Assembly: GCF_004014805.1 (NCBI RefSeq) | Contig: NZ_ATDN01000007.1 | Span: 62,001 to 126,000, forward strand | Source of the DNA: Mycolicibacterium elephantis DSM 44368 | GTDB taxonomy: Bacteria; Actinomycetota; Actinomycetes; Mycobacteriales; Mycobacteriaceae | Length of the DNA: 64,000 nucleotides | Reading direction: 5' to 3' | Shown: piece after piece, positions 1 to 64,000 of the stretch | Position numbering within the stretch: the first letter of the stretch is position 1 | Layout of the letters: each line of letters opens with the position of its first letter | Position numbers and translations under genes: made by a program | The notes under the pieces: generated by a model | What the model was told of the DNA's origin: nothing | The model's database searches: none | What the model saw: only the letters and a program-made list of their open reading frames with translations

Positions 1-2
1 GC

Positions 3-1058
3 ACCGACCCGCACGCCGACGGGTTGTTCGCGACCTTGATGGCGCTGTTCACGTACTACGTGACCCGGGCCGATTTCACACGGGCACAACGGATCGTCGA
101 TTCGCTGCGAATCGGCGTCGACGCCGGACGCGAGTGGTGGCGCGCCGAGAACCTCGGCGGGGCGGCGACGCTGGCGTGGTTTCGCGGTGAGTTCGGCGAG
201 GCGCTCGCCATGCAGGAGCAGGCCGACCGCCTGATGGCCGCCCGCGGTAGCAGGGACGTCGAGGCCGAGTGGTTCATGCCGCACGACCCGGTGGTGCTGG
301 GGCTGTGCAGCCTTGCGCTGGCCCGGTGGGTGCATGGTGACCTCGACGGAGCCGAAGATGCGTTGGCCCGCAGCGAGAGTCGCGCCGATGACCTGAAGTT
401 TCCGCAGGGTCCGTACAGCATGTGCTATCTGCGGTACGTCCAGATCTGGATCTGCCTCGAAACCGGGATGCTGGAGCGGGCCGGCGAGTTGGCCGCCGAC
501 ATGGTCGAACGGGCCACCGACCACGGCTTCGACCAGTGGGCCGCCCTCGGCGCCACGTTCGCCGGCTATGTGCCGGCCGCGACGCAGCTGACCGACGGAC
601 ACCGCGACGCCCCCGAAATACCGCAGGCGATCGCGACTTTGACCGGTTGGGCGCAGGTGTGCCGGCACCTCGGCGCGACGGTTTTCGTGCCGTCGTTCGA
701 CGCACACGCGGCCCGATTGCTGGTCGCGACCGGTCAACTCGACGCCGCGCGGGCACGGCTCGACGCCGGTCTGCAGCTCGCCGACGAGACGCTGATGCAC
801 TACTACGACGCCGAGCTGCTGCGCGTGCGGGCGGCGACCCGCGCCGATCCTGCTGCCCAACGCGAGGATCTGCGGACCGCGCTCGAAACGGCTCGAAGGC
901 AGGGCGCACCGGTTTTCGCGCTGCGCGCCGCACTCGACGACCACGCCATCCGCGGTGATGCGGCGCGGCAGGTGTTGGCCGATGCGGTCGCGATGTTCGC
1001 ACCCGACAGTTCGTGGCCGGACCTGTCGCGGGCCCGCGCGGTGCTCACCGATTCCTAA
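3..1058 (+). CDS. C-terminal part of a large helical-repeat protein (partial)
   Basis: The reading frame is open from the window edge, so the true start lies upstream. About 350 residues are visible, rich in Ala, Leu, Arg and Asp, with repeated helix pairs of TPR type (for example GEALAMQEQADRL, LDGAEDALARSE, LDAARARLDAGLQLADE). This layout is typical of the C-terminal scaffold of mycobacterial AAA-ATPase/adenylate-cyclase-like or LuxR-type regulators, but no catalytic or DNA-binding domain lies inside the window, so that assignment is inference. The stop overlaps the stop of the convergent DUF3237 gene by a few bases. The annotated first codon is simply the first complete codon in the window. 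Confidence 0.6.
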   Translation, partial: TDPHADGLFATLMALFTYYVTRADFTRAQRIVDSLRIGVDAGREWWRAENLGGAATLAWFRGEFGEALAMQEQADRLMAARGSRDVEAEWFMPHDPVVLGLCSLALARWVHGDLDGAEDALARSESRADDLKFPQGPYSMCYLRYVQIWICLETGMLERAGELAADMVERATDHGFDQWAALGATFAGYVPAATQLTDGHRDAPEIPQAIATLTGWAQVCRHLGATVFVPSFDAHAARLLVATGQLDAARARLDAGLQLADETLMHYYDAELLRVRAATRADPAAQREDLRTALETARRQGAPVFALRAALDDHAIRGDAARQVLADAVAMFAPDSSWPDLSRARAVLTDS

Positions 1059-1510
1059 CCGGCCCGAAAGACCTCGTACTCCACCCCGAAACCTTCGCGC
1101 AGCTTGCCGCGGGCGACGAACACGCTCTGGATCATCCAGGCATAGCGCGGGTCGCCCGTCTCGACCCGTGGTGTGGTCCAAAAGTACTGATCCTCAAATG
1201 AAGTGGCGCTGCCCGATGCCAGCGCGGACGCGACGGTTTCGTTCATCTCGAGCAGCCCGACATACTGCATGTAGATGTTGGCCCCGTCCTCGGTGGCGAA
1301 CTGCAGCCGAACATCTATGCGCCCGTAGCCATCCGGTGCGAATAGCAGCCAGTCGCCGCCGCCGACGGCCTGGGCGTTGAACCGGTCGCCGGTCGCCGCG
1401 CCCTCGATCACTTCGGCGAAGATCCTCTGGCCCAGCGGTCCGGCGCCGAAGTCGATCGGCGGTTTGAGCGACGCCCACATCGAGAATTCGTGCTTGAGCT
1501 CAAGACCCAT
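1055..1510 (-). CDS. DUF3237 family protein
   Basis: A 151-residue protein resembling the DUF3237 (UPF0311) family of single-domain beta-barrel proteins. Family-like features are the N-terminal PPIDFGAGPLGQR segment, GGGDWLLFAPDG, and the DGANIYMQYVG strand with the FEDQYFWTTPR segment after it. The ATG at 1508-1510 starts the family-like sequence (MGLELKHEFSM). No signal peptide or membrane segment is visible. The biochemical role of DUF3237 proteins is not established. It ends convergently with the upstream repeat protein, with overlapping stops, and follows the CGNR zinc-finger gene by 25 bases on the same strand, so the two are probably co-transcribed. Confidence 0.75.
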   Translation of the reverse strand: MGLELKHEFSMWASLKPPIDFGAGPLGQRIFAEVIEGAATGDRFNAQAVGGGDWLLFAPDGYGRIDVRLQFATEDGANIYMQYVGLLEMNETVASALASGSATSFEDQYFWTTPRVETGDPRYAWMIQSVFVARGKLREGFGVEYEVFRAG

Positions 1511-1535
1511 GTCGACCCCTTCGCACCGAGGGACC

Positions 1536-2102
1536 TCACGTTACGCCGTCGCCGACGTGTGCGCGGCGTTGTCGATAGGCCGCCACGTGTTGGCGGTTAC
1601 CGCAGTTGCCGGTGTCGCAGAACTTGCCCGACCGGTTGCGCGAGAGGTCGACCAGCACGGCCTCACAGTCCGGTGCGGCGCACGTCTTGAGCCTGCGCAG
1701 CTCGCCGGTCCGGATCAGGTCGGCGAGCGCCATCGCCATCTCGGCTCCCATCCGCTGCCACAGCGGGTCGGACACCGACGCCAGATGCAGATGCCACTCC
1801 GGCATCTCCGTATGCCGCGTCAGCCACGGCGCAGCACGGGTGTCGCCCAGCAGCGCGTTCACCTCGCTGACGACTCGCTCTTCGTCGCCGGCGGCCGCCC
1901 AGATCTTGCCGAGCCGCTCCCGTAGCCGCTGCACGGCCCGCAGTTCCTCGTCGTCGTGATCGCGGCGGCCCGTCCAGCCGAACCTGTCCAGGTAGCGGTT
2001 CAGCGCGGCGATGTCCGCGAGCTGGTCGCCGTCCACCCGGTCGCTGTTGACCAGCACACAGATCGCGCGCAACGTGAGGTCGGTGTCATGACTGAAGAGC
2101 AT
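1536..2102 (-). CDS. CGNR zinc-finger (ABATE domain) regulator-like protein
   Basis: A cytoplasmic protein of about 188 residues with the two-part layout of the CGNR family: an N-terminal ABATE domain starting MLFSHDTDLTLRA and a C-terminal zinc finger with CAAPDCEAVLVD followed by CDTGNCGNRQHVAAYR, which supplies four cysteines and the name-giving CGNR. These proteins are usually described as stress-induced transcription regulators; the target here is unknown. I chose the ATG at 2100-2102 because family members typically begin with MLF; an in-frame ATG at 2109-2111 is equally possible and has a G-rich ribosome-binding site. It is divergent from the EamA transporter, so it could control it. 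Confidence 0.75.
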   Translation of the reverse strand: MLFSHDTDLTLRAICVLVNSDRVDGDQLADIAALNRYLDRFGWTGRRDHDDEELRAVQRLRERLGKIWAAAGDEERVVSEVNALLGDTRAAPWLTRHTEMPEWHLHLASVSDPLWQRMGAEMAMALADLIRTGELRRLKTCAAPDCEAVLVDLSRNRSGKFCDTGNCGNRQHVAAYRQRRAHVGDGVT

Positions 2103-2176
2103 TTGCCCCATGACCCCCTTCGTCGCTAATGTCAGGACCAAAGCCCATTTTACTCATTACGCTTCCGGGGGTACTC

Positions 2177-3214
2177 ATGGCCGCAGACCAGCTGCCCGCG
2201 GGTCCGGCCGCCGACCACTTCCGCCTCGGCCTGTTTCTCGCGCTGACCTCGGCGTTCGCGTTCGGTTGCTCGGGGCCGTTCGCCAGATCGCTGATGGACG
2301 CCGGCTGGACGCCGACGGCCGCGGTGGTCGCCCGGCTGGCCGGCGGCGCGCTGGTCATGGCGGTCTTCGCGACCTTGGTGCGGCCGGGCTGGATCCGGGA
2401 GGCGGCCACGCACCGCGGGGCGGTGCTGGCCTACGGCGTGATCCCGATCGCCGGGGCGCAGCTGTTCTATTACAACGCGGTCGCGCACCTGTCCGTGGGC
2501 GTCGCGCTGCTGCTCGAGTACACCGCGCCCATCCTCGTCGTCGCGTGGGTCTGGGCCACCACCAGACGCAGGCCGACCCACCTCACCTTGGCAGGCGTCG
2601 CATTGGCCTTCATGGGAATGATGTTGGTGCTCAACGTCTTCGCGGGCGCACACGTCAGCTTGGTCGGTGTCGGCTGGGGGTTGGCCGCCGCCGTGTGTGC
2701 GGCCTGCTACTTCGTGATGTCCGCCAACGTCAACAAGGACGGCGACGAGGCCGTGCACCCCGTCACCTTGGCCGCGGGCGGACTCGTCATCGGCGCCCTG
2801 ACCGTCACACTGCTCGGCGCGACCGGCGTGATGCCGCTGACCTTCACGGCCAACGACGCCGTCGTCGCGGGCTGGACGACGTCGTGGCTGGTGCCGGTGC
2901 TGGCGCTGGGCGTGCTGGCCACCGCGGTCGCCTACACGCTGGGCATCCTGGGCATCGCGCTGTTGCGGCCACGGTTCGCGTCCCTGGTCGGGCTCTCCGA
3001 GGTGATGTTCGCCGTGCTGGCCGCCTGGGTGCTGGTGGGTGAGTCGGTCACGGTGACGCAGGCCATCGGCGGGGCGATCGTGCTGTGCGGGCTGGCGCTG
3101 GCCCGGGTCGGCGACCGCTCCGAGCAGGTCGCCGATGCGACGTGGCCGGACGGGCCGGTCGGAAAGATGCCGACCGTCCGCCGACCGTTAGACCGTCGAC
3201 CACGTGATGTGTGA
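2177..3214 (+). CDS. EamA/DMT-family inner-membrane transporter
   Basis: A 345-residue polytopic membrane protein with about ten hydrophobic helices arranged as two EamA repeats, typical of drug/metabolite transporters (RhaT/YdcZ-like exporters). Visible hallmarks include FGCSGPFARSLMDAGW in helix 1, LLEYTAPILVVAWVW at the end of the first repeat, and GLSEVMFAVLAAWVLVGESV in the second. The ATG at 2177 is preferred because a G-rich tract sits just upstream; a longer form from 2129 is possible but lacks a ribosome-binding site. The substrate cannot be predicted. A charged cytoplasmic tail of about 35 residues follows the last helix. It is divergent from the CGNR gene. Confidence 0.8.
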   Translation: MAADQLPAGPAADHFRLGLFLALTSAFAFGCSGPFARSLMDAGWTPTAAVVARLAGGALVMAVFATLVRPGWIREAATHRGAVLAYGVIPIAGAQLFYYNAVAHLSVGVALLLEYTAPILVVAWVWATTRRRPTHLTLAGVALAFMGMMLVLNVFAGAHVSLVGVGWGLAAAVCAACYFVMSANVNKDGDEAVHPVTLAAGGLVIGALTVTLLGATGVMPLTFTANDAVVAGWTTSWLVPVLALGVLATAVAYTLGILGIALLRPRFASLVGLSEVMFAVLAAWVLVGESVTVTQAIGGAIVLCGLALARVGDRSEQVADATWPDGPVGKMPTVRRPLDRRPRDV

Positions 3215-3224
3215 GTATGTCGGC

Positions 3225-3980
3225 GTGACTTTGCTGCGCGCGATGCGCCTGCCGGCGGCCGTGGTGGCCGCCGTCGCCGCGCTCGTCATCGGCCCGATGC
3301 CGCTGGCCGCGACCCAGCCCGGCCCGCCACCGGGGCCGCCGGATCCCGGTTACGGGATCGGCCAGATACCGGGGCCGCCCACGTCCGTGGCGAGGCCCCC
3401 GGTGGTCACACCGACGTCACAGTGCCCCGACATCGAGGTGATCTTCGCCCGCGGCACCGACGACACCCCGGGCCTTGGCACGCCCGGCACGGCGTTCGTC
3501 AACGCGCTGCGCGCGCAGACCGGCGGGCGCAACGTCACCGCGTACGCGGTCGACTATCCGGCCTCCTACGACTTCCTGGCCGCCGCGGACGGGGCGGCGG
3601 ACGCCACCAACCGGGTCGCGCTCATGTCACAGCAGTGCCCGTCGACACGCATCGTGCTCGGTGGCTACTCGCAGGGCGCGGCGGTGATGGACATGCTGGC
3701 CGGGGTGCCGCCGCTGGGCAACAAGATCGGCTCCATCGGGTCAGCGCCTCCGCTGCCGGGCAGCCTGCACCGGAACATCGCCGCGGTCGTGGTGTTCGGC
3801 AACCCGGCGGCCAAGTTCGACAACCCCATCACCAGTTCGGTTTTCGCCGGCAGGGCGATCGACCTGTGCAAGGACGGCGACCCGATCTGCTCCGGTGGAC
3901 GCAATCCGTTCGCGCACAACGACTATGTGAGCGCCGGACTGATTCAGCAGGGCGCGGACTTCGCCGCCGGCCTGGTCTGA
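3225..3980 (+). CDS. Secreted cutinase-family serine esterase (first of three)
   Basis: A cutinase-like protein (Culp) of about 251 residues with an N-terminal secretion signal (AVVAAVAALVIGPMPLAA), a proline-rich linker, and then the esterase domain. Catalytic features are the nucleophile elbow GGYSQGAAV, Asp in CKDGDPICS and His in NPFAHNDYV; the conserved cysteines of the family are present at SQCPDIEVIF and in the Asp loop. Mycobacterial cutinases hydrolyse short and medium acyl esters outside the membrane. The position before truA matches M. tuberculosis cut3/cut4 (Rv3451/Rv3452). The GTG at 3225 is chosen; GTG/ATG starts at 3204-3209 would overlap the transporter stop. It is first in a tandem array with the next two genes. 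Confidence 0.88.
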   Translation: MTLLRAMRLPAAVVAAVAALVIGPMPLAATQPGPPPGPPDPGYGIGQIPGPPTSVARPPVVTPTSQCPDIEVIFARGTDDTPGLGTPGTAFVNALRAQTGGRNVTAYAVDYPASYDFLAAADGAADATNRVALMSQQCPSTRIVLGGYSQGAAVMDMLAGVPPLGNKIGSIGSAPPLPGSLHRNIAAVVVFGNPAAKFDNPITSSVFAGRAIDLCKDGDPICSGGRNPFAHNDYVSAGLIQQGADFAAGLV

Positions 3981-4002
3981 CCTCTACGTCGTAACCTGCC
4001 GA

Positions 4003-4008
4003 TATCAT
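4003..4008 (+). promoter_or_regulatory. Probable -10 box (TATCAT) giving a leaderless cutinase transcript
   Basis: The hexamer TATCAT fits the mycobacterial TANNNT -10 consensus. It ends nine bases before the GTG start of the second cutinase gene, so a transcript would begin at or next to the start codon. No ribosome-binding site is visible, which fits leaderless translation. The same arrangement precedes the third cutinase. Confidence 0.5.
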
Positions 4009-4016
4009 CTGGACCC

Positions 4017-4665
4017 GTGGATTTCCATCGTCTTCGCCGACGGCTGCTCGGCGCTACCTCTGCGATGCTGACCGCGTCGGCGATCCTCGTCCCGGCGACC
4101 GCGTCCGCCCAACCCTGCTCGGATGTGACGGTGGTGTTCGCGCGGGGCACCGGCGAACCGCCCGGCATCGGCCGGGTCGGCCAGGCCTTCGTCGACGCGT
4201 TGCGCCCCCAACTCGGCGACCGGACGCTGTCCAGCTACGGGGTGAACTACCCGGCAAGCTATGACTTCGTCCTCGCCGCGGACGGCGCCGCCGACGCGTC
4301 GACATATGTGTCGAACATCGTGGCGACCTGCCCGACGACCCGGATCGTGCTCGGTGGGTTCTCTCAGGGGGCGGCCGTGGTCGACATGCTCGCCGGGGTG
4401 CCGCCGCTGGGCAACCGCCTCGGCGCGGTAGGCCCGATGCTGCCCCCGACCGCCGTGTCCAACGTCGCCGCCGTCGCGGTGTTCGGCAATCCGGCGACGA
4501 AGTTCGGTAACCCGATCACCAGTTCCGTCTTCGGCGGGCGCGATCGATCTGTGCACCGACGGCGACCCGATCTGCTCGCCCGGCCGGAACCCGTTCGCCC
4601 ACAGCAACTACGTCGGCGCCGGGCTGGCGCACCACGCGGCGAACTTCGTGGCAAGCCTGGTCTAG
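4017..4665 (+). pseudogene. Frameshifted secreted cutinase (second of three)
   Basis: Starts at GTG 4017 with a clear signal peptide ending in PATASA before QPCSDVTVVFARG, and carries the nucleophile elbow GGFSQGAAV. The frame is lost in a CGCG run at about 4539-4542. Codons encoding IDLCTDGDPICSPG, the catalytic NPFAHSNYV and the normal C-terminus ASLV-stop are present, but in another frame, ending at 4665. Comparison with the first cutinase (FAGRAIDLC) points to loss of two bases from a CG repeat. Unrepaired, translation runs on to 4727 in a basic nonsense tail without catalytic Asp and His. This is either a recent pseudogene or a sequencing error in a GC-rich repeat. Confidence 0.8.
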
Positions 4666-4710
4666 GTCGTCGCCTCCAAATCCGTCGACGACGACGTCGA
4701 CGAAATCCGT

Positions 4711-4716
4711 TATCAT
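4711..4716 (+). promoter_or_regulatory. Probable -10 box (TATCAT) before the third cutinase
   Basis: TATCAT lies eight bases before the GTG start at 4724, in the same context (TATCATCGG here, TATCATCTGG before the previous cutinase). The spacing predicts transcription starting at the initiation codon, a leaderless arrangement common in mycobacteria. Confidence 0.5.
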
Positions 4717-4723
4717 CGGCTGG

Positions 4724-5428
4724 GTGAAAAACGATCTTGGAAGTCGTTGCGGGCGTCGGGGGTTGCTGTTTGTCGCGGCGGTGGTGCTTGCGGCGGCCGG
4801 TCTGATCGTTCCGGCAGCGCCCGGCTACCAAGGATTCGCGGGGTTTGTGCCCGTCGCGGCCGCACAGTCCTGCCCGCAGGCAGAGCTGATCTTCGCCCGT
4901 GGCCGCACCGAGGCTCCCGGCGCCGGGGTGATCGGCAACGCGCTCATCAGCGCGATACGCAGCAAGACCGACAAGAGCATCAATCTCTACTCGGTGAGCT
5001 ATCCCGCCGACTACGAGGTGGACATCGGCGCCAACGACATGAGCGCGCGCATCCAGGACATGGCGGCCCGCTGCCCCGACACCCGACTGGTGCTGGGCGG
5101 CTATTCGCTGGGCGCCGCGGTGACCGACGTGGTGCTGGCCGCTCCCATCGCGGCGCTCGGCTTCAAGAACCCGTTGCCGGCGGGCATGGACCGACACATC
5201 GCGGCCATCGCGCTGTTTGGCAACGGCATCGCCTGGGTCGGGCCGATCACGAACCTGAGCCCGCTCTACAGCGAACGCACCATCGAGCTGTGCCACGGTG
5301 CGGATCCGATCTGCAGCCCGGCCGACCCGAAGACCTGGGAGGGCAACTGGCCCGACCACGCCGCGCGGGCCTACATCAACGCCGGCATGGTCAACCAGGC
5401 CGCCGACTTCATCGTGGCCCGCATCTAG
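4724..5428 (+). CDS. Secreted cutinase-family esterase (third of three)
   Basis: A 234-residue Culp protein. It has a long signal peptide (basic start, then LLFVAAVVLAAAGLIV, cleavage likely after VAAAQ), the domain start SCPQAELIFARGR, the elbow GGYSLGAAV (Leu instead of the Gln of the two upstream copies), the Asp loop HGADPICSP, and the catalytic His in WPDHAARAYI. It is more divergent than the first two copies and resembles the Cut4/Culp4 branch (Rv3452 in M. tuberculosis), which would fit a phospholipase or thioesterase activity; that subfamily call is tentative. The start is a GTG immediately behind a TATCAT -10 box. It ends three bases from the convergent truA stop. Confidence 0.87.
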   Translation: MKNDLGSRCGRRGLLFVAAVVLAAAGLIVPAAPGYQGFAGFVPVAAAQSCPQAELIFARGRTEAPGAGVIGNALISAIRSKTDKSINLYSVSYPADYEVDIGANDMSARIQDMAARCPDTRLVLGGYSLGAAVTDVVLAAPIAALGFKNPLPAGMDRHIAAIALFGNGIAWVGPITNLSPLYSERTIELCHGADPICSPADPKTWEGNWPDHAARAYINAGMVNQAADFIVARI

Positions 5429-5431
5429 TCC

Positions 5432-6325
5432 CTAGTCGACGACCCGCAGGTCCCGGGTCACCTTGGTCCTGGCCTCCAGCTGGTCGTCGGGCGGGTAGTC
5501 CACGCCGACGAGGGTCAGGCCCTGCGGCGGCGCCGCCGCGAACTCGCTGGAGCGTCGCTCGGCCGTCAACAGCGTTGCGCACCAGTCCGGTTCGCGGCGA
5601 CCCTCGCCGACCGCAAGCAGCGCACCCACCAGTGAGCGGACCATCGACCAGCAGAACGCGTCGGCGGTGACGTGGGCGGTGACGCGGTCGCCGTCGCGCG
5701 ACCAGTCCAGCCGCTGCAGGTCGCGGATCGTGGTGGCGCCTTCACGGTGACGGCAGAAGGCGGCGAAGTCGTGCAGCCCCAACAGGTGTCGGGATGCGGC
5801 GGCCATGGCGTCGACGTCCAGCGGGCGGGGCCACGCCGTCACATAGCGGGCGTCCTGCGGGTCCACCCCATACGGCGCAGTGGACAGCCGGTAGAGGTAA
5901 TGGCGTCGCAGCGCTGAGAACCGCGCATCGAAACCCGCTGGGGCGCGGGCGATATGGCGAACACGCACATCGGCAGGCAGGAACCGGCCGAGCCGTCGCG
6001 CCAGCGGGAGGAACTCGCTGTCCCCCGGTCGCGGCGTGCGCGGGTAGGCGTGTGACAGCGCGTCGGCGGGCACGTCGACGTGGGCGACCTGACCGCTGGC
6101 GTGCACGCCGGCGTCGGTGCGTCCGGCCGCGCGCAGCTGCACCGGGGTGCGAAACACCGTCGACAACGCCTCGTCGAGAACGCCTGCTACGGTGCGCTGG
6201 CCCGCCTGCACCGCCCACCCGGCGAAATCGGTTCCGTCGTAGGCGATGTCGAGGCGAAGACGAACATGCCCGCCACCGGAGTCGATGGCGGGCATGTTCA
6301 CAGAGTCGTCAGGACTTGTCGTCAT
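5432..6325 (-). CDS. truA: tRNA pseudouridine(38-40) synthase TruA
   Basis: TruA converts uridines 38-40 of the tRNA anticodon stem-loop to pseudouridine. The 297-residue protein has the motif [12 protein letters not shown] containing the catalytic Asp, the early strand [31 protein letters not shown], and the C-terminal [19 protein letters not shown]. It is the last gene of the minus-strand ribosomal cluster and overlaps the rplQ end by 17 bases if the first ATG (6323-6325) is used. A second in-frame ATG at 6293-6295 would remove the overlap and may be the real start. Confidence 0.95.
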
Positions 6326-6914
6326 CCTTTTCGGCTTCAGCGTCGTCGGCCTGCGCCTCGGCCTCGTCGGCGGCGACCTCGGTCGACTCCGCCTTGGCGT
6401 CCTCGACCGACTGGTCCTCGGTGGGCCCCTCGGCGGCCTCCGGCTCGACCGCGGCCTGCGGCGCGGACGCCGCGGCGACCTTCTGCTCGGACTTCTCGGC
6501 CCGCTTCGCCTGCGACGCCGCCGACCGGCGGGCCCGCTCGGCCTCCGAGGTCACCGTCTTCTCCCGCACCAGCTCGATGACCGCCATGGGCGCGTTGTCG
6601 CCCTTGCGTGCCTCGACCTTGATGATGCGGGTGTAGCCGCCGTTGCGGTCGGCGTAGAACGGACCGATCTCGGCGAACAGCGTGTGCACCACGTCCTTGT
6701 CGCGGATCTTCTTCATCACCTCGCGCCGGTTGTGCAGGGTGCCCTTCTTGGCGTGGGTGATGAGCTTCTCCGCATAGGGCCGCAACGCCCGCGCCTTGGG
6801 CTCGGTCGTCTTGATCCGGCCGTGCTCGAAGAGCGATGTGGCCAGGTTGGCCAGGAGCGCCTTCTGGTGTGAGGACGACCCGCCGAGGCGAGGACCCTTG
6901 GTGGGCTTGGGCAT
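6309..6914 (-). CDS. rplQ: 50S ribosomal protein L17 with long acidic tail
   Basis: Large-subunit protein L17. Residues 1 to about 120 are the conserved core ([56 protein letters not shown]). The remaining 80 or so residues are an Ala/Glu/Asp-rich low-complexity tail absent from most bacterial L17 proteins but usual in mycobacteria. It lies 28 bases downstream of rpoA and overlaps truA, and so belongs to the alpha operon. Confidence 0.97.
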
Positions 6915-6942
6915 TGCGAACTCCTATGAGGGATGTGACGTA

Positions 6943-8004
<1,062 letters not shown>

Positions 8005-8077
8005 CTATCTCCTTCTCGACACCCGCTATTTGATGCCGTCGGGGGGTTCTCGGGGGGCGGCGCTCCCCGAGGGGTCT

Positions 8078-8683
8078 TTACTTCGAGTAGAACTCGACGA
8101 TGAGCTGCTCGGAGAGCGGCACGTCGATCTGCTCGCGGGTGGGCAGTTGGTGCACCAGGATGCGCGGACGCTCGCCGACCACCTGCAGCCACGACGGAAC
8201 CGGCCGCTCGCCCATGGTTTCCCTGGCGATCTGGAACGGCAGCGTGTTCAGCGACTTGTCCTTGACGTCGATGATGTCGTACTGCGACACCCGGTAGCTG
8301 GGGATGTCCACCTTGACGCCGTTGACCAGGAAGTGGCCGTGGCTGACCAGCTGGCGGGCCTGACGGCGGGTGCGCGCCAGCCCGGCGCGGTAGACCACGT
8401 TGTCGAGCCGGCTCTCCAGGATGCGCAGCAGCTCGTCGCCGGTGACGGCCGAGCGCCGCACCGCCTCCTCGTAGTAGCGGCGGAACTGCTTCTCCATCAC
8501 GCCGTAGGTGAAGCGGGCCTTCTGCTTCTCCTGCAGCTGCAGGCGGTATTCGCTCTCCTTGACCCGCGAGCGGCCGTGCTGGCCGGGCGGGTAGGGACGC
8601 TTCTCGAACGACTGATCGCCGCCGACCAGGTCGACGCCGAGGCGGCGCGACTTGCGGGTCGCGGGTCCGGTGTAACGAGCCAT
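8078..8683 (-). CDS. rpsD: 30S ribosomal protein S4
   Basis: Primary 16S rRNA-binding protein of the small subunit, 201 residues. It has the S4 N-terminal region (MARYTGPATRKSRRLGVDLV), the cluster YPPGQHGRSRVKESEYRLQL, and the S4 RNA-binding domain (RLDNVVYRAGLARTRRQAR, VSHGHFLVNG). Mycobacteria also often use a second S4 of zinc-free type; this copy lacks an N-terminal zinc-cysteine cluster. It lies 14 bases after rpsK. Confidence 0.97.
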   Translation of the reverse strand: MARYTGPATRKSRRLGVDLVGGDQSFEKRPYPPGQHGRSRVKESEYRLQLQEKQKARFTYGVMEKQFRRYYEEAVRRSAVTGDELLRILESRLDNVVYRAGLARTRRQARQLVSHGHFLVNGVKVDIPSYRVSQYDIIDVKDKSLNTLPFQIARETMGERPVPSWLQVVGERPRILVHQLPTREQIDVPLSEQLIVEFYSK

Positions 8684-8697
8684 CTCTGAATCTCCTC

Positions 8698-9105
8698 CTA
8701 GACCCGGCGCCGCTTCGGCGGACGGCAGCCGTTGTGCGGCTGCGGCGTGACATCGGCGATCGCGCCGACCTCGAGGCCGGCGGCCTGCAACGACCGGATG
8801 GCGGTCTCCCGGCCCGAGCCCGGGCCCTTCACGAACACGTCGACCTTGCGCACGCCGTGTTCCTGCGCCTTGCGGGCGGCGTTCTCGGCGGCCAACTGTG
8901 CGGCGAACGGCGTCGACTTACGCGAGCCCTTGAAGCCGACGTGACCGGACGACGCCCAGGCGATGACGTTGCCCTGCGGGTCGGTGATCGTCACGATCGT
9001 GTTGTTGAACGTGCTCTTGATGTGCGCGGCGCCGTGCGGGACGTTCTTCTTCTCCCGGCGACGGGTGGACTTGCCCTTCGCGGCTGCCTTCTTTGCTGGT
9101 GGCAT
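8698..9105 (-). CDS. rpsK: 30S ribosomal protein S11
   Basis: S11 forms the platform of the 30S subunit near the mRNA exit. The 135-residue protein begins [20 protein letters not shown] and continues with [34 protein letters not shown] and the terminal [13 protein letters not shown]. The ATG at 9103-9105 is chosen because it starts the family sequence; the open frame upstream is an antisense-type extension inside rpsM. It lies four bases after rpsM. Confidence 0.97.
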
Positions 9106-9109
9106 GTGC

Positions 9110-9484
9110 TTACCTGGCCTTCTTCTTGCCGGCGATGGTGCGCTTGGGGCCCTTACGGGTACGCGCGTTGGTCTTGGTCCGCTGGCCGCGCACCGGCAGG
9201 CCGCGGCGGTGCCGCAGGCCCTGGTAGCAGCCGATCTCGATCTTGCGGCGGATGTCGGCCTGCACCTCACGGCGCAGATCGCCCTCCACCTTGAGGTTGC
9301 CCTCGATGTAGTCGCGCAGCTGGGTCAGCTGGTCGTCGGTGAGGTCTTTGGTGCGGAGGTCCTTGGAGATGCCCGTCGCCGCGAGAATCTCGTTGGAACG
9401 GGTACGGCCGATGCCGTAGATGTAGGTCAGGGCGACCTCCATGCGCTTATCGCGCGGGAGATCTACGCCCACGAGACGTGCCAT
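9110..9484 (-). CDS. rpsM: 30S ribosomal protein S13
   Basis: S13 sits on the 30S head and contacts the P-site tRNA and the 50S subunit. The 124-residue protein shows the conserved start [34 protein letters not shown] and the basic tail [20 protein letters not shown]. It has a good AAGAAGGA ribosome-binding site upstream. It is separated from rpmJ by 187 bases, unusually long for this operon. Confidence 0.97.
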
Positions 9485-9671
9485 CAGGCAGTGTTCCTTC
9501 TTCTATGCGGAGGTCTGGTCCCAGCCCGCTCCCCGTTGGGGTCCGGCCTCCGTACCGGACGTGACGAGCGGCCTACCCGCTCGGTGGTGCTGGGATTTCG
9601 TCATTGAGTTGTGTGCGAGCGGAAGCGGAAGCTCAACCTGATTGCTCTTCGCGCAAGCGCTCATCGGCGCC
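9485..9671 (-). other. 187-base non-coding gap between rpmJ and rpsM
   Basis: No gene is visible. On the transcript, arms CGGAGG/CCTCCG (9508-9513 and 9547-9552) can pair around a GC-rich loop shortly before the rpsM ribosome-binding site, so this could be a structured leader or could hold an internal promoter. Function is not established. Confidence 0.3.
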
Positions 9672-9785
9672 TCAGCCTTGGCGTTGCTTGTGACGCGGAT
9701 CGGAGCAGATCACCATGACCCGCCCATGCCGGCGGATCACCCTGCACTTGTCGCAAATGGGCTTGACGCTCGGGTTCACCTTCAC
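9672..9785 (-). CDS. rpmJ: 50S ribosomal protein L36 (zinc-ribbon type)
   Basis: A 37-residue protein starting at GTG (9783-9785): [19 protein letters not shown], then [18 protein letters not shown]. It has the zinc-binding pattern C-x2-C ... C-x4-H (C11, C14, C27, H32), so this is the zinc-dependent C+ form of L36. Mycobacteria replace zinc-dependent ribosomal proteins by zinc-free paralogues under zinc starvation through Zur, which is relevant because a Zur-type box lies about 6 kb away. It sits between infA and rpsM in the standard order. Confidence 0.95.
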
Positions 9786-9820
9786 GGCAGTGTTCGATCC
9801 TGTTCTTTCTCGTTCTTGAC

Positions 9821-10042
9821 TTACTTGTACCGGTAAACGATGCGGCCCCGGGACAGGTCGTAGGGGGACAATTCCACCACGACGCGGTCCTCGGGCAGGA
9901 TGCGGATGTAGTGCTGCCGCATCTTGCCGCTGATGTGGGCAAGGACCTTGTGACCGTTCTCCAGCTCAATGCGGAACATCGCATTGGGCAGAGGTTCGAC
10001 CACGCGACCCTCAACCTCGATGGCACCGTCTTTCTTGGCCAT
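9821..10042 (-). CDS. infA: Translation initiation factor IF-1
   Basis: IF-1 occupies the ribosomal A site during initiation. The 73-residue OB-fold protein begins [20 protein letters not shown] and ends [16 protein letters not shown]. The ATG at 10040-10042 is the conserved start, and a GGAGG lies about 14 bases upstream. It is the first gene of this ribosomal segment; in most bacteria map would directly precede it, but here map is 49 kb away on the same strand. Confidence 0.97.
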
Positions 10043-10318
10043 TATGTTTCGGAGATCCTCCGTGTCCTTCTCGTAGTGCGGCGCCCGTGCCACCGCGAAC
10101 GGCGACACCCTGCTCGGCGCGGCTGACGCTTCCGACTACAAAACGTGAGCCAGCAGCCAGAAATTCCAGAACAGGGGCACGCAAGAGCCGGCGCGGGAGC
10201 CGCACCGCCGATCCATATTACCTGCTCGAGCGCCCGCCCCAAAATCGTCGGACGACGATCCCTGCGCGGCGGATTTCAACAGGATATCCGCTGGCCCGAC
10301 GGCGCATACTTGACCTCG

Positions 10319-12013
10319 ATGACAGGCCCCACGCCCCGCAAGCCCGTAATCCTCACCGTCGACGACGATCCAGCTGTGTCCCGCGCTGTCGCGCGCGATC
10401 TGCGTCGCCACTACGGCGAGGCCTTCCGCATCGTCCGCGCCGAATCGGCGCACGACGCCCTCGAGACGCTCAACGAGCTCAAACTGCGCGGTGAGACCGT
10501 CGCGGTGTTCGTCGCCGACTACCGGATGCCCCAGATGAGCGGCATCGAGTTCCTCGAAGAGGCGATGGACATCTTCCCGATGGCCCGCCGGGTGCTGCTC
10601 ACCGCCTACGCCGACACCACCGCCGCGATCGACGCCATCAACGTCGTCGACCTGGACCACTACCTGCTCAAACCGTGGGACCCGCCCGCCGAGAAGCTCT
10701 ACCCGGTGATCGACGCGCTCATCGAGGCCTGGCGCGAGACCGGGGACCGCGCGATCCCGCACACCAAGGTGATCGGGCACCGCTACAACGAGCGCTCCTG
10801 GGAGGTGCGGCAGTTCCTGGCGCGCAACCAGCATCCGTTCCGCTCGTTCATGGCCGACGAGCCCAAGGGCCGCCAGCTGCTCGACGCCGCCGGTCTCGAC
10901 GAGTTCCAGCTGCCGGTGGTCGTCACCGAGCAGGGCGAGACGCTGGTCCAGCCGCGCGACGCGGAGCTGGCGGCGATGCTCGGGCTATCGACGAACCCCA
11001 CCCTCGACCTGTACGACCTCGCGGTGATCGGCGGCGGCCCGGCCGGTCTGGCCGCCGCGGTGTACGGGGCGTCGGAGGGACTCAAGACGGTGCTGATCGA
11101 GGCGGCGACGACGGGCGGGCAGGCCGGGCGCAGCTCACGCATCGAGAACTACCTGGGCTTTCCGACCGGGGTCTCCGGCGCCGAGCTCACCATGTCGGCG
11201 CGGCTGCAGGCCGAACGCTTCGGCGCCGAGGTCATCACCACCCGCAGGGCGGCCCGGCTGCACGCCGACGACACCGGCTCGGCCAAGACCATCGAACTCG
11301 ACGGCGGCGAGACCATCGCGGCCCGCGCGATCATCGTCGCCACCGGCGTCGAATACCGCCAGCTGCGCGGTGTGCGCGGCTGCTGGGACGATCCCGCCGG
11401 CGACGCCTGCAACTACGTCGGGCGCGGCGTCTACTACGGCGCCTCGGTGTCGGAGGCCACCGAGTGCCAAGGCGAGGACGTCTACATCGTGGGCGGCGCC
11501 AACTCGGCCGGACAGGCGGCGATCTTCATGTCGGGGGAAGCGAAGTCGGTGACGATGCTGGTGCGCGGCCCGTCGCTGGCGGACTCGATGTCGCATTATC
11601 TGGTCGAGCGGATCGAGAACAACCCGAAGATCACCGTGCGCACCTGCACCGAGGTCGTCGACAGCGTCGGCGAGGACAGCCACCTCACCGGCCTGGTGCT
11701 GCTGCACCGGCCCTCCGGCGAGCGGGAGACGGTCAACTGCGACCGCATGTGCTGCTTCATCGGCGCCGAACCGCGCACCGACTGGCTGGACATCGTCGCC
11801 AAGGACGACCACGGATTCATCCTGTCCGGCCCCGACGTCAGCAAGGTCGCCGGGTGGACGCTGGACCGCCCGCCGCACCACCTGGAAACAAGCGTGCCCG
11901 GGGTGTTTGTTGCAGGAGACGTGCGCTCGGAATCGGCCAAACGGGTGGCAGCCGCCGTCGGCGAGGGATCGATGGCCGTGATGTTGGTGCACCGCTATCT
12001 GGCGGAAGCGTAG
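10319..12013 (+). CDS. Receiver domain fused to a thioredoxin-reductase-like flavoprotein
   Basis: A 564-residue protein. Residues 1-125 form a response-regulator receiver domain with the acidic pocket VDDDP, phospho-acceptor Asp67 (FVADYRMPQ), Thr95 and Lys118 (LLKPWDPP). After a linker comes a two-dinucleotide-domain oxidoreductase with the FAD motif VIGGGPAGLAAAVYG, the NADPH motif VGGANSAGQAA and the terminal FAD motif GVFVAGDVRSESAKRV. The redox CxxC of true thioredoxin reductases is absent; the matching stretch reads YYGASVSEA, so electrons cannot go to thioredoxin in the usual way. It lacks a DNA-binding domain and is followed after nine bases by a histidine kinase, its probable partner. 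The ATG at 10319 starts the receiver domain; a CATACT lies nine bases upstream. Confidence 0.87.
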   Translation: MTGPTPRKPVILTVDDDPAVSRAVARDLRRHYGEAFRIVRAESAHDALETLNELKLRGETVAVFVADYRMPQMSGIEFLEEAMDIFPMARRVLLTAYADTTAAIDAINVVDLDHYLLKPWDPPAEKLYPVIDALIEAWRETGDRAIPHTKVIGHRYNERSWEVRQFLARNQHPFRSFMADEPKGRQLLDAAGLDEFQLPVVVTEQGETLVQPRDAELAAMLGLSTNPTLDLYDLAVIGGGPAGLAAAVYGASEGLKTVLIEAATTGGQAGRSSRIENYLGFPTGVSGAELTMSARLQAERFGAEVITTRRAARLHADDTGSAKTIELDGGETIAARAIIVATGVEYRQLRGVRGCWDDPAGDACNYVGRGVYYGASVSEATECQGEDVYIVGGANSAGQAAIFMSGEAKSVTMLVRGPSLADSMSHYLVERIENNPKITVRTCTEVVDSVGEDSHLTGLVLLHRPSGERETVNCDRMCCFIGAEPRTDWLDIVAKDDHGFILSGPDVSKVAGWTLDRPPHHLETSVPGVFVAGDVRSESAKRVAAAVGEGSMAVMLVHRYLAEA

Positions 12014-12022
12014 GAGTAGGAG

Positions 12023-13489
12023 ATGGCCATGGGCGACGCCGAAAACCGATGCATGCCCGACGAACTGCGGACCTTGTTCCTGTTCGAGGCCCTCGACGAC
12101 CGGCAGCTGCAGGTGCTGTGCGACAACGGTCACATCACCACGTTCGAGCCGGGACCGATCTGCACCGAGGGTGACCCGGCCACCTGCTTCTACGTTCTGC
12201 TCGACGGCGAACTCGTGATGTCCAAGCGCTCCGGGGGCGTCGACATCGAAACCAACCGCACCTCCCAGCGCGGGGTGTACTGCGGCGCCTGGTCGGCCTA
12301 CGTGCCCGGCGAGGAGCACGTCTATGAGGCGTCCGTGCGGGTCACCAAGCCGTCCCGGTTCTTCGTGCTCGACGCCGACGCGTTCGCCAGGTTCATGCAG
12401 ACCGAGTTCCCGATGGCGGTACACCTGCTCGAAGGCCACCGGGTCGGCGGGCGGCGGCAGCGCGAGATCGTCGGGCAGCGCGAGAAGCTGTTGGCGCTGG
12501 GCACGATCACCGCCGGCCTGACGCATCAACTCAACAACCCGGCCGCGGCGGCCGCACGCGCGGTCGCCGATCTGCGCGAAGGCGTCGGGAAGATGCGCCA
12601 CAAGTTGGCGATGCTGGCCGACGGCAAGTTCACCCCGGAGGCGTTGCGGGTGCTGGTGAGCATCCAGGAGGAGGTGGCCGAGCAGGTCGCCAAGTCGAAG
12701 GCCCAGGAGCTCACCGCGCTGGAACTCTCCGACCGCGAGGAGCAGGTCGGCGACTGGCTCGAGGCCCGCGGCATCGCCGCCGCCTGGGACTACGCGCCGA
12801 CATTCGTCGAAGCCGGGCTCGACATCGACTGGCTGGGCCGGGTCGAGGCCTCGATCGACGACGTGGACTGTTCGGCGACGTTGCAGGGCGCGTTCGGCTG
12901 GCTGAAATACACCATCGACGCCGAGCTGCGGATGAACGAGATCGCCGACGCCAGCAAGCGGATCTCGGCGCTGCTGGCCGGCGCCAAGCAGTACTCGCAG
13001 ATGGACCGCAGCGAGTACCAGACCGCCAACGTCCACGAGCTGATCCACAGCACGATCAAGACGATCTTCGGCGACAAGGTCGGCAAGGACAAGCCGGTCA
13101 AGCTGGTGTGGGAGAAGGACACCACGCTGCCCGAATTACATTGCTATCCAGGCGATCTCAACGAAATGTGGACCAACCTCATCGACAACGCCATTCAGGC
13201 GATGGGCGGCGAGGGCACCCTGACGATCCGCACCGCGCGGAACAACGACGACATGGTGCGCGTCGAGATCTGCGACGACGGCCGCGGCATCCCCGAAGAG
13301 CACATCGACAGGATCTTCACCCCGTTCTTCACCACCAAGGCCTTCGGTGAGGGCACCGGGCTCGGCCTGGATCTGGCGCGCCGCGTCGTCGTCGAGAAGC
13401 ACCACGGCGACATCCGGGTGGAGTCCGCGCCCGGCGACACCCGGTTCGTCATCCTGCTGCCGCTGGTGGCGCCCGCCCCGCGGGAATAG
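12023..13489 (+). CDS. Histidine kinase with N-terminal cyclic-nucleotide-binding domain
   Basis: A 488-residue soluble sensor kinase. Residues 13-130 resemble a cAMP/cGMP-binding CAP_ED beta barrel (FEPGPICTEGDPATCFYVLL, DGELVMSKR). The dimerisation helix holds phospho-acceptor His168 (LTHQLNNPA). A long helical region follows, then the ATPase domain with N box NEMWTNLIDNAIQAM, G1 CDDGRGIPEEH and G2 GEGTGLGLDLARR. No transmembrane helix is visible. The start ATG has a TAGGAG ribosome-binding site and lies nine bases after the receiver-flavoprotein, which is its likely phosphorylation target. Together they could link a cyclic-nucleotide or redox signal to flavoenzyme activity; ligand and output are not known. 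Confidence 0.87.
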   Translation: MAMGDAENRCMPDELRTLFLFEALDDRQLQVLCDNGHITTFEPGPICTEGDPATCFYVLLDGELVMSKRSGGVDIETNRTSQRGVYCGAWSAYVPGEEHVYEASVRVTKPSRFFVLDADAFARFMQTEFPMAVHLLEGHRVGGRRQREIVGQREKLLALGTITAGLTHQLNNPAAAAARAVADLREGVGKMRHKLAMLADGKFTPEALRVLVSIQEEVAEQVAKSKAQELTALELSDREEQVGDWLEARGIAAAWDYAPTFVEAGLDIDWLGRVEASIDDVDCSATLQGAFGWLKYTIDAELRMNEIADASKRISALLAGAKQYSQMDRSEYQTANVHELIHSTIKTIFGDKVGKDKPVKLVWEKDTTLPELHCYPGDLNEMWTNLIDNAIQAMGGEGTLTIRTARNNDDMVRVEICDDGRGIPEEHIDRIFTPFFTTKAFGEGTGLGLDLARRVVVEKHHGDIRVESAPGDTRFVILLPLVAPAPRE

Positions 13490-13518
13490 CGGCCCGAGAC
13501 ACCGAAGTTGGAGCAGCC

Positions 13519-14367
13519 ATGACGAAACCTCAGCTCGGCCCCTACGGCGTGTTCGGTCTCTACCGGGCATTCCAGCAGCTCAGCCCGGAGCAACTGCGGA
13601 CGATCGAGGCCCTCGGCTACGGCGCGATCTGGGCCGGCGGCTCGCCACCGGCGGACCTGTCGTGGGTCGAGCCGCTGCTGGAGCCCACCACCGACCTCAA
13701 GGTGGCGACGGGCATCGTCAACATCTGGACCGCCGAGGCCGGACCGGTCAGCGAGTCGTTTCACCGCATCGACAAGGCCTATCCCGGTCGGTTCCTGCTC
13801 GGCATCGGCGTGGGCCATCCCGAGGCACACACCGAATACCAGAAGCCGTATGCCGCGCTGAACGACTATCTCGACAAGCTCGACGAATACGGCGTCCCGA
13901 AGGATCGCCGGGTCGTCGCCGCGCTGGGGCCGCGGGTGCTGAAGCTCTCGGCGCAGCGCGCGGCCGGTCCGCATCCGTATCTGACGACGCCAGAGCACAC
14001 CGCGCAGGCGCGCGCACTGGTCGGACCGGACGCGTTCATCGCCCCCGAGCACAAGGTCGTGTTGACCACCGATGCCGACAAGGCCCGGGCAGTGGGCCGC
14101 AAGGCGCTGGACATCTATCTGAACCTGGCGAACTACCGCAACAACTGGCAGCGGCTCGGGTTCACTGAAGAGGACATCGCCAAGCCGGGCGGCGACCGCC
14201 TTGTCGACGCGATGGTGGCGTATGGCACCGTCGACGCCATCGCCGCACGGCTTCAGGAGCACCGCGACGCGGGCGCCGACCATGTGCCCGTGCAGGTGCT
14301 CACGACCGGACCGGACAAGCTGGTGGACGCGCTCACCGAACTCGCAGGCCCGCTGGGTCTGCGGTGA
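13519..14367 (+). CDS. Luciferase-like (F420-dependent type) oxidoreductase, copy 1
   Basis: A 282-residue TIM-barrel protein of the luciferase-like monooxygenase superfamily, in the branch of probable F420-dependent enzymes related to Rv3463. Characteristic stretches are EALGYGAIWAGGSPPADL, ATGIVNIWTAEAGPV, FLLGIGVGHPE and ALGPRVLKLSAQRAAGPHPY. It lies 15 bases before a close paralogue with the same motifs, clearly a tandem duplication. The position between infA and rmlB matches Rv3463 in M. tuberculosis. The substrate is unknown. GTTGGAG upstream gives an acceptable ribosome-binding site. Confidence 0.85.
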   Translation: MTKPQLGPYGVFGLYRAFQQLSPEQLRTIEALGYGAIWAGGSPPADLSWVEPLLEPTTDLKVATGIVNIWTAEAGPVSESFHRIDKAYPGRFLLGIGVGHPEAHTEYQKPYAALNDYLDKLDEYGVPKDRRVVAALGPRVLKLSAQRAAGPHPYLTTPEHTAQARALVGPDAFIAPEHKVVLTTDADKARAVGRKALDIYLNLANYRNNWQRLGFTEEDIAKPGGDRLVDAMVAYGTVDAIAARLQEHRDAGADHVPVQVLTTGPDKLVDALTELAGPLGLR

Positions 14368-14382
14368 CCTCGAAGGGATCAC

Positions 14383-15225
14383 ATGACTGAGCTCAAGCCC
14401 GAACTCGGCCGTTTCGGCGTCTGGACCTTCGGGGTGGTCAAACCCGAGCAGGCCGTGGAGATCGAGAAGCTCGGATACGGCGCCGTGTGGATCGGCGGAT
14501 CCCCGGCCGGGGACCTCGAGTATGTCGAGCCCATCCTCGAGCGCACCGAGAACCTCCAGGTGGCCACCGGCATCATCAACGTCTGGACGGCGCCCGCCGA
14601 CCAGGTCGCCGAGGCCTACCACCGCGTCGAGGACGCCTATCCGGGGCGGTTCCTGCTGGGCATCGGCGTCGGGCATCCCGAGCACACCGAGGAGTACCGC
14701 AAGCCCTACGACGTGCTGGTGGAGTACCTCGACCGGCTCGACGCGGCCAAGGTTCCGACCAGCCGGCGCGTCATCGCGGCACTGGGTCCGCGGGTGCTCA
14801 AGCTGTCGGCGCAGCGCAGCGCGGGCGCCCACCCCTACCTGACGACGCCGCAGCACACCGGCGAGGCACGAAACCTGTTGGGCCCGACGGTGTTCCTGGC
14901 GCCTGAGCACAAGGTGGTGCTGGCCAGGGACGCCGAGGCGTCGCGCAAGATCGGTCGCGAGGCCGTCGACTTCTACCTGAACCTGTCCAACTACCTGAAC
15001 AACTGGAAGCGGCTCGGCTTCACCGACGACGACCTGGCCAAGCCGGGCAGCGACCGGTTCATAGACGCGGTGGTCGCCCACGGCACACCCGACGACATCG
15101 CCAGGCGACTGACCGAGCATCTGGACGCCGGCGCCGACCACGTCGCGATCCAGGTGCTAGGCGGCTGGGACAACCTGCTGCCGACGCTGACCGAACTGGC
15201 CGGCCCGCTGGGCCTGACGTCCTGA
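14383..15225 (+). CDS. Luciferase-like (F420-dependent type) oxidoreductase, copy 2
   Basis: A 280-residue paralogue of the preceding gene. Parallel motifs are EKLGYGAVWIGGSPAGDL, ATGIINVWTAPADQ, FLLGIGVGHPEHTEEY and LGPRVLKLSAQRSAGAHPY. Full-length colinearity and adjacency show tandem duplication, but the sequences have diverged enough that both copies have probably been kept by selection. F420 is the probable cofactor by family; the substrate is unknown. It ends just before a hairpin at a convergent junction. Confidence 0.85.
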   Translation: MTELKPELGRFGVWTFGVVKPEQAVEIEKLGYGAVWIGGSPAGDLEYVEPILERTENLQVATGIINVWTAPADQVAEAYHRVEDAYPGRFLLGIGVGHPEHTEEYRKPYDVLVEYLDRLDAAKVPTSRRVIAALGPRVLKLSAQRSAGAHPYLTTPQHTGEARNLLGPTVFLAPEHKVVLARDAEASRKIGREAVDFYLNLSNYLNNWKRLGFTDDDLAKPGSDRFIDAVVAHGTPDDIARRLTEHLDAGADHVAIQVLGGWDNLLPTLTELAGPLGLTS

Positions 15226-15228
15226 CAC

Positions 15229-15288
15229 GCCGAGCGTACGGCTACTGACGCGTATCGGCCGATTTCCGTTGTCTTCCGTACTCTCGGC
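15229..15288. terminator. Long-stem hairpin between convergent genes
   Basis: Arms GCCGAGCGTACGG (15229-15241) and CCGTACTCTCGGC (15276-15288) pair over 13 positions with one mismatch, with a 34-base loop. It fills the gap between the stops of the luciferase-like gene and the histidine-rich gene. It may act as a bidirectional terminator, but no U-run follows on either strand. Confidence 0.45.
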
Positions 15289-15294
15289 GCCGCA

Positions 15295-15870
15295 TCAATG
15301 GCTGTGGCCGTGGTCATGGCTGTGGTTGTGGTCGTCATGATCGTGACTGTCGTCGTGGTCATCGCCGGCGTCCGAGCACTGTGCACCGTGGTCGTGCCCG
15401 TGTCCAGCGTCATCGCCGCACTCACCACCGTCTTCATGCCCATGCGAATGCGAATGCGAATGCGAATGCGAATGGAAATGAGAATGGCCGTGGCCTAGTC
15501 CGTCATCGTGGTCGTGCTCGTCCTCGCCATCGTGGTCGTGGTCGTGGTCATGCCCATCGCCGCCGTCCTCGTCCTCGCCATCGTGGTCGTGGTCGTGGTC
15601 GTGTTCATGCCCATCGCCACCGTGGTCGTCATCCCCCTCTCGTCCTTCCTCACTGTGTTGCTTTTCGTCGATCGGACGGCTCTGAACCAGCGGACGATGA
15701 GCGTTCACCGGAGACACGGCGATTAAGCCAGTGGCCGAACCCGTTGCGTGCGAGAAATTTTCACGTTCTTGGTCGTCGACTTGGGCGACCGAGACACCGA
15801 TGACGCAACATGCCCCCACCAAGATTGCCGTGGGGGTGAATGTCCGCATCGCTCGCAGCGGTTCGCGCAT
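15295..15870 (-). CDS. Exported histidine/aspartate-rich metal-binding protein
   Basis: A 191-residue protein. A hydrophobic signal segment (TPTAILVGACCVIGVSVAQ) is followed by a tail of about 120 residues made almost wholly of His, Asp, Glu and Gly, including two copies of a GDGHxHDHDHDHDGEDE unit and an (SH)n stretch. Such sequences bind zinc or nickel; this protein is probably an extracytoplasmic metal buffer. Cleavage after VSVA is likely; a lipobox (VGAC) is possible but weaker. The ATG at 15868-15870 is chosen for its AGAGGTAGG ribosome-binding site. A Zur/Fur-type box lies 38 bases upstream. I recognise no named orthologue. Confidence 0.72.
   Translation of the reverse strand: MREPLRAMRTFTPTAILVGACCVIGVSVAQVDDQERENFSHATGSATGLIAVSPVNAHRPLVQSRPIDEKQHSEEGREGDDDHGGDGHEHDHDHDHDGEDEDGGDGHDHDHDHDGEDEHDHDDGLGHGHSHFHSHSHSHSHSHGHEDGGECGDDAGHGHDHGAQCSDAGDDHDDSHDHDDHNHSHDHGHSH
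15443..15472. repeat. Hexanucleotide tandem repeat encoding Ser-His pairs
   Basis: Five uninterrupted TGCGAA units, followed by degenerate units, inside the histidine-rich gene. On the coding strand they encode alternating Ser-His. Loss or gain of a unit keeps the frame and changes the number of histidines. Confidence 0.75.
15517..15620. repeat. Tandem duplication of a roughly 51-base unit in the histidine-rich gene
   Basis: Two imperfect adjacent copies of a unit beginning CTCGTCCTCGCCATCGTGG (first from 15517, second from 15568) and ending near CATGCCCATCGCC. They encode the repeated GDGH/HDHDHDHD/GEDE segments. The unit contains internal GGTCGT hexamers. Confidence 0.65.
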
Positions 15871-15908
15871 TTCGCCTACCTCTCTGTGGTCCGATGCGGT
15901 GACTGTAA

Positions 15909-15929
15909 TGAAAACGATTATCATTATCA
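15909..15929. promoter_or_regulatory. Zur/Fur-type operator (TGAAAACGATTATCATTATCA)
   Basis: This 21-base element closely fits the mycobacterial Zur box (TGAAAATNATTTTCA-like dyad with an AT-rich extension). It sits in the divergent promoter between the histidine-rich gene (38 bases from its start) and the methyltransferase (48 bases from its start). By family knowledge Zur represses such promoters when zinc is sufficient. A Fur-type regulator cannot be excluded, but the product of the minus-strand gene favours zinc. Confidence 0.72.
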
Positions 15930-15977
15930 ACCGCTGCCGCCGCGAAGGCGATGGGCGTACAAAAGCGAGGTGTGTGA

Positions 15978-16787
15978 GTGGCTGACCCGTCGAACCCTGG
16001 GAATGCGGATCCGAGTCAAAAGACCCGGATCTCATCGCTGTTCCGCTACATCGAGACCCTGCACCTGGAGCGTCGTTGGGGTCAGGTGCTGGACGCGGGG
16101 ACCGGCGTGAAATCCCTGGAATGGATAACGACCCTTGCGACCGAGAGTTGGACGGCGATCACCGCGTCTCACCTCATGGCGGACAAGATCCGTGACGAGC
16201 CCGGTATCCCAGTGCGCCCACAAGACCGCCTGCTGGTGGGCAATTGGATCAACAACAGCCTCTTGACCGGCGAAACCTTCGATACCGTGCTGGTCGACTA
16301 CCTGATAGGAGCCATCGAGGGCTTCTCGCCGTACTGGCAGGGCAGGCTGCTCGAGCGCTTACGCCCGCTGCTGAGACCCGACGGCCGCCTGTACATCATC
16401 GGCCTGGAGCCTTATGTGCCGTTCAAGCCCGGGACAGAAAGCGGCACGGTGATATGGGAAATCGGCCGCGCGCGCGACGCCTGCTTGCTACTCGCGGGCG
16501 AGCGCCCCTACCGCGAGTATCCGGCCGACTGGGTCCTGCAGCGCCTCGGCCAGGCCGGCTACCGCGTAGCCGCTATCCGTCACTTTCCGATTCGCTTCGG
16601 CGAGCAGTTCATCAATAGCCAGCTCGATATGTGCCTGGATCGCCTCACCCGCTTCGCCTGCGACGACCTCGCCACGTCGATGCGACGATACGTGGAGGAC
16701 CTGCGTGCGCGAGCGCTGGCATTGCAATCTCGTTATAACGGTCTCCGCCATGGTCGTGACTACGTGATCGCCGCCGAGCCGATGTAG
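15978..16787 (+). CDS. Class I SAM-dependent methyltransferase
   Basis: A 269-residue cytoplasmic protein with the SAM-binding motif VLDAGTGVKSLEW (residues about 37-49), the post-motif FDTVLVDYLIGAIEG, and the strand LRPDGRLYIIGLEP typical of class I methyltransferases. The start is the GTG at 15978, with GCGAGG placed seven bases upstream. It is divergent from the exported histidine-rich protein, and the shared Zur-type box suggests zinc control. The substrate is unknown; no nicotianamine-synthase or metallophore domain is recognisable in it. It is followed by rmlB after a short gap, probably with its own promoter. Confidence 0.75.
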   Translation: MADPSNPGNADPSQKTRISSLFRYIETLHLERRWGQVLDAGTGVKSLEWITTLATESWTAITASHLMADKIRDEPGIPVRPQDRLLVGNWINNSLLTGETFDTVLVDYLIGAIEGFSPYWQGRLLERLRPLLRPDGRLYIIGLEPYVPFKPGTESGTVIWEIGRARDACLLLAGERPYREYPADWVLQRLGQAGYRVAAIRHFPIRFGEQFINSQLDMCLDRLTRFACDDLATSMRRYVEDLRARALALQSRYNGLRHGRDYVIAAEPM

Positions 16788-16815
16788 CCAGAGGCACTTG
16801 TCGAACACCGCCTGA

Positions 16816-18434
<1,619 letters not shown>

Positions 18435-18449
18435 TCCGTCGCGCCGATA

Positions 18450-19823
18450 TCAGGGCGGCAGCAGCATGTCCTGCCACGACTTGTCCGCGGGCGCTTGCGC
18501 CGCCGGGTCGTATTCGACGGCGGCCACCGGCGGTGGCGGACTCTTGGGCGCCGGCGGCAGCTGCGGCACGGGTTGGCCCGACAGCGTGGCGTTCGGGTCG
18601 CCCTTCCAGTTGAACCCCTCGTTGAGCGGCACGTACTCTTCGTCGCTCTCGCAGAACGCGACCGTGGCCGCGCGCTTGCCGGGCACCGTCTCACACGGAA
18701 TGTTGCGCGCGCCACGCACATTGAACTGCGAATCCTGCGGCACCCGGCAGTAGAGGTCACCGGCAGGCCGCTCCGGGTAATCCTCCTGCGCGGGAACCCG
18801 CCGCTGTTGGGCGGGCAGGAAACCGGTGGTGCACGGCGGCGGCAGGTTGAGGTTCAGGTTGAAGCTCAGGTACTGGCCTTTGTAGTCCTGCTTGGTGTTG
18901 AGGTTGCCGAGGACGCCTGCTTGATCGGCTTGGATGGCTTGCGGGAACACCACGAGCAATTGCTCGATGTCGTTCTGGTAGGCGAGCGCGACCTGCCCCA
19001 CCGTGACGAGGTTGGCCATCAGGATCGGCAGCGTGGGCGACAGCCGGTCCACCAGTTGGCGTCCCTGCGCGGCCGCCGGTCCGCCCTCGTCTATCACGCC
19101 CGCGACCGCCTGGTCGTGGTCACGCAGTTGGTCGGTCACCGCGGCCAATCGGGCCGCCCACGCCGTGATCGCGCCGGAGGAGTCGGACTGCGAGTCCAGC
19201 ACCGGCCGGGCTTGATCGATCAGCGTCGTCAGCGCGTCCAGGTTCTCGCGGGCGTCGCTCGCAAGCGTGGTCGTTCCCTTCACGATGCGGGACAGTTCGG
19301 GACCGAGCCCGCCGACGGCGGTGTACGACTCATCGATGACGGTCTGGAGGTTGTCCCGAGGTATCGCGTGCAGGCCTTCGTTTGCGGCGGCGAGCAGTGT
19401 GTTGATATCGGGTGGAACGGACGTGTCGGCGAGCGGAATCACGTCGCCGTTCTTCAGTGGCGGCGCGGAGCCGTTGCGCGGCAACAGGAGTACGTAGGAC
19501 TCGCCGACCGCCGACTGGCTGTGCACCTGCGCTTCGAGGTCCGACGGTATGTCGATCCCCGAGTTCAGCGACAACACCGCCTCAACGCCGCTGTCGGACA
19601 GCCGCACCGACCGCACCTGGCCGACTTTCGTGCCCCGATAGGTGACGTTGGCGGTTTCGTAGAGCCCACCGGATTTCGGTAGTTCGAGCGTCACCGTGTA
19701 CTGGCCGACACCGAACATGGTGGCGGGCAGTCTCATGAAGTGCAGCGTCATCAACGCGACCGCGCCGACCGCGACCACCGCGAAGATGGCCAACTGTATT
19801 TGAACCCGTCGATTCACTCGCAT
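18450..19823 (-). CDS. mce3F: Mce family protein F (mce3-type)
   Basis: The last gene of the eight-gene mce operon. The 457-residue protein has an N-terminal membrane anchor (LAIFAVVAVGAVALMTLHF), the MCE domain (YTVTLELPKSGGLYETANVT, GTKVGQVRSVRL), a long helical region, and a proline-rich C-terminus. MCE proteins assemble as hexameric tunnels carrying lipids across the periplasm to the YrbE permease. Assignment to the mce3 class rests on subunit lengths similar to M. tuberculosis mce3 and on mce3R nearby. It starts one base after mce3E ends. Confidence 0.82.
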   Translation of the reverse strand: MRVNRRVQIQLAIFAVVAVGAVALMTLHFMRLPATMFGVGQYTVTLELPKSGGLYETANVTYRGTKVGQVRSVRLSDSGVEAVLSLNSGIDIPSDLEAQVHSQSAVGESYVLLLPRNGSAPPLKNGDVIPLADTSVPPDINTLLAAANEGLHAIPRDNLQTVIDESYTAVGGLGPELSRIVKGTTTLASDARENLDALTTLIDQARPVLDSQSDSSGAITAWAARLAAVTDQLRDHDQAVAGVIDEGGPAAAQGRQLVDRLSPTLPILMANLVTVGQVALAYQNDIEQLLVVFPQAIQADQAGVLGNLNTKQDYKGQYLSFNLNLNLPPPCTTGFLPAQQRRVPAQEDYPERPAGDLYCRVPQDSQFNVRGARNIPCETVPGKRAATVAFCESDEEYVPLNEGFNWKGDPNATLSGQPVPQLPPAPKSPPPPVAAVEYDPAAQAPADKSWQDMLLPP

Positions 19824-19824
19824 G

Positions 19825-20982
19825 TCACGGCCCCTGATCCCACCGATAGGGGATGGCGAGCGGGTTGCCTTGGTGGTGGGGTCCGCCCGCCATGCAGGGG
19901 CTGGGGAACTGCCCGATGGTTCGGCCCCACTGCAACTCCAGTTCGGTCAGGTCACACTCCCACCGGGTGCCGGTGAACAACCCCTGATCGATCCGGCTCA
20001 GCGTGAGGTCGACGATCGCGGTCAGGTTGGCGTAGTCGCCGCGTTGGAAGTTCTCGAAGGTCTCGTTCGGAAAGGGGAAGGTCGCCAACAGGCTGAGGGA
20101 CCGCGTGAGGCTGGTGCCGGCGTTGGCCAGCGACTCCAGGACGGGGCCGACGTCGTGTAGCTCCCGGACCAGGTTCTCCTTCGTCTGGTTGACCGAATCA
20201 ACCGTCAGCGCACTGAATTTGGCGAGACCGTCGGCCGCTGCCACCAGGTTGTCCCGCTCGGCGTTGAGCACCTCGAGCGCATCCGGAACGGTGGCCAGAG
20301 CCCGGTCCAGCACCGGCTGCTGTGCGGCGAACCGTCCGACCAGACGGTTCAGGCTGTCGGTGGCGGCGATGATGTCGTCCATTTGGTGGTTGAGGTGGCC
20401 GGTGAATACGTTCAACTGCTCGATCACGCTTCGCACATCCTGCTCACGGTCCCGAAACGCGGTCGAGAGCGCTTCGGCGATGTCGTGCACCTGGCCGACG
20501 CCGCCGCCGTTGAGCACCATCGACAACGCCGCCAACGTCTGCTCGGTGCTCGGATAGCTGCCGCCGCGCGACAGCGGAATCAGCGAGCCGTCGTGCAACC
20601 TGCCCGTCGGCGGTTCGTCGGTCGGCGGCGCGAGTTCGATGTGCAGCGAACCGAGCAGGCTGGTGGCGCCGATCTTGGCGGTGGCATTGGCGGGCAGCTC
20701 GACGTCGCCGTTGAGCCTCATGGTCACCAGGGCGTGCCAATCCTGGCGTTCGATTCTCGAGACATGCCCGACGGGGACATCCGCCACGCGGACCCGGGAA
20801 TTCGGTTGCAGATTATTGACGTCGGGCAGTTGGGCCTGGACCTCGAACGAGTTGGGCCCCTTGCCCTGCACGCCCGGCAGCGGCAGCGAGTTGAGCCCCT
20901 GCCAGCCGCAGCCGGTCGCGGCCAGCAATGTCAGGACCGTGAGCACGATCGCTGCCGTGCGGTGTGTGCGCCGCGGTGTCAT
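19825..20982 (-). CDS. mce3E: Mce family lipoprotein E (LprM type)
   Basis: A 385-residue MCE lipoprotein. The signal peptide ends in the lipobox LAATGC, so the mature protein begins with a lipid-modified Cys and lies on the outer face of the plasma membrane. The MCE domain reads FEVQAQLPDVNNLQPNSRVR, VPVGHVSRIER. The E subunit is the lipoprotein of every mycobacterial mce operon (LprM in mce3). It overlaps mce3D by four bases and is one base from mce3F. Confidence 0.85.
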   Translation of the reverse strand: MTPRRTHRTAAIVLTVLTLLAATGCGWQGLNSLPLPGVQGKGPNSFEVQAQLPDVNNLQPNSRVRVADVPVGHVSRIERQDWHALVTMRLNGDVELPANATAKIGATSLLGSLHIELAPPTDEPPTGRLHDGSLIPLSRGGSYPSTEQTLAALSMVLNGGGVGQVHDIAEALSTAFRDREQDVRSVIEQLNVFTGHLNHQMDDIIAATDSLNRLVGRFAAQQPVLDRALATVPDALEVLNAERDNLVAAADGLAKFSALTVDSVNQTKENLVRELHDVGPVLESLANAGTSLTRSLSLLATFPFPNETFENFQRGDYANLTAIVDLTLSRIDQGLFTGTRWECDLTELELQWGRTIGQFPSPCMAGGPHHQGNPLAIPYRWDQGP

Positions 20983-22241
20983 GACCCACCGCCATGAGGC
21001 ACCATCATCCCCTGCAGGCCGTCAGCTGGGTCGGCGGCGACCGTCTCGGCGGGCGGCTCAGACACCGGTGTCGGAACGTGGTCGGGTCGCATCCAGTCCT
21101 CGCTGTAGGTGACCTCGTTCGGCCGCGCCTGCGCGCCGACGAACGGATTCAGCCCCAACGGAGGGAAGTTGTACTGGCGGTTCTTCACGATGGGCGCCAG
21201 ATACTGCGCGCACAGCTTCGCCGATTGCTCGCCCCCCAGCCGGGACGCGGATTGGATTGCGCCACATAGGAAAGACACCGGGTTGGCGAAGTTGTTGACG
21301 GCGAGCGCACCGGTCATCGACCCGTTGGCGGGCTCGTACATGTTGTTGAAGTTCTGCAAGACGGTCGGGGCGATGTGCAGTGTCTGCTTGATGTCGTCGA
21401 TGCTGTCGACGAGTGCACCGGTGATCGACGTCAACCTGTCCGACGCGGTGCCGATCACCTCGGTGTGTTCGGCGGCGAAGTCGCGCACGTCAACGACCAC
21501 GGCGTTCAGTTCCTCGGCGGCGCGGCCCACCTTGTCCGGGTCGTCGGCGAGCACCGCCGACACGGCGGCGAGGTTGTGGTTGAGCTGTTCGAGCAGATCG
21601 GCACTGTCGCGCAGCGCGGAGACCAACGTGGCGAGGTTCTTGGTCGTGGCGAAGACGTCGTCGCTCTGATCGGCGAGGGTCGTCACCGTGCGCGACAGTT
21701 TGACGATGGCGTCGCGGATGGTGGGCCCTTGTCCGCGCACGTTGTCCGCGGCGGTGTTGATGAGGGCTCCGAGCGTGCTCACGCCGCCAGGCTCAGTGGG
21801 TTTCAACAGTTCCGTCACCCGCTCGAGTTGCGTGCGCAGGTCGTCCCACTCGACCGGCACCGCGGTGCGGTCGAGCGGGATCACCGCGCCGTCGCCGAGC
21901 GTGGGTCCCCCGCGATAGGGCGGTACCAGCTGGATGGCCCGACCCGTCACCAGCTGGGGTGACAGGATCACCGCCTTGGCGTCGGCGGGAACCCGGTACT
22001 TGCTGTCGATCGAGAAGGAGACCTTGGCCTGCTCGGGCTGCGGCTCGATCTTCTCGACCTTGCCGACCGACACGCCCCGGATCCACACATGGTCACCGGC
22101 GAACAGCCCGGTGGTGGTTTCGAAGTAGGCGACCACCGTCATTCGCGCGTTCCGATCGGGCAACCGCGCGGCCGTGAAGAGACCCGCACCGAGCATGAGC
22201 ACAAGGGCGAGCGCCAACGGGCTCCGCCATTGGCGCGTCAC
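20979..22241 (-). CDS. mce3D: Mce family protein D
   Basis: A 420-residue MCE subunit with an N-terminal hydrophobic anchor (LALALVLMLGAGLFTA), the MCE core YFETTTGLFAGDHVWIRG and VSVGKVEKIEPQPEQAKVSF, then a long coiled helical domain and a Pro-rich C-terminus. The length is close to M. tuberculosis Mce3D. It overlaps both neighbours (mce3C and mce3E) by four bases, showing tight coupling. Confidence 0.84.
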   Translation of the reverse strand: MTRQWRSPLALALVLMLGAGLFTAARLPDRNARMTVVAYFETTTGLFAGDHVWIRGVSVGKVEKIEPQPEQAKVSFSIDSKYRVPADAKAVILSPQLVTGRAIQLVPPYRGGPTLGDGAVIPLDRTAVPVEWDDLRTQLERVTELLKPTEPGGVSTLGALINTAADNVRGQGPTIRDAIVKLSRTVTTLADQSDDVFATTKNLATLVSALRDSADLLEQLNHNLAAVSAVLADDPDKVGRAAEELNAVVVDVRDFAAEHTEVIGTASDRLTSITGALVDSIDDIKQTLHIAPTVLQNFNNMYEPANGSMTGALAVNNFANPVSFLCGAIQSASRLGGEQSAKLCAQYLAPIVKNRQYNFPPLGLNPFVGAQARPNEVTYSEDWMRPDHVPTPVSEPPAETVAADPADGLQGMMVPHGGGS

Positions 22242-23470
22242 GGCTGTGCTCCCGGCTGTGGCGCCGGCGGCCCCGGTGGCGGACCGCCGGGAGGTGGTGG
22301 CGGCGGCGGTTCGCGATAGGGGTATCGCGGATCGCCGGGCTTGCCGGTGATCGCATCGGGCAACGTCAGCCTCGGCTCGCCGCCCTGACCGGTCCGCGGA
22401 TACGGCATCGGCAGCGCCGGGGTCCCGGGCTGGCCGATCTGCGGATCGGTCAACTCGGAGGGCAACAACGTGGCCGGGTCCAGTCCGAGGTCGGAGAAGG
22501 CGGCATCAACGAACGGCTGGACGAACTGACCCGGAAGCAGGTTGGCCACATATGCCTTGAAAAACGGCCCGGAGGACAGTGATTCACCGAGCGACATCAC
22601 GTAGGTGTTGATCAGCTTGATGGCCTGCTGCAGCCGCTCCTTGCGGTCGTCGACGATCTCGAGTACCCCGTTGAGCTTGTCCAGCGCCGGCTTCAGCTGC
22701 GCTCGGTTCTCGGAGATGAACGCCTTCAGCTGTTTTGACACCGCCGAGATGTTTCCCCATATCTGATCCAGTGCCGCGCTCTGCGTGCGCAGTTGCGCCA
22801 GCAGCGCATTGGTGTCGCGCACCAGGCCCGCGATCTGGTCCGCGCGATTGGCGAGCACCGACGTCGCCGCGGCGGCGTTCTTGAGCAGGCTGCGCAGCTG
22901 CGCGTCGCGGGAGTCGAGCGTCTTCGCGAGGCGAGACACCCCGGCCACCGCCTCCCGCAGGGCAGGCGGTGTGTCAGAGAAGGTCTGCGCCAACGTCGCC
23001 AACGAGTCCGACAACTGGTTGGTGTTCACCCCGCTGATCGTGGTCGCCAGATCACCCAGGGCGTCCGGCAACTGATACGGCGACGTCGTCCGATCGAGCG
23101 GAATGGCACCCTCGAGCCGGCCGTCCCCGCGCGGCGTCACATCGACGATCTTGGCGCCCAGCAGGCTCTTGGTCTTGATCGCGGCCTCGGTGCGCGACCC
23201 CATCCGGACGTCCTCACCGATCTTGAAGGTGACCAGTACGCCGGCCGGCTCCAGGTCGATGCTCAGCACGTTGCCCACCGGATAACCGGAGACTTCGACC
23301 ACGGCACCGTTTCTCAGCCCGCTGGCGTCGGCGAAATAGGCCGAGTAGACCTCCCCGGTGCTGAGAAAGGGCAGCCGTTGGTATTGAAGCGCCGCCACCA
23401 CGACCGCGGACACGGCGAGCACACCGATGCCGCCGATCAGTATCGGATTGCGTTCCGCGAACGACTTCAC
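22238..23470 (-). CDS. mce3C: Mce family protein C
   Basis: A 410-residue MCE subunit starting at the GTG 23468-23470 (VKSFAERNPILIGGIGVLAV), which overlaps the mce3B stop by four bases. The N-terminal anchor is followed by the MCE domain (YSAYFADASGLRNGAVVEVS, YPVGNVLSIDLEPAGVLVTF), helical repeats, and a C-terminus of about 60 residues very rich in proline and glycine. The length matches Mce3C as I recall it. An in-frame extension of the ORF further upstream inside mce3B is not supported by any family similarity. Confidence 0.84.
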   Translation of the reverse strand: MKSFAERNPILIGGIGVLAVSAVVVAALQYQRLPFLSTGEVYSAYFADASGLRNGAVVEVSGYPVGNVLSIDLEPAGVLVTFKIGEDVRMGSRTEAAIKTKSLLGAKIVDVTPRGDGRLEGAIPLDRTTSPYQLPDALGDLATTISGVNTNQLSDSLATLAQTFSDTPPALREAVAGVSRLAKTLDSRDAQLRSLLKNAAAATSVLANRADQIAGLVRDTNALLAQLRTQSAALDQIWGNISAVSKQLKAFISENRAQLKPALDKLNGVLEIVDDRKERLQQAIKLINTYVMSLGESLSSGPFFKAYVANLLPGQFVQPFVDAAFSDLGLDPATLLPSELTDPQIGQPGTPALPMPYPRTGQGGEPRLTLPDAITGKPGDPRYPYREPPPPPPPGGPPPGPPAPQPGAQP

Positions 23471-24492
23471 TTGGGCGCGCACCTCCCGGTGCTCTGACCA
23501 ACCACCTTCACGTACACAGGCTGTCCCCCTTTGCCGTTGAGTTTCAGCACCACGTCGCACAGGTAGAAGCTGAAGTAGTCGCCGTACATCCCCTGCCGGA
23601 CCAGCGCCCGGTACTTGTCCGGCAGGGTGTTGATCAGGTTGTCGAGGTAGTCGCGGTCCGCCATCGCGATCTCGGCCACGCGGTCGGTCTCCTGCACCAC
23701 CTTCCGGAACGGCGCCCGCGACTTGGCCAACAGGTCGGCGAGCGAGCCTGCAGCGGCGTTGGTGTGGGCCACCGCGTTGGAGACGTGGGTTCGGCGCTCC
23801 GCCAGCCGATTGATCAGCTCAGAGAGCGAAGCCACCGCCGTGTCGAGTCGATCGCTCTGCCCACCAAGGGATCCCAGCACGACGTTGAGGTTGTCGATGA
23901 CCTGCCCGATCAACACATCGCGATCGGCCAACGCGTTGGTCAGCACCGCTGCTTGGTCGAGAAACGACCCGATGGCCGGCCCCTGTCCTTGAAATGCCGC
24001 GATCAACTCCTCGCTGAGGCTGTTGACCTGCTCCGGATCGAGGGCTCGAAACAGCGGTTTGAACCCGCCGATCACCGCGTCCAGGTCCAGCGCCGGTTCG
24101 GTGCGGGTCGGCGGGATGGTCTGCCCGGGCTGTAGCGCCTTGGTGCCACCGGCCCCCTCCGTCAACGCGAGGTAGCGGTCACCAATCAGGTTGTCGTACC
24201 GGATCACCGCACGTGAGCCTTCGGTGAGAACCACCGACTTGTCTACCGAGAATCCCACCCGCACCGTCGCATCGGGGTTGATCGAGATGTCATTGACCTT
24301 GCCCACCTCCACCCCGGCGATCCGTACGGTCGTCCCTTTCCGCAGATTCGAGACGTTGGTGAACTCGGCGTAGTAGCCGTCGCCCGAGCCGAAGCGGAAC
24401 TCTCCGAAGGTCACCAGCAGTAGGAACCCGACGAGCGAGCAGGCGGTCAGCCAGACGGCAAACCGCCAGATCACGCCCTTTAGGCTACTCAC
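23467..24492 (-). CDS. mce3B: Mce family protein B
   Basis: A 341-residue MCE subunit. The N-terminal anchor is FAVWLTACSLVGFLLLVTF; the MCE core is YYAEFTNVSNLRKGTTVRIA and GVEVGKVNDISINPDATVRV; the helical domain follows and the protein ends FYLCDVVLKLNGKGG plus a short Cys-containing tail. The length equals the usual MceB size (about 340-350). It lies 28 bases after mce3A. Confidence 0.85.
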   Translation of the reverse strand: MSSLKGVIWRFAVWLTACSLVGFLLLVTFGEFRFGSGDGYYAEFTNVSNLRKGTTVRIAGVEVGKVNDISINPDATVRVGFSVDKSVVLTEGSRAVIRYDNLIGDRYLALTEGAGGTKALQPGQTIPPTRTEPALDLDAVIGGFKPLFRALDPEQVNSLSEELIAAFQGQGPAIGSFLDQAAVLTNALADRDVLIGQVIDNLNVVLGSLGGQSDRLDTAVASLSELINRLAERRTHVSNAVAHTNAAAGSLADLLAKSRAPFRKVVQETDRVAEIAMADRDYLDNLINTLPDKYRALVRQGMYGDYFSFYLCDVVLKLNGKGGQPVYVKVVGQSTGRCAPK

Positions 24493-24520
24493 GTTCTCTC
24501 CCTTGCGATTTCAGGTTGGT

Positions 24521-25882
24521 CTATGGCGGGTTAGCGCCCATTGGTGTGGGATTCGGTTCCGGCGGTGGCACTCCCGGCCACAGAGGCGTCCCGTCGGGTC
24601 CGTACCACGGCGCGCCGTATGGCGGCGCCCCGGGAGCGGTGATCGGGCCGATCGCCGGACCCGGGATGCATTGCCGGATGCTGGGGGGTTCCGGCACCGC
24701 ACGGGTCACCGGCAGGTAGTTCGCCCAACAGGGATGTCCGATACCGGGATTGGGCCGGATGTCCAGGCCTGTGCCCCAACCGGTATTGGTGATGAGCTGG
24801 CGCACCGGGAAGTTCTTGGTCGCATCCGGAAGCGAACCGCATCCGGGTTGCCCGCCGGGTCCGCCCTTGGCCGCGACGATCGGCAGATGTTCCGGATAGG
24901 TGTAGGCGTCGTTCCCCAGCAACAGGGCGACATCCAGTTGCAGGGTGCGGCCGTCGCCGCCCCACGCCGCGTAGCCCCCGTTCTCCAGATACCATGTCGC
25001 TCCCTGCAGGAAGCAGGTGTACACGGGGTTGTGGTGGAGCAGCAGACCCGTGGTGGGCTGCAGGGTGTTGACGGCGTCGACGAAGTCGTCCTTGCTCGTG
25101 ACGAGCAGGTTGGTGCCGGCTTCGGTGAAGCCGACCACGTTGAGCAGCAACGCATCCAGTGCGCTTTCGTGCTCGGTGACGGTGGTGCTCGTCGTGCTGA
25201 CGGCATCCAGGATGGCGACGATGTCTTCGGCGGCGTCGTCGTAGGTGTCGGTGAAGTTCTTCAACGAGCGCCAGTTGGCGCCGATGGTCTCGCTGCGTTC
25301 GTTGAGGGCCAGCAGCACCTGGTTGAGATCGGTGATGGACTGCCCCATCCGTTCACCCTGTCCACGGACCCCGTCGGCCACGGCGGTCAGCACCGCGTTC
25401 AGCTTCAGCGGATCGATCATGTCGAGTAGGTCGACGACGTTCTCGAACACGGTGTTGACCTCCGTGCTGACCCGGTCCGCATGCAACACCGCACCTGCGG
25501 TCAGCCGTTCGGGGCTCGGATCCGACGGATACACCAGCTCAACGAATTTCGTTCCGAACGCGGTGGTCGCGCTGATCTGGGCCGTGACGTTCGCCGGGAT
25601 GTAGCGGACCTGGTCGGGGTCGAGTTCCAGCTTCAGGCTCGTCCGGTTCTCGTCGTTGCTCAACCTGCTGACACGGCCGACCCGCACCCCGCGCAGCATC
25701 ACGTCGGCGTCGGTCTCCATCACCAGCCCCGCGCGTTCTGAGGTGAGCGTGACTCCCACGTAGGACCGGAACGTGCCCCGGAAGGCCGCCGTGGACCCGA
25801 ACAGGAACACCGCGATCACCGCAAGCAGGATCAACGTCCACCACCCGGTGGAGACGCGGTGTGTTCCTGCCCTGCGGTTCAT
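24521..25882 (-). CDS. mce3A: Mce family protein A
   Basis: A 453-residue first MCE subunit. The anchor is WWTLILLAVIAVFLFGSTAAF; the MCE core is VTLTSERAGLVMETDADVML and GVRVGRVSRLSNDENRTSLK. The helical domain is followed by an extended C-terminus with conserved Cys pairs (YTCFLQG, GQPGCGSLP, HPCWANYLP) and a Pro/Gly-rich end. It is probably the membrane-distal or membrane-proximal ring component of the lipid tunnel together with subunits B-F. It follows yrbE3B by four bases. Confidence 0.85.
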   Translation of the reverse strand: MNRRAGTHRVSTGWWTLILLAVIAVFLFGSTAAFRGTFRSYVGVTLTSERAGLVMETDADVMLRGVRVGRVSRLSNDENRTSLKLELDPDQVRYIPANVTAQISATTAFGTKFVELVYPSDPSPERLTAGAVLHADRVSTEVNTVFENVVDLLDMIDPLKLNAVLTAVADGVRGQGERMGQSITDLNQVLLALNERSETIGANWRSLKNFTDTYDDAAEDIVAILDAVSTTSTTVTEHESALDALLLNVVGFTEAGTNLLVTSKDDFVDAVNTLQPTTGLLLHHNPVYTCFLQGATWYLENGGYAAWGGDGRTLQLDVALLLGNDAYTYPEHLPIVAAKGGPGGQPGCGSLPDATKNFPVRQLITNTGWGTGLDIRPNPGIGHPCWANYLPVTRAVPEPPSIRQCIPGPAIGPITAPGAPPYGAPWYGPDGTPLWPGVPPPEPNPTPMGANPP

Positions 25883-25886
25883 GTCC

Positions 25887-26741
25887 CTATGCCGCCAGGT
25901 GGAAGTTGCCGGACTGGCCGTAAATCGCCAGCGTCATAACCACAATCAGCAGCGACGCGACGACCATCGACGCCCGCACCGCCCGGCCGACCGCCTCCCC
26001 CACCCCTGAGGGCCCGCCGCTCGCCGTGTAGCCGTAGTAGGTGCACATCAGCATGATCATCAGTGCCACCGCGGCGACTTCCCCGATCGACCACAGCACG
26101 TCGGTGGGGTGGAGATAGGTGTAGAAGTAGTGGTCGTAGACGCCGGACCCCTGTCCGTAGATGGCGGTGGTGCCGACGCGGGCGGCGAGGTACGCCGTCA
26201 TCAGGCCGACACAGAAGAGCGGCACCGCCACGATCACGCCGGCCAGCACCCGGGTCGATGCGAGGTAGCTGACGCTGCGGATGCCGATCGCCTCCAGGGC
26301 GTCGATCTCCTCGTTGATCCGCATGGCCCCCAATTGCGCGGTGCTGCCGGCGCCGACGGTGGCCGCCAACGCGACCATCACCGTGCCCGGCTGGATTTCG
26401 CGCGTGTTGAAGAAGGCGGATGCGAAGCCCGTGAGGGCCTCCACCCCCACGGATGCCAGTTGGTTGTAGCCCTGCACCGCGACGATCGCACCGGTGGTGA
26501 TCGTCAGGAACGCCACAATCACCACCGTGCCGCCGATCACCGCGAGCGCGCCGCTGCCGAGGCCCATCTGTGCGATCACCCGCAGCAGTTCGCTGCGGTA
26601 GTTGACTACGGCGTCGGGGATTCCGGCCAATGTGGTGGCGTAGAACCGGGTTTGGGCACCGATGCGGTGCCATTCGCCGACTGCGCTGTTGCCCAGTCGT
26701 CGCAGCCGCGGATGAAGCGTGCTCGGAACACCGACTGTCAT
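25887..26741 (-). CDS. yrbE3B: YrbE/MlaE-type permease B of the mce system
   Basis: A 284-residue inner-membrane permease of the MlaE family with five to six hydrophobic helices. Family signatures are GAIVAVQGYNQLASVGVEAL, QLGAMRINEEIDALEAIGI and ASTRVLAGVIVAVPLF. With YrbE3A it forms the ABC-type permease heterodimer that takes lipid from the MCE tunnel; the ATPase (MceG) is encoded elsewhere in mycobacteria. It lies seven bases after yrbE3A. Confidence 0.9.
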   Translation of the reverse strand: MTVGVPSTLHPRLRRLGNSAVGEWHRIGAQTRFYATTLAGIPDAVVNYRSELLRVIAQMGLGSGALAVIGGTVVIVAFLTITTGAIVAVQGYNQLASVGVEALTGFASAFFNTREIQPGTVMVALAATVGAGSTAQLGAMRINEEIDALEAIGIRSVSYLASTRVLAGVIVAVPLFCVGLMTAYLAARVGTTAIYGQGSGVYDHYFYTYLHPTDVLWSIGEVAAVALMIMLMCTYYGYTASGGPSGVGEAVGRAVRASMVVASLLIVVMTLAIYGQSGNFHLAA

Positions 26742-26748
26742 GGGCCAC

Positions 26749-27522
26749 TCACCTCACCATGAACGGGACGCCGATGGCGGTGACGATGATGTTGGTCAGG
26801 AACAGGACAATGAATGCGAACACCACCGTTTCGTTCACCGCCCGACCCACACCTGCCGGGCCGCCGCCCACTGAAACTCCCTGATAGCAGGCGATCAGGC
26901 CCGCCGCCAATCCGAACAGTGTCGCCTTGATCATCGAGATGATGACGTCCGCGAGATGCGTCATCGTCGTCAACCCCGCGACCCACGCACCGGCCGAGAC
27001 GTCCATCAGATACACCGAACACACGAACGCACCCACCAGGCCGGTCACGATCAGCACCGAATTCAGCGCCAGCGACACCGTGGTCGCCGCGAGCACCCGG
27101 GGAACGACCAGCGCTTGAATTGGATTGATTCCCATCACCCGCAGCGCATCGAGTTCCTCCCTGATCGTGCGCGCGCCCAGATCGGCGCACATCGCGGTGG
27201 CGCCGGCACCGGCGACCACCAACACCGTCACGATCGGACCGCTTTGGGACACAGTGAAAATCGCCGCACCCGTGCCGGAGAAATCGGCGGCACCGATGTC
27301 GGACAACAGGACGTTGAACAGAAATCCCGAGATGACAGCCCACGGGATCGTCATCAGCAGCCCCGGGAGGGTCGACACCCGCGCCACGAACCAGCACTGG
27401 ATCAGGTACTCGCGCCATGCCAGCGGTGCCCGGAACATCATCACAAAGGTGTCCATGGACATCGCGAAGAAGCCACCGACCGCACGCACCGGCCTGGCCA
27501 TCGCCTGGGTGTCGATCACCAT
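26749..27522 (-). CDS. yrbE3A: YrbE/MlaE-type permease A of the mce system
   Basis: A 257-residue MlaE-family permease, the first gene of the mce operon. Signatures are VTVLVVAGAGATAMCADLGA, RTIREELDALRVMGINPIQA and VVPRVLAATTVSLAL. The start ATG 27520-27522 is chosen; a GTG at 27532-27534 in the same frame is possible. About 160 bases of leader separate it from the promoter at 27692-27719. Overall order yrbEA-yrbEB-mceA-B-C-D-E-F is complete and uninterrupted. Confidence 0.9.
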   Translation of the reverse strand: MVIDTQAMARPVRAVGGFFAMSMDTFVMMFRAPLAWREYLIQCWFVARVSTLPGLLMTIPWAVISGFLFNVLLSDIGAADFSGTGAAIFTVSQSGPIVTVLVVAGAGATAMCADLGARTIREELDALRVMGINPIQALVVPRVLAATTVSLALNSVLIVTGLVGAFVCSVYLMDVSAGAWVAGLTTMTHLADVIISMIKATLFGLAAGLIACYQGVSVGGGPAGVGRAVNETVVFAFIVLFLTNIIVTAIGVPFMVR

Positions 27523-27691
27523 CGCTCTGCGCACCCCATGACATCGAGGTTCTGCCGTCGGGCGGTTTTGCTCACGCTGGTCCTCCAGGCAGCTGGAACT
27601 CGACGTGTGACGGTGAAGAGCGTACGCGCCTCCAGGCCATGATGTCCATAGCTAATACGCCTCACATGGTCGTCACAATTTGTAAATCGCG

Positions 27692-27736
27692 ATGATATCG
27701 ACGTTTTTTATTCAGTCAAGTATCTTCTTGATACCG
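27692..27736 (-). promoter_or_regulatory. Promoter of the mce operon with overlapping operator
   Basis: On the minus strand a TTGACT -35 box (27714-27719) and a TATCAT -10 box (27692-27697) are separated by 16 bases, close to the SigA consensus. Immediately upstream and touching the -35 lies GTATC-TTCTT-GATAC (27720-27734), inside CAAGTATCTTCTTGATACC. This resembles the two inverted sites at 39983-40024 and is a candidate Mce3R operator. The rest of the gap (27735-27978) holds no recognisable gene. Confidence 0.6.
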
Positions 27737-27978
27737 TCGAACCCGCACCTAAGCGCCTGTTGGCGAAGGTGATGGCGCCAACCGCGCGCCGACCGGTGCG
27801 CGGATGGCAGCATTCGCCGTGCACCACGGGTTTCTTCAGCGCGAGGCACACGATCACGCTATCGGCGCTCGGTGCCCGGGGACTGCTCCAGCAAGGGAGA
27901 TAAACGTCGCCCGTTCGAGACAACCTCAAGCCGGCGCGGCATTTGCCCGGTCCTGCAGATCACGGTCGGCGGCGGTGC

Positions 27979-28392
27979 TCATCGGCTGAACGCCTCCTGG
28001 GTCAGGGCGGAGTTCATGAAGTCGCGGAAATGCAGCCACCGGCCCTCACGAAGGGTGATGATGTGCGCGAACTCCGATTGCCACTCGTACCCGGTCTCGA
28101 TCCTGCGGAACCGCTGCCGACCCCAGACGGCGAGGTCGTCACCCTGTGCGATGAACTTCCACGGTTCCATCTCGACGATCTCGATGTTCTGGCCGACCCT
28201 GGCGAAGAACGTCATCGCCTCGGTGATGCCGTGGTAGTCACCGGCGTACGGGATCTTCTCGGTGCCGTAATAGGTGATACGCACCTCCGGGTCGAGATGC
28301 CGAAGCGCGGTGTCCAGGTCGCCCGCGGGCACGGCGGCATAGATGGCCTTCGTCGCCTCGATGTTGCGGGCCTGTTCGCTGATGGCGGTCAT
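27979..28392 (-). CDS. SnoaL/NTF2-like protein
   Basis: A 137-residue single-domain alpha+beta barrel protein of the SnoaL/NTF2-like superfamily (start ATKAIYAAVPAGDLDTALRH, core GDDLAVWGRQRFRRIETG, end HFRDFMNS). Such proteins act as small isomerases, cyclases, epoxide hydrolases or ligand carriers; the catalytic Arg-Asp pair of limonene epoxide hydrolase is not evident here. It overlaps the upstream P450 gene by four bases (ATGA), so the two form an operon and probably act on the same substrate. Confidence 0.8.
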   Translation of the reverse strand: MTAISEQARNIEATKAIYAAVPAGDLDTALRHLDPEVRITYYGTEKIPYAGDYHGITEAMTFFARVGQNIEIVEMEPWKFIAQGDDLAVWGRQRFRRIETGYEWQSEFAHIITLREGRWLHFRDFMNSALTQEAFSR

Positions 28393-29630
28393 GACAGGCG
28401 AAGGGGTAGACGGACATACGCGTGTGTGAGCAGACTGGCGGTCTGCTTCGTCCCGGGATCATCGCTGAGCTCGATCCGCTGATAGCGGTCGAGTACCGCG
28501 TTGAGCATCGCGGTGACCTCCAAGCGCGCCAGCGAGGAACCGAGGCAGAAATGCAACCCGTGGCCGAACGAGAGCTGCCTTCGGAGATTCGGCCGGTCGA
28601 TGTCGAGGCGCGCCGGGTTGGGGAACACCGCGGGATCGCGGTTGGCCGAGCCGAAGAACAGCGCCACCCACTCCCCCTCCCGAATCAGCTTGCCCCCCAC
28701 TTCCACGTCGCGGGTGGCGATGCGGAACAGGCGCTGTGGTGGGCCGTCGCGCCGCATGGTCTCCTCGACGAAGGCCGGAAGCATCGACCGGTCTGCACGT
28801 ATCCGCGCAGCGATCTCGGGCTCGCTCGCCAAGGCGTGCAACAGGTTGCCGATCAGAAAGGTCGTGGTCTCGCTGCCTGCGACCACCAACGTGACACAGA
28901 ACCGGACGATCTCCTCCGGCGTCAGGCGTTCACCGTCGACTTCCGCGCGCAACAGCGCTGATATGAGGTCCTCGGCATCCTCGACATCCTCGCTCGCCCC
29001 CTGCGCGGCGATGATCGAGGAGTGCTCGGCGAGCCGGGCGGCAAAGGCCCCGACCATCTCTTGGTTGCTCGCCATCCGCTCTTCTGGCGTCAGCGCCGAA
29101 CTCAGCATGAACGCGTTGGCCCAGTTCTTGAAACGGACGTGGTCGCCTTCCGGCAGACCCAGCAACCGGACCATGGCCCTGGTGGGAATCTCGGCGGCGA
29201 ACGACATCACGTCCACTTCACCCTCGCCGAGATCGTCGAGCAAATGCGGAACCAGATCGGTGAGCCAGGGTTCCAGCCGACGGACACGGCGCGGAGAAAA
29301 CGCCTGCGAGACCAACTTTCGCTCCACCTCGTGCTTTGGTGGATCGGTGTTGACCAGCATCAGGCTGGGCGCAGAAGAGGCCTCTTGCAGCGGGTCGCGC
29401 GACGAGAACGTGTCGCTGTCGCGCGCGGCTTCCCAGACCTGGTCGTAGCGGAAGAGGGCCCACGCGGTGACGGGTTCGTCGGCACCCGGCACGGTTCCCG
29501 GCGGCCAGTCACGGTAACCCGCGACCGGAGAGGAGGAGCGCAGCTGGTCGTACAAGGGATAAGGGTCGGCGATGCCCTGCGGCGTGGTGAGCACTTCGAT
29601 CGCCGAAGCGGTGGAAGATGACATGCCCAT
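28389..29630 (-). CDS. Cytochrome P450
   Basis: A 413-residue soluble bacterial P450. The I-helix oxygen-activation motif is VVAGSETTTF, the K-helix ExxR is EETMR, and the heme loop FGHGLHFCLGSSLAR carries the proximal Cys. Electron donors are not encoded next to it. The ATG at 29628-29630, with GAGG just upstream, starts MGMSSSTASAIE; a second ATG six bases later is equally possible. It is co-transcribed with the SnoaL-like gene and divergent from a GAF-LuxR regulator. Its position between the mce3-type importer and mce3R suggests a lipid or steroid substrate, but I cannot assign a CYP family. Confidence 0.88.
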   Translation of the reverse strand: MGMSSSTASAIEVLTTPQGIADPYPLYDQLRSSSPVAGYRDWPPGTVPGADEPVTAWALFRYDQVWEAARDSDTFSSRDPLQEASSAPSLMLVNTDPPKHEVERKLVSQAFSPRRVRRLEPWLTDLVPHLLDDLGEGEVDVMSFAAEIPTRAMVRLLGLPEGDHVRFKNWANAFMLSSALTPEERMASNQEMVGAFAARLAEHSSIIAAQGASEDVEDAEDLISALLRAEVDGERLTPEEIVRFCVTLVVAGSETTTFLIGNLLHALASEPEIAARIRADRSMLPAFVEETMRRDGPPQRLFRIATRDVEVGGKLIREGEWVALFFGSANRDPAVFPNPARLDIDRPNLRRQLSFGHGLHFCLGSSLARLEVTAMLNAVLDRYQRIELSDDPGTKQTASLLTHAYVRLPLRLS

Positions 29631-29749
29631 CAGCCTCGGACAACCCGGACAGCAAAGCGATCCCCCGTTGGGGCACACTCCTGCCCCCGTAGGAGGGCAA
29701 TTTGCGGTTCTGCCCGCAACACCGCCGTGGTCGGGAGAGAGTAGACGCC

Positions 29750-30925
29750 ATGGAGATCGCCGACGGCACGCCCGATCCCGACGAGACGTTGGCCGGCCAT
29801 CCGGGCTGGGCGTCGCGTCCGGCCAGGGAGAGCGATGCCGCCCGCCGCTACCGAGAGACGTTTGCGGATTGGAGTGTCGACCCCACAGACGATCCGATGG
29901 CCGTGGTGTCGGAGGCCATCGACACCAAAGCCAACGAGGTGCGCAACGCGTTGGAGGCGTGCGGCGACGACGAAGCGATCGCGGCGCTGGAGTCGGTGCT
30001 CGATTTCTGTTCGCTCGAGCGGGAGCTGATCGAGGACGGCGCACAACGACGCACCTTCGCGCTGTTGCAGGTCCAGGAGGCCTTGAGCAAGCTGCGGGTG
30101 GTCGATGACGTCGCAACGATCGTCGACCGGGCGCCGCGAGAGTTGGTGGAGTCGTGCGGATTTGACCGCGCGGTGCTGTTCCGCGTGCACGAGGGCAAGA
30201 TGTTCATGGAGTCGGCGTACTTCGGCGAGGACCGCGAGGGCGCCGAGAAGATGGTCGCGTTCGCCCAATCCGTGGCCCCGCCGCTGGATCACATGTTGTT
30301 GGAGACGCAGATGATCCGCCGTCACGCGCCGGCGATCGTGCGTGACGCCCGCAACGACCCCCGCGTGAACAGGCCGATCGTCGACTTCTCGATGACCCAT
30401 TCCTACGTGGCGGCACCGGTGATGCCGACGGGCAAGGTGATCGGCTTCCTACATGCCGACCGGCTGTACTCGGGCCGTCTGGTCGACGAGATCGATCGCG
30501 ACACGGTGTGGGCGTTCGCGGAGGGATTCGGGTATGCCTACGAGCGCACCGTGCTGCTGGAGAGGATGCGCCGGCTACAGGCCGAGGTGCGCAACGCGCT
30601 GGCCTCCGCGGACGAGGCGGCCCGGGCGCTGCAGGACGCCGATCTGGACTTGCGCAAGATCGAACCGCTGGAGCACAGTCCCGCGGCGCGGTCGCTGGCC
30701 GAAGTTCACACCAGGGTGATGACGATGCTCACCCGCCGCGAGGTCGAGGTGCTGCGGTTGATGGCGGCCGGCCGCACCAACCAGCAGATCGCCGACGAGC
30801 TGGTGATCTCGGCAGGCACGGTCAAGTCGCACGTGAAGCGGGTGCTGCGAAAGCTTCACGCCACCAACCGCGCCGAGGCGGCGTCGGCCTACGTGCGGCT
30901 GGCCAGCGTACCCGACCGCGCCTGA
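29750..30925 (+). CDS. GAF-domain LuxR-family transcriptional regulator
   Basis: A 391-residue regulator. The middle part (about residues 100-280) is a GAF-type ligand or redox sensing domain ([40 protein letters not shown]). A coiled linker follows, and the C-terminus is a LuxR helix-turn-helix ([20 protein letters not shown], then [20 protein letters not shown]). The ATG at 29750 has a GGGAGAGAG ribosome-binding site. It is divergent from the P450-SnoaL operon across a 119-base gap, so that operon is its most likely target. The ligand is unknown. Confidence 0.83.
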
Positions 30926-31098
30926 ACCGGGTCACCGCCAGCTTGGCGACCCTGAGCATTATGTCTATCGGCTATAGCTTCAATACCTGTAGGTTCTCCA
31001 GCGAAATGGCTTGAAATTGCCCATCTCGTGAATATTTATGTCTCTGGTGAGTACTATGGCTGCATGCCTGGCTGCGTAGATCTCTCACAGGAGGCTCG

Positions 31099-31491
31099 AT
31101 GACCGACACCGCAGAGGCCACCGAGACGCTTGTCCGCGACTTCTTCGATGCTTGGCAAACAAGGGATCTCGACGCGATCTGCTCGGCGTTCGCCGATGAC
31201 GCGGTGTGCCACAATGTGCCCGTGGACCCGGTCGTCGGGATCACCGCGATCCGGGAGATCTTTCAAGCGTTCCTGAACGCGTTCACCGAGGCCAAGCTCG
31301 ACGTGGTCACGCTGGCCGCCAAACCCGGCCTGGCGCTCGCCGAGCGGGTGGACTACTTCACGCTCACCGGCGGCGGCAAGGTCGAACTGCCGGTGACGGG
31401 GGTGTTCGAGGTCGAGAACGGCAAGATCAAGCGCTTCAGCGACTACTTCGACCTCGCGGATTTCGAACGTCAGAGCGGGTTCAAACTGTAG
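31099..31491 (+). CDS. Limonene-1,2-epoxide hydrolase family protein
   Basis: A 130-residue NTF2-fold protein with the layout of limonene-1,2-epoxide hydrolases (EphG-like). The catalytic Arg/Asp pair appears as R83 and D85 in AERVDYFT, and the second Asp as D115 in RFSDYFDLADF. The family opens epoxides by direct attack of water. Preceded by ACAGGAGG, a strong ribosome-binding site. It stands 86 bases before mce3R on the same strand and may be co-transcribed with it. The upstream gap (30926-31098) is comparatively AT-rich and probably holds the promoter. Confidence 0.83.
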   Translation: MTDTAEATETLVRDFFDAWQTRDLDAICSAFADDAVCHNVPVDPVVGITAIREIFQAFLNAFTEAKLDVVTLAAKPGLALAERVDYFTLTGGGKVELPVTGVFEVENGKIKRFSDYFDLADFERQSGFKL

Positions 31492-31576
31492 GAAGTTGAC
31501 GCTCAGCGACTTCTGGCAGGATTGAAGCCGCTCGCGTAGCGCCGGTTTCGAGAACGCGGAAGGGGGCCTGGCGGAC

Positions 31577-32761
31577 ATGGAACCCGTCGTCGGCACGGTC
31601 AAGCGCAGACCGAAGGATCGCAAGAAGCAGATCCTGCAGCAGGCGGTCCGGCTGTTCACCGAACGCGGCTTTCACTCGGTCAAGCTGGAGGACATCGCCG
31701 AGGCGGCCGGGGTCACGGCGCGCGCCCTGTACCGGCACTACGAGAACAAACAAGCGCTGCTCGCCGCGGCCATCATCACCGCGCAGGAGGAGTACCAGAG
31801 CGTCCGCGGCCGCGATGCGGGGTCGACGCGTCAACCGTTGAGTGACGAACTGCCCGACCTCATCGCCGCCGCCATCGCCACCCGCGCGCTGACGGTGTTG
31901 TGGCAGCGCGAGGCGCGCTACCTCAACGACGACGACCGGGCCCAGGTGCGCAACCGGATCAACACCATCGTCGCGGGCATGCAGGCCGGTGTCCGGCTGG
32001 AAGTGCCCGAGTTGAGCGACCGGCATTCCGAACTCCGCGCCTGGGCGGTGTCGAGCACCCTGACCAGTCTCGGCCGCCACTCCCTGACGCTGCCGCGCGA
32101 TGAGCTCAAAGACCTTCTCTACCAAGCCTGTATGGCGGCCGCCCAAACGCCCCCCGTCAGCGACCTGACACCGGCCGACGTGCCGTCTCATCCCGAACGC
32201 GCATTGTTCTCCCGGCACGAGACACTGCTGGCGGCCGGTGCGCGGCTCTTCCGCGCGCAGGGGTATCCGGCGGTCAGCACGAGCGAGATCGGCAAGTCTG
32301 TCGGCATCGCGGGCCCGGGACTGTACCGGTCGTTCTCGTCGAAACAGGCGATCCTGGACACCCTGATCCGCCGGCTCGACGACTGGTGGACCCTGGAATG
32401 CGTGCGCGCGTTGCGGGCCGACGGTGACGAGGCCGCGACGCTGCGTCGGCTGGTCGCCGGACGGGTCCGGGTGTGCCTGGACGATCCGGACCTGGTGTCG
32501 GTGTCGATCACCGAACTCGCCCACGCCTCCGAAGAGGTGCGCGACGGCTTCCTGCGGAGCCAGGCGGATCGCGAGGCGGTGTGGACCGAGCTTGTCCGCA
32601 AGCTCGTGCCCGACACCACCACCGCGCAGGCGCGGCTGTTGGTGGCCGCGGCCGACAGCTTCGTCGACGACGTCGCCCGCACCTGGCACCTCACGCGCAA
32701 TTCCGGTGTGGCCGAAGAGATCACCGCGCTGGCGATTGCCATCCTGACCAGTCGGCGCTGA
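31577..32761 (+). CDS. mce3R: Double-TetR repressor Mce3R
   Basis: A 394-residue protein consisting of two complete TetR units. The first helix-turn-helix is in [20 protein letters not shown] (residues about 35-55); the second is in [20 protein letters not shown] (about 233-253). This two-repressor fusion, the length, and long stretches identical in my recollection to M. tuberculosis Rv1963c ([31 protein letters not shown]) support Mce3R, repressor of mce3 and of the Rv1933c-Rv1941 lipid genes. Both target sets lie on either side of it here. It ends seven bases from the convergent SDR gene. Confidence 0.92.
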
Positions 32762-32767
32762 CCCGTT

Positions 32768-33538
32768 TCACCACAGCGCGGCGGCGGTGCCGCCGTCAGC
32801 GTACTGTGCGGTGCCGTTGACCATCGACGCGTCGTCGGACAGCAGGAACGCGACGACGCCCGCCATCTCCTCGGGTCCGGCCATCCGGCCCTGTAGCCGG
32901 CTGATCATGGTGTCGGCCCCGCCTTCACCGAGTGCCTCGTCGAAGGTCGTCATCGCGGTCCGCTGCATCGGGGTGTCGACGAACGCCGGCAGCACCGCGT
33001 TGGATCGCACGCCGGCCGACCGCAATTCGGCCGCGGTGATGCGGCTCAGATGGATGAGTCCGGCCTTCGTCATGCCGTATGCGGCGGTGCCCGCCGCGGC
33101 CACCACCCCGGCCAACGACGACATGTTGACGATGGCGCCACCACCCCGTTCGATCATCTTCGGCGCCGCGTGCTTGGTGCACAGCCAGGCGCCGCGCAGG
33201 TTCACGCGGACCACCCGATCGAAATCCTCGACCGTGGTGTCGAGTACCGAAGCGAAATGGACCACGCCGGCGTTGGCGACCAGCTTGTCGACGCCGCCGA
33301 ACGCCGCCGTGCAGGCGTCGACCATGCCGATCACCTGCTGCTCGTCGCTGATGTCGACGCGATGCGCGACGGCGCCACCGCCGATCTTGGTCGCCGCGGC
33401 TTCGGCAGCCCCGCCGTCGATGTCCGCGCACAGCACCCGGCAACCCTCGGCGGCAAGACGTTCCGCGATCGCGAGGCCGATGCCCGCGCCCGCTCCTGTG
33501 ACGATCGCGGCCTTGCCCGCGAGGTCTGGATATGTCAT
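32768..33538 (-). CDS. Short-chain dehydrogenase/reductase (Rv1941-like)
   Basis: A 256-residue classical SDR. The cofactor motif is TGAGAGIG, NAG is in VANAGVVHF, the catalytic Ser is in VNMSSLAG, and Tyr-Lys are in YGMTK. It is the last gene of the six-gene minus-strand operon equivalent to Rv1936-Rv1941 (mel2), with the same size as Rv1941. It probably oxidises or reduces a hydroxyl/keto group on the substrate handled by the operon; the substrate is not established. Confidence 0.88.
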   Translation of the reverse strand: MTYPDLAGKAAIVTGAGAGIGLAIAERLAAEGCRVLCADIDGGAAEAAATKIGGGAVAHRVDISDEQQVIGMVDACTAAFGGVDKLVANAGVVHFASVLDTTVEDFDRVVRVNLRGAWLCTKHAAPKMIERGGGAIVNMSSLAGVVAAAGTAAYGMTKAGLIHLSRITAAELRSAGVRSNAVLPAFVDTPMQRTAMTTFDEALGEGGADTMISRLQGRMAGPEEMAGVVAFLLSDDASMVNGTAQYADGGTAAALW

Positions 33539-33565
33539 CGAACCACCTTGCTGTCGCTCCTCGTC

Positions 33566-34648
33566 TCAGCCCGCGACCCGGAGCCCGCGCTCGCGGATGG
33601 CCCCGAAGATAACCAGACCGAACCCGGGTGCATCATCGGCCAATCTGACGGTGTAGACACCGAGATCGCGCATAATCCACGCCACGGTCGCAGTCAGCTC
33701 TTCGGAATCGAGCTCATCGGCGTCCGTCAGACCGCAGGCGCGCATCGGGCCGGGCGGACGCAGGTAGATGACGACCCCGCCGTCCCCCGTCCGCATGTCG
33801 CTCAACGCGGTCCGCAGATCGGTGCCGCACCGGCAGGCGGTCGACCCGAACACGTCTGACGTCACACACTCGACGTGGACGTGCAGCGGAACCGGAACCC
33901 CGGGCCCGACGTCACCGACGATCAGGGCCAGGTGCTCACCGCCGCCGTGCACGTCACGGAACCCGATGGCGCGGAAGCCCTCCCCGCAATTGGGCAACAC
34001 CGTCTCGGCCATTCGCTCGACCTGTGGCTCCACCCGCCGCCGATAGTTGACGAGCTCAGCGACGGAGACGACCGGCAACGCGTGCTCGAGCGCGAACTCG
34101 AGCAGCTCGCCGCCTCGCGCCATCGCGCTGGGCCGGTGGCGGGACACGATCTCGCACAGTCCCGCGGCGTGGCGTCGGCCGGCGAGGCGGGTGAGGTCGA
34201 GCGCCGCCTCGGCCGGACCGGGGCGGCCCAGCACGCCTGCCGTGGCCACCTCGACCGGAACCACATGCCCGGGCCGACGAAAGTCCGATGAATCAGAGCT
34301 TTTCGCCGCCAGCGCCGCGATGGTGGCCGCCCGGTCGGTCGCCGAGATCCCCGTGCCGGTCCCCCGCCAGTCGACCGTCACCCGGTGAGCGGCCGCGTCG
34401 GAGCGGTTCTCGCCGCGATGGCAAATCGGCGGGAGGTTCAACCGCTCACACTCGGCGGCGGGCAGCGCGATCCTGACATAGCCGGACGAGTGCCGAATCG
34501 TGAAGGCCAGCAATGTGGGCGTGGCCGCCTCGGCGGCGAACGCGAGATATCCCTCGTTGTCGTTCTCCGGTCCCGTCGTGATGACGACCGGCCGACCGCC
34601 GCCCACCGCTGTGATCGCGCGACGCACCCTGGTGTCCGTCGTCTTCAT
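33566..34648 (-). CDS. ribA1: RibA1-like protein (DHBP synthase/GTP cyclohydrolase II fold, degenerate)
   Basis: A 360-residue two-domain homologue of riboflavin-synthesis RibA. The N-terminal part keeps GTGTGISATDRA and RRPGHVVPV of 3,4-dihydroxybutanone phosphate synthase, but ENDNEGYL replaces the usual RENEGDL and GPAEAALDL replaces GHTEAAVDL, losing a metal-binding His. The C-terminal part keeps the zinc cysteines of GTP cyclohydrolase II (C-x10-C-x-C in ECVTSDVFGSTACRCG), but the QEGRGIGL catalytic loop reads PPGPMRACGL. So it may not make riboflavin precursors. It corresponds to Rv1940 (ribA1) by position. The start ATG overlaps the flavin reductase stop by four bases. Confidence 0.82.
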   Translation of the reverse strand: MKTTDTRVRRAITAVGGGRPVVITTGPENDNEGYLAFAAEAATPTLLAFTIRHSSGYVRIALPAAECERLNLPPICHRGENRSDAAAHRVTVDWRGTGTGISATDRAATIAALAAKSSDSSDFRRPGHVVPVEVATAGVLGRPGPAEAALDLTRLAGRRHAAGLCEIVSRHRPSAMARGGELLEFALEHALPVVSVAELVNYRRRVEPQVERMAETVLPNCGEGFRAIGFRDVHGGGEHLALIVGDVGPGVPVPLHVHVECVTSDVFGSTACRCGTDLRTALSDMRTGDGGVVIYLRPPGPMRACGLTDADELDSEELTATVAWIMRDLGVYTVRLADDAPGFGLVIFGAIRERGLRVAG

Positions 34649-35157
34649 GTCCGCTCCAGCACGTCCGCGCCGGTGAGCCGGTGAAACCGACTGCCGTGGA
34701 ACACAAGTGGCGGCATGCCGACGTTGGCGTCCAGGGCGCACACCTCGAGAACGGCGATCATGTGATCACCCGCGGCCACCTCGCTGCGCAGCAGGCATTC
34801 CAACCAGGCGCTGGCCTCCGGCACGATCACCGCTCCGGATGCCAGCCTGGTCCAAGGTACCCCAGCGAACCGGTCACCTTCTTTGCGTGAGAGAGTGCGG
34901 CACGCATCGCTGTGGTGTTCGGCCAGCACGCTCAGGCCCAGCCGCGCAGCCGCTTTCAACCGCGGCCATGTTCTGGAGTCGGTCTGCACGCAGATCGACA
35001 CGAGTGGCGGGTCCACCGACACCGATGTGAACGAACTCGCTGCCATCCCCACCGGCTCACCGTCGACCATCGCGCACACCGCGGTCACCCCAGAGGGGTG
35101 GCAGCCGTACACCCGCCGCAGTTCGCGGCTGTCGATGGGCAGAGGCCGAAGTTTCAC
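34645..35157 (-). CDS. Flavin reductase-like protein (Rv1939-like)
   Basis: A 170-residue flavin reductase-like domain protein (FMN-binding split barrel): YGCHPSGVTAVCAMVDGEPV, GMAASSFTSVSVDPPLVSIC, LSVLAEHHSDA and GDHMIAVLEV. Family members use NAD(P)H to reduce free FMN or FAD for a partner monooxygenase, which here is likely the luciferase-like or the three-part oxygenase of the same operon. Four-base overlaps with ephB and the RibA-like gene show coupling. Size and place match Rv1939. Confidence 0.87.
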   Translation of the reverse strand: MKLRPLPIDSRELRRVYGCHPSGVTAVCAMVDGEPVGMAASSFTSVSVDPPLVSICVQTDSRTWPRLKAAARLGLSVLAEHHSDACRTLSRKEGDRFAGVPWTRLASGAVIVPEASAWLECLLRSEVAAGDHMIAVLEVCALDANVGMPPLVFHGSRFHRLTGADVLERT

Positions 35158-36239
35158 CAGTGCAGTCCTGTCAGGAATTCGAGCAGCAACCGGTTGGTCT
35201 CCTTGGGCTCCTCTTGTTGGATCCAGTGCCCGACGTCATCGATCATGTGGGTGCCGCAGTAGTTGGGCATCACCTCGTGCGCGCGTTCCACGGCCTCGGC
35301 GCCCCAGGTCGTGCCGACGTCGTACTGGCCCCCGATGAACAACGCCGGCGGTGTGAGCGGGGTGCCTTCCTGCTCGGCGAGGTCGCACCAGTCGTTGTCG
35401 ATGTTGTGGTAGAAGCTCAGCGGCCCACCGAATCCGGACCGTTCGAATTCTTTCGTATAGAAGTCGAGGTCGGCGTCGGTGAACCACTCCGGCATGGTCT
35501 CGGGGTAGATGAACGCGTCCTTCAGGCGCGCCCCCTCCGGTAGGCACAGCGGTCCGGAGCGGATGACCTCGATGGGGTCCATCGACGCCAAATCGACACC
35601 GGCCGCCACCGCCGCCTGGGTGGCCGCGATCATCCCCTGGCCAGACACGGTGTAGGTCAGGCCGAGCAGCCAGCCCCGGAGGTCCTCTTCGATCTCGGCG
35701 ATGATCGCGTCTTGTTCGCCGAAATAGTCCTGGTACCAGATCTTTCCGGGGCCGGCCAGCTCGAGATGGTAGTCCTTGGGCCTGCGCTCGCCGAACGGGC
35801 TGCCGGGCAGGCCGATCACCCCGCGGCCGGCGAACGGAACGCTGATACCCACGACGCCGCGGCAGCGGTCCGGATGCAGCCAGGCGAACGTCCACGCCAC
35901 CGGCGCGCCCCAGTCGTGACCGACCACGACCGCCTGCTTCTCACCGTAGGCATCGAGAACTCCCACGATGTCGCCCACCAATTCCTTGATGCGGTAGGCC
36001 TTTTGCACCCGGTACTTCGACGAGCGCCCGTACCCGCGCTGGTCGATGGCCACCACCCGGTAGCCGGCGCCGGCCAGCGCGGGAATCTGGTGGCGCCACG
36101 AGTACCAGGACTCCGGAAAGCCGTGCACCAGGACCACCAGCGGTCCCTCGCCCTGCTCGACGGCGTGGATGCGGGTTCCTCGGCAGTCGAGCAACCGATG
36201 GGTTGGCGACATCTGCGACATCTGCGACATCTGCGACAT
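35154..36239 (-). CDS. ephB: Epoxide hydrolase EphB
   Basis: An alpha/beta-hydrolase epoxide hydrolase of 361 residues. The oxyanion motif is HGFPESWYSW, nucleophile Asp109 is in GHDWGAPVAW, the lid tyrosine region is YPETMPEWFTDADLDFYT, and the catalytic His is in VGHWIQQEEP. The sequence is nearly colinear with M. tuberculosis EphB (Rv1938) as I recall it. The N-terminus repeats Met-Ser-Gln three times before the family sequence; AAGGGG five bases before the first ATG (36237-36239) supports use of the outermost start. It is part of the mel2-like operon. Confidence 0.93.
   Translation of the reverse strand: MSQMSQMSQMSPTHRLLDCRGTRIHAVEQGEGPLVVLVHGFPESWYSWRHQIPALAGAGYRVVAIDQRGYGRSSKYRVQKAYRIKELVGDIVGVLDAYGEKQAVVVGHDWGAPVAWTFAWLHPDRCRGVVGISVPFAGRGVIGLPGSPFGERRPKDYHLELAGPGKIWYQDYFGEQDAIIAEIEEDLRGWLLGLTYTVSGQGMIAATQAAVAAGVDLASMDPIEVIRSGPLCLPEGARLKDAFIYPETMPEWFTDADLDFYTKEFERSGFGGPLSFYHNIDNDWCDLAEQEGTPLTPPALFIGGQYDVGTTWGAEAVERAHEVMPNYCGTHMIDDVGHWIQQEEPKETNRLLLEFLTGLHW
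36207..36239 (-). repeat. Nine-base tandem repeat carrying alternative ephB start codons
   Basis: Three complete ATGTCGCAG units plus ATGTCG at the 5 prime end of ephB. Each unit is an in-frame start, so slippage changes only the number of Met-Ser-Gln repeats and keeps the reading frame. Confidence 0.85.
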
Positions 36240-36252
36240 GTAAGCCCCTTCT

Positions 36253-38787
36253 CTAGCGGGTGTGGCTTGCGGCGAAATCGGCCTTCGGTTCCTCGGATAT
36301 CTCCAGATGGTCGGGCGGCGGCACGGTGCGGTTCTGGTAGTTGCGGGTGATCAGCGTCTGCTGGCCCGACAGCCTGGTGCGCGCCCACTTGCCGAGGACT
36401 TTGGCGGCGACCCTCGGTGACATCAACGCCGCGGGCGGCTTGACCAGATGCACGACGGCCAGGAATTCGCGGTAGGCGTCGAGGTCGTCGTGAATCAGCT
36501 CGATCATTCGGTCCATGTACCAGGTCAGCGCCCTGAAATAGAACGGCCGCTTCTTGTCGACATCCTTCATCCAGTCGAACCGGAGGTTCTGCTCCCTGAT
36601 CACGAACCAGGCCGTGTCGGCCAGCTTCGCGATCCGCCGGTAGTAGCGCCGCGGCAGGTCGGGATCGCCGGGACCGCGCTTGGCCAGCAGCGTCTGCATC
36701 TCGTGAACTTCCTTGAGCGCGATCGACATCCCGAGCCCCGACACCGGGTCGGCGCTGGTGTAGGCATCGCCCACCGCGAGCAGTCCGCGTGGCAGGTTGC
36801 GCTTCCTCTCGTAGCGCAGCCTCAGCATGTTGGGATAGCGGAAGTTGTAGATCGGCGACGCTGGCTCCAGGCCGTCGATGTTCTCACCGACCACCGGGGA
36901 GGGCATCAGGTCGGCGAATCGGCGGAACTCCTCGGGGGTTCGCGGCGGCGAATAGCAGTTGTAGGCAACCAATGTGGTGGACAGGATCGTGCGCGAGCTG
37001 TCGGTGTAGTACTGCGCCGCGTAAGTGTCCTCATACGGTCGGTACGCGTAGCAGATCATCATCACCCTGTCGTGCCACTGCCGTTCGGGCGGCACGTGAT
37101 GGAACATGGTCGAGTAGAAACAGTTGATGATGTCCTGCTCGACCTCTGGCGCCCCGATCCCGATCCGCTCGAGAATCTCCGGAACCGGGGTGTTCTTGCC
37201 CGAGGCGTCCACCACGAATTCGGCCGGGATGACCTCCGGATGCCCCTCGTTGTCCACCGCGACACCGAGCACCGTGTTGGTGTCGCTGTCGTAGATCAGA
37301 TCGCTGACCTCGGACTCGTAGCGGAACGCGATGCGGGGGTCGTCGTCGAGGCGGCGGCGGACGCACCACTCGAGCAGGGGACGCCCGGCGCACACGATCT
37401 GGATGTCGCCGGTGCCCGGCTTCTTCCAGGCGCCGCCGAGGCGGATGCGGTACTGCGCGGCCATGTCGACGTCGAAGGCGCCTTCGCGCACCATGTCGTC
37501 GATGATGCCGGGGAAGATCCGCTCCAGCTCGATGCGGCCGGCGGTGAGCAGGTGGTGCAGATGCCAGCCCTGCGCCGCGCCGGGCCGACCCTCGCGGCGC
37601 CGATGGGGGTCGTCCTTCTCCAGGACGATCACCCGCTCGAAGAACTCGGTGAGCATCTTGGCGGTGGTGATGCCTGCGATGCTGCCGCCGATCACCACCG
37701 CGGTGCCGCGGGCGCGGTGTCGTACGTCGGCCATGTCGATGTCGGTGTAGTCCAGCCGCAGCGGGGTGCGCCGCCGCGCGGCCCCGCTCGGCACGAACTT
37801 CTCGTAGTAGAGGCCGATGCGGTGAATGTCGCGGTTGTCCAACCAGTTCCGGACCGACTCGACCATTCCCGCGGGCCCGCACAGGTAGACGTCTGCGTTG
37901 CCGTCGCCGAACATGTCCTCGTCCAGAAGGTCGGTCACCAGCCCCACCGGTCCCGACCAGCCGGGGTCGGGATGGGCCACGATGGTGTGCACCTGCAGAT
38001 CCGGAATCCGCTGCCGCAGCCGCTCGAGTTCGTCGAGCTTGCACAGATCCGCGACGTCGGTCACCCCGTAGAGCAGGTGGACGGGCCGGCCGGCGTCGGG
38101 CACCATGCTCTGGGCCATCGCCAGGATCGCCGACAGCCCGGTGCCACCGGCCACCAGCACCACCGGCCGCTGCACCGGACGCAGATAGAACGTGCCCTTA
38201 CTGCCCCGTAACGCGATTCGGTCGCCCGGCTTCGCCCGGTCGCGCAGATAGTCCGACATCACCCCGCTGGGCAGCAGCCGGATGATGAACTCGAGCTCAT
38301 CGCGCCCGTCGGCCGGATGCGCGTACGAGTAGTTGCGCCACACCCCGCTGCCGGGCACCTGCAGCTGTGCGAACTGGCCTGCCTTGAACTTCAGTAAAGG
38401 CATATTCGAAACATCCAGCCGCAGAATGGCTGTGGTGGACGAGACCAACTGCACCTCGGTCACCGTGGCATGCCCGGTCACCAGGCTGGCGGCGTTGTTG
38501 TCCATCGGATACTGCAGTTCGATCAGGCATTCGGAGTTGGCGAACGTCTGGCAGGTCAGTACCTTCCAGGCATCGCGTTCCACGTCGGAAAGCCCTTCGG
38601 TCCGGCCCATCTCGTAATCGCCCGACCTGCAGGTGGCCACACACGTGCCGCAGATCCCGCTCTGGCACTCGTTGACGATCGCGATGCCATTCTCCTCGGC
38701 CGCCTCCAGGATGGTCTGGTCGGCCCTGGCGGTCATCGTCTTGCACGTTCCGTCCGAGTAGCGGACGGTGATCTTCTGCGCCTCCAT
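36253..38787 (-). CDS. Ferredoxin-reductase-flavin monooxygenase fusion (Rv1937-like)
   Basis: An 844-residue three-part oxygenase. Residues 1-95: plant-type [2Fe-2S] ferredoxin with CQSGICGTC and a later Cys (LTCQTF). Residues 100-335: FAD/NAD(P)H ferredoxin-reductase module (WRNYSYAH for FAD, VAGGTGLSAILAM and YLCGPAGMVE for the nucleotide). Residues about 360-844: flavin-dependent monooxygenase/dehydrogenase fold with VVIGGSIAGITTAKML and the second FAD motif LLAVGDAYTSADPVSG. Length and order match Rv1937. It is self-sufficient in electron transfer. It follows the luciferase-like gene by 22 bases in the mel2-like operon. Confidence 0.9.
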   Translation of the reverse strand: MEAQKITVRYSDGTCKTMTARADQTILEAAEENGIAIVNECQSGICGTCVATCRSGDYEMGRTEGLSDVERDAWKVLTCQTFANSECLIELQYPMDNNAASLVTGHATVTEVQLVSSTTAILRLDVSNMPLLKFKAGQFAQLQVPGSGVWRNYSYAHPADGRDELEFIIRLLPSGVMSDYLRDRAKPGDRIALRGSKGTFYLRPVQRPVVLVAGGTGLSAILAMAQSMVPDAGRPVHLLYGVTDVADLCKLDELERLRQRIPDLQVHTIVAHPDPGWSGPVGLVTDLLDEDMFGDGNADVYLCGPAGMVESVRNWLDNRDIHRIGLYYEKFVPSGAARRRTPLRLDYTDIDMADVRHRARGTAVVIGGSIAGITTAKMLTEFFERVIVLEKDDPHRRREGRPGAAQGWHLHHLLTAGRIELERIFPGIIDDMVREGAFDVDMAAQYRIRLGGAWKKPGTGDIQIVCAGRPLLEWCVRRRLDDDPRIAFRYESEVSDLIYDSDTNTVLGVAVDNEGHPEVIPAEFVVDASGKNTPVPEILERIGIGAPEVEQDIINCFYSTMFHHVPPERQWHDRVMMICYAYRPYEDTYAAQYYTDSSRTILSTTLVAYNCYSPPRTPEEFRRFADLMPSPVVGENIDGLEPASPIYNFRYPNMLRLRYERKRNLPRGLLAVGDAYTSADPVSGLGMSIALKEVHEMQTLLAKRGPGDPDLPRRYYRRIAKLADTAWFVIREQNLRFDWMKDVDKKRPFYFRALTWYMDRMIELIHDDLDAYREFLAVVHLVKPPAALMSPRVAAKVLGKWARTRLSGQQTLITRNYQNRTVPPPDHLEISEEPKADFAASHTR

Positions 38788-38809
38788 CGGGATACCCTTC
38801 GAATGAGCG

Positions 38810-39919
38810 CTAGGCGATGGCGATTGAGGGCTTCTTGGCGATGCGCGCGTTGAGCCTCGGCATGACCTCTTCGGCCAGCAGGCGCATGGAGTCCTTCCAC
38901 GGCCCGGGGTTGTCGCTGTAGTCGAAGCCCAGGATCAGCAGGTGGCCGAACCCGCCGACCTGATCGTAGGTCGCTTCCAGCTTGTCGACGACGGTCTCGA
39001 CCGAGCCCACCACAAACGTGTTCTCCGCCAGGTATTCCGGTGTGACGTCGCCGTCGGGCACCGTCGGGTTGTGCTTGTAGAACTTGGTCATGCCGAACAT
39101 GCGGAAGGTCGGCAACACGTACTCGCGCATGTTCCGCCCGATCATGCCGTCGACGGCGTACCGGAACGCCTGCTCGTCGGTTTCGGCGACGACCACCTCG
39201 CGCACCAGCCGCCAGTCCTGCCGGTCGGGCACGCGGCCGCTGCGGGCGGCGCCCTCCAATACCGCGTCCCAGTGTGTCGCGACGTATTCGGTGTTGAGGT
39301 CCAGGCTCATCGGCAGGTAGCCGCGCTCGCCTGCCAGCTTCAGCGTCTCGGATCCGGCGCTGAACCCGGTCACCCCGATGGGCGGGTGCGGCGCCTGAAA
39401 GGGCTTGATGTGCCTTTTCATCAGCCCCTCGAACATCGGCGCGATGCCGTTGGCGTTCCAGTACTTTCCGCGGAACTCCCACGGCTCGTTCTCGGTCCAG
39501 ACCTTGAGCATGATCTCGAGCGCCTCGCGGGTCATCTCGCGGTGCTCACCGTTCTGGCCGTCGACGTCGAACAGCGCCCAGTCGCCGGGAATCCCGCTGG
39601 CGCCCACCCCGAGCATGAACCGGCCCTGGGCCAGGTGGTCGAAATAGGCGACCCGGTGGGCCAATTCGACCGGGTGGTGGTACGGAAGCAGGTGAGCGCC
39701 GGGAGCCAGCTTGATCGACTTGGTCCGCAGTAGCGCCTGGGCCAACAGCAGGTCGGGTGCGCAGATCGGCTCCCACGGCACGGTGAAGTGCTCACCCACC
39801 CACGCCTCGACGTAACCCAGCTCATCGGCGAGCTGGATCAATTCGAGATCCCACTGGGTCGCGTCGTACAGGTTGCGCTCCGGCGGATGCGCCGGCATCA
39901 GGAAAAGCCCCAGTTCCAT
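38810..39919 (-). CDS. Luciferase-like flavin monooxygenase (Rv1936-like)
   Basis: A 369-residue bacterial-luciferase-family TIM barrel, first gene of the mel2-like operon. Family features are MELGLFLMPAHPPERN, VEAWVGEHFTVPWEP, LAPGAHLLPYHHPVELAHRV, GRFMLGVGASGIPGDW and HPPIGVTGFSAGSETLKL. The length equals Rv1936. The ATG 39917-39919 has a GAGAGGG ribosome-binding site about seven bases upstream. In M. tuberculosis mel2 has been linked to oxidative-stress resistance and persistence; the present substrate is unknown. It is divergent from echA13 across the paired operator at 39983-40024. Confidence 0.9.
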   Translation of the reverse strand: MELGLFLMPAHPPERNLYDATQWDLELIQLADELGYVEAWVGEHFTVPWEPICAPDLLLAQALLRTKSIKLAPGAHLLPYHHPVELAHRVAYFDHLAQGRFMLGVGASGIPGDWALFDVDGQNGEHREMTREALEIMLKVWTENEPWEFRGKYWNANGIAPMFEGLMKRHIKPFQAPHPPIGVTGFSAGSETLKLAGERGYLPMSLDLNTEYVATHWDAVLEGAARSGRVPDRQDWRLVREVVVAETDEQAFRYAVDGMIGRNMREYVLPTFRMFGMTKFYKHNPTVPDGDVTPEYLAENTFVVGSVETVVDKLEATYDQVGGFGHLLILGFDYSDNPGPWKDSMRLLAEEVMPRLNARIAKKPSIAIA

Positions 39920-39982
39920 CTTCAACCCTCTCGGTAGTGGTCCGCTCGCCCGACGGCTCGCTGCGATGTGCACCACAGTACT

Positions 39983-40024
39983 AGCAAGATACTTTATTGA
40001 GCGCAAGTAGGCGAGTATCTTGCT
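39983..40024. promoter_or_regulatory. Paired inverted operator sites in the divergent mel2/echA13 promoter
   Basis: Perfect 11-base inverted arms AGCAAGATACT (39983-39993) and AGTATCTTGCT (40014-40024), centres 31 bases apart (three helical turns). Each arm is itself part of a half-conserved dyad AGCAAG-N3-CTTGCT. The AGTATCTT core also occurs at the mce promoter (27719-27726). Position agrees with the Mce3R control region known between Rv1935c and Rv1936. Confidence 0.65.
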
Positions 40025-40150
40025 GATTTACTTGAACAAAAGTTTTATGATCGACGTACTGGCTATGGACATGTTGGTTTGGCGTCGCGTAACCTGCAGC
40101 TCAGCAGCGTCACTGCGCGCACAGCGGTGACGACCCGAAGGGAGCACTTC

Positions 40151-41047
40151 GTGCAGCATTTCGACTACATCGATTACGAACTGCTCGATGACGGCCGAAT
40201 TGCCGTGATCACGCTCGACCGCCCGAAACAGCGCAATGCGCAGAACCGCGGGCTGCTTGTCGAGCTCGGAGCGGCATTCGAACTGGCCGAAGAGGACGAC
40301 ACCGTGCGGGTGGTGATCCTGCGGGGCGCCGGGCCGTGCTTCTCCGCGGGCCATGATTTGGGTTCCGCCGACGACATCCGCGAGCGATCGTCGGGGCCGG
40401 GCCAGCACCCGACGTATCACTGCAACGGCGGGACGCTGGGCGGGGTGGAGACGCGCCATCGCCAGGAGTGGCACTACTTCTTCCAGAACACCAAGCGGTG
40501 GCGCAACCTGCGCAAGATCACCATCGCCGAGGTGCACGGGCTGGTCCTGTCGGCGGGCCTGATGCTGGCATGGTGCTGCGATCTGATCGTCGCCGCCGAG
40601 GACACGGTCTTCGCCGACGTGGTGGGCACCCGGCTGGGGATGTGCGGGGTCGAGTACTTCGGCCACCCGTGGGAGTTCGGCCCCCGTAAGGCCAAGGAAC
40701 TGCTGCTCACCGGAGACGCCCTGACCGCGGACGACGCGCACGCGCTCGGCATGGTCAGCAAGGTCTTCTCCAACGACGAACTGTTCGACTGCACAGTCGA
40801 ATTCGCTCGCCGGATCGCCAAGCTACCGACACTGACCGCGCTGATGATCAAGGAGTCGGTGAATCAGACCGTCGACGCCATGGGGTTCGGCGCCGCCCTC
40901 GACGCCTGCTTCTCCCTGCATCAGCTCAACCACGCCCATTGGGCCGACATCACCGGCAACCCGCTGGGCATCGGCTCGGTCGAGCACGGCCTCGAGGACT
41001 GGCGGCAGGCGCCGGAGATTCTGCCCGCGGCCAAACGGCGGCCCTGA
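40151..41047 (+). CDS. echA13: Enoyl-CoA hydratase/isomerase family protein EchA13
   Basis: A crotonase-fold protein of about 298 residues: [20 protein letters not shown], oxyanion-hole segments [14 protein letters not shown] and [15 protein letters not shown], and [20 protein letters not shown]. Probably hydrates an enoyl-CoA in beta-oxidation of a side chain or ring fragment. The GTG at 40151 is chosen because GGGAG lies seven bases upstream; in-frame GTG 40127 and TTG 40079 would lengthen it. It overlaps fadE17 by one base. Very similar to M. tuberculosis EchA13 (Rv1935c) in its central part. Confidence 0.88.
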
Positions 41048-42258
41048 TGGACGTCGACTATCCACCCGAGGCCATCGCCTTTCGGGATCAGATCCGGGCG
41101 TTTCTGGCCGAGCATCTGCCCAGCGAATGGAGCGGCGCCGGCGCGCTGCCGCCCGAGGAGCGCGAGCAGCTCAGGGCGCGGTGGCGCAAGGTTCTCGCCG
41201 ATCGGGGACTGATCGCGGTGTCGTGGCCCACGGAGTACGGCGGCGGCGGGCTCTCGGTGATCGAGCAACTGGTGTTGGCCGAGGAGTTCGCCCTCGCCGG
41301 TGCACCCGACCGCTCGGAGAACGACTTGGCGGGCATCGACCTGTTGGGCAACACGATGATCGCGCTGGGCTCCGAGGAGCAGAAGCGACATTTCCTGCCC
41401 CGCATCCTCTCCGGCGAGGACCGCTGGTGCCAGGGGTTCTCCGAACCCGAGGCGGGCTCGGACCTGGCGTCCGTGCGGACCAGGGCGATGCTCGACGGCG
41501 ACGACTGGGTGATCAACGGCCAGAAGATCTGGACGTCGGCCGGGCCGACGGCGAACTGGATATTCCTGCTTGCCCGCACCGATCCGGCGCCCAAGCACAA
41601 GGGCCTGTCGATGCTGCTGGCGCCGATCGACCAGCCCGGCGTGGAGGTGCGCCCGATCGTCAACGCCGCGGGGCACGCCTCGTTCAGCGAGGTGTTCTTC
41701 ACCGACGCCCGCGCCCGTGCCGCCGATGTGCTCGGCGGTGTCGGCGGCGGGTGGCGTACCGCGATGACGCTGCTCGGCTTCGAACGGGGATCGCAGATCA
41801 CCACCGCGGCAGCGGAATTCGGCCGCGACTTCAAGCGGCTGGTGGAGCTGGCCCGGCAGCGCGGACGGCACACCGATCCTCAGGTGCGCGACGAGCTGGC
41901 GTGGTGCTACTCGCGCGTGGAGATCCTGCGGTATCAGGGGTACCGAGGGTTGACGGCGCTGCTGCGTGGGGAGATTCCCGGCGCCGACGCCGCGATCCAC
42001 AAGGTCATCTGGAGCGAGTACTTCCAGCGCTACACCGAACTCGCCGCCGAGATTCTGGGGCCCGACACAATCAGCCCGCAGGGCCCGGGAAACGGTGCGG
42101 CCCTGATTGTTCCGCCGGCCGGTACGCCGAACTCGGCCGGCTGCTGGATGGACCAGCTCCTGTATGCCCGGGCGGCGACGATCTACGCCGGCAGTTCGCA
42201 GATCCAACGCAACGTCATCGGCGAGCAGCTGTTGGGGCTTCCCAAGGAGCCACGCTGA
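41047..42258 (+). CDS. fadE17: Acyl-CoA dehydrogenase FadE17-like
   Basis: A 403-residue acyl-CoA dehydrogenase: N-terminal helical domain, FAD/substrate motif [38 protein letters not shown], and C-terminal [20 protein letters not shown]. The ATG overlaps the echA13 stop by one base, and a second dehydrogenase follows one base after it. In mycobacteria adjacent fadE pairs often form alpha2beta2 heterotetramers acting on steroid or branched acyl-CoA; this pair (Rv1934c/Rv1933c type) fits that pattern, but the substrate is inference. Confidence 0.9.
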
Positions 42259-42259
42259 G

Positions 42260-43354
42260 ATGGACTTCCGCTACAGCACCGAACAGCTCGACTTTCGAGA
42301 GTCGCTGCGCGGCCTGCTTTCTGAGGCGGCTCCCCCGGCCCGCGTGCGCGAGGTGGCCGCGGCCCGAGGTCTTGACGAACGGCTGTGGCAGCGGCTCTGC
42401 AGCGAGGCCGAGCTGCCGGCGTTGCACGTGCCGCCCGAGTACGGCGGAGCCGGCGGCACCCTGGTGGAGGCCGCCATCGTCTTCGAAGAGCTCGGCCGTG
42501 CGCTGACCCCGGTTCCGTTGGCGGGCACCGTCTTCACGATCGAGGCCGTGCTGCGGATGGGTGATGACGAACAGCGGCGCCGTCTGCTCCCGGGGTTGCT
42601 GACCGGCGAGTCGATCGGAGCATTCGCGGCGACAGCGCCGGACGCCACCGACCCCTCGACGACCACGGTGCGGGCCGTCGGCGCCAACGGCCGCGTCAAC
42701 CTGTCCGGCGAGTGCTCGCCGGTGCCGCACGGCCGCATCGCGGACGTGTTCGTGGTGCCGGCCGCCCAGCGCGACGGCTCGCTCGGGTGGTATCTGGTGA
42801 CCGCCGATGCCCCCGGGGTCACGGTCGCGCCGCTGTCGTCGTTCGACACCACCCGGCCGGTCGCCCGGGTCACGTTGCGGCAGGCGCCCGCCGAAGCGCT
42901 GGCGTTGTGCGAGGGCTGGCAGCGGGTGCTCGACGTGGCCCGTGTGCTGTTGGCCGCCGAGATGCTCGGCGGCGCCGAGGCGTGCCTCGCGCTGTCGGTC
43001 GACTATGCCTGCAGCAGACGGCAGTTCGGACGACCGATCGGATCGTTTCAGGCGGTCAAGCACGCCTGCGCCGAGATGATGATCGAGATCGACGCCACCC
43101 GGGTCGCCGTCATGTTCGCCGCCATGACTGCCACGGACCCCGAGGAACTCGCGCTCACCGCGCCTTTGGTCAAGGCACAGGCCGCCGACACCTTCGTCAT
43201 GTGCGCGGGTTCAGCGATGCAGGTGCACGGCGGCATCGCGTTCACCTGGGAGCACGACATCCACATGTACTTTCGCCGCGCCAAGACCACCCAGGCACTG
43301 TTCGGCAGCAGCACTCACCACCGGGCGCTGCTCGCCGACCGGGCCGGGTTGTAG
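42260..43354 (+). CDS. fadE18: Acyl-CoA dehydrogenase FadE18-like
   Basis: A 364-residue acyl-CoA dehydrogenase, shorter and more divergent than its neighbour. It has ALHVPPEYGGAGGTLVEAA, the C-terminal CSRRQFGRPIGSFQAVKHAC and QVHGGIAFTWEHDIHMYFRR, but the middle FAD motif (AFAATAPDATDPSTTTVRA) is weak. That fits the non-catalytic or partner subunit of an alpha2beta2 enzyme with FadE17. The ATG at 42260 has a weak GGAG upstream, and the short gap supports coupling. Size matches Rv1933c. Confidence 0.88.
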   Translation: MDFRYSTEQLDFRESLRGLLSEAAPPARVREVAAARGLDERLWQRLCSEAELPALHVPPEYGGAGGTLVEAAIVFEELGRALTPVPLAGTVFTIEAVLRMGDDEQRRRLLPGLLTGESIGAFAATAPDATDPSTTTVRAVGANGRVNLSGECSPVPHGRIADVFVVPAAQRDGSLGWYLVTADAPGVTVAPLSSFDTTRPVARVTLRQAPAEALALCEGWQRVLDVARVLLAAEMLGGAEACLALSVDYACSRRQFGRPIGSFQAVKHACAEMMIEIDATRVAVMFAAMTATDPEELALTAPLVKAQAADTFVMCAGSAMQVHGGIAFTWEHDIHMYFRRAKTTQALFGSSTHHRALLADRAGL

Positions 43355-43378
43355 CCCACGTCCGGAAGGAGCCGACGA

Positions 43379-43898
43379 TGACCATCTCCCCTCCTGCGGC
43401 GCGTCTGTCACCGTCGACGGGAATCTCGCTCAGCGATGTCCTCACCCGGCACGCACTCGTGCGACCGGACCACGTCGCGTTCGTCGACTCCCGGCGGCGA
43501 TGCACCTTCGCCGAACTCGATGGGCGGCCGAAGCCTTCCGGGGCGGGTGGTTTCACTCCGGCGACCTGGTTCGGCAGGACCAGGACGGCTACATTTATGT
43601 GGTCGACCGGAAGAAGGACATGATCATCTCGGGCGGAGAGAACATCTACAGCGCCGAGGTGGAGAACGTCCTGGCGGCCGAACCGAAAGTCGCCGAGGTG
43701 GCGGTCATCGGCGTGCCCGATCCGGATTGGGGCGAGACACCGATGGCGGTGATCGTGCCGCGCGATCCCGCCGACCCGCCGACCGAGGCCGACATCGAGT
43801 CGCACTGCCGGGCACACCTGGCCGCGTACAAACGGCCCCGGCGCATCGCCGTCGTCGAGGAACTGCCTCGCAACGCGGCGGGCAAGGTCTTGAAAAAC
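43379..43898 (+). pseudogene. Internally deleted acyl-CoA synthetase (fadD) remnant
   Basis: Begins with a strong ribosome-binding site (GGAAGGAG) and ATG 43379, encoding a normal FadD N-terminus (LSDVLTRHALVRPDHVAFVD, CTFAELDGR). At about 43519-43535 it jumps directly to a FadD C-terminal sequence (AEAFRGGWFHSGDLV, DRKKDMIISGGENIYSAEVE, LPRNAAGKVLKNVLRD), losing several hundred residues, including the P-loop. The two parts are in different frames, so the first frame stops at 43621-43623. An ATG at 43620 overlaps this stop, so re-initiation into the next frame is possible. Confidence 0.8.
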
Positions 43899-45536
43899 GT
43901 GCTGCGCGACACCTACGCCGCGGCGCCGTCCTACGCGGCGGGACCGACCGAGGTGCCCCTGCTCGAGGAGACCATCGGGGCCAACTTCGAACGCACGGCC
44001 TCGGCACATCCCGGCGTCGGGGCGCTCGTCGACGTCAGCTCCGGCCGGCGCTGGACCTATGCCGAGCTCAACACCGAAATCGACGTCGTCGCAAGGGGTC
44101 TGATGGCCAGCGGCATCGGGGCGGGCGACCGGGTCGGGATCTGGGCGCCCAACTGCGCGGAATGGACGATCCTGCAGTACGCCACCGCGAAGATCGGCGC
44201 GATCCTGGTGACGGTCAACCCCGCCTACCGCACCCACGAGCTGTCGTACGTGCTGGGGCACTCGGGCATCCGGATGTTGGTGGCGGCAACGGAGTTCAAG
44301 ACGTCGAGCTACCGGGAGATGGTCGAAGAGGTGCGCCCGCAGGCGCCGGACCTGACCGAGGTGGTGTTCATCGGCACCGACGACTGGCAGCGGCTGCGGC
44401 AACGGGCCGACGGCGTCTCGGTCGACGAACTGCGGTCGCGGATGGGCGCATTGACGCCGTCGGACGCCATCAACATCCAATACACTTCGGGCACAACGGG
44501 TGCCCCGAAGGGAGCGGTGCTGTCCCACCGCAACATCCTCAACAACGGGTTCTTCGTCACCGAGCTGATCAACCTGCAACCACCCGATCGGTTGTGCATC
44601 CCGGTGCCCTTCTACCACTGCTTCGGCATGGTGATGGGCAATCTCGGGGTCACCACGCACGGTGCCACGATGGTGATTCCGGCGCCCGGCTTCGATCCCG
44701 CGGCGACATTGGCCGCCATCGAGAACGAACGCTGCACCGCCGTTTACGGGGTGCCGACCATGTTCGTGGCGATGCTCGCCCACCCGGATCTCGCCAACCG
44801 CGACGTGTCGTCGCTGCGAACGGGAATCATGGCGGGCGCCACCTGCCCGATGGAGCTGATGAAGCGCTGCATCAACGAGCTGAACATGTCGGAGGTGGCG
44901 ATCGCCTACGGCATGACCGAGACCTCCCCGGTGTCGTGTCAGACCCGCATCGACGACGACCTGGACCGGCGCACCGCCACCGTCGGGCGCGTGCACCCGC
45001 ACGTCGAGATCAAGGTCGTCGATCCCGACACCGGAGCCACCGTGCGGCGCGGCATGCCGGGCGAGTTCTGCACCCGCGGCTATTCGGTGATGACCGGCTA
45101 CTGGAATGACGAGGCGAAGACCCGCGAGGCCATCGACGAGGACGGCTGGATGCACACCGGCGATCTCGCCGTGATGCGCGACGACGGCTACTGCCAGATC
45201 GTCGGGCGCATCAAGGACATGGTGATCCGCGGCGGCGAGAACGTATACCCGCGTGAGATCGAGGACTTCCTGCACTCCCACCCCGACATCGAGGACGTCC
45301 AGGTGATCGGCGTTCCCGACGACGTCTACGGCGAGGAGATCTGCGCCTGGATCAAGATGCTGTCGGGCTGCGCGCCGTTGGACGCCGCCGCGGTGCGCGA
45401 GTACGCCACCGGAAAGCTCGCGCACTACAAGATCCCGCGCTATGTCCACGTCGTCGACGAGTTCCCGATGACCGTCACCGGCAAGGTCCGCAAGGTGGAC
45501 ATGCGCGCGGAGACGATCCGGATGCTCAACCTCTGA
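43500..45536 (+). CDS. Acyl-CoA synthetase (FadD35-like) with fused N-terminal FadD fragment
   Basis: An uninterrupted frame of 678 codons. The first 133 or so are the C-terminal domain of the deleted fadD; with no stop they run straight into a complete acyl-CoA synthetase beginning near SYAAGPTEVPLLEETIGANF. That part has the P-loop YTSGTTGAPKGAV, YGMTETSPVS, EDGWMHTGDLAVM, IRGGENVYPREIED and the catalytic Lys in VTGKVRKVDM. It resembles FadD35. The fatty acid or steroid acid activated is unknown. Real initiation could be at ATG 43500, at ATG 43620 (coupled to the remnant stop) or at GTG 43899, which would give only the intact enzyme. It is downstream of fadE18. Confidence 0.8.
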   Translation: MHLRRTRWAAEAFRGGWFHSGDLVRQDQDGYIYVVDRKKDMIISGGENIYSAEVENVLAAEPKVAEVAVIGVPDPDWGETPMAVIVPRDPADPPTEADIESHCRAHLAAYKRPRRIAVVEELPRNAAGKVLKNVLRDTYAAAPSYAAGPTEVPLLEETIGANFERTASAHPGVGALVDVSSGRRWTYAELNTEIDVVARGLMASGIGAGDRVGIWAPNCAEWTILQYATAKIGAILVTVNPAYRTHELSYVLGHSGIRMLVAATEFKTSSYREMVEEVRPQAPDLTEVVFIGTDDWQRLRQRADGVSVDELRSRMGALTPSDAINIQYTSGTTGAPKGAVLSHRNILNNGFFVTELINLQPPDRLCIPVPFYHCFGMVMGNLGVTTHGATMVIPAPGFDPAATLAAIENERCTAVYGVPTMFVAMLAHPDLANRDVSSLRTGIMAGATCPMELMKRCINELNMSEVAIAYGMTETSPVSCQTRIDDDLDRRTATVGRVHPHVEIKVVDPDTGATVRRGMPGEFCTRGYSVMTGYWNDEAKTREAIDEDGWMHTGDLAVMRDDGYCQIVGRIKDMVIRGGENVYPREIEDFLHSHPDIEDVQVIGVPDDVYGEEICAWIKMLSGCAPLDAAAVREYATGKLAHYKIPRYVHVVDEFPMTVTGKVRKVDMRAETIRMLNL

Positions 45537-45547
45537 CCCCACCGCAT

Positions 45548-45602
45548 CGAAACTGCGCACAGATCGCGATTTCGGCCGCGATCGCGATCTCCCGCAGTCT
45601 CG
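45548..45602. terminator. Nested intergenic hairpin after fadD
   Basis: Outer arms CGAAACTGCG (45548-45557) and CGCAGTCTCG (45593-45602) pair with one mismatch; inner arms AGATCGCGA (45561-45569) and TCGCGATCT (45582-45590) pair perfectly. No U-run follows. It probably ends the echA13-fadE-fadD transcript; it may belong to a dispersed repeat family. Confidence 0.45.
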
Positions 45603-45615
45603 TCGCGCACCCCCC

Positions 45616-45661
45616 TTGCGGACGCCTCTCACGCATTACTAGGATATCCAACTATCTAGTA
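45616..45661 (+). promoter_or_regulatory. mmsA promoter with overlapping palindromic operator
   Basis: TTGCGG (45616-45621), 18 bases, then TAGGAT (45640-45645) form a plausible promoter. TACTAG (45637-45642) and CTAGTA (45656-45661) form an inverted repeat with inner GATA/TATC, covering the -10 and the start site. This layout suggests a repressor site for valine-catabolism genes. A GAGGGG ribosome-binding site precedes mmsA. Confidence 0.5.
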
Positions 45662-45676
45662 GCGAGGGGCAGGGCC

Positions 45677-47197
45677 ATGACCAAGCAGATTCCACATTTC
45701 ATCAACGGCAAGCGCACCGCCGGCGAGTCCAAGCGCACCGCCGACGTGTTGAACCCGAGCACCGGCAAGGTGCAGGCCAAGGTGTCGATGGCCTCGGCCG
45801 CCGACGTCGACGCCGCGGTCGCCGGCGCCGTCGAGGCGCAGAAGGAGTGGGCGGCGTGGAACCCGCAGCGGCGGGCCCGGGGCATGATGAAGTTCATCGA
45901 CCTGGTCAACCAGAACATCGACGAGCTCGCCGAACTGCTTTCCCTCGAGCACGGTAAGACGCTGGCCGACTCACGCGGAGACGTCCAGCGCGGCATCGAG
46001 GTCATCGAGTTCTCGATCGGCATCCCGCACCTGATGAAGGGCGAGTACACCGAGGGCGCGGGCCCGGGCATCGACGTGTACTCGATGCGCCAGCCGCTCG
46101 GCGTGGTCGCGGGCATCACCCCGTTCAACTTCCCGGCGATGATCCCGCTGTGGAAGGCCGGCCCGGCGCTGGCATGCGGAAACGCGTTCATCCTCAAACC
46201 ATCCGAGCGTGACCCTTCGGTGCCGCTGCGGCTGGGCGAACTCTTCATCGAGGCCGGCCTGCCCCCCGGTGTGTTCCAGGTGGTGCAGGGCGACAAGGAA
46301 GCCGTCGACGCGATCCTCGAGCACCCCACCATCGCCGCCGTCGGGTTCGTCGGCAGCTCCGACATCGCGCAGTACATCTACGCGGGCGCAGCGGCCAACG
46401 GGAAACGCTCGCAGTGCTTCGGCGGCGCCAAGAACCACATGATCGTCATGCCGGACGCGGACCTCGATCAGGCGGTCGACGCCCTGATCGGCGCCGGCTA
46501 CGGCAGCGCCGGGGAACGTTGCATGGCGATCAGCGTGGCGGTCCCGGTCGGTGAAGAAACCGCCGATCGCCTGCGCGCCAGGCTGGTCGAGCGCATCAAC
46601 AATCTGCGGGTGGGCCACAGCCTGGACCCCAAGGCCGACTACGGCCCCCTGGTCACCGAGGCCGCCCTGCAGCGGGTGCGCGACTACATCGCCCAGGGCG
46701 TGGAGGCCGGCGCCGAGATCGTGGTCGACGGCCGCGAACGCGCCAGCGACGAAATGCAATTCGGTGACGACAGCCTCGAGGACGGCTTCTTCATCGGGCC
46801 CACCCTGTTCGACCACGTCACCACCGACATGTCGATCTACACCGACGAGATCTTCGGGCCGGTGTTGTGCATCGTGCGCGCGCACGACTATGACGAGGCG
46901 CTGCGGCTGCCCTCCGAGCACGAATACGGCAACGGCGTCGCGATCTTCACCCGCGACGGCGACGCGGCCCGCGACTTCGTGTCCCGCGTGCAGGTCGGCA
47001 TGGTCGGCGTCAACGTGCCGATCCCGGTGCCGGTGGCCTACCACACCTTCGGCGGCTGGAAACGCTCCGGCTTCGGCGACCTCAACCAGCACGGCCCGCA
47101 TTCGATCTTGTTCTACACCAAGACCAAGACCGTCACCCAGCGGTGGCCGTCCGGCATCAAGGATGGCGCGGAGTTCGTGCTGCCGACCATGAAGTAG
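45677..47197 (+). CDS. mmsA: Methylmalonate-semialdehyde dehydrogenase (CoA-acylating)
   Basis: MmsA converts methylmalonate semialdehyde to propionyl-CoA at the end of valine (and thymine) breakdown. The 506-residue aldehyde-dehydrogenase has GITPFNFPAMIPLWKAGPAL, the cofactor Gly motif VGFVGSSDIAQYIY, FGGAKNHMIVMPDADLDQAV, catalytic Cys282 in SAGERCMAIS, and the terminal FGGWKRSGFGDLNQHG. It forms an operon with fadE9 and mmsB, the same set as Rv0753c-Rv0751c. The start ATG has GAGGGG upstream. Confidence 0.96.
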   Translation: MTKQIPHFINGKRTAGESKRTADVLNPSTGKVQAKVSMASAADVDAAVAGAVEAQKEWAAWNPQRRARGMMKFIDLVNQNIDELAELLSLEHGKTLADSRGDVQRGIEVIEFSIGIPHLMKGEYTEGAGPGIDVYSMRQPLGVVAGITPFNFPAMIPLWKAGPALACGNAFILKPSERDPSVPLRLGELFIEAGLPPGVFQVVQGDKEAVDAILEHPTIAAVGFVGSSDIAQYIYAGAAANGKRSQCFGGAKNHMIVMPDADLDQAVDALIGAGYGSAGERCMAISVAVPVGEETADRLRARLVERINNLRVGHSLDPKADYGPLVTEAALQRVRDYIAQGVEAGAEIVVDGRERASDEMQFGDDSLEDGFFIGPTLFDHVTTDMSIYTDEIFGPVLCIVRAHDYDEALRLPSEHEYGNGVAIFTRDGDAARDFVSRVQVGMVGVNVPIPVPVAYHTFGGWKRSGFGDLNQHGPHSILFYTKTKTVTQRWPSGIKDGAEFVLPTMK

Positions 47198-47204
47198 GGG
47201 TTTC

Positions 47205-48371
47205 GTGGATTACTTCGGGCTCGACGACGACGAGCGGGTGATCGCCGAGACGGCGGCCTCGTTCGCCGAGAAGCGCCTCGCGCCACACGCTTTGGAGTGG
47301 GATGCCACCAAGCACTTCCCCACCGACGTGTTGCGCGAGGCGGCCGAGCTCGGCATGGCGGCGATCTACTGCCGCGACGACGTCGGCGGCAGCGAGCTGC
47401 GCCGGATCGACGCGGTGCGGATCTTCGAGGAACTCGCCAAGGCCGATCCCACCGTCGCGGCGTTCCTGTCGATCCACAACATGTGCGCCTGGATGGTCGA
47501 CACCTTCGGCACCCACGAACAACGCAAGTCGTGGGTGCCGAGGCTGGCGTCGATGGAGGCCATCGCCAGCTACTGCCTGACCGAACCGGGCGCGGGATCC
47601 GACGCCAGCGCGTTGCGCACGAAGGCCGTCCGCGCCGGCGGTGACTATGTGCTCGACGGCGTCAAACAGTTCATCTCCGGCGCCGGGTCGTCCGACGTTT
47701 ACGTGGTGATGGCCCGCACCGGCGAGGACGGACCTCGCGGCATCTCGACCTTCCTCGTCGAAAAGGACTCGCCCGGGCTGAGTTTCGGCGCCGACGAGCT
47801 GAAGATGGGCTGGAACGCCCAGCCGACCGCGCAGGTGGTCTTCGAAGGCGTCCGGGTGCCCGCCGACGCGATGCTCGGCGGCGCCGACGGTGAAGGCACG
47901 GGCTTCGGCATCGCGATGCAGGGCCTCAACGGCGGCCGGATCAACATCGCCGCGTGTTCGCTGGGCGGCGCGCAGGCCGCCCACGACAAGGCCGCGCGGT
48001 ATCTCGCCGACCGCCAGGCGTTCGGCGGTGCGCTGCTCGACGAGCCGACCATCCGGTTCACGCTCGCCGACATGGCCACCGCGTTGCAGACCTCGCGCGT
48101 GCTGTTGTGGCGCGCGGCCACCGCGCTCGACGAGAACCACCCGCAGAAGGTGGAGTTGTGCGCGATGGCCAAACGCTACGTCACCGACTCCTGCTTCGAG
48201 GTCGCCGATCAGGCACTGCAACTGCACGGCGGCTATGGATATCTGCGTGAGTACGGGCTGGAGAAGATCGTCCGCGATCTGCGGGTGCATCGGATCCTGG
48301 AGGGAACCAACGAGATCATGCGCGTGGTCATCGGCAGAGCAGAAGCGGCCAAGGCCCGCGCAGCGACATAG
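47205..48371 (+). CDS. fadE9: Isobutyryl-CoA dehydrogenase-type acyl-CoA dehydrogenase FadE9
   Basis: A 388-residue acyl-CoA dehydrogenase, colinear with the Rv0752c type. Motifs are YCLTEPGAGSDASALRTKAV, VLDGVKQFISGAGSSDVYVV, LGGAQAAHDKAARYLADRQA and the C-terminal HGGYGYLREYGLEKIVRDLR plus ILEGTNEIMRVVI. In this operon it should oxidise isobutyryl-CoA to methacrylyl-CoA in valine degradation. It starts at GTG 47205, seven bases after mmsA. Confidence 0.93.
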   Translation: MDYFGLDDDERVIAETAASFAEKRLAPHALEWDATKHFPTDVLREAAELGMAAIYCRDDVGGSELRRIDAVRIFEELAKADPTVAAFLSIHNMCAWMVDTFGTHEQRKSWVPRLASMEAIASYCLTEPGAGSDASALRTKAVRAGGDYVLDGVKQFISGAGSSDVYVVMARTGEDGPRGISTFLVEKDSPGLSFGADELKMGWNAQPTAQVVFEGVRVPADAMLGGADGEGTGFGIAMQGLNGGRINIAACSLGGAQAAHDKAARYLADRQAFGGALLDEPTIRFTLADMATALQTSRVLLWRAATALDENHPQKVELCAMAKRYVTDSCFEVADQALQLHGGYGYLREYGLEKIVRDLRVHRILEGTNEIMRVVIGRAEAAKARAAT

Positions 48372-48390
48372 ACGACATAGGAGATTTACC

Positions 48391-49263
48391 ATGAGCACGG
48401 TCGCGTTTCTGGGGTTGGGCCACATGGGCGGGCCGATGGCGGCGAACCTCGTCGCCGCGGGCCACACCGTGCACGGGTTCGACCCGGTGCCGGACCTGCG
48501 GGACGCGGCCGCCGACAAGGGTGTCCAGCCCTTCGACAGCGGCGCCGCGGCCGTCGGTGACGCCGATGTCGTCATCACCTCACTTCCCAACGGGGACATC
48601 GTCAAATCGTGCTATGCCGAGGTGCTGCCGGCGGCCAAGGACGGCGCGTTGCTCATCGACACCTCGACGATCTCGGTCGACGACGCCCGCTCGGTGCACC
48701 GGCAGGCCGTCGACCGCGGGCTCGCCCAGCTCGACGCGCCGGTGTCCGGCGGGGTGAAGGGCGCGACCGCGGGCACGCTGGCGTTCATGGTCGGCGGCGA
48801 GGAGGACGCCGTGGAGCGGGCCCGGCCGGTGCTGGAACCGTTGGCGGGCAAGATCATCCACTGCGGCGCCTCCGGCACGGGTCAGGCCGCCAAGCTGTGC
48901 AACAACATGGTGCTCGCGGTTCAGCAGATCGCCATCGGCGAGGCGTTCGTACTGGCCGAGAAGCTCGGCCTGCCCGCGCAGTCCCTGTTCGACGTCATCA
49001 CGGGTGCGACCGGCAACTGCTGGGCCGTGCACACCAATTGCCCGGTGCCGGGCCCGGTGCCGACCTCACCCGCCAACAACGACTTCAAGCCCGGCTTCGC
49101 CACCGCGTTGATGAACAAGGACCTCGGGCTGGCGATGGACGCGGTCAAGTCGACGAATGCCAAAGCGCCACTGGGCAGCCACGCCGCCCAGATCTACGCC
49201 GAGTTCAACGCCGAGCACGCCGACAAGGACTTCAGCGCGGTGATCGAACTGCTGCGCGGCTGA
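48391..49263 (+). CDS. mmsB: 3-hydroxyisobutyrate dehydrogenase
   Basis: MmsB oxidises 3-hydroxyisobutyrate to methylmalonate semialdehyde. The 290-residue beta-hydroxyacid dehydrogenase has the N-terminal FLGLGHMGGPMAANL cofactor motif, the substrate signature LDAPVSGGVKGATAGTLAFM, and the catalytic Lys in GQAAKLCNNM. ATAGGAG lies upstream of the ATG at 48391. It closes the mmsA-fadE9-mmsB operon and ends two bases from the convergent nitroreductase. Confidence 0.95.
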   Translation: MSTVAFLGLGHMGGPMAANLVAAGHTVHGFDPVPDLRDAAADKGVQPFDSGAAAVGDADVVITSLPNGDIVKSCYAEVLPAAKDGALLIDTSTISVDDARSVHRQAVDRGLAQLDAPVSGGVKGATAGTLAFMVGGEEDAVERARPVLEPLAGKIIHCGASGTGQAAKLCNNMVLAVQQIAIGEAFVLAEKLGLPAQSLFDVITGATGNCWAVHTNCPVPGPVPTSPANNDFKPGFATALMNKDLGLAMDAVKSTNAKAPLGSHAAQIYAEFNAEHADKDFSAVIELLRG

Positions 49264-49265
49264 TC

Positions 49266-49967
49266 TCAGCGGTTGCTCGACGACGCGTCGAGCCAGGCGC
49301 GGTGGCCGTACCCGTCGAGGTGGACGACCTCCTCGACCGGCTTGCGGGTGGTGGGTCCGTATCGCCCACGCGGCCAACCGAGGGGCACGACGCACACGGG
49401 GGTCACGGTCAGCGGCAGGCCCAGGGCCCGACGCGCCGACGTCACGCTCCACAGCGGCAGCGTGATCAGCGACGCGCCCAGGCCCATCGCGCGGGCCGCG
49501 AGCAGCAGGTTCTGCACGCTGGGGTAGATCGAACCGAAGAACGACGACTCCCCCACGAACGGCGACGGCATGTACGGCAACCGCATACCGCCGCGCAGGC
49601 ACGGCACCACAAGGACCGGGATCTCGGTGAAATGGTCGACCTGCCATTGCACGGCCCGCAGGATCTTCTGCATCGATTCGTCGCCGGCGGTGACGCGGCG
49701 GCCGACCGCGCCGTACAGCGACCACGCTTGGCGATACCGTTTGCCGAGTCGCTCCTTGACGCGCCGGTCCTTCACCACGATGAATTCCCAGTTCTGCCCG
49801 TTGGATCCGGTGGGCGCCCGCAGCGCCAACTCGATGCACTTGCGCACGACGGCGTCGTCGACGGGGTCGGGAAGGACGCGGCGCACGGCCCGCTGGGTCA
49901 TCATCGCCTCGATCAGCGGCATGTCGAGACGGGCGAGCGCTTCCTCAGCGGTGGGGATGTCGGTCAT
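49266..49967 (-). CDS. Nitroreductase-family flavoprotein
   Basis: A 233-residue FMN-dependent nitroreductase-fold protein: MMTQRAVRRVLPDPV (FMN phosphate-binding Arg pair), LRAPTGSNGQNWEFIVVKD, PSVQNLLLAARAMGLGASLI, and the terminal LGWPRGRYGP with VEEVVHLDGYG. Such enzymes reduce nitro compounds, quinones or enones with NAD(P)H. The natural substrate is unknown. It is convergent with mmsB and follows the HAD gene by 48 bases on the same strand. Confidence 0.87.
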   Translation of the reverse strand: MTDIPTAEEALARLDMPLIEAMMTQRAVRRVLPDPVDDAVVRKCIELALRAPTGSNGQNWEFIVVKDRRVKERLGKRYRQAWSLYGAVGRRVTAGDESMQKILRAVQWQVDHFTEIPVLVVPCLRGGMRLPYMPSPFVGESSFFGSIYPSVQNLLLAARAMGLGASLITLPLWSVTSARRALGLPLTVTPVCVVPLGWPRGRYGPTTRKPVEEVVHLDGYGHRAWLDASSSNR

Positions 49968-50015
49968 CCCATGAAACTACCGCGCCGATCGCCGGCCGGT
50001 GTGGCGGTTACGCCG

Positions 50016-50819
50016 TTACGCCGCCGAGGGCTTGTGAGACTTCCACCAGTTCGCGTGCAGCCGTTGACATTCGGCGATACGCAACGGATCGCCGCCGTCG
50101 AAGTCCGGCCGCACGGCCACCGCCGTGGGAATCTCGGGGGTGCCTTCGCCGGTGATGACGACGGTGGCCAGGCCCGCGGCGTTGGCGGCGCGCAGCCCGG
50201 ATGCCGAGCCGCTGACGGCCAGCGCGTCCTCGGCGGACAGCCCCAGCTCCCACAGGGCGTGCCGATGCGCGTCGGGATCCGGCATCGTCTTCTTCACGTC
50301 GTCGGCGGTCACCACGACCTCGACGAGCCCCTCACCGGCGAGCTGCCGCACCAGCGGCTCGGCCCAGCTGCGCTGCCCGCTGGTCACCACAGCCACCTGA
50401 ACGCCCGCGGCGAACGCCTCGACCAACAGGTCCACCAGCCCGGGCCGCGGCGGGAGATCGCGCTCGAGGACCAGCTCGTCGAACATCATTGTCTTGGTCG
50501 TATAGATGTCGTCGGCCAGTAGTGCGGTCAGCACGTCGGACTCGGTGGCCACGCAGCGCTTGCGCAACTCGGCCGCCACCCGCTGCCGCTCGTCGGTCAG
50601 TGCGAGCAGCTGGCGGTAGCGCGGCACCGACCACTCGAAGTTCAGGCCGTGCGCGGCGAAGGCGGCGTTGTAGGCCACGCGGTGGCCGTCGCACTCGATG
50701 TCGGTGAGCGCATCGAGGTCAAAGATGACCGCGCGTAGCTGGCTGACGGCCGCGGCCGGCACTGCGTTGTCCCACCAGAAGCGTCCGGCGCGCCAGGTCT
50801 TCTCCTGCGATGTCGGCAT
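50016..50819 (-). CDS. HAD-superfamily protein (CbbY-like) lacking motif IV acids
   Basis: A 267-residue protein resembling CbbY-type sugar phosphatases. Motif I FDLDALTD keeps both Asp residues, then ECDGHRVAYNAAFAAHGLNF; motif II is VVTSGQRSW; motif III Lys is in DDVKKTMPDPDAHRH. Motif IV, normally ED-S-x-x-G, reads VSGSASGLRAA, so the acidic pair that binds magnesium is missing. Phosphatase activity is therefore doubtful. About 30 residues precede motif I. It is divergent from the response-regulator gene. Confidence 0.8.
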   Translation of the reverse strand: MPTSQEKTWRAGRFWWDNAVPAAAVSQLRAVIFDLDALTDIECDGHRVAYNAAFAAHGLNFEWSVPRYRQLLALTDERQRVAAELRKRCVATESDVLTALLADDIYTTKTMMFDELVLERDLPPRPGLVDLLVEAFAAGVQVAVVTSGQRSWAEPLVRQLAGEGLVEVVVTADDVKKTMPDPDAHRHALWELGLSAEDALAVSGSASGLRAANAAGLATVVITGEGTPEIPTAVAVRPDFDGGDPLRIAECQRLHANWWKSHKPSAA

Positions 50820-50911
50820 GGCTCAAGGGTGTCTCAAGTCACAGCCGCTGCGCCTCCCCCGCAGGGGGGATAACCAAGGTCAACTTCCGCAGCCGCCGCC
50901 CGCACCCGCAA

Positions 50912-50917
50912 TAAGGT
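50912..50917 (+). promoter_or_regulatory. Probable -10 box (TAAGGT) of a leaderless response-regulator transcript
   Basis: TAAGGT fits TANNNT and ends seven bases before ATG 50924, with no ribosome-binding site between. This predicts a leaderless transcript for the two-component operon. Confidence 0.45.
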
Positions 50918-50923
50918 GTTGTC

Positions 50924-51589
50924 ATGACCGCGACGGCCGAGCCGGTACGAATAGTGCTGGTAGACGACCATGAGATGGTGATCGAGGGGCTCAAGGCGAT
51001 GCTGGCGGCGTTCGCCGAACGCGTCGTGGTCGTCGGCCAGGCCGTCGGCGCTGAGCGTGCGCTCAGCGTGATCGACGAGCTCGATCCCGACATCGTGCTG
51101 TGCGACGTGCGGATGGAGGGCTCGTCCGGTCTGGACCTGTGCCTGGAGCTGCGCGAGCGCCACCCCGACCGCAAGGTCGTGATGCTGTCGGTCTACGACG
51201 ACGAGCAGTACCTCTTCCAGGCCTTGCGGGTCGGCGCATCCGGATACCTGCTGAAGAGCATCAGCAGCGACGAGTTGGTGCGCCAGCTCGAGTTCGTGCA
51301 TCGCGGCGAGACCGCGATCGATCCCGGCATGGCCGCCAGGGCCGCCGACACCGCCGCGAGGCTGCAGCGCGACGAGTTCTGGCCCGGCGCGCGCCAAGGC
51401 CTGACCCAACGCGAGAGCGAGATCCTGTCGTTCGTCGTCAACGGGCTGTCCAACCGGGCGATCGCCACCAAACTGGTGATCGGCGAGGAAACCGTCAAGA
51501 GCCACCTGAGCTCGATCTACCGCAAGCTGGGGGTCAGCGACCGCACCGGCGCGGTGGCCACGGCGCTACGCGAAGGGATCTACCGATGA
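50924..51589 (+). CDS. NarL/FixJ-type response regulator
   Basis: A 221-residue regulator with a receiver domain (VDDHEMVIEG acidic pocket, phospho-acceptor Asp61 in VLCDVRMEG, Lys in SGYLLKS) and a LuxR helix-turn-helix (LTQRESEILSFVVNGLSNRA, then LVIGEETVKSHLSSIYRKLG). It overlaps the following GAF kinase gene by four bases (ATGA), so both proteins are made together as a cognate pair. The target genes are not known; the divergent HAD gene is a candidate. Confidence 0.92.
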   Translation: MTATAEPVRIVLVDDHEMVIEGLKAMLAAFAERVVVVGQAVGAERALSVIDELDPDIVLCDVRMEGSSGLDLCLELRERHPDRKVVMLSVYDDEQYLFQALRVGASGYLLKSISSDELVRQLEFVHRGETAIDPGMAARAADTAARLQRDEFWPGARQGLTQRESEILSFVVNGLSNRAIATKLVIGEETVKSHLSSIYRKLGVSDRTGAVATALREGIYR

Positions 51590-52830
51590 CCTCGGGCCCA
51601 CGACCCGGCGACGCGGTCCGCGACCTCAGCGACTACGCGCTGGCCGCCGACCGCGAGCTGGCGCTGCTGCGCGAACTGATCCAGGCCGCGTCCAAAGGAC
51701 CGGGGGTCGAGCCGTTGGCCGCGGCGGCAGCGCGGATGATCACCGCGGCGACCGCCAGCGACGTGTGCTTCGTGCACGTGCTCGACGACACCGACCGCTC
51801 GCTGACCCTCGCGGGTGCGACGCCGCCGTTCGACGCGGAGGTCGGCAAGATCAGACTGCCGCTGGGGCAAGGGATCTCGGGATGGGTGGCCAGCCACCGC
51901 GAGCCCGTGGTGATCACCGAGGACAAGGAGTCCGATCCGCGGTACATGCCGTTTCAGTCGCTGCGCGGCTCGGACTTCACGTCGATGGTGTCGGTGCCGA
52001 TGGAGACCGATCCCGGCGGTCTGGTCGGCGTGCTCAACGTGCACACCGTCGAGCGGCGCGACTTCACCGACCGCGACGTCGAGCTGCTGTTGGTGATCGG
52101 CCGCCTGATCGCCGGGGCCATGCACCAGGCCCGGCTGCACCGCCAACTGGTCGCCCGCGAACGCGCGCACGAGGTGTTCGTCGAGCAGGTGATCGAGGCA
52201 CAGGAACTCGAACGTCGCCGGTTGGCCGGCGACATCCACGACGGCATCTCGCAGCGGCTCGTCACGCTGTCCTACCGGCTCGACGCCGCCACCCGCGCCG
52301 ACGATCCGGCCATCGCCGCCGAACAGCTCGGGATGGCCCGCGAACTGGTGAAGCTGACGCTGGAGGAGGCGCGCGCGGCGATCAGCGGGCTGCGTCCGCC
52401 GGTGCTCGACGACCTCGGCCTCGCCGGCGGACTGGCCAGCCTGGCCCGATCGATTCCGCAGGTGAACATCGACGTGGACCTCGAGGAGACGCGGCTGCCC
52501 GACCACATCGAGCTCGCGCTGTACCGGATCGCGCAGGAATGCCTGCAGAACGTCGTCAAGCACGCCAAAGCCACCAGCGCCCGGCTCACGTTCGCCGTCG
52601 ACGCGGCCGAGTCCACTTCGGTGGCGCGCCTCGAGATCGTCGACGATGGCGTCGGTTTCGACACCTTCGAACATCCGCTGGGCAGCGACGAGATGGGCGG
52701 CTACGGGCTGTTGTCGATGGCCGAACGCGCCGAGATCGTCGGCGGCCGGCTCAACATCCGGTCCCGACCCGGCGCAGGGACCGCGGTCACCGCGACCATC
52801 CCGCTGCCCTCGGCGGTCACCACCCCTTAG
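51586..52830 (+). CDS. GAF-domain sensor histidine kinase (HisKA_3 type)
   Basis: A 414-residue soluble kinase. Residues about 40-180 form a GAF domain (LPLGQGISGWVASHREPVVI, VSVPMETDPGGLVGVLNVHT). The HisKA_3 helix carries His218 (AGDIHDGISQRLVTLSYRLD). The NarX-type ATPase domain follows (YRIAQECLQNVVKHAKAT, DDGVGFDTFE, GYGLLSMAERAEIVGG). There is no membrane helix; the GAF domain could sense a small ligand, heme or redox state, though no heme-ligand pattern can be asserted. Cognate partner of the preceding regulator. Confidence 0.92.
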   Translation: MTSGPRPGDAVRDLSDYALAADRELALLRELIQAASKGPGVEPLAAAAARMITAATASDVCFVHVLDDTDRSLTLAGATPPFDAEVGKIRLPLGQGISGWVASHREPVVITEDKESDPRYMPFQSLRGSDFTSMVSVPMETDPGGLVGVLNVHTVERRDFTDRDVELLLVIGRLIAGAMHQARLHRQLVARERAHEVFVEQVIEAQELERRRLAGDIHDGISQRLVTLSYRLDAATRADDPAIAAEQLGMARELVKLTLEEARAAISGLRPPVLDDLGLAGGLASLARSIPQVNIDVDLEETRLPDHIELALYRIAQECLQNVVKHAKATSARLTFAVDAAESTSVARLEIVDDGVGFDTFEHPLGSDEMGGYGLLSMAERAEIVGGRLNIRSRPGAGTAVTATIPLPSAVTTP

Positions 52831-52833
52831 CGC

Positions 52834-52890
52834 CGAAATAGCATTCCAGGCTGGAAATTCGCCCCGGCGACGACCCGGAATGCTATTTCG
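52834..52890. terminator. Perfect 14-base-pair hairpin between convergent genes
   Basis: Arms CGAAATAGCATTCC (52834-52847) and GGAATGCTATTTCG (52877-52890) match perfectly with a 29-base loop, filling the 68-base gap between the kinase and MarR stops. It probably terminates both transcripts, although neither strand shows a U-run. Confidence 0.5.
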
Positions 52891-52898
52891 CGGGGCCG

Positions 52899-53411
52899 TC
52901 AGAAGTCGCCGGAGTTTCGGCGCAGCGTCTCGATGGAATCGGCCAGCGCGCGTGATTCGGCTTCGGACATCCCGATGTCGGCGAACACCTCCTTGTTGAG
53001 GGTCACCGTCGCGTCCTCCACGATCGAGCGGCCGAGATCGGTGATCCGCACCAGCGTGGTGCGGCCGTCGGTCGGATGGGGCGTCCGCTCCACCAGGCCG
53101 TCGGCCTCCAGGCGCCGGATCGCGTGGGTGACGCTGGTGACGTGCACCTGCAGCCGGTCGGAGGCCTTGGTGATCGGCAGTTCCCCGTTGCGGCTGAACG
53201 CCAGCAGCCGCAGCAGCTCGAACCGGGAAAAGCTCAGGTCGTACGGGCGCAGCGCGGTCTCCACCCGGGCCAGCAGGATCTGGTGCGCGCGCATCACCGA
53301 GGTCACCGCGACCATGCCGTCGGCGACGTCACCCCATCCCGCGCGCTCCCAGTTGGCGCGGGCCAGCGCGATGGGGTCGCGGTGGTCGGGGTGCGACGGT
53401 TCGGAGGCCAC
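52899..53411 (-). CDS. MarR-family transcriptional regulator (Rv0737-like)
   Basis: A 170-residue winged-helix regulator: LSFSRFELLRLLAFSRNGEL, the recognition helix region ASDRLQVHVTSVTHAIRRLE, and the wing ERTPHPTDGRTTLVRITDLG. In M. tuberculosis the MarR gene Rv0737 lies directly downstream of sigL-rslA; here the same type of gene is separated from rslA by a four-gene operon and follows its last gene by 41 bases on the same strand. It may therefore be the local regulator of that operon. Confidence 0.87.
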   Translation of the reverse strand: MASEPSHPDHRDPIALARANWERAGWGDVADGMVAVTSVMRAHQILLARVETALRPYDLSFSRFELLRLLAFSRNGELPITKASDRLQVHVTSVTHAIRRLEADGLVERTPHPTDGRTTLVRITDLGRSIVEDATVTLNKEVFADIGMSEAESRALADSIETLRRNSGDF

Positions 53412-53452
53412 GCCCCTTCATACCTCACGCCCGCGGGCGCCTGCTGCGGATT

Positions 53453-54487
53453 TCAGCGCAGTGCGGCCGTCACCGCGGCCAGCACGGCGCGGGTGGCGCG
53501 GCGTTCGCCGACGGTGATGCGCACGCCGCCGTCGGCGTAGTGGCGCAGCCGCAGCCCCGTGTCGTCGAAAACCTCCGGCCACGGCCGGTCACGCTGTGGC
53601 AGGTACACGAAGTTGGCGTGGGCGTCGGTGCTGTACACCCCCATCGCGGCCAACCGCATCCGCAGATACCGGGTCTCGCTGGCGATCATCTGAATACGTT
53701 GCTGCAGTTCGGCTTCCGCCTCATAGGAGGCGGTGACGGCGGCCAACCCGGTGCCGGCGATGCCGAAAGGCAGTTGCATGCTCCACAGCCGGCGGGCCAG
53801 TTGCGGGGCGCAGAAGCCGTAGCCGATGCGCAGGCCGGCCAGGCCGTAGGCCTTCGAGAACGTGCGCACCACGACAAGATTCGGATACCGCGCGACCAGT
53901 TCCGCGGCGTCGAGTCGCGCCTCCGGCGGCAGGAACTCGACGTAGGCCTCGTCGAGCAGCACCACGGTCCCGGCCGGGACGCGCTTCAGGAACTCCTCGA
54001 TGTCGGACGCGGGCTCGATGGTGCCGGTCGGGTTGTGGGGCCGGCACAGCACCACCACCCGGGCGCCGGCGGCGGCACGCACCAACGCGTCCAGGTCGTG
54101 GCGGCCGTGGCCGTCGAGCGCCACCGTGGCCGAAGCCAGCCGGGCCATCTGGGCGAAGATCGGATATCCGTCGAACGTCGGATACGCCATCGCCAACGTC
54201 TCACCCGGGCGCGTCACCGCCTGCAGCACCTGCATGATCACGCCGGTGGCGCCGACGCCGACGACCACCTGTTCGGCGTGCACCCCGATGTGCGTGGCGA
54301 TCAGCGCGCGCAACTGCTGCGGCAGAAACTCCGGATAGCGGTTGGCGGTGTCCACCGACGCGTTCAACGCGGCCCGCACCGCGGGCAGCGGCGGAAACGG
54401 ATTCTCGTTGAGCGACAACGGGAACGGATCCAGTGCATCATGCAGAGCACCGGCGGGTTCGGGTACGTCGCGGTCCGGTGTGGTCAT
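53453..54487 (-). CDS. HisC-like class I/II PLP aminotransferase
   Basis: A 344-residue fold-type I aminotransferase related to histidinol-phosphate/aromatic aminotransferases: LSLNENPFPPLPAV, VVGVGATGVIMQVLQAVTRP, LCRPHNPTGTIEP, LLDEAYVEF and the PLP lysine in TFSKAYGLAGLRIGYGF. A pathway role in the adjacent operon is more likely than histidine synthesis, because no his genes are present. The ATG 54485-54487 overlaps the stop of the KAS III-like gene by one base. The amino acceptor is unknown. Confidence 0.87.
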   Translation of the reverse strand: MTTPDRDVPEPAGALHDALDPFPLSLNENPFPPLPAVRAALNASVDTANRYPEFLPQQLRALIATHIGVHAEQVVVGVGATGVIMQVLQAVTRPGETLAMAYPTFDGYPIFAQMARLASATVALDGHGRHDLDALVRAAAGARVVVLCRPHNPTGTIEPASDIEEFLKRVPAGTVVLLDEAYVEFLPPEARLDAAELVARYPNLVVVRTFSKAYGLAGLRIGYGFCAPQLARRLWSMQLPFGIAGTGLAAVTASYEAEAELQQRIQMIASETRYLRMRLAAMGVYSTDAHANFVYLPQRDRPWPEVFDDTGLRLRHYADGGVRITVGERRATRAVLAAVTAALR

Positions 54488-55494
54488 CAGCGACCGCCCC
54501 ATCGCACCGCGGCGGCTCCTGCGAAGTCGCCGGCATGGGCGAACGCCGCCATCATCACCACGTCACCCGCGTGCAACCGCCCCTCGGCGATCGCGTGGTC
54601 GAAGTTGATCGGAATACCCGCGGCGAACAGGTTTCCGCACTCATCGAACGTATCGACGTGGCGCTCCTTGGGCAGTTCGAGCGCCTCGCGCCAATTGCGC
54701 AGAAACACCCGGTTGGGCTGATTGGTGACGAGCAGGTCGAGATCCTTGGGTTTGACGCCGATCCGGTCGCACACCGCGTACGACACCTCGGGAACCTGAC
54801 GGTTGCCGCGGGCGAGCACCTTGGTGATCTTGCTTTCGGTGAACCCGATGTAGCCCTCGCCGGGCCCCGCCTGCCACCATTTGCGCGGCGGGCCCACCGC
54901 GATGGTCATGTCCCCGGCGAATTCACCGTAGGTGCGGCACTCGATGTCGAGGATCGGCGAGCGCTCCGACACCGCCACCAGGCCCACCGCGGCGCCGTCG
55001 CCGGGCACGGCCGCCTGCGCCTTGCGCCGCACCCTCGGCTGGTCGAACACCTGCCCCGCCGCGTTCTGCGCGACGGCGATCAACGCGGTCTGTCCGGCGC
55101 CCGACGCCAGCAGCTGACGCGCCACCTGCATGCCCAGGACGAACGCGGCGCAGCCGCCGTTGTGCAGGTCCAGCACCCAGTTGGGTTTCATGCCAAGGCG
55201 ATGCGCCATGGCCCCGCCGCCGCCGTAGAACGGCATGTCGGGTAACTGGGTGTGGGTGATCAACACGTCGACACCGGCGATCACGTCGGCGCCGTGGCGC
55301 TGCACCAGCCCGGCAGTGGCACGCTCGACCATGTCGACCGCGGTCTCGTCCGGCCCGACGTGGTGGCGAAAGCGCGGCGCACGGAACATCACGTTGTCCC
55401 GCAACGCATCCGACTCGGCGAACTGAGCGTAGTAGCTCGCACCGATCGGGTCACCCGGCAGGTAGGTGGAGACGTCGAGAAGGCTGACGGTCAT
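54487..55494 (-). CDS. KAS III-like thiolase-fold condensing enzyme
   Basis: A 335-residue thiolase-fold protein of the 3-oxoacyl-ACP synthase III group. The nucleophile Cys115 is in LHNGGCAAFVLGM and the oxyanion Asn288 in ECGNLFAAGIP. The canonical catalytic His of the HQAN motif is replaced: the sequence reads NQPN (258-261). The enzyme may therefore transfer an acyl group or condense without decarboxylation, rather than act as FabH. It lies seven bases after the SRPBCC gene and overlaps the aminotransferase by one base, in one operon. Confidence 0.85.
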   Translation of the reverse strand: MTVSLLDVSTYLPGDPIGASYYAQFAESDALRDNVMFRAPRFRHHVGPDETAVDMVERATAGLVQRHGADVIAGVDVLITHTQLPDMPFYGGGGAMAHRLGMKPNWVLDLHNGGCAAFVLGMQVARQLLASGAGQTALIAVAQNAAGQVFDQPRVRRKAQAAVPGDGAAVGLVAVSERSPILDIECRTYGEFAGDMTIAVGPPRKWWQAGPGEGYIGFTESKITKVLARGNRQVPEVSYAVCDRIGVKPKDLDLLVTNQPNRVFLRNWREALELPKERHVDTFDECGNLFAAGIPINFDHAIAEGRLHAGDVVMMAAFAHAGDFAGAAAVRWGGR

Positions 55495-55501
55495 GTGTGG
55501 G

Positions 55502-56167
55502 TCACCTCATCCAGTCGGGTGTCACGGGAAGCCCGTTGCGGTGGCGGTATTCGGCGATCGCCTTGAGGTTCTGCAACTCGAGCAGATGGCCCGCCCCGAA
55601 CATGTCCCAGAAGTCGCCGACCCACACGGGCCGTTGGGGCGGCGCGGTCTCCGGGTAGGGGTTTCGGTCGTAGAACGGGTGATGGCAGTTGGTCCACAGC
55701 ACCACCGACCCCGGCTTGTCGAACACCAACTGCGCGTCGACGATCCGCATCAGGTAGATCATCCACAGGTGCTTGCCCTGGTCCCATGCGCAGTGGTAGT
55801 CGACGGTCATCGCTTCCCTGTTGGCGTGCGTGCGGGTGAAGATCCGGGTCTCCGAGCCGAGCCGGTCGTAGGCGATCCAGAGCCCGGGTTCCTCGGTGGT
55901 GGTGAAGCCGCGCAGGCTGTAGGTCCACTCCTCGAGGCTGCGGGTGTCGGACATGTAGTCGAACAGCTCGCCTGGCGGACAGTCGATATAGCTGTTGACC
56001 GTGCAGAATTCGCCGAACACCTCATCGTGCGGATACACCGACCGCATCATCTCCATGATGATCGGGGTGGCCTTCTCCCGTGGTGACGTCTCGATGCGGA
56101 TGAGCCCGTCGAGCGGGTCGGTGGTGCCGCGGTGGCTGGTGATGTCATCAAGTGCGGGCAGCGACAT
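55502..56167 (-). CDS. SRPBCC (START-like) domain protein
   Basis: A 221-residue protein with a predicted SRPBCC/START-like fold: VNSYIDCPPGELFDYMSDTR followed by EEWTYSLRGF, strands ETRIFTRTHANREAMTVDYH, and a C-terminal helix. Related folds act as polyketide aromatase/cyclases or hydrophobic-ligand carriers; no catalytic residues can be assigned. The ATG 56165-56167 is chosen because AAGGAG lies eight bases upstream and longer forms show no similarity; it overlaps the TPP enzyme end by 20 bases. It belongs to the SigL-type operon. Confidence 0.7.
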   Translation of the reverse strand: MSLPALDDITSHRGTTDPLDGLIRIETSPREKATPIIMEMMRSVYPHDEVFGEFCTVNSYIDCPPGELFDYMSDTRSLEEWTYSLRGFTTTEEPGLWIAYDRLGSETRIFTRTHANREAMTVDYHCAWDQGKHLWMIYLMRIVDAQLVFDKPGSVVLWTNCHHPFYDRNPYPETAPPQRPVWVGDFWDMFGAGHLLELQNLKAIAEYRHRNGLPVTPDWMR

Positions 56168-57845
56168 GGGATCTGTTCTCCTTCGTGCGAACGCGGTCTG
56201 AGGTGAGAAACGCGGCGAACGGCGGGATTTCGTCTGCCGAGCATTCGACGCTGACAACTGCGGGACCGTCGTGGGCCAGCGCGGCTTCCACCGCCGCGGG
56301 CAGGTGATCGAGGTCGTCGACGTCGATCGCAGGCAGCCCGGGGAACATCGCGGCCAGCCCGGCTCCGAGCCGGCTGGGACCGAACCGGTTGTAGCTGTAG
56401 CGGTCGCCGTAGAAGAGCTGTTCGCGGGTCACGCACATCGCGTGCGCGTGGTTGTCGAACAGCAGGAACGTCAGGGGCAGCCGATACTGCAGTGCGGTGT
56501 GAATCTCCATGCCGTGCATGAAGAACGCGCCGTCGCCGGCGATCACGACCGTGCGTCGGCGCCGTCGGAACGCCATGCCCACACCGGCTCCGAAGCTGTA
56601 GCCCATCCCGCCCATGCCGAGAGCGACGAGGTATCTGCCGTCGCGCCGCGCCGGCAGGCGGTGGATCGCCGACGCGCCGATGTTTCCGGCGTCGACGACG
56701 ATGTCGACGCCGTCGGGCAGCGCGTCGTCCAGCACCGCCATCGCGTCGCGGTACCGGATCCCCGGGCCGTCGTGGGGTGGTGGCTGAAGGCTGGTGCCCG
56801 GCACCGCATCCGGCACTCGCACCCCCGTGGCGCGGCCGTTGCCCGTCAGGGCCGCGATCAACAGTGTCAGCGAGCCACGCAGGTCGTCGGTGTGCACGTG
56901 GGTGCATGGCAGGTGCGGCGGAAGGGATCCGATCGAGTACACGGGCGTCGCCGCCAGCGCCGCGTCCAGGCCGGCGCGCGCGGTCACCGTCATGCGGGTA
57001 CCCACCAGCAGGCAGAGCGCACTGGCCGAAACGGCTGCGGCGACACCGGGATGCCCCATCACTCCGGTCACACCGAGCGACGACGACGATCCGGAACCCG
57101 GCGTGCCCGCCACGTCCTTGGCGTCCGGCACACACGCCACCCGGGCCCGCACCAGGGCGCGCAATCGTTCGAGTTCGGCGCGCGCATCGTCACGGGCGAT
57201 TTGTTCGCCGGCGATGATCGTCACCGGCCCGTCGGCGCGCCGCAACGCACGCACGATCGGGTGCGGGTTGCCGAGCTGGCCGGCCGGTTCTTCGGACACC
57301 TCGATCCCGCCGTTTACCGGCACCGGGGCCTGTTGAATATCCTTGGGCAGCAACAGCACTGCCGGCCCACGCGCCGTCTTCGCCGCGGCGATCGCCTCGG
57401 GCAGCGCCGAGACGATGTCGGCCGGGTTCAGCAAGCGCCGGCAGTACACCGCCACCGCGGAGAACAGCGCCTGCCCGTCGAGCGCGCCGTTGCGGCCGCT
57501 GGTGTCCTGGAACGCCCCACGCCCGTCGAGCGTCGTCGGCGCCTGCCCGATCAGCGCCAGCACCGGCACCCGGCTGGCGAACGCCTCCCCCAGCCCGGGC
57601 AGCGTGTTCAGGCAGCCGCCGCCCGAGGTGGCGACCAGCACGCCCAGGCCGGCGCCGCTGCGGCTGTATCCGTCGGCCATCGTGGCGGCCGAGAACTCGT
57701 GCTTGGCCAGCACCGCGGTGATCCCGTCACAGAAGTGCGCGGCGTCGTAGAGGTCCTCGATGTTGGCGCCGTCGACCCCGAAGAGATGCTCGACGCCGAC
57801 CGCCGCGAGGTATTCGACGATGTGGTCGACCACTCGATGGGCCAT
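56148..57845 (-). CDS. Thiamine-diphosphate-dependent enzyme (acetolactate-synthase-like)
   Basis: A 565-residue TPP enzyme with the three domains of the acetolactate synthase/benzoylformate decarboxylase superfamily. Catalytic Glu50 is in AVLAKHEFSAATMADGYSR; the TPP/metal motif is GDGAFFMHG with LFDNHAHAM closing it. It probably decarboxylates a 2-oxo acid and transfers the resulting acyl anion. No regulatory ALS subunit is adjacent, so housekeeping acetolactate synthesis is unlikely. It is the first gene of the operon, 26 or so bases behind a predicted SigL-type start site. Confidence 0.87.
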   Translation of the reverse strand: MAHRVVDHIVEYLAAVGVEHLFGVDGANIEDLYDAAHFCDGITAVLAKHEFSAATMADGYSRSGAGLGVLVATSGGGCLNTLPGLGEAFASRVPVLALIGQAPTTLDGRGAFQDTSGRNGALDGQALFSAVAVYCRRLLNPADIVSALPEAIAAAKTARGPAVLLLPKDIQQAPVPVNGGIEVSEEPAGQLGNPHPIVRALRRADGPVTIIAGEQIARDDARAELERLRALVRARVACVPDAKDVAGTPGSGSSSSLGVTGVMGHPGVAAAVSASALCLLVGTRMTVTARAGLDAALAATPVYSIGSLPPHLPCTHVHTDDLRGSLTLLIAALTGNGRATGVRVPDAVPGTSLQPPPHDGPGIRYRDAMAVLDDALPDGVDIVVDAGNIGASAIHRLPARRDGRYLVALGMGGMGYSFGAGVGMAFRRRRRTVVIAGDGAFFMHGMEIHTALQYRLPLTFLLFDNHAHAMCVTREQLFYGDRYSYNRFGPSRLGAGLAAMFPGLPAIDVDDLDHLPAAVEAALAHDGPAVVSVECSADEIPPFAAFLTSDRVRTKENRSHVAART

Positions 57846-57877
57846 GGCTCACCTGCCTTCGCGCGCCTTACCCCCGT

Positions 57878-57905
57878 GATACGACGCGCTGCGCAGTTGG
57901 GTTCA
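57878..57905 (-). promoter_or_regulatory. SigL-type promoter (TGAACC-N16-CGTATC) of the TPP operon
   Basis: On the minus strand TGAACC (57900-57905) is followed after exactly 16 bases by CGTATC (57878-57883). This matches the published mycobacterial SigL consensus (TGAACC, 16-18 bases, CGT...) and the promoter upstream of sigL itself in sequence and spacing. It lies in the 74-base gap between rslA and the TPP gene. Confidence 0.72.
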
Positions 57906-57919
57906 ACGAGCGGCGGAAT

Positions 57920-58639
57920 TCACAGTTCGCGCTCGAGCAGCACCTGCCCGGAGTCAGCCGAAACCAGTTGCACGGCAGCGATTTCATCGACCTGCACCGG
58001 GGTGTTCGCGCTCGGCAGGGCGGTGGCGCCGGACAGCCCCAGCCAGGTGGCGACCTGCTCGCGGCTGCCGTCGCGGCCGATGACCACCATGCCGAGGTTC
58101 TGCGGCGGGGCGTCACGCTGACCCCAGTCGCCGTAGGTGCAGGCCATGTCGATCCGGCTGCCCCAGCCGTAACCGGTGACGGTGATGGTGGCGTTGATCG
58201 GTGTATCGGACATCTTGGCCATTTCGAGCTGTTGGCCGGTGGCCTGCGGCGCGGGGGTCTGGGTGCCCAGGCTGTCGGGGCGCAGCACCAGCACGAGCCC
58301 GAGGGCCAACAGCGCGGCGGCCATCGCGACCGCGGCGGTGGTCATCCAGCGGGTGCGCCTGCGCCGGGCAGCCACCTTGTCCAGCAGGTTGTCGAGCACC
58401 TCGGGGCGCAGCGCGGGCGGGTCCGGCTGGTCGAGCCCGGCGACGTCGTCGGCGTCGACCTTGGCCAGCAGCGCGGGGATTCCGCTCAGTTCGGCGACCG
58501 CGGCCCGGCACTGTGCGCAGGTCTGCAGGTGCGCCTCGTATTCGCGGCGCTCGTCGCCGGAGAGCGAGCCAAGCACGTAGGCGGCGTCCCAGGTGACGTA
58601 GCGGTCGTCATCGCCTCGGGGGGAACCGAACTCGGTCAT
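57920..58639 (-). CDS. rslA: Zinc-binding anti-sigma factor RslA
   Basis: A 239-residue membrane anti-sigma factor. The cytoplasmic zinc-binding domain has His37, Cys41 and Cys44 (HLQTCAQC). A single membrane helix (TTAAVAMAAALLALGLVLVL) is followed by an extracytoplasmic RskA-type C-terminal domain of about 120 residues. In M. tuberculosis RslA (Rv0736) releases SigL on oxidation of the zinc cysteines. It overlaps sigL by four bases. Confidence 0.92.
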   Translation of the reverse strand: MTEFGSPRGDDDRYVTWDAAYVLGSLSGDERREYEAHLQTCAQCRAAVAELSGIPALLAKVDADDVAGLDQPDPPALRPEVLDNLLDKVAARRRRTRWMTTAAVAMAAALLALGLVLVLRPDSLGTQTPAPQATGQQLEMAKMSDTPINATITVTGYGWGSRIDMACTYGDWGQRDAPPQNLGMVVIGRDGSREQVATWLGLSGATALPSANTPVQVDEIAAVQLVSADSGQVLLEREL

Positions 58640-59160
58640 CGCGTCACCCCCATCTCCTGCAGCCTGAGCCGCAGCGCGCGCACCCCGTAGTGCAGCCGCG
58701 ACTTCACGGTGCCCTCGGCGATCTGCAGATCGGCGGCGATCTGCGCGGTGGTCCAGCCCTGGTAGTAGGCGCGGCGGATGACCGCCCGATGTTCTTCGGA
58801 CAGTTCGCGAATGGCCTCACCCAGCAACATTCGGTCCAGTGCCGTCTCCACCTCGTCGGGCCCAGCGCGGTCGGCCGCCTTCTCCATGTCCGGGGTGCCG
58901 GTTTCGCTGCGGAACCGGGCGCTGCGCCGCTCGTCGATAACGAGATTACGCGCCACCGTGAACAACCACGCCCGTGCCGATCGCTCGCTGTCGGCGGTCA
59001 CCTCGGGATGGCGCCAAGCACGCAACAGCGTTTCCTGCACGACATCCTCCGCACGGGCCGTATCCCCCGTCAGCCGCACGGCATAGCGCCAGATGGCCGC
59101 GGCATGCTCGTCGTAGAGCACCCGCATGACTTTGGCATCCAGGGCCTCCGGGTCGTCCAA
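58636..59160 (-). CDS. sigL: ECF sigma factor SigL
   Basis: A group IV sigma factor of about 174 residues. Region 2 is LYDEHAAAIWRYAVRLTGDT with EDVVQETLLRAWRHP and ARAWLFTVARNLVIDERRSA; region 4 is LSEEHRAVIRRAYYQGWTTA and GTVKSRLHYGVRALRLRLQE. It is colinear with M. tuberculosis SigL (Rv0735), and the map-sigL-rslA order is the same. The start is taken as TTG 59158-59160, six bases after GGAGG; TTG 59166 directly abuts that site. It is preceded by its own SigL-type promoter. Confidence 0.92.
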   Translation of the reverse strand: MDDPEALDAKVMRVLYDEHAAAIWRYAVRLTGDTARAEDVVQETLLRAWRHPEVTADSERSARAWLFTVARNLVIDERRSARFRSETGTPDMEKAADRAGPDEVETALDRMLLGEAIRELSEEHRAVIRRAYYQGWTTAQIAADLQIAEGTVKSRLHYGVRALRLRLQEMGVTR

Positions 59161-59177
59161 ACTCAACCTCCATCAGT

Positions 59178-59205
59178 AATACGAGGTTGGCGGCCATCCG
59201 GTTCA
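59178..59205 (-). promoter_or_regulatory. SigL-type autoregulatory promoter (TGAACC-N16-CGTATT)
   Basis: On the minus strand TGAACC (59200-59205), 16 bases, CGTATT (59178-59183). This fits the SigL consensus and would start transcription just upstream of the sigL ribosome-binding site, as expected for the known autoregulation of sigL-rslA. Confidence 0.75.
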
Positions 59206-59213
59206 GTATTCGC

Positions 59214-59271
59214 CGAACGTGGGTTACCCGCACGCTCCGAGCGCTCGAGGCGTGCGGGTAACCCACGTTCG
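59214..59271. repeat. 58-base near-perfect palindrome between map and sigL
   Basis: Arms CGAACGTGGGTTACCCGCACGC (59214-59235, given here as an inverted repeat with 59250-59271) match over 22 bases without mismatch, and the 14-base loop contains the palindrome CGAGCGCTCG. A run of six A follows on the plus strand, before map. It could terminate the secY-adk-map transcript or be a dispersed palindromic element. Confidence 0.7.
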
Positions 59272-59280
59272 CGCAAAAAA

Positions 59281-60078
59281 CTATTGCGTGAGGATGCGCG
59301 GGCCGTCTTCGGTGACCGCGACGGTGTGCTCCCAATGCGCGGCGCGGGAACCGTCGGCGGTGACCACGGTCCACTCGTCCTCGAGCACCGCCGTCTTCGT
59401 GGTGCCCAGCGTGAGCATGGGCTCGATCGCCAGCACCGACCCCGGAGCCAGATACGGCCCGCGGCCGGGTGCCCCTTCGTTGGGCAGAAACGGGTCCATG
59501 TGCATGTGCCTGCCGATGCCGTGCCCGCCGTACCCGGCGACGATGCCGAACTTGCGTCCGTGGTGCCTCTCGGCGGCCCGCGCACCGGACTCGATGGCAT
59601 GCGAGACGTCGGTGAGCCGGTTGCCCGGCACCATCGCGGCGATGCCGGCCACCATGGCCTCCTTGGTGGCCTGCGACAGCACTTCGTCGACCGGGATCAA
59701 CTGTCCGACACCGAAGGTGATCGCCGAGTCGCCGTGCCAGCCGTCGAGGATCGCACCGCAGTCGATGGACACCAGATCCCCCGCCGCCAGCGTCTCGTCG
59801 GCCGACGGAATGCCATGTACCACACGGTCATTCACCGACGAACAGATGCTGGCCGGGAAGCCCTGGTAGCCGAGGAAAGACGGCACCCCGCCACCGTCGC
59901 GGATCACCGACTCGGCGATCTCGTCGAGCTCCAACGTGGAAACCCCGGGAGCGGCGGCCTGCCGCACGGCCGCGAGCGCCTTGGCCACCAGCGCTCCGGC
60001 CGCGGCCATCGCGTCGAGCTCACCGGGGGTGCGCTGTGCGACGACCCTCCGGTTACGCAGGCCGGGTAACCCGATCAT
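59281..60078 (-). CDS. map: Methionine aminopeptidase type I
   Basis: Removes the initiator Met from nascent proteins. The 265-residue protein has the pita-bread fold residues: His in NDRVVHGIP, Asp in [19 protein letters not shown], His in [15 protein letters not shown], Glu in VLAIEPML and Glu in [11 protein letters not shown]. It lacks the N-terminal SH3-binding extension of the second mycobacterial MetAP. It follows adk by three bases, in the order secY-adk-map. Confidence 0.95.
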
Positions 60079-60081
60079 CGG

Positions 60082-60630
60082 CTACTTGCCGAGCGCGTGC
60101 AGCGCCCGCGCGAACACCTCGTCCAGCCCGCCGACCGCGTCGACGGTCTGCAGGTTGTTGTGCTTGTAGTACTCCAGCAGCGGCTGGGTCTCGTCCCGGT
60201 AGACCTGCATCCGGTTGTGGATGATCTCTTCGGTGTCGTCCGCGCGGCCCCGCGCCTTGAGCCGCTTGAACAGCTCCTCCTCGGACACGGCGAACTCCAG
60301 CACCGCGTCCAGCTTGGTGTCGCGCTTCTTGAGCATCTCGTCGAGCGCCTTGGCCTGCTCGACCGAGCGCGGATAGCCGTCCAGGATGAAGCCGTCCGCC
60401 GCGTCGGGCTGGGAGATCCGGTCCTCGACGAGCTTGTTGGTCAGCTCCGACGGCACCAGGTCCCCGGCGTCGAGGTAGCGCTTGGCCTCCACCCCGAGCG
60501 GGGTGTTCTCGCCGATGTTCTTGCGGAAGAGGTCCCCGGTCGAGATCTGCGGGATGCCCAGCTTCTCGGAGAGTTTCTGGGCCTGGGTGCCCTTGCCGGC
60601 GCCAGGTGGCCCGAGTAGCACGACTCTCAC
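60082..60630 (-). CDS. adk: Adenylate kinase
   Basis: Interconverts ATP+AMP and 2 ADP. The 182-residue short-type enzyme starts at GTG 60628-60630 ([20 protein letters not shown] with P-loop [10 protein letters not shown]), then [31 protein letters not shown] and the short lid [20 protein letters not shown]. It overlaps secY by four bases and is followed by map. Confidence 0.96.
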
Positions 60631-61964
60631 TTCAGGAACCCTTCGTAGTTGCGTTGCATGAGCTGGCTTTCGATCTGCTTGACCGTATCCAACCCGACGC
60701 CGATCATGATCAACACCGCAACGCCGCCGAACGGCAGGTTCTGGACCGGACCGCTGCCGCCGATCGAGAGGAACAGGTTCGGCAGCACGGCGATACCGCC
60801 CAGGTAGATGGAGCCCGGAAGGGTGATCCGGTTGAGCACATAGCGCAGGTAGTCGGCGGTCGGCGCACCCGGTCGGATGCCCGGTATGAAGCCGCCGAAC
60901 TTCTTCATCTCGTCGGCACGTTCGTCGGGGTTGAACGTGATCGACACGTAGAAGTACGTGAAGAAGACGATCAGGCCGAAGTAGATCGCGATGTAGACGG
61001 GGTCTGACGGGTTGGACAGGTTCTCGGCGACGAACCGCTGCCACCAGCCGGTGCCGGGGCTGGAGCTGCCGCTCTGGATCAGCTGGGTGATCAGCTGCGG
61101 AATGTAGATCAGCGACGACGCGAAGATGACCGGGATGACGCCGGCCTGGTTGACCTTCAGCGGCAGATACGTCGAGGTGCCGCCGTACATGCGCCGGCCC
61201 ACCATCCGCTTGGCGTACTGCACCGGGATACGTCGCTGGCCCTGCTCGACGAACACCACGCCGATGAGGATGGCCAGTGCGCCCGCGCAGACCAGGGCGA
61301 ACACCAGGCCGCCGCGGCTCTCCAGGATCATCTGGCCCTCGCCGGGCATCGCCGAGACGATGCTGGCGAAGATGATCAGCGACATGCCGTTGCCGATGCC
61401 GCGCTCGGTGACCAACTCGCCCATCCACATCACCAGCGCGGCGCCCGCCGTCATCACCAGCACGATGACGACCAGGGTGAAGATGTCGATGCCGTCGCTC
61501 TGACCCTGGATGATGTCCAGCGAGCAACCCTGCAGCAGCCCGCCGTTGGCCGCCAGCGCCACGATGCTGGTGGCCTGCAGGATCGCCAGCGCGATGGCCA
61601 GATAACGCGTGTACTGCGTCATCTTGGTCTGGCCGGCCTGGCCTTCCTTGCGCAGCTGCTCGAACCGCGGGATCACCACCGTCAGCAGCTGCACGATGAT
61701 GCTCGCGGTGATGTAGGGCATGATGCCGACCGCGAACACCGACAGCTGCAGCAGCGCACCACCCGAGAACAGGTTGATCAACGAGTAGACCTGCCCGGCG
61801 TCGCCGCCGCTGACCTCCGCGATGCACTTCTGGATGTTCGGGTAGTTCACCCCGGGCGACGGAATCGAGGCGCCGACCCGGTAGAGCAGGACGAGGCCCA
61901 GGGTGAAGAGGATCTTTCGCCTGAGGTCGACTGTCCGCAGCGATGAGATGAAAGCCGAGAGCAC
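60627..61964 (-). CDS. secY: Protein translocase subunit SecY
   Basis: The channel subunit of the Sec translocon, with ten membrane helices. The 445-residue protein begins at GTG 61964 with an AGGAGG ribosome-binding site and reads [20 protein letters not shown]; plug and helix signatures include [35 protein letters not shown] and [20 protein letters not shown]. It is the first gene of the secY-adk-map-sigL-rslA block in this window. Confidence 0.97.
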
Positions 61965-62220
61965 TCTTCCTCCTGCGCAGCCGACCGTGGTGGCCGCGAC
62001 GTGCGAACTGGGCTGGCCTGACCAGCGTCTTGGTTAAGTCGTGTGCGGACCTCCGCCGAGCGCGCAGCCTGCGAAGTTACCCGTCAAACAGTCTACGAGA
62101 GTAACAGTTGGAATCACCCCGCCGTGCAACCCAGACTCACAGCGGCCTCTCAGTTCGGGAACATACCGTGTCAGGCATCTCGTTACCACCACTAAGTAAC
62201 GAACGGCTGAGGGGACTCAG
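61965..62220. other. Divergent intergenic region secY/methyltransferase
   Basis: No gene is visible. It should hold both promoters. An inverted repeat TCGTTAC (62180-62186) / GTAACGA (62196-62202) lies just upstream of the methyltransferase ribosome-binding site (GGCTGAGGGG) and could be an operator. Confidence 0.4.
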
Positions 62221-63174
62221 ATGACGCGGACCGACAATGACACCTGGGATCTGGCTTCCAGTGTCGGGGCGACGGCCACGATGGTGGCTGCCGCCCGAGC
62301 GCTGGCCACCAGCGCAGAGCAGCCGCTGATCGACGACCCGTACGCCGATCCGCTGGTGCGCGCGGTCGGCGTGGACTTCTTCACCCGCCTGGTCTCCGGG
62401 GAACTGCGCCCGCAGGATCTCGACGACAGCGAGACGGCCGGAATGCAGCGAATGGCCGACAACATGGCGGTGCGGACCAAATTCTTCGACGACTTCTTTC
62501 TGACCGCCACCGGAGGTGGCAATCCAGCAGACGCGGTGCGCGCCGGCGTCCGACAGGCGGTGATCCTGGCGTCCGGGCTGGACGCGCGCGCCTACCGGCT
62601 GGACTGGCCGGCCGGCGTCGTCGTCTATGAGATCGACCAGCCCGCGGTCATCGACTTCAAGAGCACCACGCTGGCCGACCTGGGGGCCGCGCCGACCGCC
62701 GAACGCCGCACGGTGGCGGTGGACCTGCGTCACGACTGGACCTCGGCGCTGATCGACGCGGGCTTCGACCCCGCCCGGCCGTCGGCGTGGAGCGCGGAAG
62801 GTCTGTTGGGCTATCTGCCGCCCGACGCCCAGGACCGGCTGCTCGACACGATCACCGAGTTGAGCGCCCCCGGCAGCTGGATCGCGGTGGAGAGCGTGCC
62901 CCGTGTCGACCCCGACCTGCACGAGAAGACGGTCGAGCGGATGCGCACCACGTCGCAACGCTGGCAAAAGCACGGTTTCGACCTGGACTTCGCCGGGCTG
63001 GTGTACCTCGGCGACCGCAACGAGGCCGCCGCGTACCTCGAGCAGCGCGGCTGGCAGACGACCCGCCGAAGTGTCAGGGACCTGCTCGTCGCCAACGGGT
63101 TGCCGCCGCTGGATGACGAGGACGGCGCCGACTTCGGCGAGCTGCAGTACGTCAGCGGGAGACTCTCCGCGTGA
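62221..63174 (+). CDS. SAM-dependent methyltransferase of the mycobacterial Rv0731c type (copy 1)
   Basis: A 317-residue member of the leucine carboxyl methyltransferase-like family expanded in mycobacteria (TIGR00027 type). Motifs are [56 protein letters not shown] (SAM site), [13 protein letters not shown] and [20 protein letters not shown]. The natural substrate is unknown. Preceded by GAGGGG. The location next to secY matches Rv0725c-Rv0731c in M. tuberculosis. It overlaps the next copy by four bases. Confidence 0.88.
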
Positions 63175-64000
63175 GCCGCACCGACAACGACACCTGGGAT
63201 CTGGCGTCGAGCGTCGGCGCGACGGCGACGTCGGTGGCCGCGCAGCGTGCGCTGGCCTCCAAACAGCCCGAGCCGCTGATCGTCGATCCGTACGCCGACG
63301 ACCTGGTCAAGGCTGTCGGCCTGGAGCACTGCATCCGGATCGCCGACGGTGACCTGCCATTCGGCGATCCGGTGCTGGACCGCCGGCGCATGTGTGAGCA
63401 GATCGCGGTGCGCACCCGGTATTTCGACGACTTCTTCACCGCCGCCTCGGAGGCCGGTGTCCGGCAAGCGGTCATCCTTGCCGCCGGGCTGGACACCCGC
63501 GCGTACCGGCTGCCGTGGCCGCCGGACGCGGTGGTGTTCGAGGTGGATCAGCCGCAGGTCATCGAGTTCAAATCGACGGTGCTGGCCTCGCTGGGCGCCG
63601 TGCCTCCCGCTGAGCGACGCACCGTCGCAGTCGATTTGCGCGACGACTGGGTTGGCGCGTTGCGGGACAACGGGTTCGACGCTTCGGCGCCCACGGCGTG
63701 GATCGCGGAGGGCCTGTTGATCTATCTGCCACCGCAGGCCCAGGACCGGTTGTTCGACAACATCACCGCGCTCAGCGCCCCCGGCAGCAGGCTGGCGACC
63801 GAGCACATGGACATCGCGGGCCTGTCGGAGGACTGGGCGGACAAGCTCAGCGAGCGGTCCCGGCGGATGGGGTCACCGATCAACCTGGTCGACCTGTTCT
63901 ACCCGGGTGAGCGCAACACCGCACGTGACTACCTCGCGTCGAAGGGCTGGAGCGTCGACGTGCGCACCACCCGGGACGCATTCGCCCACAACGGCTTCCC
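63171..64000 (+). CDS. SAM-dependent methyltransferase, copy 2 (partial at window end)
   Basis: Starts at GTG 63171, overlapping the stop of copy 1 (GTGA), and continues to the window edge with about 276 residues visible. Parallel motifs are [78 protein letters not shown] and [20 protein letters not shown]. It retains the common Thr in LDTRAYR where copy 1 has Ala. Tandem duplication is evident; the C-terminus lies outside the window. Confidence 0.88.

What the first reader, a model, noticed from the sequence alone, without database searches (positions are those of the whole stretch)
53453..57905. Possible undescribed SigL-controlled biosynthetic operon
Four tightly coupled minus-strand genes encode a TPP-dependent carboligase/decarboxylase, an SRPBCC domain protein, a KAS III-like condensing enzyme and a PLP aminotransferase, followed by a MarR regulator. 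Together they could build an amino-ketone or amino-acyl metabolite: TPP acyl anion, acyl transfer or condensation, then transamination. The set is inserted exactly between rslA and the MarR gene that are neighbours in M. tuberculosis, and it starts with a SigL-type promoter. Enzyme families and overlaps are seen directly; the pathway is inference.
Basis: partly seen in the sequence, partly recalled or inferred. Interest (0 to 1): 0.82.

Follow-up and report, generated by a model that had tools for sequence, protein, structure and literature searches.

The report
Mycobacterial carbazole-type alkaloid operon
Most of the mycobacterial genomes sampled carry a relative of the ring-closing enzyme of Streptomyces carbazole alkaloids; [quoted passage not shown]

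Summary
In detail: four tightly packed minus-strand genes (ThDP enzyme, SRPBCC, KASIII-like, aminotransferase) lie between rslA and a MarR gene, behind a SigL-type site. The SRPBCC protein's only sequence match among solved structures is the carbazole synthase CqsB2 (E 2.3e-46), also its top fold match. The other three match CqsB3, CqsB1 and CqsB7 of carquinostatin biosynthesis; the aminotransferase groups with CqsB7-position enzymes, not with the genome's Pat- or HisC-like ones. So the transaminase would act first (Trp to indolepyruvate) and the SRPBCC protein would close the ring last. The set is a clade apart from known carbazole clusters: KASIII has Asn where CqsB1-position enzymes have His, the cyclase has Asp for Glu105, and no ACP or second KASIII is adjacent. 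The SRPBCC gene is in 203 of 297 genus genomes. The SigL motif precedes the ThDP gene in 72 of 77 testable loci (of the 80 best KASIII hits) against 0 of 359 control upstream regions. Some species have FAD oxygenases and an O-methyltransferase alongside. Ten literature searches listed no report of it in mycobacteria. Substrate, product and SigL dependence are untested.

The parts
58636..59166 (-). sigL, ECF sigma factor
   Evidence: Sigma70_r2/r4, NF007227 above cut-off
57920..58639 (-). rslA, zinc-type anti-sigma factor; HxxxCxxC motif (HLQTCAQC) in its sequence
   Evidence: zf-HC2; motif read from the translation; the M. tuberculosis homologue is a redox zinc switch (PMC2877774, abstract seen)
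59179..59205 (-). SigL-type promoter of sigL, TGAACC-N16-CGTAT
   Evidence: motif before sigL in 62 of 68 testable named loci
57879..57905 (-). SigL-type promoter of the operon, TGAACC-N16-CGTAT
   Evidence: motif conserved in 72 of 77 testable loci
56148..57845 (-). ThDP enzyme, CqsB3-like; [quoted passage not shown]
   Evidence: Pfam TPP_enzyme N/M/C; best PDB relatives BbmA and CsmA; 34% to the CqsB3 position of L162
55502..56167 (-). SRPBCC (Bet v1-like) protein, CqsB2-like; predicted ring-closing enzyme
   Evidence: only PDB sequence relative CqsB2 6ipv, E 2.3e-46; Foldseek top hit CqsB2, E 3.7e-18, next 2.2e-6; Tyr144, Tyr172, His206, Glu209 kept, Glu105 to Asp
54487..55494 (-). KASIII-like enzyme, CqsB1-like; Cys115 kept, HQAN histidine position is Asn258, Asn288 kept
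   Evidence: tree
53453..54502 (-). PLP aminotransferase, CqsB7-like; alternative start 54484
   Evidence: Aminotran_1_2; groups with the CqsB7-position enzymes of L161, L162, L164 at SH-aLRT 99, excluding the genome's own Pat- and HisC-like enzymes
52899..53411 (-). MarR regulator, Rv0737 orthologue by position (inferred)
   Evidence: MarR Pfam; downstream in 71 of 77 testable named loci; Rv0737 and Ms_1492 bind the sigL-rslA promoter (PMC13002591, passages seen)

Best explanation
The four genes encode relatives of the Streptomyces carbazole assembly line, and likely turn an aromatic amino acid, probably tryptophan, into a new aromatic ring compound in the predicted order aminotransferase, ThDP enzyme, KASIII-like enzyme, SRPBCC cyclase. 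Predicted steps, by homology to CqsB7, B3, B1 and B2 as reviewed in PMC7466098: (1) Trp is transaminated to indolepyruvate. (2) The ThDP enzyme joins it to a second 2-oxo acid such as pyruvate, giving an unstable alpha-hydroxy-beta-keto acid. (3) The KASIII-like enzyme, acylated on Cys115 from an acyl carrier of primary metabolism, condenses the acyl group with it and loses CO2. (4) The SRPBCC protein closes and aromatises ring A without a cofactor, giving a carbazole-type catechol or o-quinone with an alkyl tail. Shown here: family relations, conserved residues, gene order and promoter conservation. Inferred: every reaction, the substrate, the product, and induction by SigL when oxidation releases it from RslA.
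For: CqsB2 is the sole PDB sequence match of the SRPBCC protein and its top fold match; 4 of 5 residues with proposed catalytic roles are kept (residues from PMC7466098). The nearest PDB relatives of the ThDP enzyme are BbmA and CsmA; [quoted passage not shown] I take BpmA for BbmA). Two loci have a cyclase 98% identical to CqsB2 residues 40-223 (L162, L164); both also hold homologues of the ThDP, KAS and AT proteins, and L162 in addition ACP, prenyltransferase-type and NUDIX genes. KAS of the two kinds fall together, apart from 5 FabH-type rows, at SH-aLRT 100. The AT groups with CqsB7-position enzymes. TPP and SRPBCC are next to KAS in 77 of 77 and 78 of 78 testable loci of L003-L082. O-methyltransferase, FAD oxygenase or P450 genes sit beside some mycobacterial copies, fitting a hydroxylated aromatic product. 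SigL motif conservation. The only other TGAACC-N16-CGTAT site among the genome's eight TGAACY-N16-CGTRT sites precedes a type III PKS gene; SigL up-regulates pks10 in M. tuberculosis (PMC13002591 passage citing Hahn 2005).
Against: Identity to the carquinostatin-type enzymes is modest (ThDP 34%, SRPBCC 41%, KAS 27%, AT 40% to L162). The Foldseek overlay on CqsB2 is imperfect (TM-score 0.66, rmsd 17.2; the model has two stretches with pLDDT under 50). The KAS lacks the His of the CqsB1-position and FabH enzymes, so step 3 cannot follow the textbook triad. No ACP, second KASIII, prenyltransferase or oxygenase is next to the window operon. No residue that tells indole from phenyl was identified, so tryptophan rests on CqsB7. 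AT is fragmentary in L042, L074 and L082, and no AT was found beside the set in L125, L126, L127 and L133 of other genera. L017, L047, L066, L070 and L074 lack the strict SigL motif, as do second copies L140 and L141 and all 15 loci of the inferred Streptomyces (loose motif).
Confidence: 0.62

Rival explanations
1. Same assembly line, different aromatic acid: phenylalanine or tyrosine is used, and the cyclase makes a naphthalene-type or other carbocyclic ring instead of a carbazole.
For: The AT's best PDB match is the M. tuberculosis putative phenylalanine aminotransferase 4r2n. The window kind forms its own clade with distinct KAS and cyclase residues. The related CybE/CybF pair takes an indole substrate very poorly (PMC12395478, passage).
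Against: The AT groups with CqsB7-position enzymes (CqsB7 acts on Trp) rather than with the genome's Pat-like enzyme. Much of the CqsB2 cyclase sequence is kept (LEEWTYS, CAWDQG, WTNC motifs). A benzene ring is a poorer nucleophile than indole for the closure (chemistry, inference).
Confidence: 0.22
2. A furanolide-type (cyanobacterin-like) lactone pathway: ThDP enzyme and KASIII-like enzyme make a butenolide, with the SRPBCC protein as a helper.
For: Cyanobacterin CybE (ThDP) and CybF (a 3-oxoacyl-ACP synthase homologue) build furanolides without a canonical KASIII reaction (PMC8777810, PMC12395478, passages); the ThDP enzyme's best PDB relatives are CybE homologues (PMC12395478).
Against: The key furanolide enzymes named in those passages (CybC, E, F, G) include no SRPBCC protein, whereas here a CqsB2-like gene lies next to KAS in 78 of 78 testable loci. 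No CoA-ligase or ammonia-lyase gene is in the operon.
Confidence: 0.08
3. One reading: ThDP acyl anion, KASIII transfer, then transamination to an amino-ketone or amino-acyl product.
For: All enzyme classes are present and coupled.
Against: Leaves the CqsB2-like protein without a matching role; the AT groups with an enzyme that feeds the carbazole pathway; four copies in other genera have no AT found beside them (L125, L126, L127, L133), which fits a supplier of precursor better than a final step.
Confidence: 0.05

Closest known systems
Carquinostatin (cqsB) and neocarazostatin (nzs) carbazole pathways of Streptomyces
   Same: Four homologous core enzymes: aminotransferase, ThDP enzyme, KASIII-like enzyme, Bet v1-like carbazole synthase; T[H/N]QPN motif in the KAS; four of five cyclase residues with proposed roles.
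   Different: 27-41% identity to L162; separate clade in KAS and cyclase trees; KAS His replaced by Asn; cyclase Glu105 replaced by Asp; gene order TPP-SRPBCC-KAS-AT; no adjacent ACP, second KASIII, prenyltransferase or NUDIX/IPP isomerase gene; SigL-type promoter.
Chlocarbazomycin (chlCz) cluster, S. tubbatahanensis (PMC10100901, passages seen)
   Same: Aminotransferase, ThDP enzyme, KASIII, SRPBCC carbazole synthase.
   Different: Adds ACP, FAD oxidases, SDRs; sequences not compared here, so its clade is unknown.
Furanolide (cyanobacterin) CybE and CybF
   Same: ThDP acyloin enzyme plus KASIII-like enzyme joining an acyl-CoA.
   Different: No SRPBCC cyclase among the key enzymes named in the passages; CoA ligase and ammonia lyase supply.
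FabH (KASIII), HisC/Pat aminotransferases, acetolactate synthase
   Same: Superfamily folds.
   Different: The window proteins score below the NCBIfam cut-off of every such model shown.

Membership tests
CqsB/Nzs carbazole core pathway | CqsB2-type carbazole synthase | tested here: met
   E 2.3e-46 to 6ipv, top fold match, 4 of 5 residues with proposed roles, Glu105 to Asp
CqsB/Nzs carbazole core pathway | CqsB3-type ThDP enzyme adjacent | tested here: met
   34% to the L162 enzyme, contiguous
CqsB/Nzs carbazole core pathway | CqsB1-type KASIII with Cys-His-Asn | tested here: not met
   Cys and Asn kept; His is Asn in all 28 rows of the window kind, His in all 4 rows of the carquinostatin kind
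CqsB/Nzs carbazole core pathway | CqsB7-type aminotransferase | tested here: met
   groups with L161, L162, L164 AT at SH-aLRT 99, excluding own Pat- and HisC-like; L163 and L173 AT fall outside
CqsB/Nzs carbazole core pathway | dedicated ACP and second KASIII (B6, B5) | tested here: not met
   not among the window ORFs around the operon; both present in L162
CqsB/Nzs carbazole core pathway | carbazole product | not testable with these tools
   needs chemistry
SigL regulon | SigL-type promoter conserved across species | tested here: met
   72 of 77 testable loci against 0 of 359 control upstream regions
SigL regulon | transcription depends on SigL | not testable with these tools
   needs a mutant
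Furanolide pathway | CybE/CybF pair without a cyclase gene | tested here: not met
   SRPBCC gene next to KAS in 78 of 78 testable loci
Furanolide pathway | CybF-type KASIII sequence | not tested
   no CybF sequence held
FabH | NCBIfam fabH score and Cys-His-Asn triad | tested here: not met
   93.6 against cut-off 292.1 bits; His is Asn
HisC | NCBIfam TIGR01141 score | tested here: not met
   241.1 against 276.55 bits

The most novel reading that the evidence does not exclude
Mycobacteria and their relatives own a second branch of the carbazole assembly line, run by a Cys-Asn-Asn ketosynthase that borrows its acyl chain from primary lipid metabolism, and make a lipid-tailed redox-active carbazole (catechol/o-quinone) that SigL switches on when oxidants disarm RslA: a built-in lipophilic antioxidant or redox signal of the genus, lost from M. 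tuberculosis.
Probability: 0.33. Interest if true: 0.86.

Novelty: new variant of a known kind. Interest (0 to 1): 0.68.

Why it matters
If right, a large part of the genus Mycobacterium carries an unreported alkaloid pathway, often at a fixed place beside a redox-controlled sigma factor, which gives SigL a concrete metabolic output and a measurable product. It also gives a natural KASIII-like family in which the catalytic histidine is replaced, a direct test of how carbazole ketosynthases work. Four enzymes without dedicated carriers should be easy to reconstitute in vitro.

Tried and rejected
Rejected: acetolactate synthase, FabH and HisC as housekeeping identities (below the NCBIfam cut-offs). 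A fusion of SRPBCC with its neighbours, suggested by long open frames, was not borne out: in L125, L126, L127, L129 and L130 the ThDP, SRPBCC and KAS genes lie in three different frames. An O-methyltransferase of the L071 type gave no match in the window's genome (0 of 1; the tool warns that such an empty answer shows nothing by itself). M. smegmatis locus tags MSMEG_1488 to 1491 gave one paper with one mention, which I did not read, so I could not confirm the operon in M. smegmatis; PMC13002591 says that Ms_1492 lies in a separate gene cluster. The ORF caller miscalled frames and was replaced. The displays were cut, so some rows were not seen; counts come. Not used: a second structure job, the viral collections, two of three protein-database searches.

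Literature: ten searches. In their listings I saw no report of a carbazole-type pathway in mycobacteria; one search listed 12 of 47 papers, 12 of 140, 20 of 10,538. The primary papers on CqsB2, NzsH/I/J and CsmA were not read. Seen: PMC7466098 (outline, passages, part 1 of 2 of its section on the pathway), PMC13002591 (passages), PMC12395478 (outline with abstract, passages), PMC8777810, PMC13288894, PMC10100901 and PMC13307353 (passages), PMC2877774 (abstract and outline). The radical-scavenger activity of known carbazoles, and which species are slow growers, are recalled. Genus and family names for G handles (Streptomyces for g81, Pseudonocardiaceae for f14) are my inference; M. tuberculosis gene order is from PMC13002591.
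Full report
WHAT IS THERE. On the minus strand the window reads sigL (58636-59166), rslA (57920-58639), a ThDP enzyme (56148-57845), an SRPBCC protein (55502-56167), a KASIII-like enzyme (54487-55494), a PLP aminotransferase (53453-54502) and MarR (52899-53411). The four enzyme genes overlap or lie within 7 bp of one another. GC content does not differ from the flanks. The SRPBCC protein hits no Pfam or NCBIfam model.

THE KEY LINK. Among 177,635 distinct PDB sequences the SRPBCC protein matches one: CqsB2, the carbazole synthase of carquinostatin biosynthesis (E 2.3e-46). An AlphaFold model made from 37 mycobacterial sequences (mean pLDDT 77.5, pTM 0.79) finds CqsB2 first in the PDB (E 3.7e-18, 40% identity; the next hits, plant ABA receptors, are at 2.2e-6). 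The overlay is imperfect (TM-score 0.66, rmsd 17.2; two model stretches have pLDDT under 50). [quoted passage not shown] The window holds one gene of each class.

COMPARISON WITH REAL CARBAZOLE CLUSTERS. A search of 295 genomes of an unnamed genus (inferred Streptomyces) found SRPBCC relatives in 24. Two of the fetched loci, L162 and L164, carry a cyclase 98% identical to CqsB2 residues 40-223, L161 82%, L163 71%. L162 has KAS, SRPBCC, ThDP, squalene/phytoene-synthase-type prenyltransferase, second KASIII, ACP, aminotransferase and a NUDIX gene, matching cqsB1-B8 as reviewed. Window proteins share with L162: ThDP 34%, SRPBCC 41%, KAS 27%, AT 40%. I call L161-L164 type I and the window kind type II. 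In the KAS tree (37 rows) type I and type II are each one group (SH-aLRT 99 and 96), and together are split from five FabH-type rows at 100; in the cyclase tree (33 rows) the two types are split at 100. These are quick trees with SH-aLRT only, and the program warns of long branches. Other KASIII-like families were not included.

WHAT DIFFERS. The KAS active-site Cys and Asn are kept, but the HQAN histidine is Asn in all 28 type II rows and His in all 4 type I rows. A motif scan of 134 KAS proteins read 108, all Asn, and could not read 26. In the cyclase, of the five residues given proposed catalytic roles in CqsB2, Tyr144, His206 and Glu209 are kept in 27 of 27 aligned type II rows (the window included; L118 and L136 are one place), Tyr172 in 26 (the exception is the degenerate L062), and Glu105 is Asp in 26 (Glu in L128). 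In the inferred Streptomyces a compact type II set is seen in nine loci (L139, L165-L172): a regulator with DJ-1/PfpI and AraC domains (Pfam run on L168 only), then ThDP, SRPBCC and KAS, followed by a full AT in five (L165, L168-L171), a partial AT hit in L167 and L172, and no AT hit in L139 and L166. Two loci of another family (f14) have an ACP gene near by (L126, L127). No ACP is beside the window operon, so the acyl donor would come from primary metabolism (inference).

THE AMINOTRANSFERASE. The window genome has separate Pat-like (34%) and HisC-like (33%) enzymes (the names are inferred). In a 23-row tree the window AT lies in a group of 19 rows with the AT of L161, L162 and L164 (SH-aLRT 99), and the own Pat- and HisC-like rows lie outside, as do the AT rows of L163 and L173. 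This is the best evidence that the enzyme feeds the pathway with an aromatic 2-oxo acid. Its best PDB match is still the M. tuberculosis putative phenylalanine aminotransferase, so Phe is not excluded.

THE ThDP ENZYME. Best PDB relatives are BbmA (E 1e-47) and CsmA (E 5e-46). [quoted passage not shown] It is not a near copy of the genome's other ThDP enzymes (best-scoring 27% identity).

SPREAD. SRPBCC is found at E up to 0.001 in 203 of 297 genomes of the genus (a few of these matches are weak or diverged), 38 of 348 of the order (7 of 79 genera), and 14 of 396 of the phylum (4 of 236 genera). The 80 named loci L003-L082 are the best 80 of 313 confirmed KAS hits, hence all Mycobacteriaceae and not a random sample. 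Where enough flank exists, TPP is near KAS in 77 of 77, SRPBCC in 78 of 78, AT at least in part in 78 of 78, MarR in 71 of 77, RslA in 71 of 77, SigL in 64 of 75. AT is fragmentary in L042, L074 and L082 although the flank is long enough. Of 81 SRPBCC-anchored loci (L083-L138 and L150-L174, some of which repeat one place), 79 have both ThDP and KAS genes within 1.2 kb; L132 lacks KAS there and L128 both.

REGULATION. TGAAC[CT]-N15-17-CGT[AG]T lies within 200 bp upstream of the ThDP gene in 72 of 77 testable loci (misses L017, L047, L066, L070, L074; L017 and L070 are near-matches), against 0.012 expected per 200 bases. It precedes sigL in 62 of 68 testable loci, and five control genes in 0 of 359 upstream regions. 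It is kept where no RslA hit lies near the ThDP gene (L062, L078, L080, L082). With the looser form TGAAC[CT]-N16-CGT in 300 bp it is also present in 5 of 6 testable loci of another genus of the family (g2), at about 80 bp in three and at 279 bp in two, missing in L132, and in 0 of 4 of g4 and g5. None of the 15 loci of the inferred Streptomyces and neither of L126 and L127 has the loose motif. Spacer sequences differ between species while the two boxes stay, so this looks like selection for the motif. The window genome has 8 TGAACY-N16-CGTRT sites against 1 for the reversed control. Three are of the form TGAACC-N16-CGTAT: two are in this locus and the third precedes a type III PKS gene, fitting the reported SigL control of pks10. 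M. tuberculosis RslA loses zinc and binds SigL less tightly on oxidation (PMC2877774, abstract), and the window RslA has the HxxxCxxC motif. Rv0737 and its M. smegmatis homologue bind the sigL-rslA promoter and are reported to raise its expression (PMC13002591, passages), so the downstream MarR may close a loop (inference).

TAILORING. Some mycobacterial loci carry oxidoreductases and methyltransferases beside the set: a PF00891 O-methyltransferase in 8 of the 80 named loci (L071, L072, L075, L077, L079-L082, among them M. nebraskense and M. colombiense), FAD oxygenase-type genes in an overlapping group, and a P450 with a PF01596 methyltransferase in L047 and L066 (Pfam was run on L071 and L066 members). 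These suit a hydroxylated aromatic product. The window locus has none, and a search of its genome with the L071 methyltransferase found nothing.

VERDICT. Its chemistry is most likely a variant of the carbazole assembly line, not an amino-ketone pathway. It should not be filed as a carquinostatin-type cluster, because the KAS triad and the dedicated ACP/KASIII tests were not met. It works like one by homology, and its product is unknown.

Noticed in passing
window 59214-59271: A 29-nt inverted repeat (93% complementary, no spacer) between map and sigL; a 17-base piece of one arm occurs 12 times exactly and 30 times with up to 2 mismatches in the genome, against 2 for the reversed control: a dispersed REP-like element.
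   Followed up: partly
L146 (window genome C12:128939): A SigL-type site just upstream of a type III polyketide synthase gene, likely the pks10-like SigL target.
   Followed up: partly
L074 (M. houstonense), L042, L082: ThDP and AT pieces are interleaved in L074; AT is fragmentary in L042 and L082, so AT may be replaceable there.
   Followed up: no
L096, L106, L140, L141: Second copies of the ThDP-SRPBCC-KAS set in some mycobacteria, with a diverged KAS (66% in L096, L106) and no AT hit; a methyltransferase gene near by in L141, and no SigL motif in L140 and L141: perhaps a second product.
   Followed up: partly
L071, L072, L075, L079, L081: An RslA-like gene directly before the ThDP gene without a SigL-like gene next to it; L081 has a second RslA-like gene beside sigL further upstream.
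   Followed up: no
L165, L168-L171: Five-gene set in inferred Streptomyces: DJ-1/AraC-type regulator, ThDP, SRPBCC, KAS, AT; an uncharacterised carbazole-like operon there too.
   Followed up: partly
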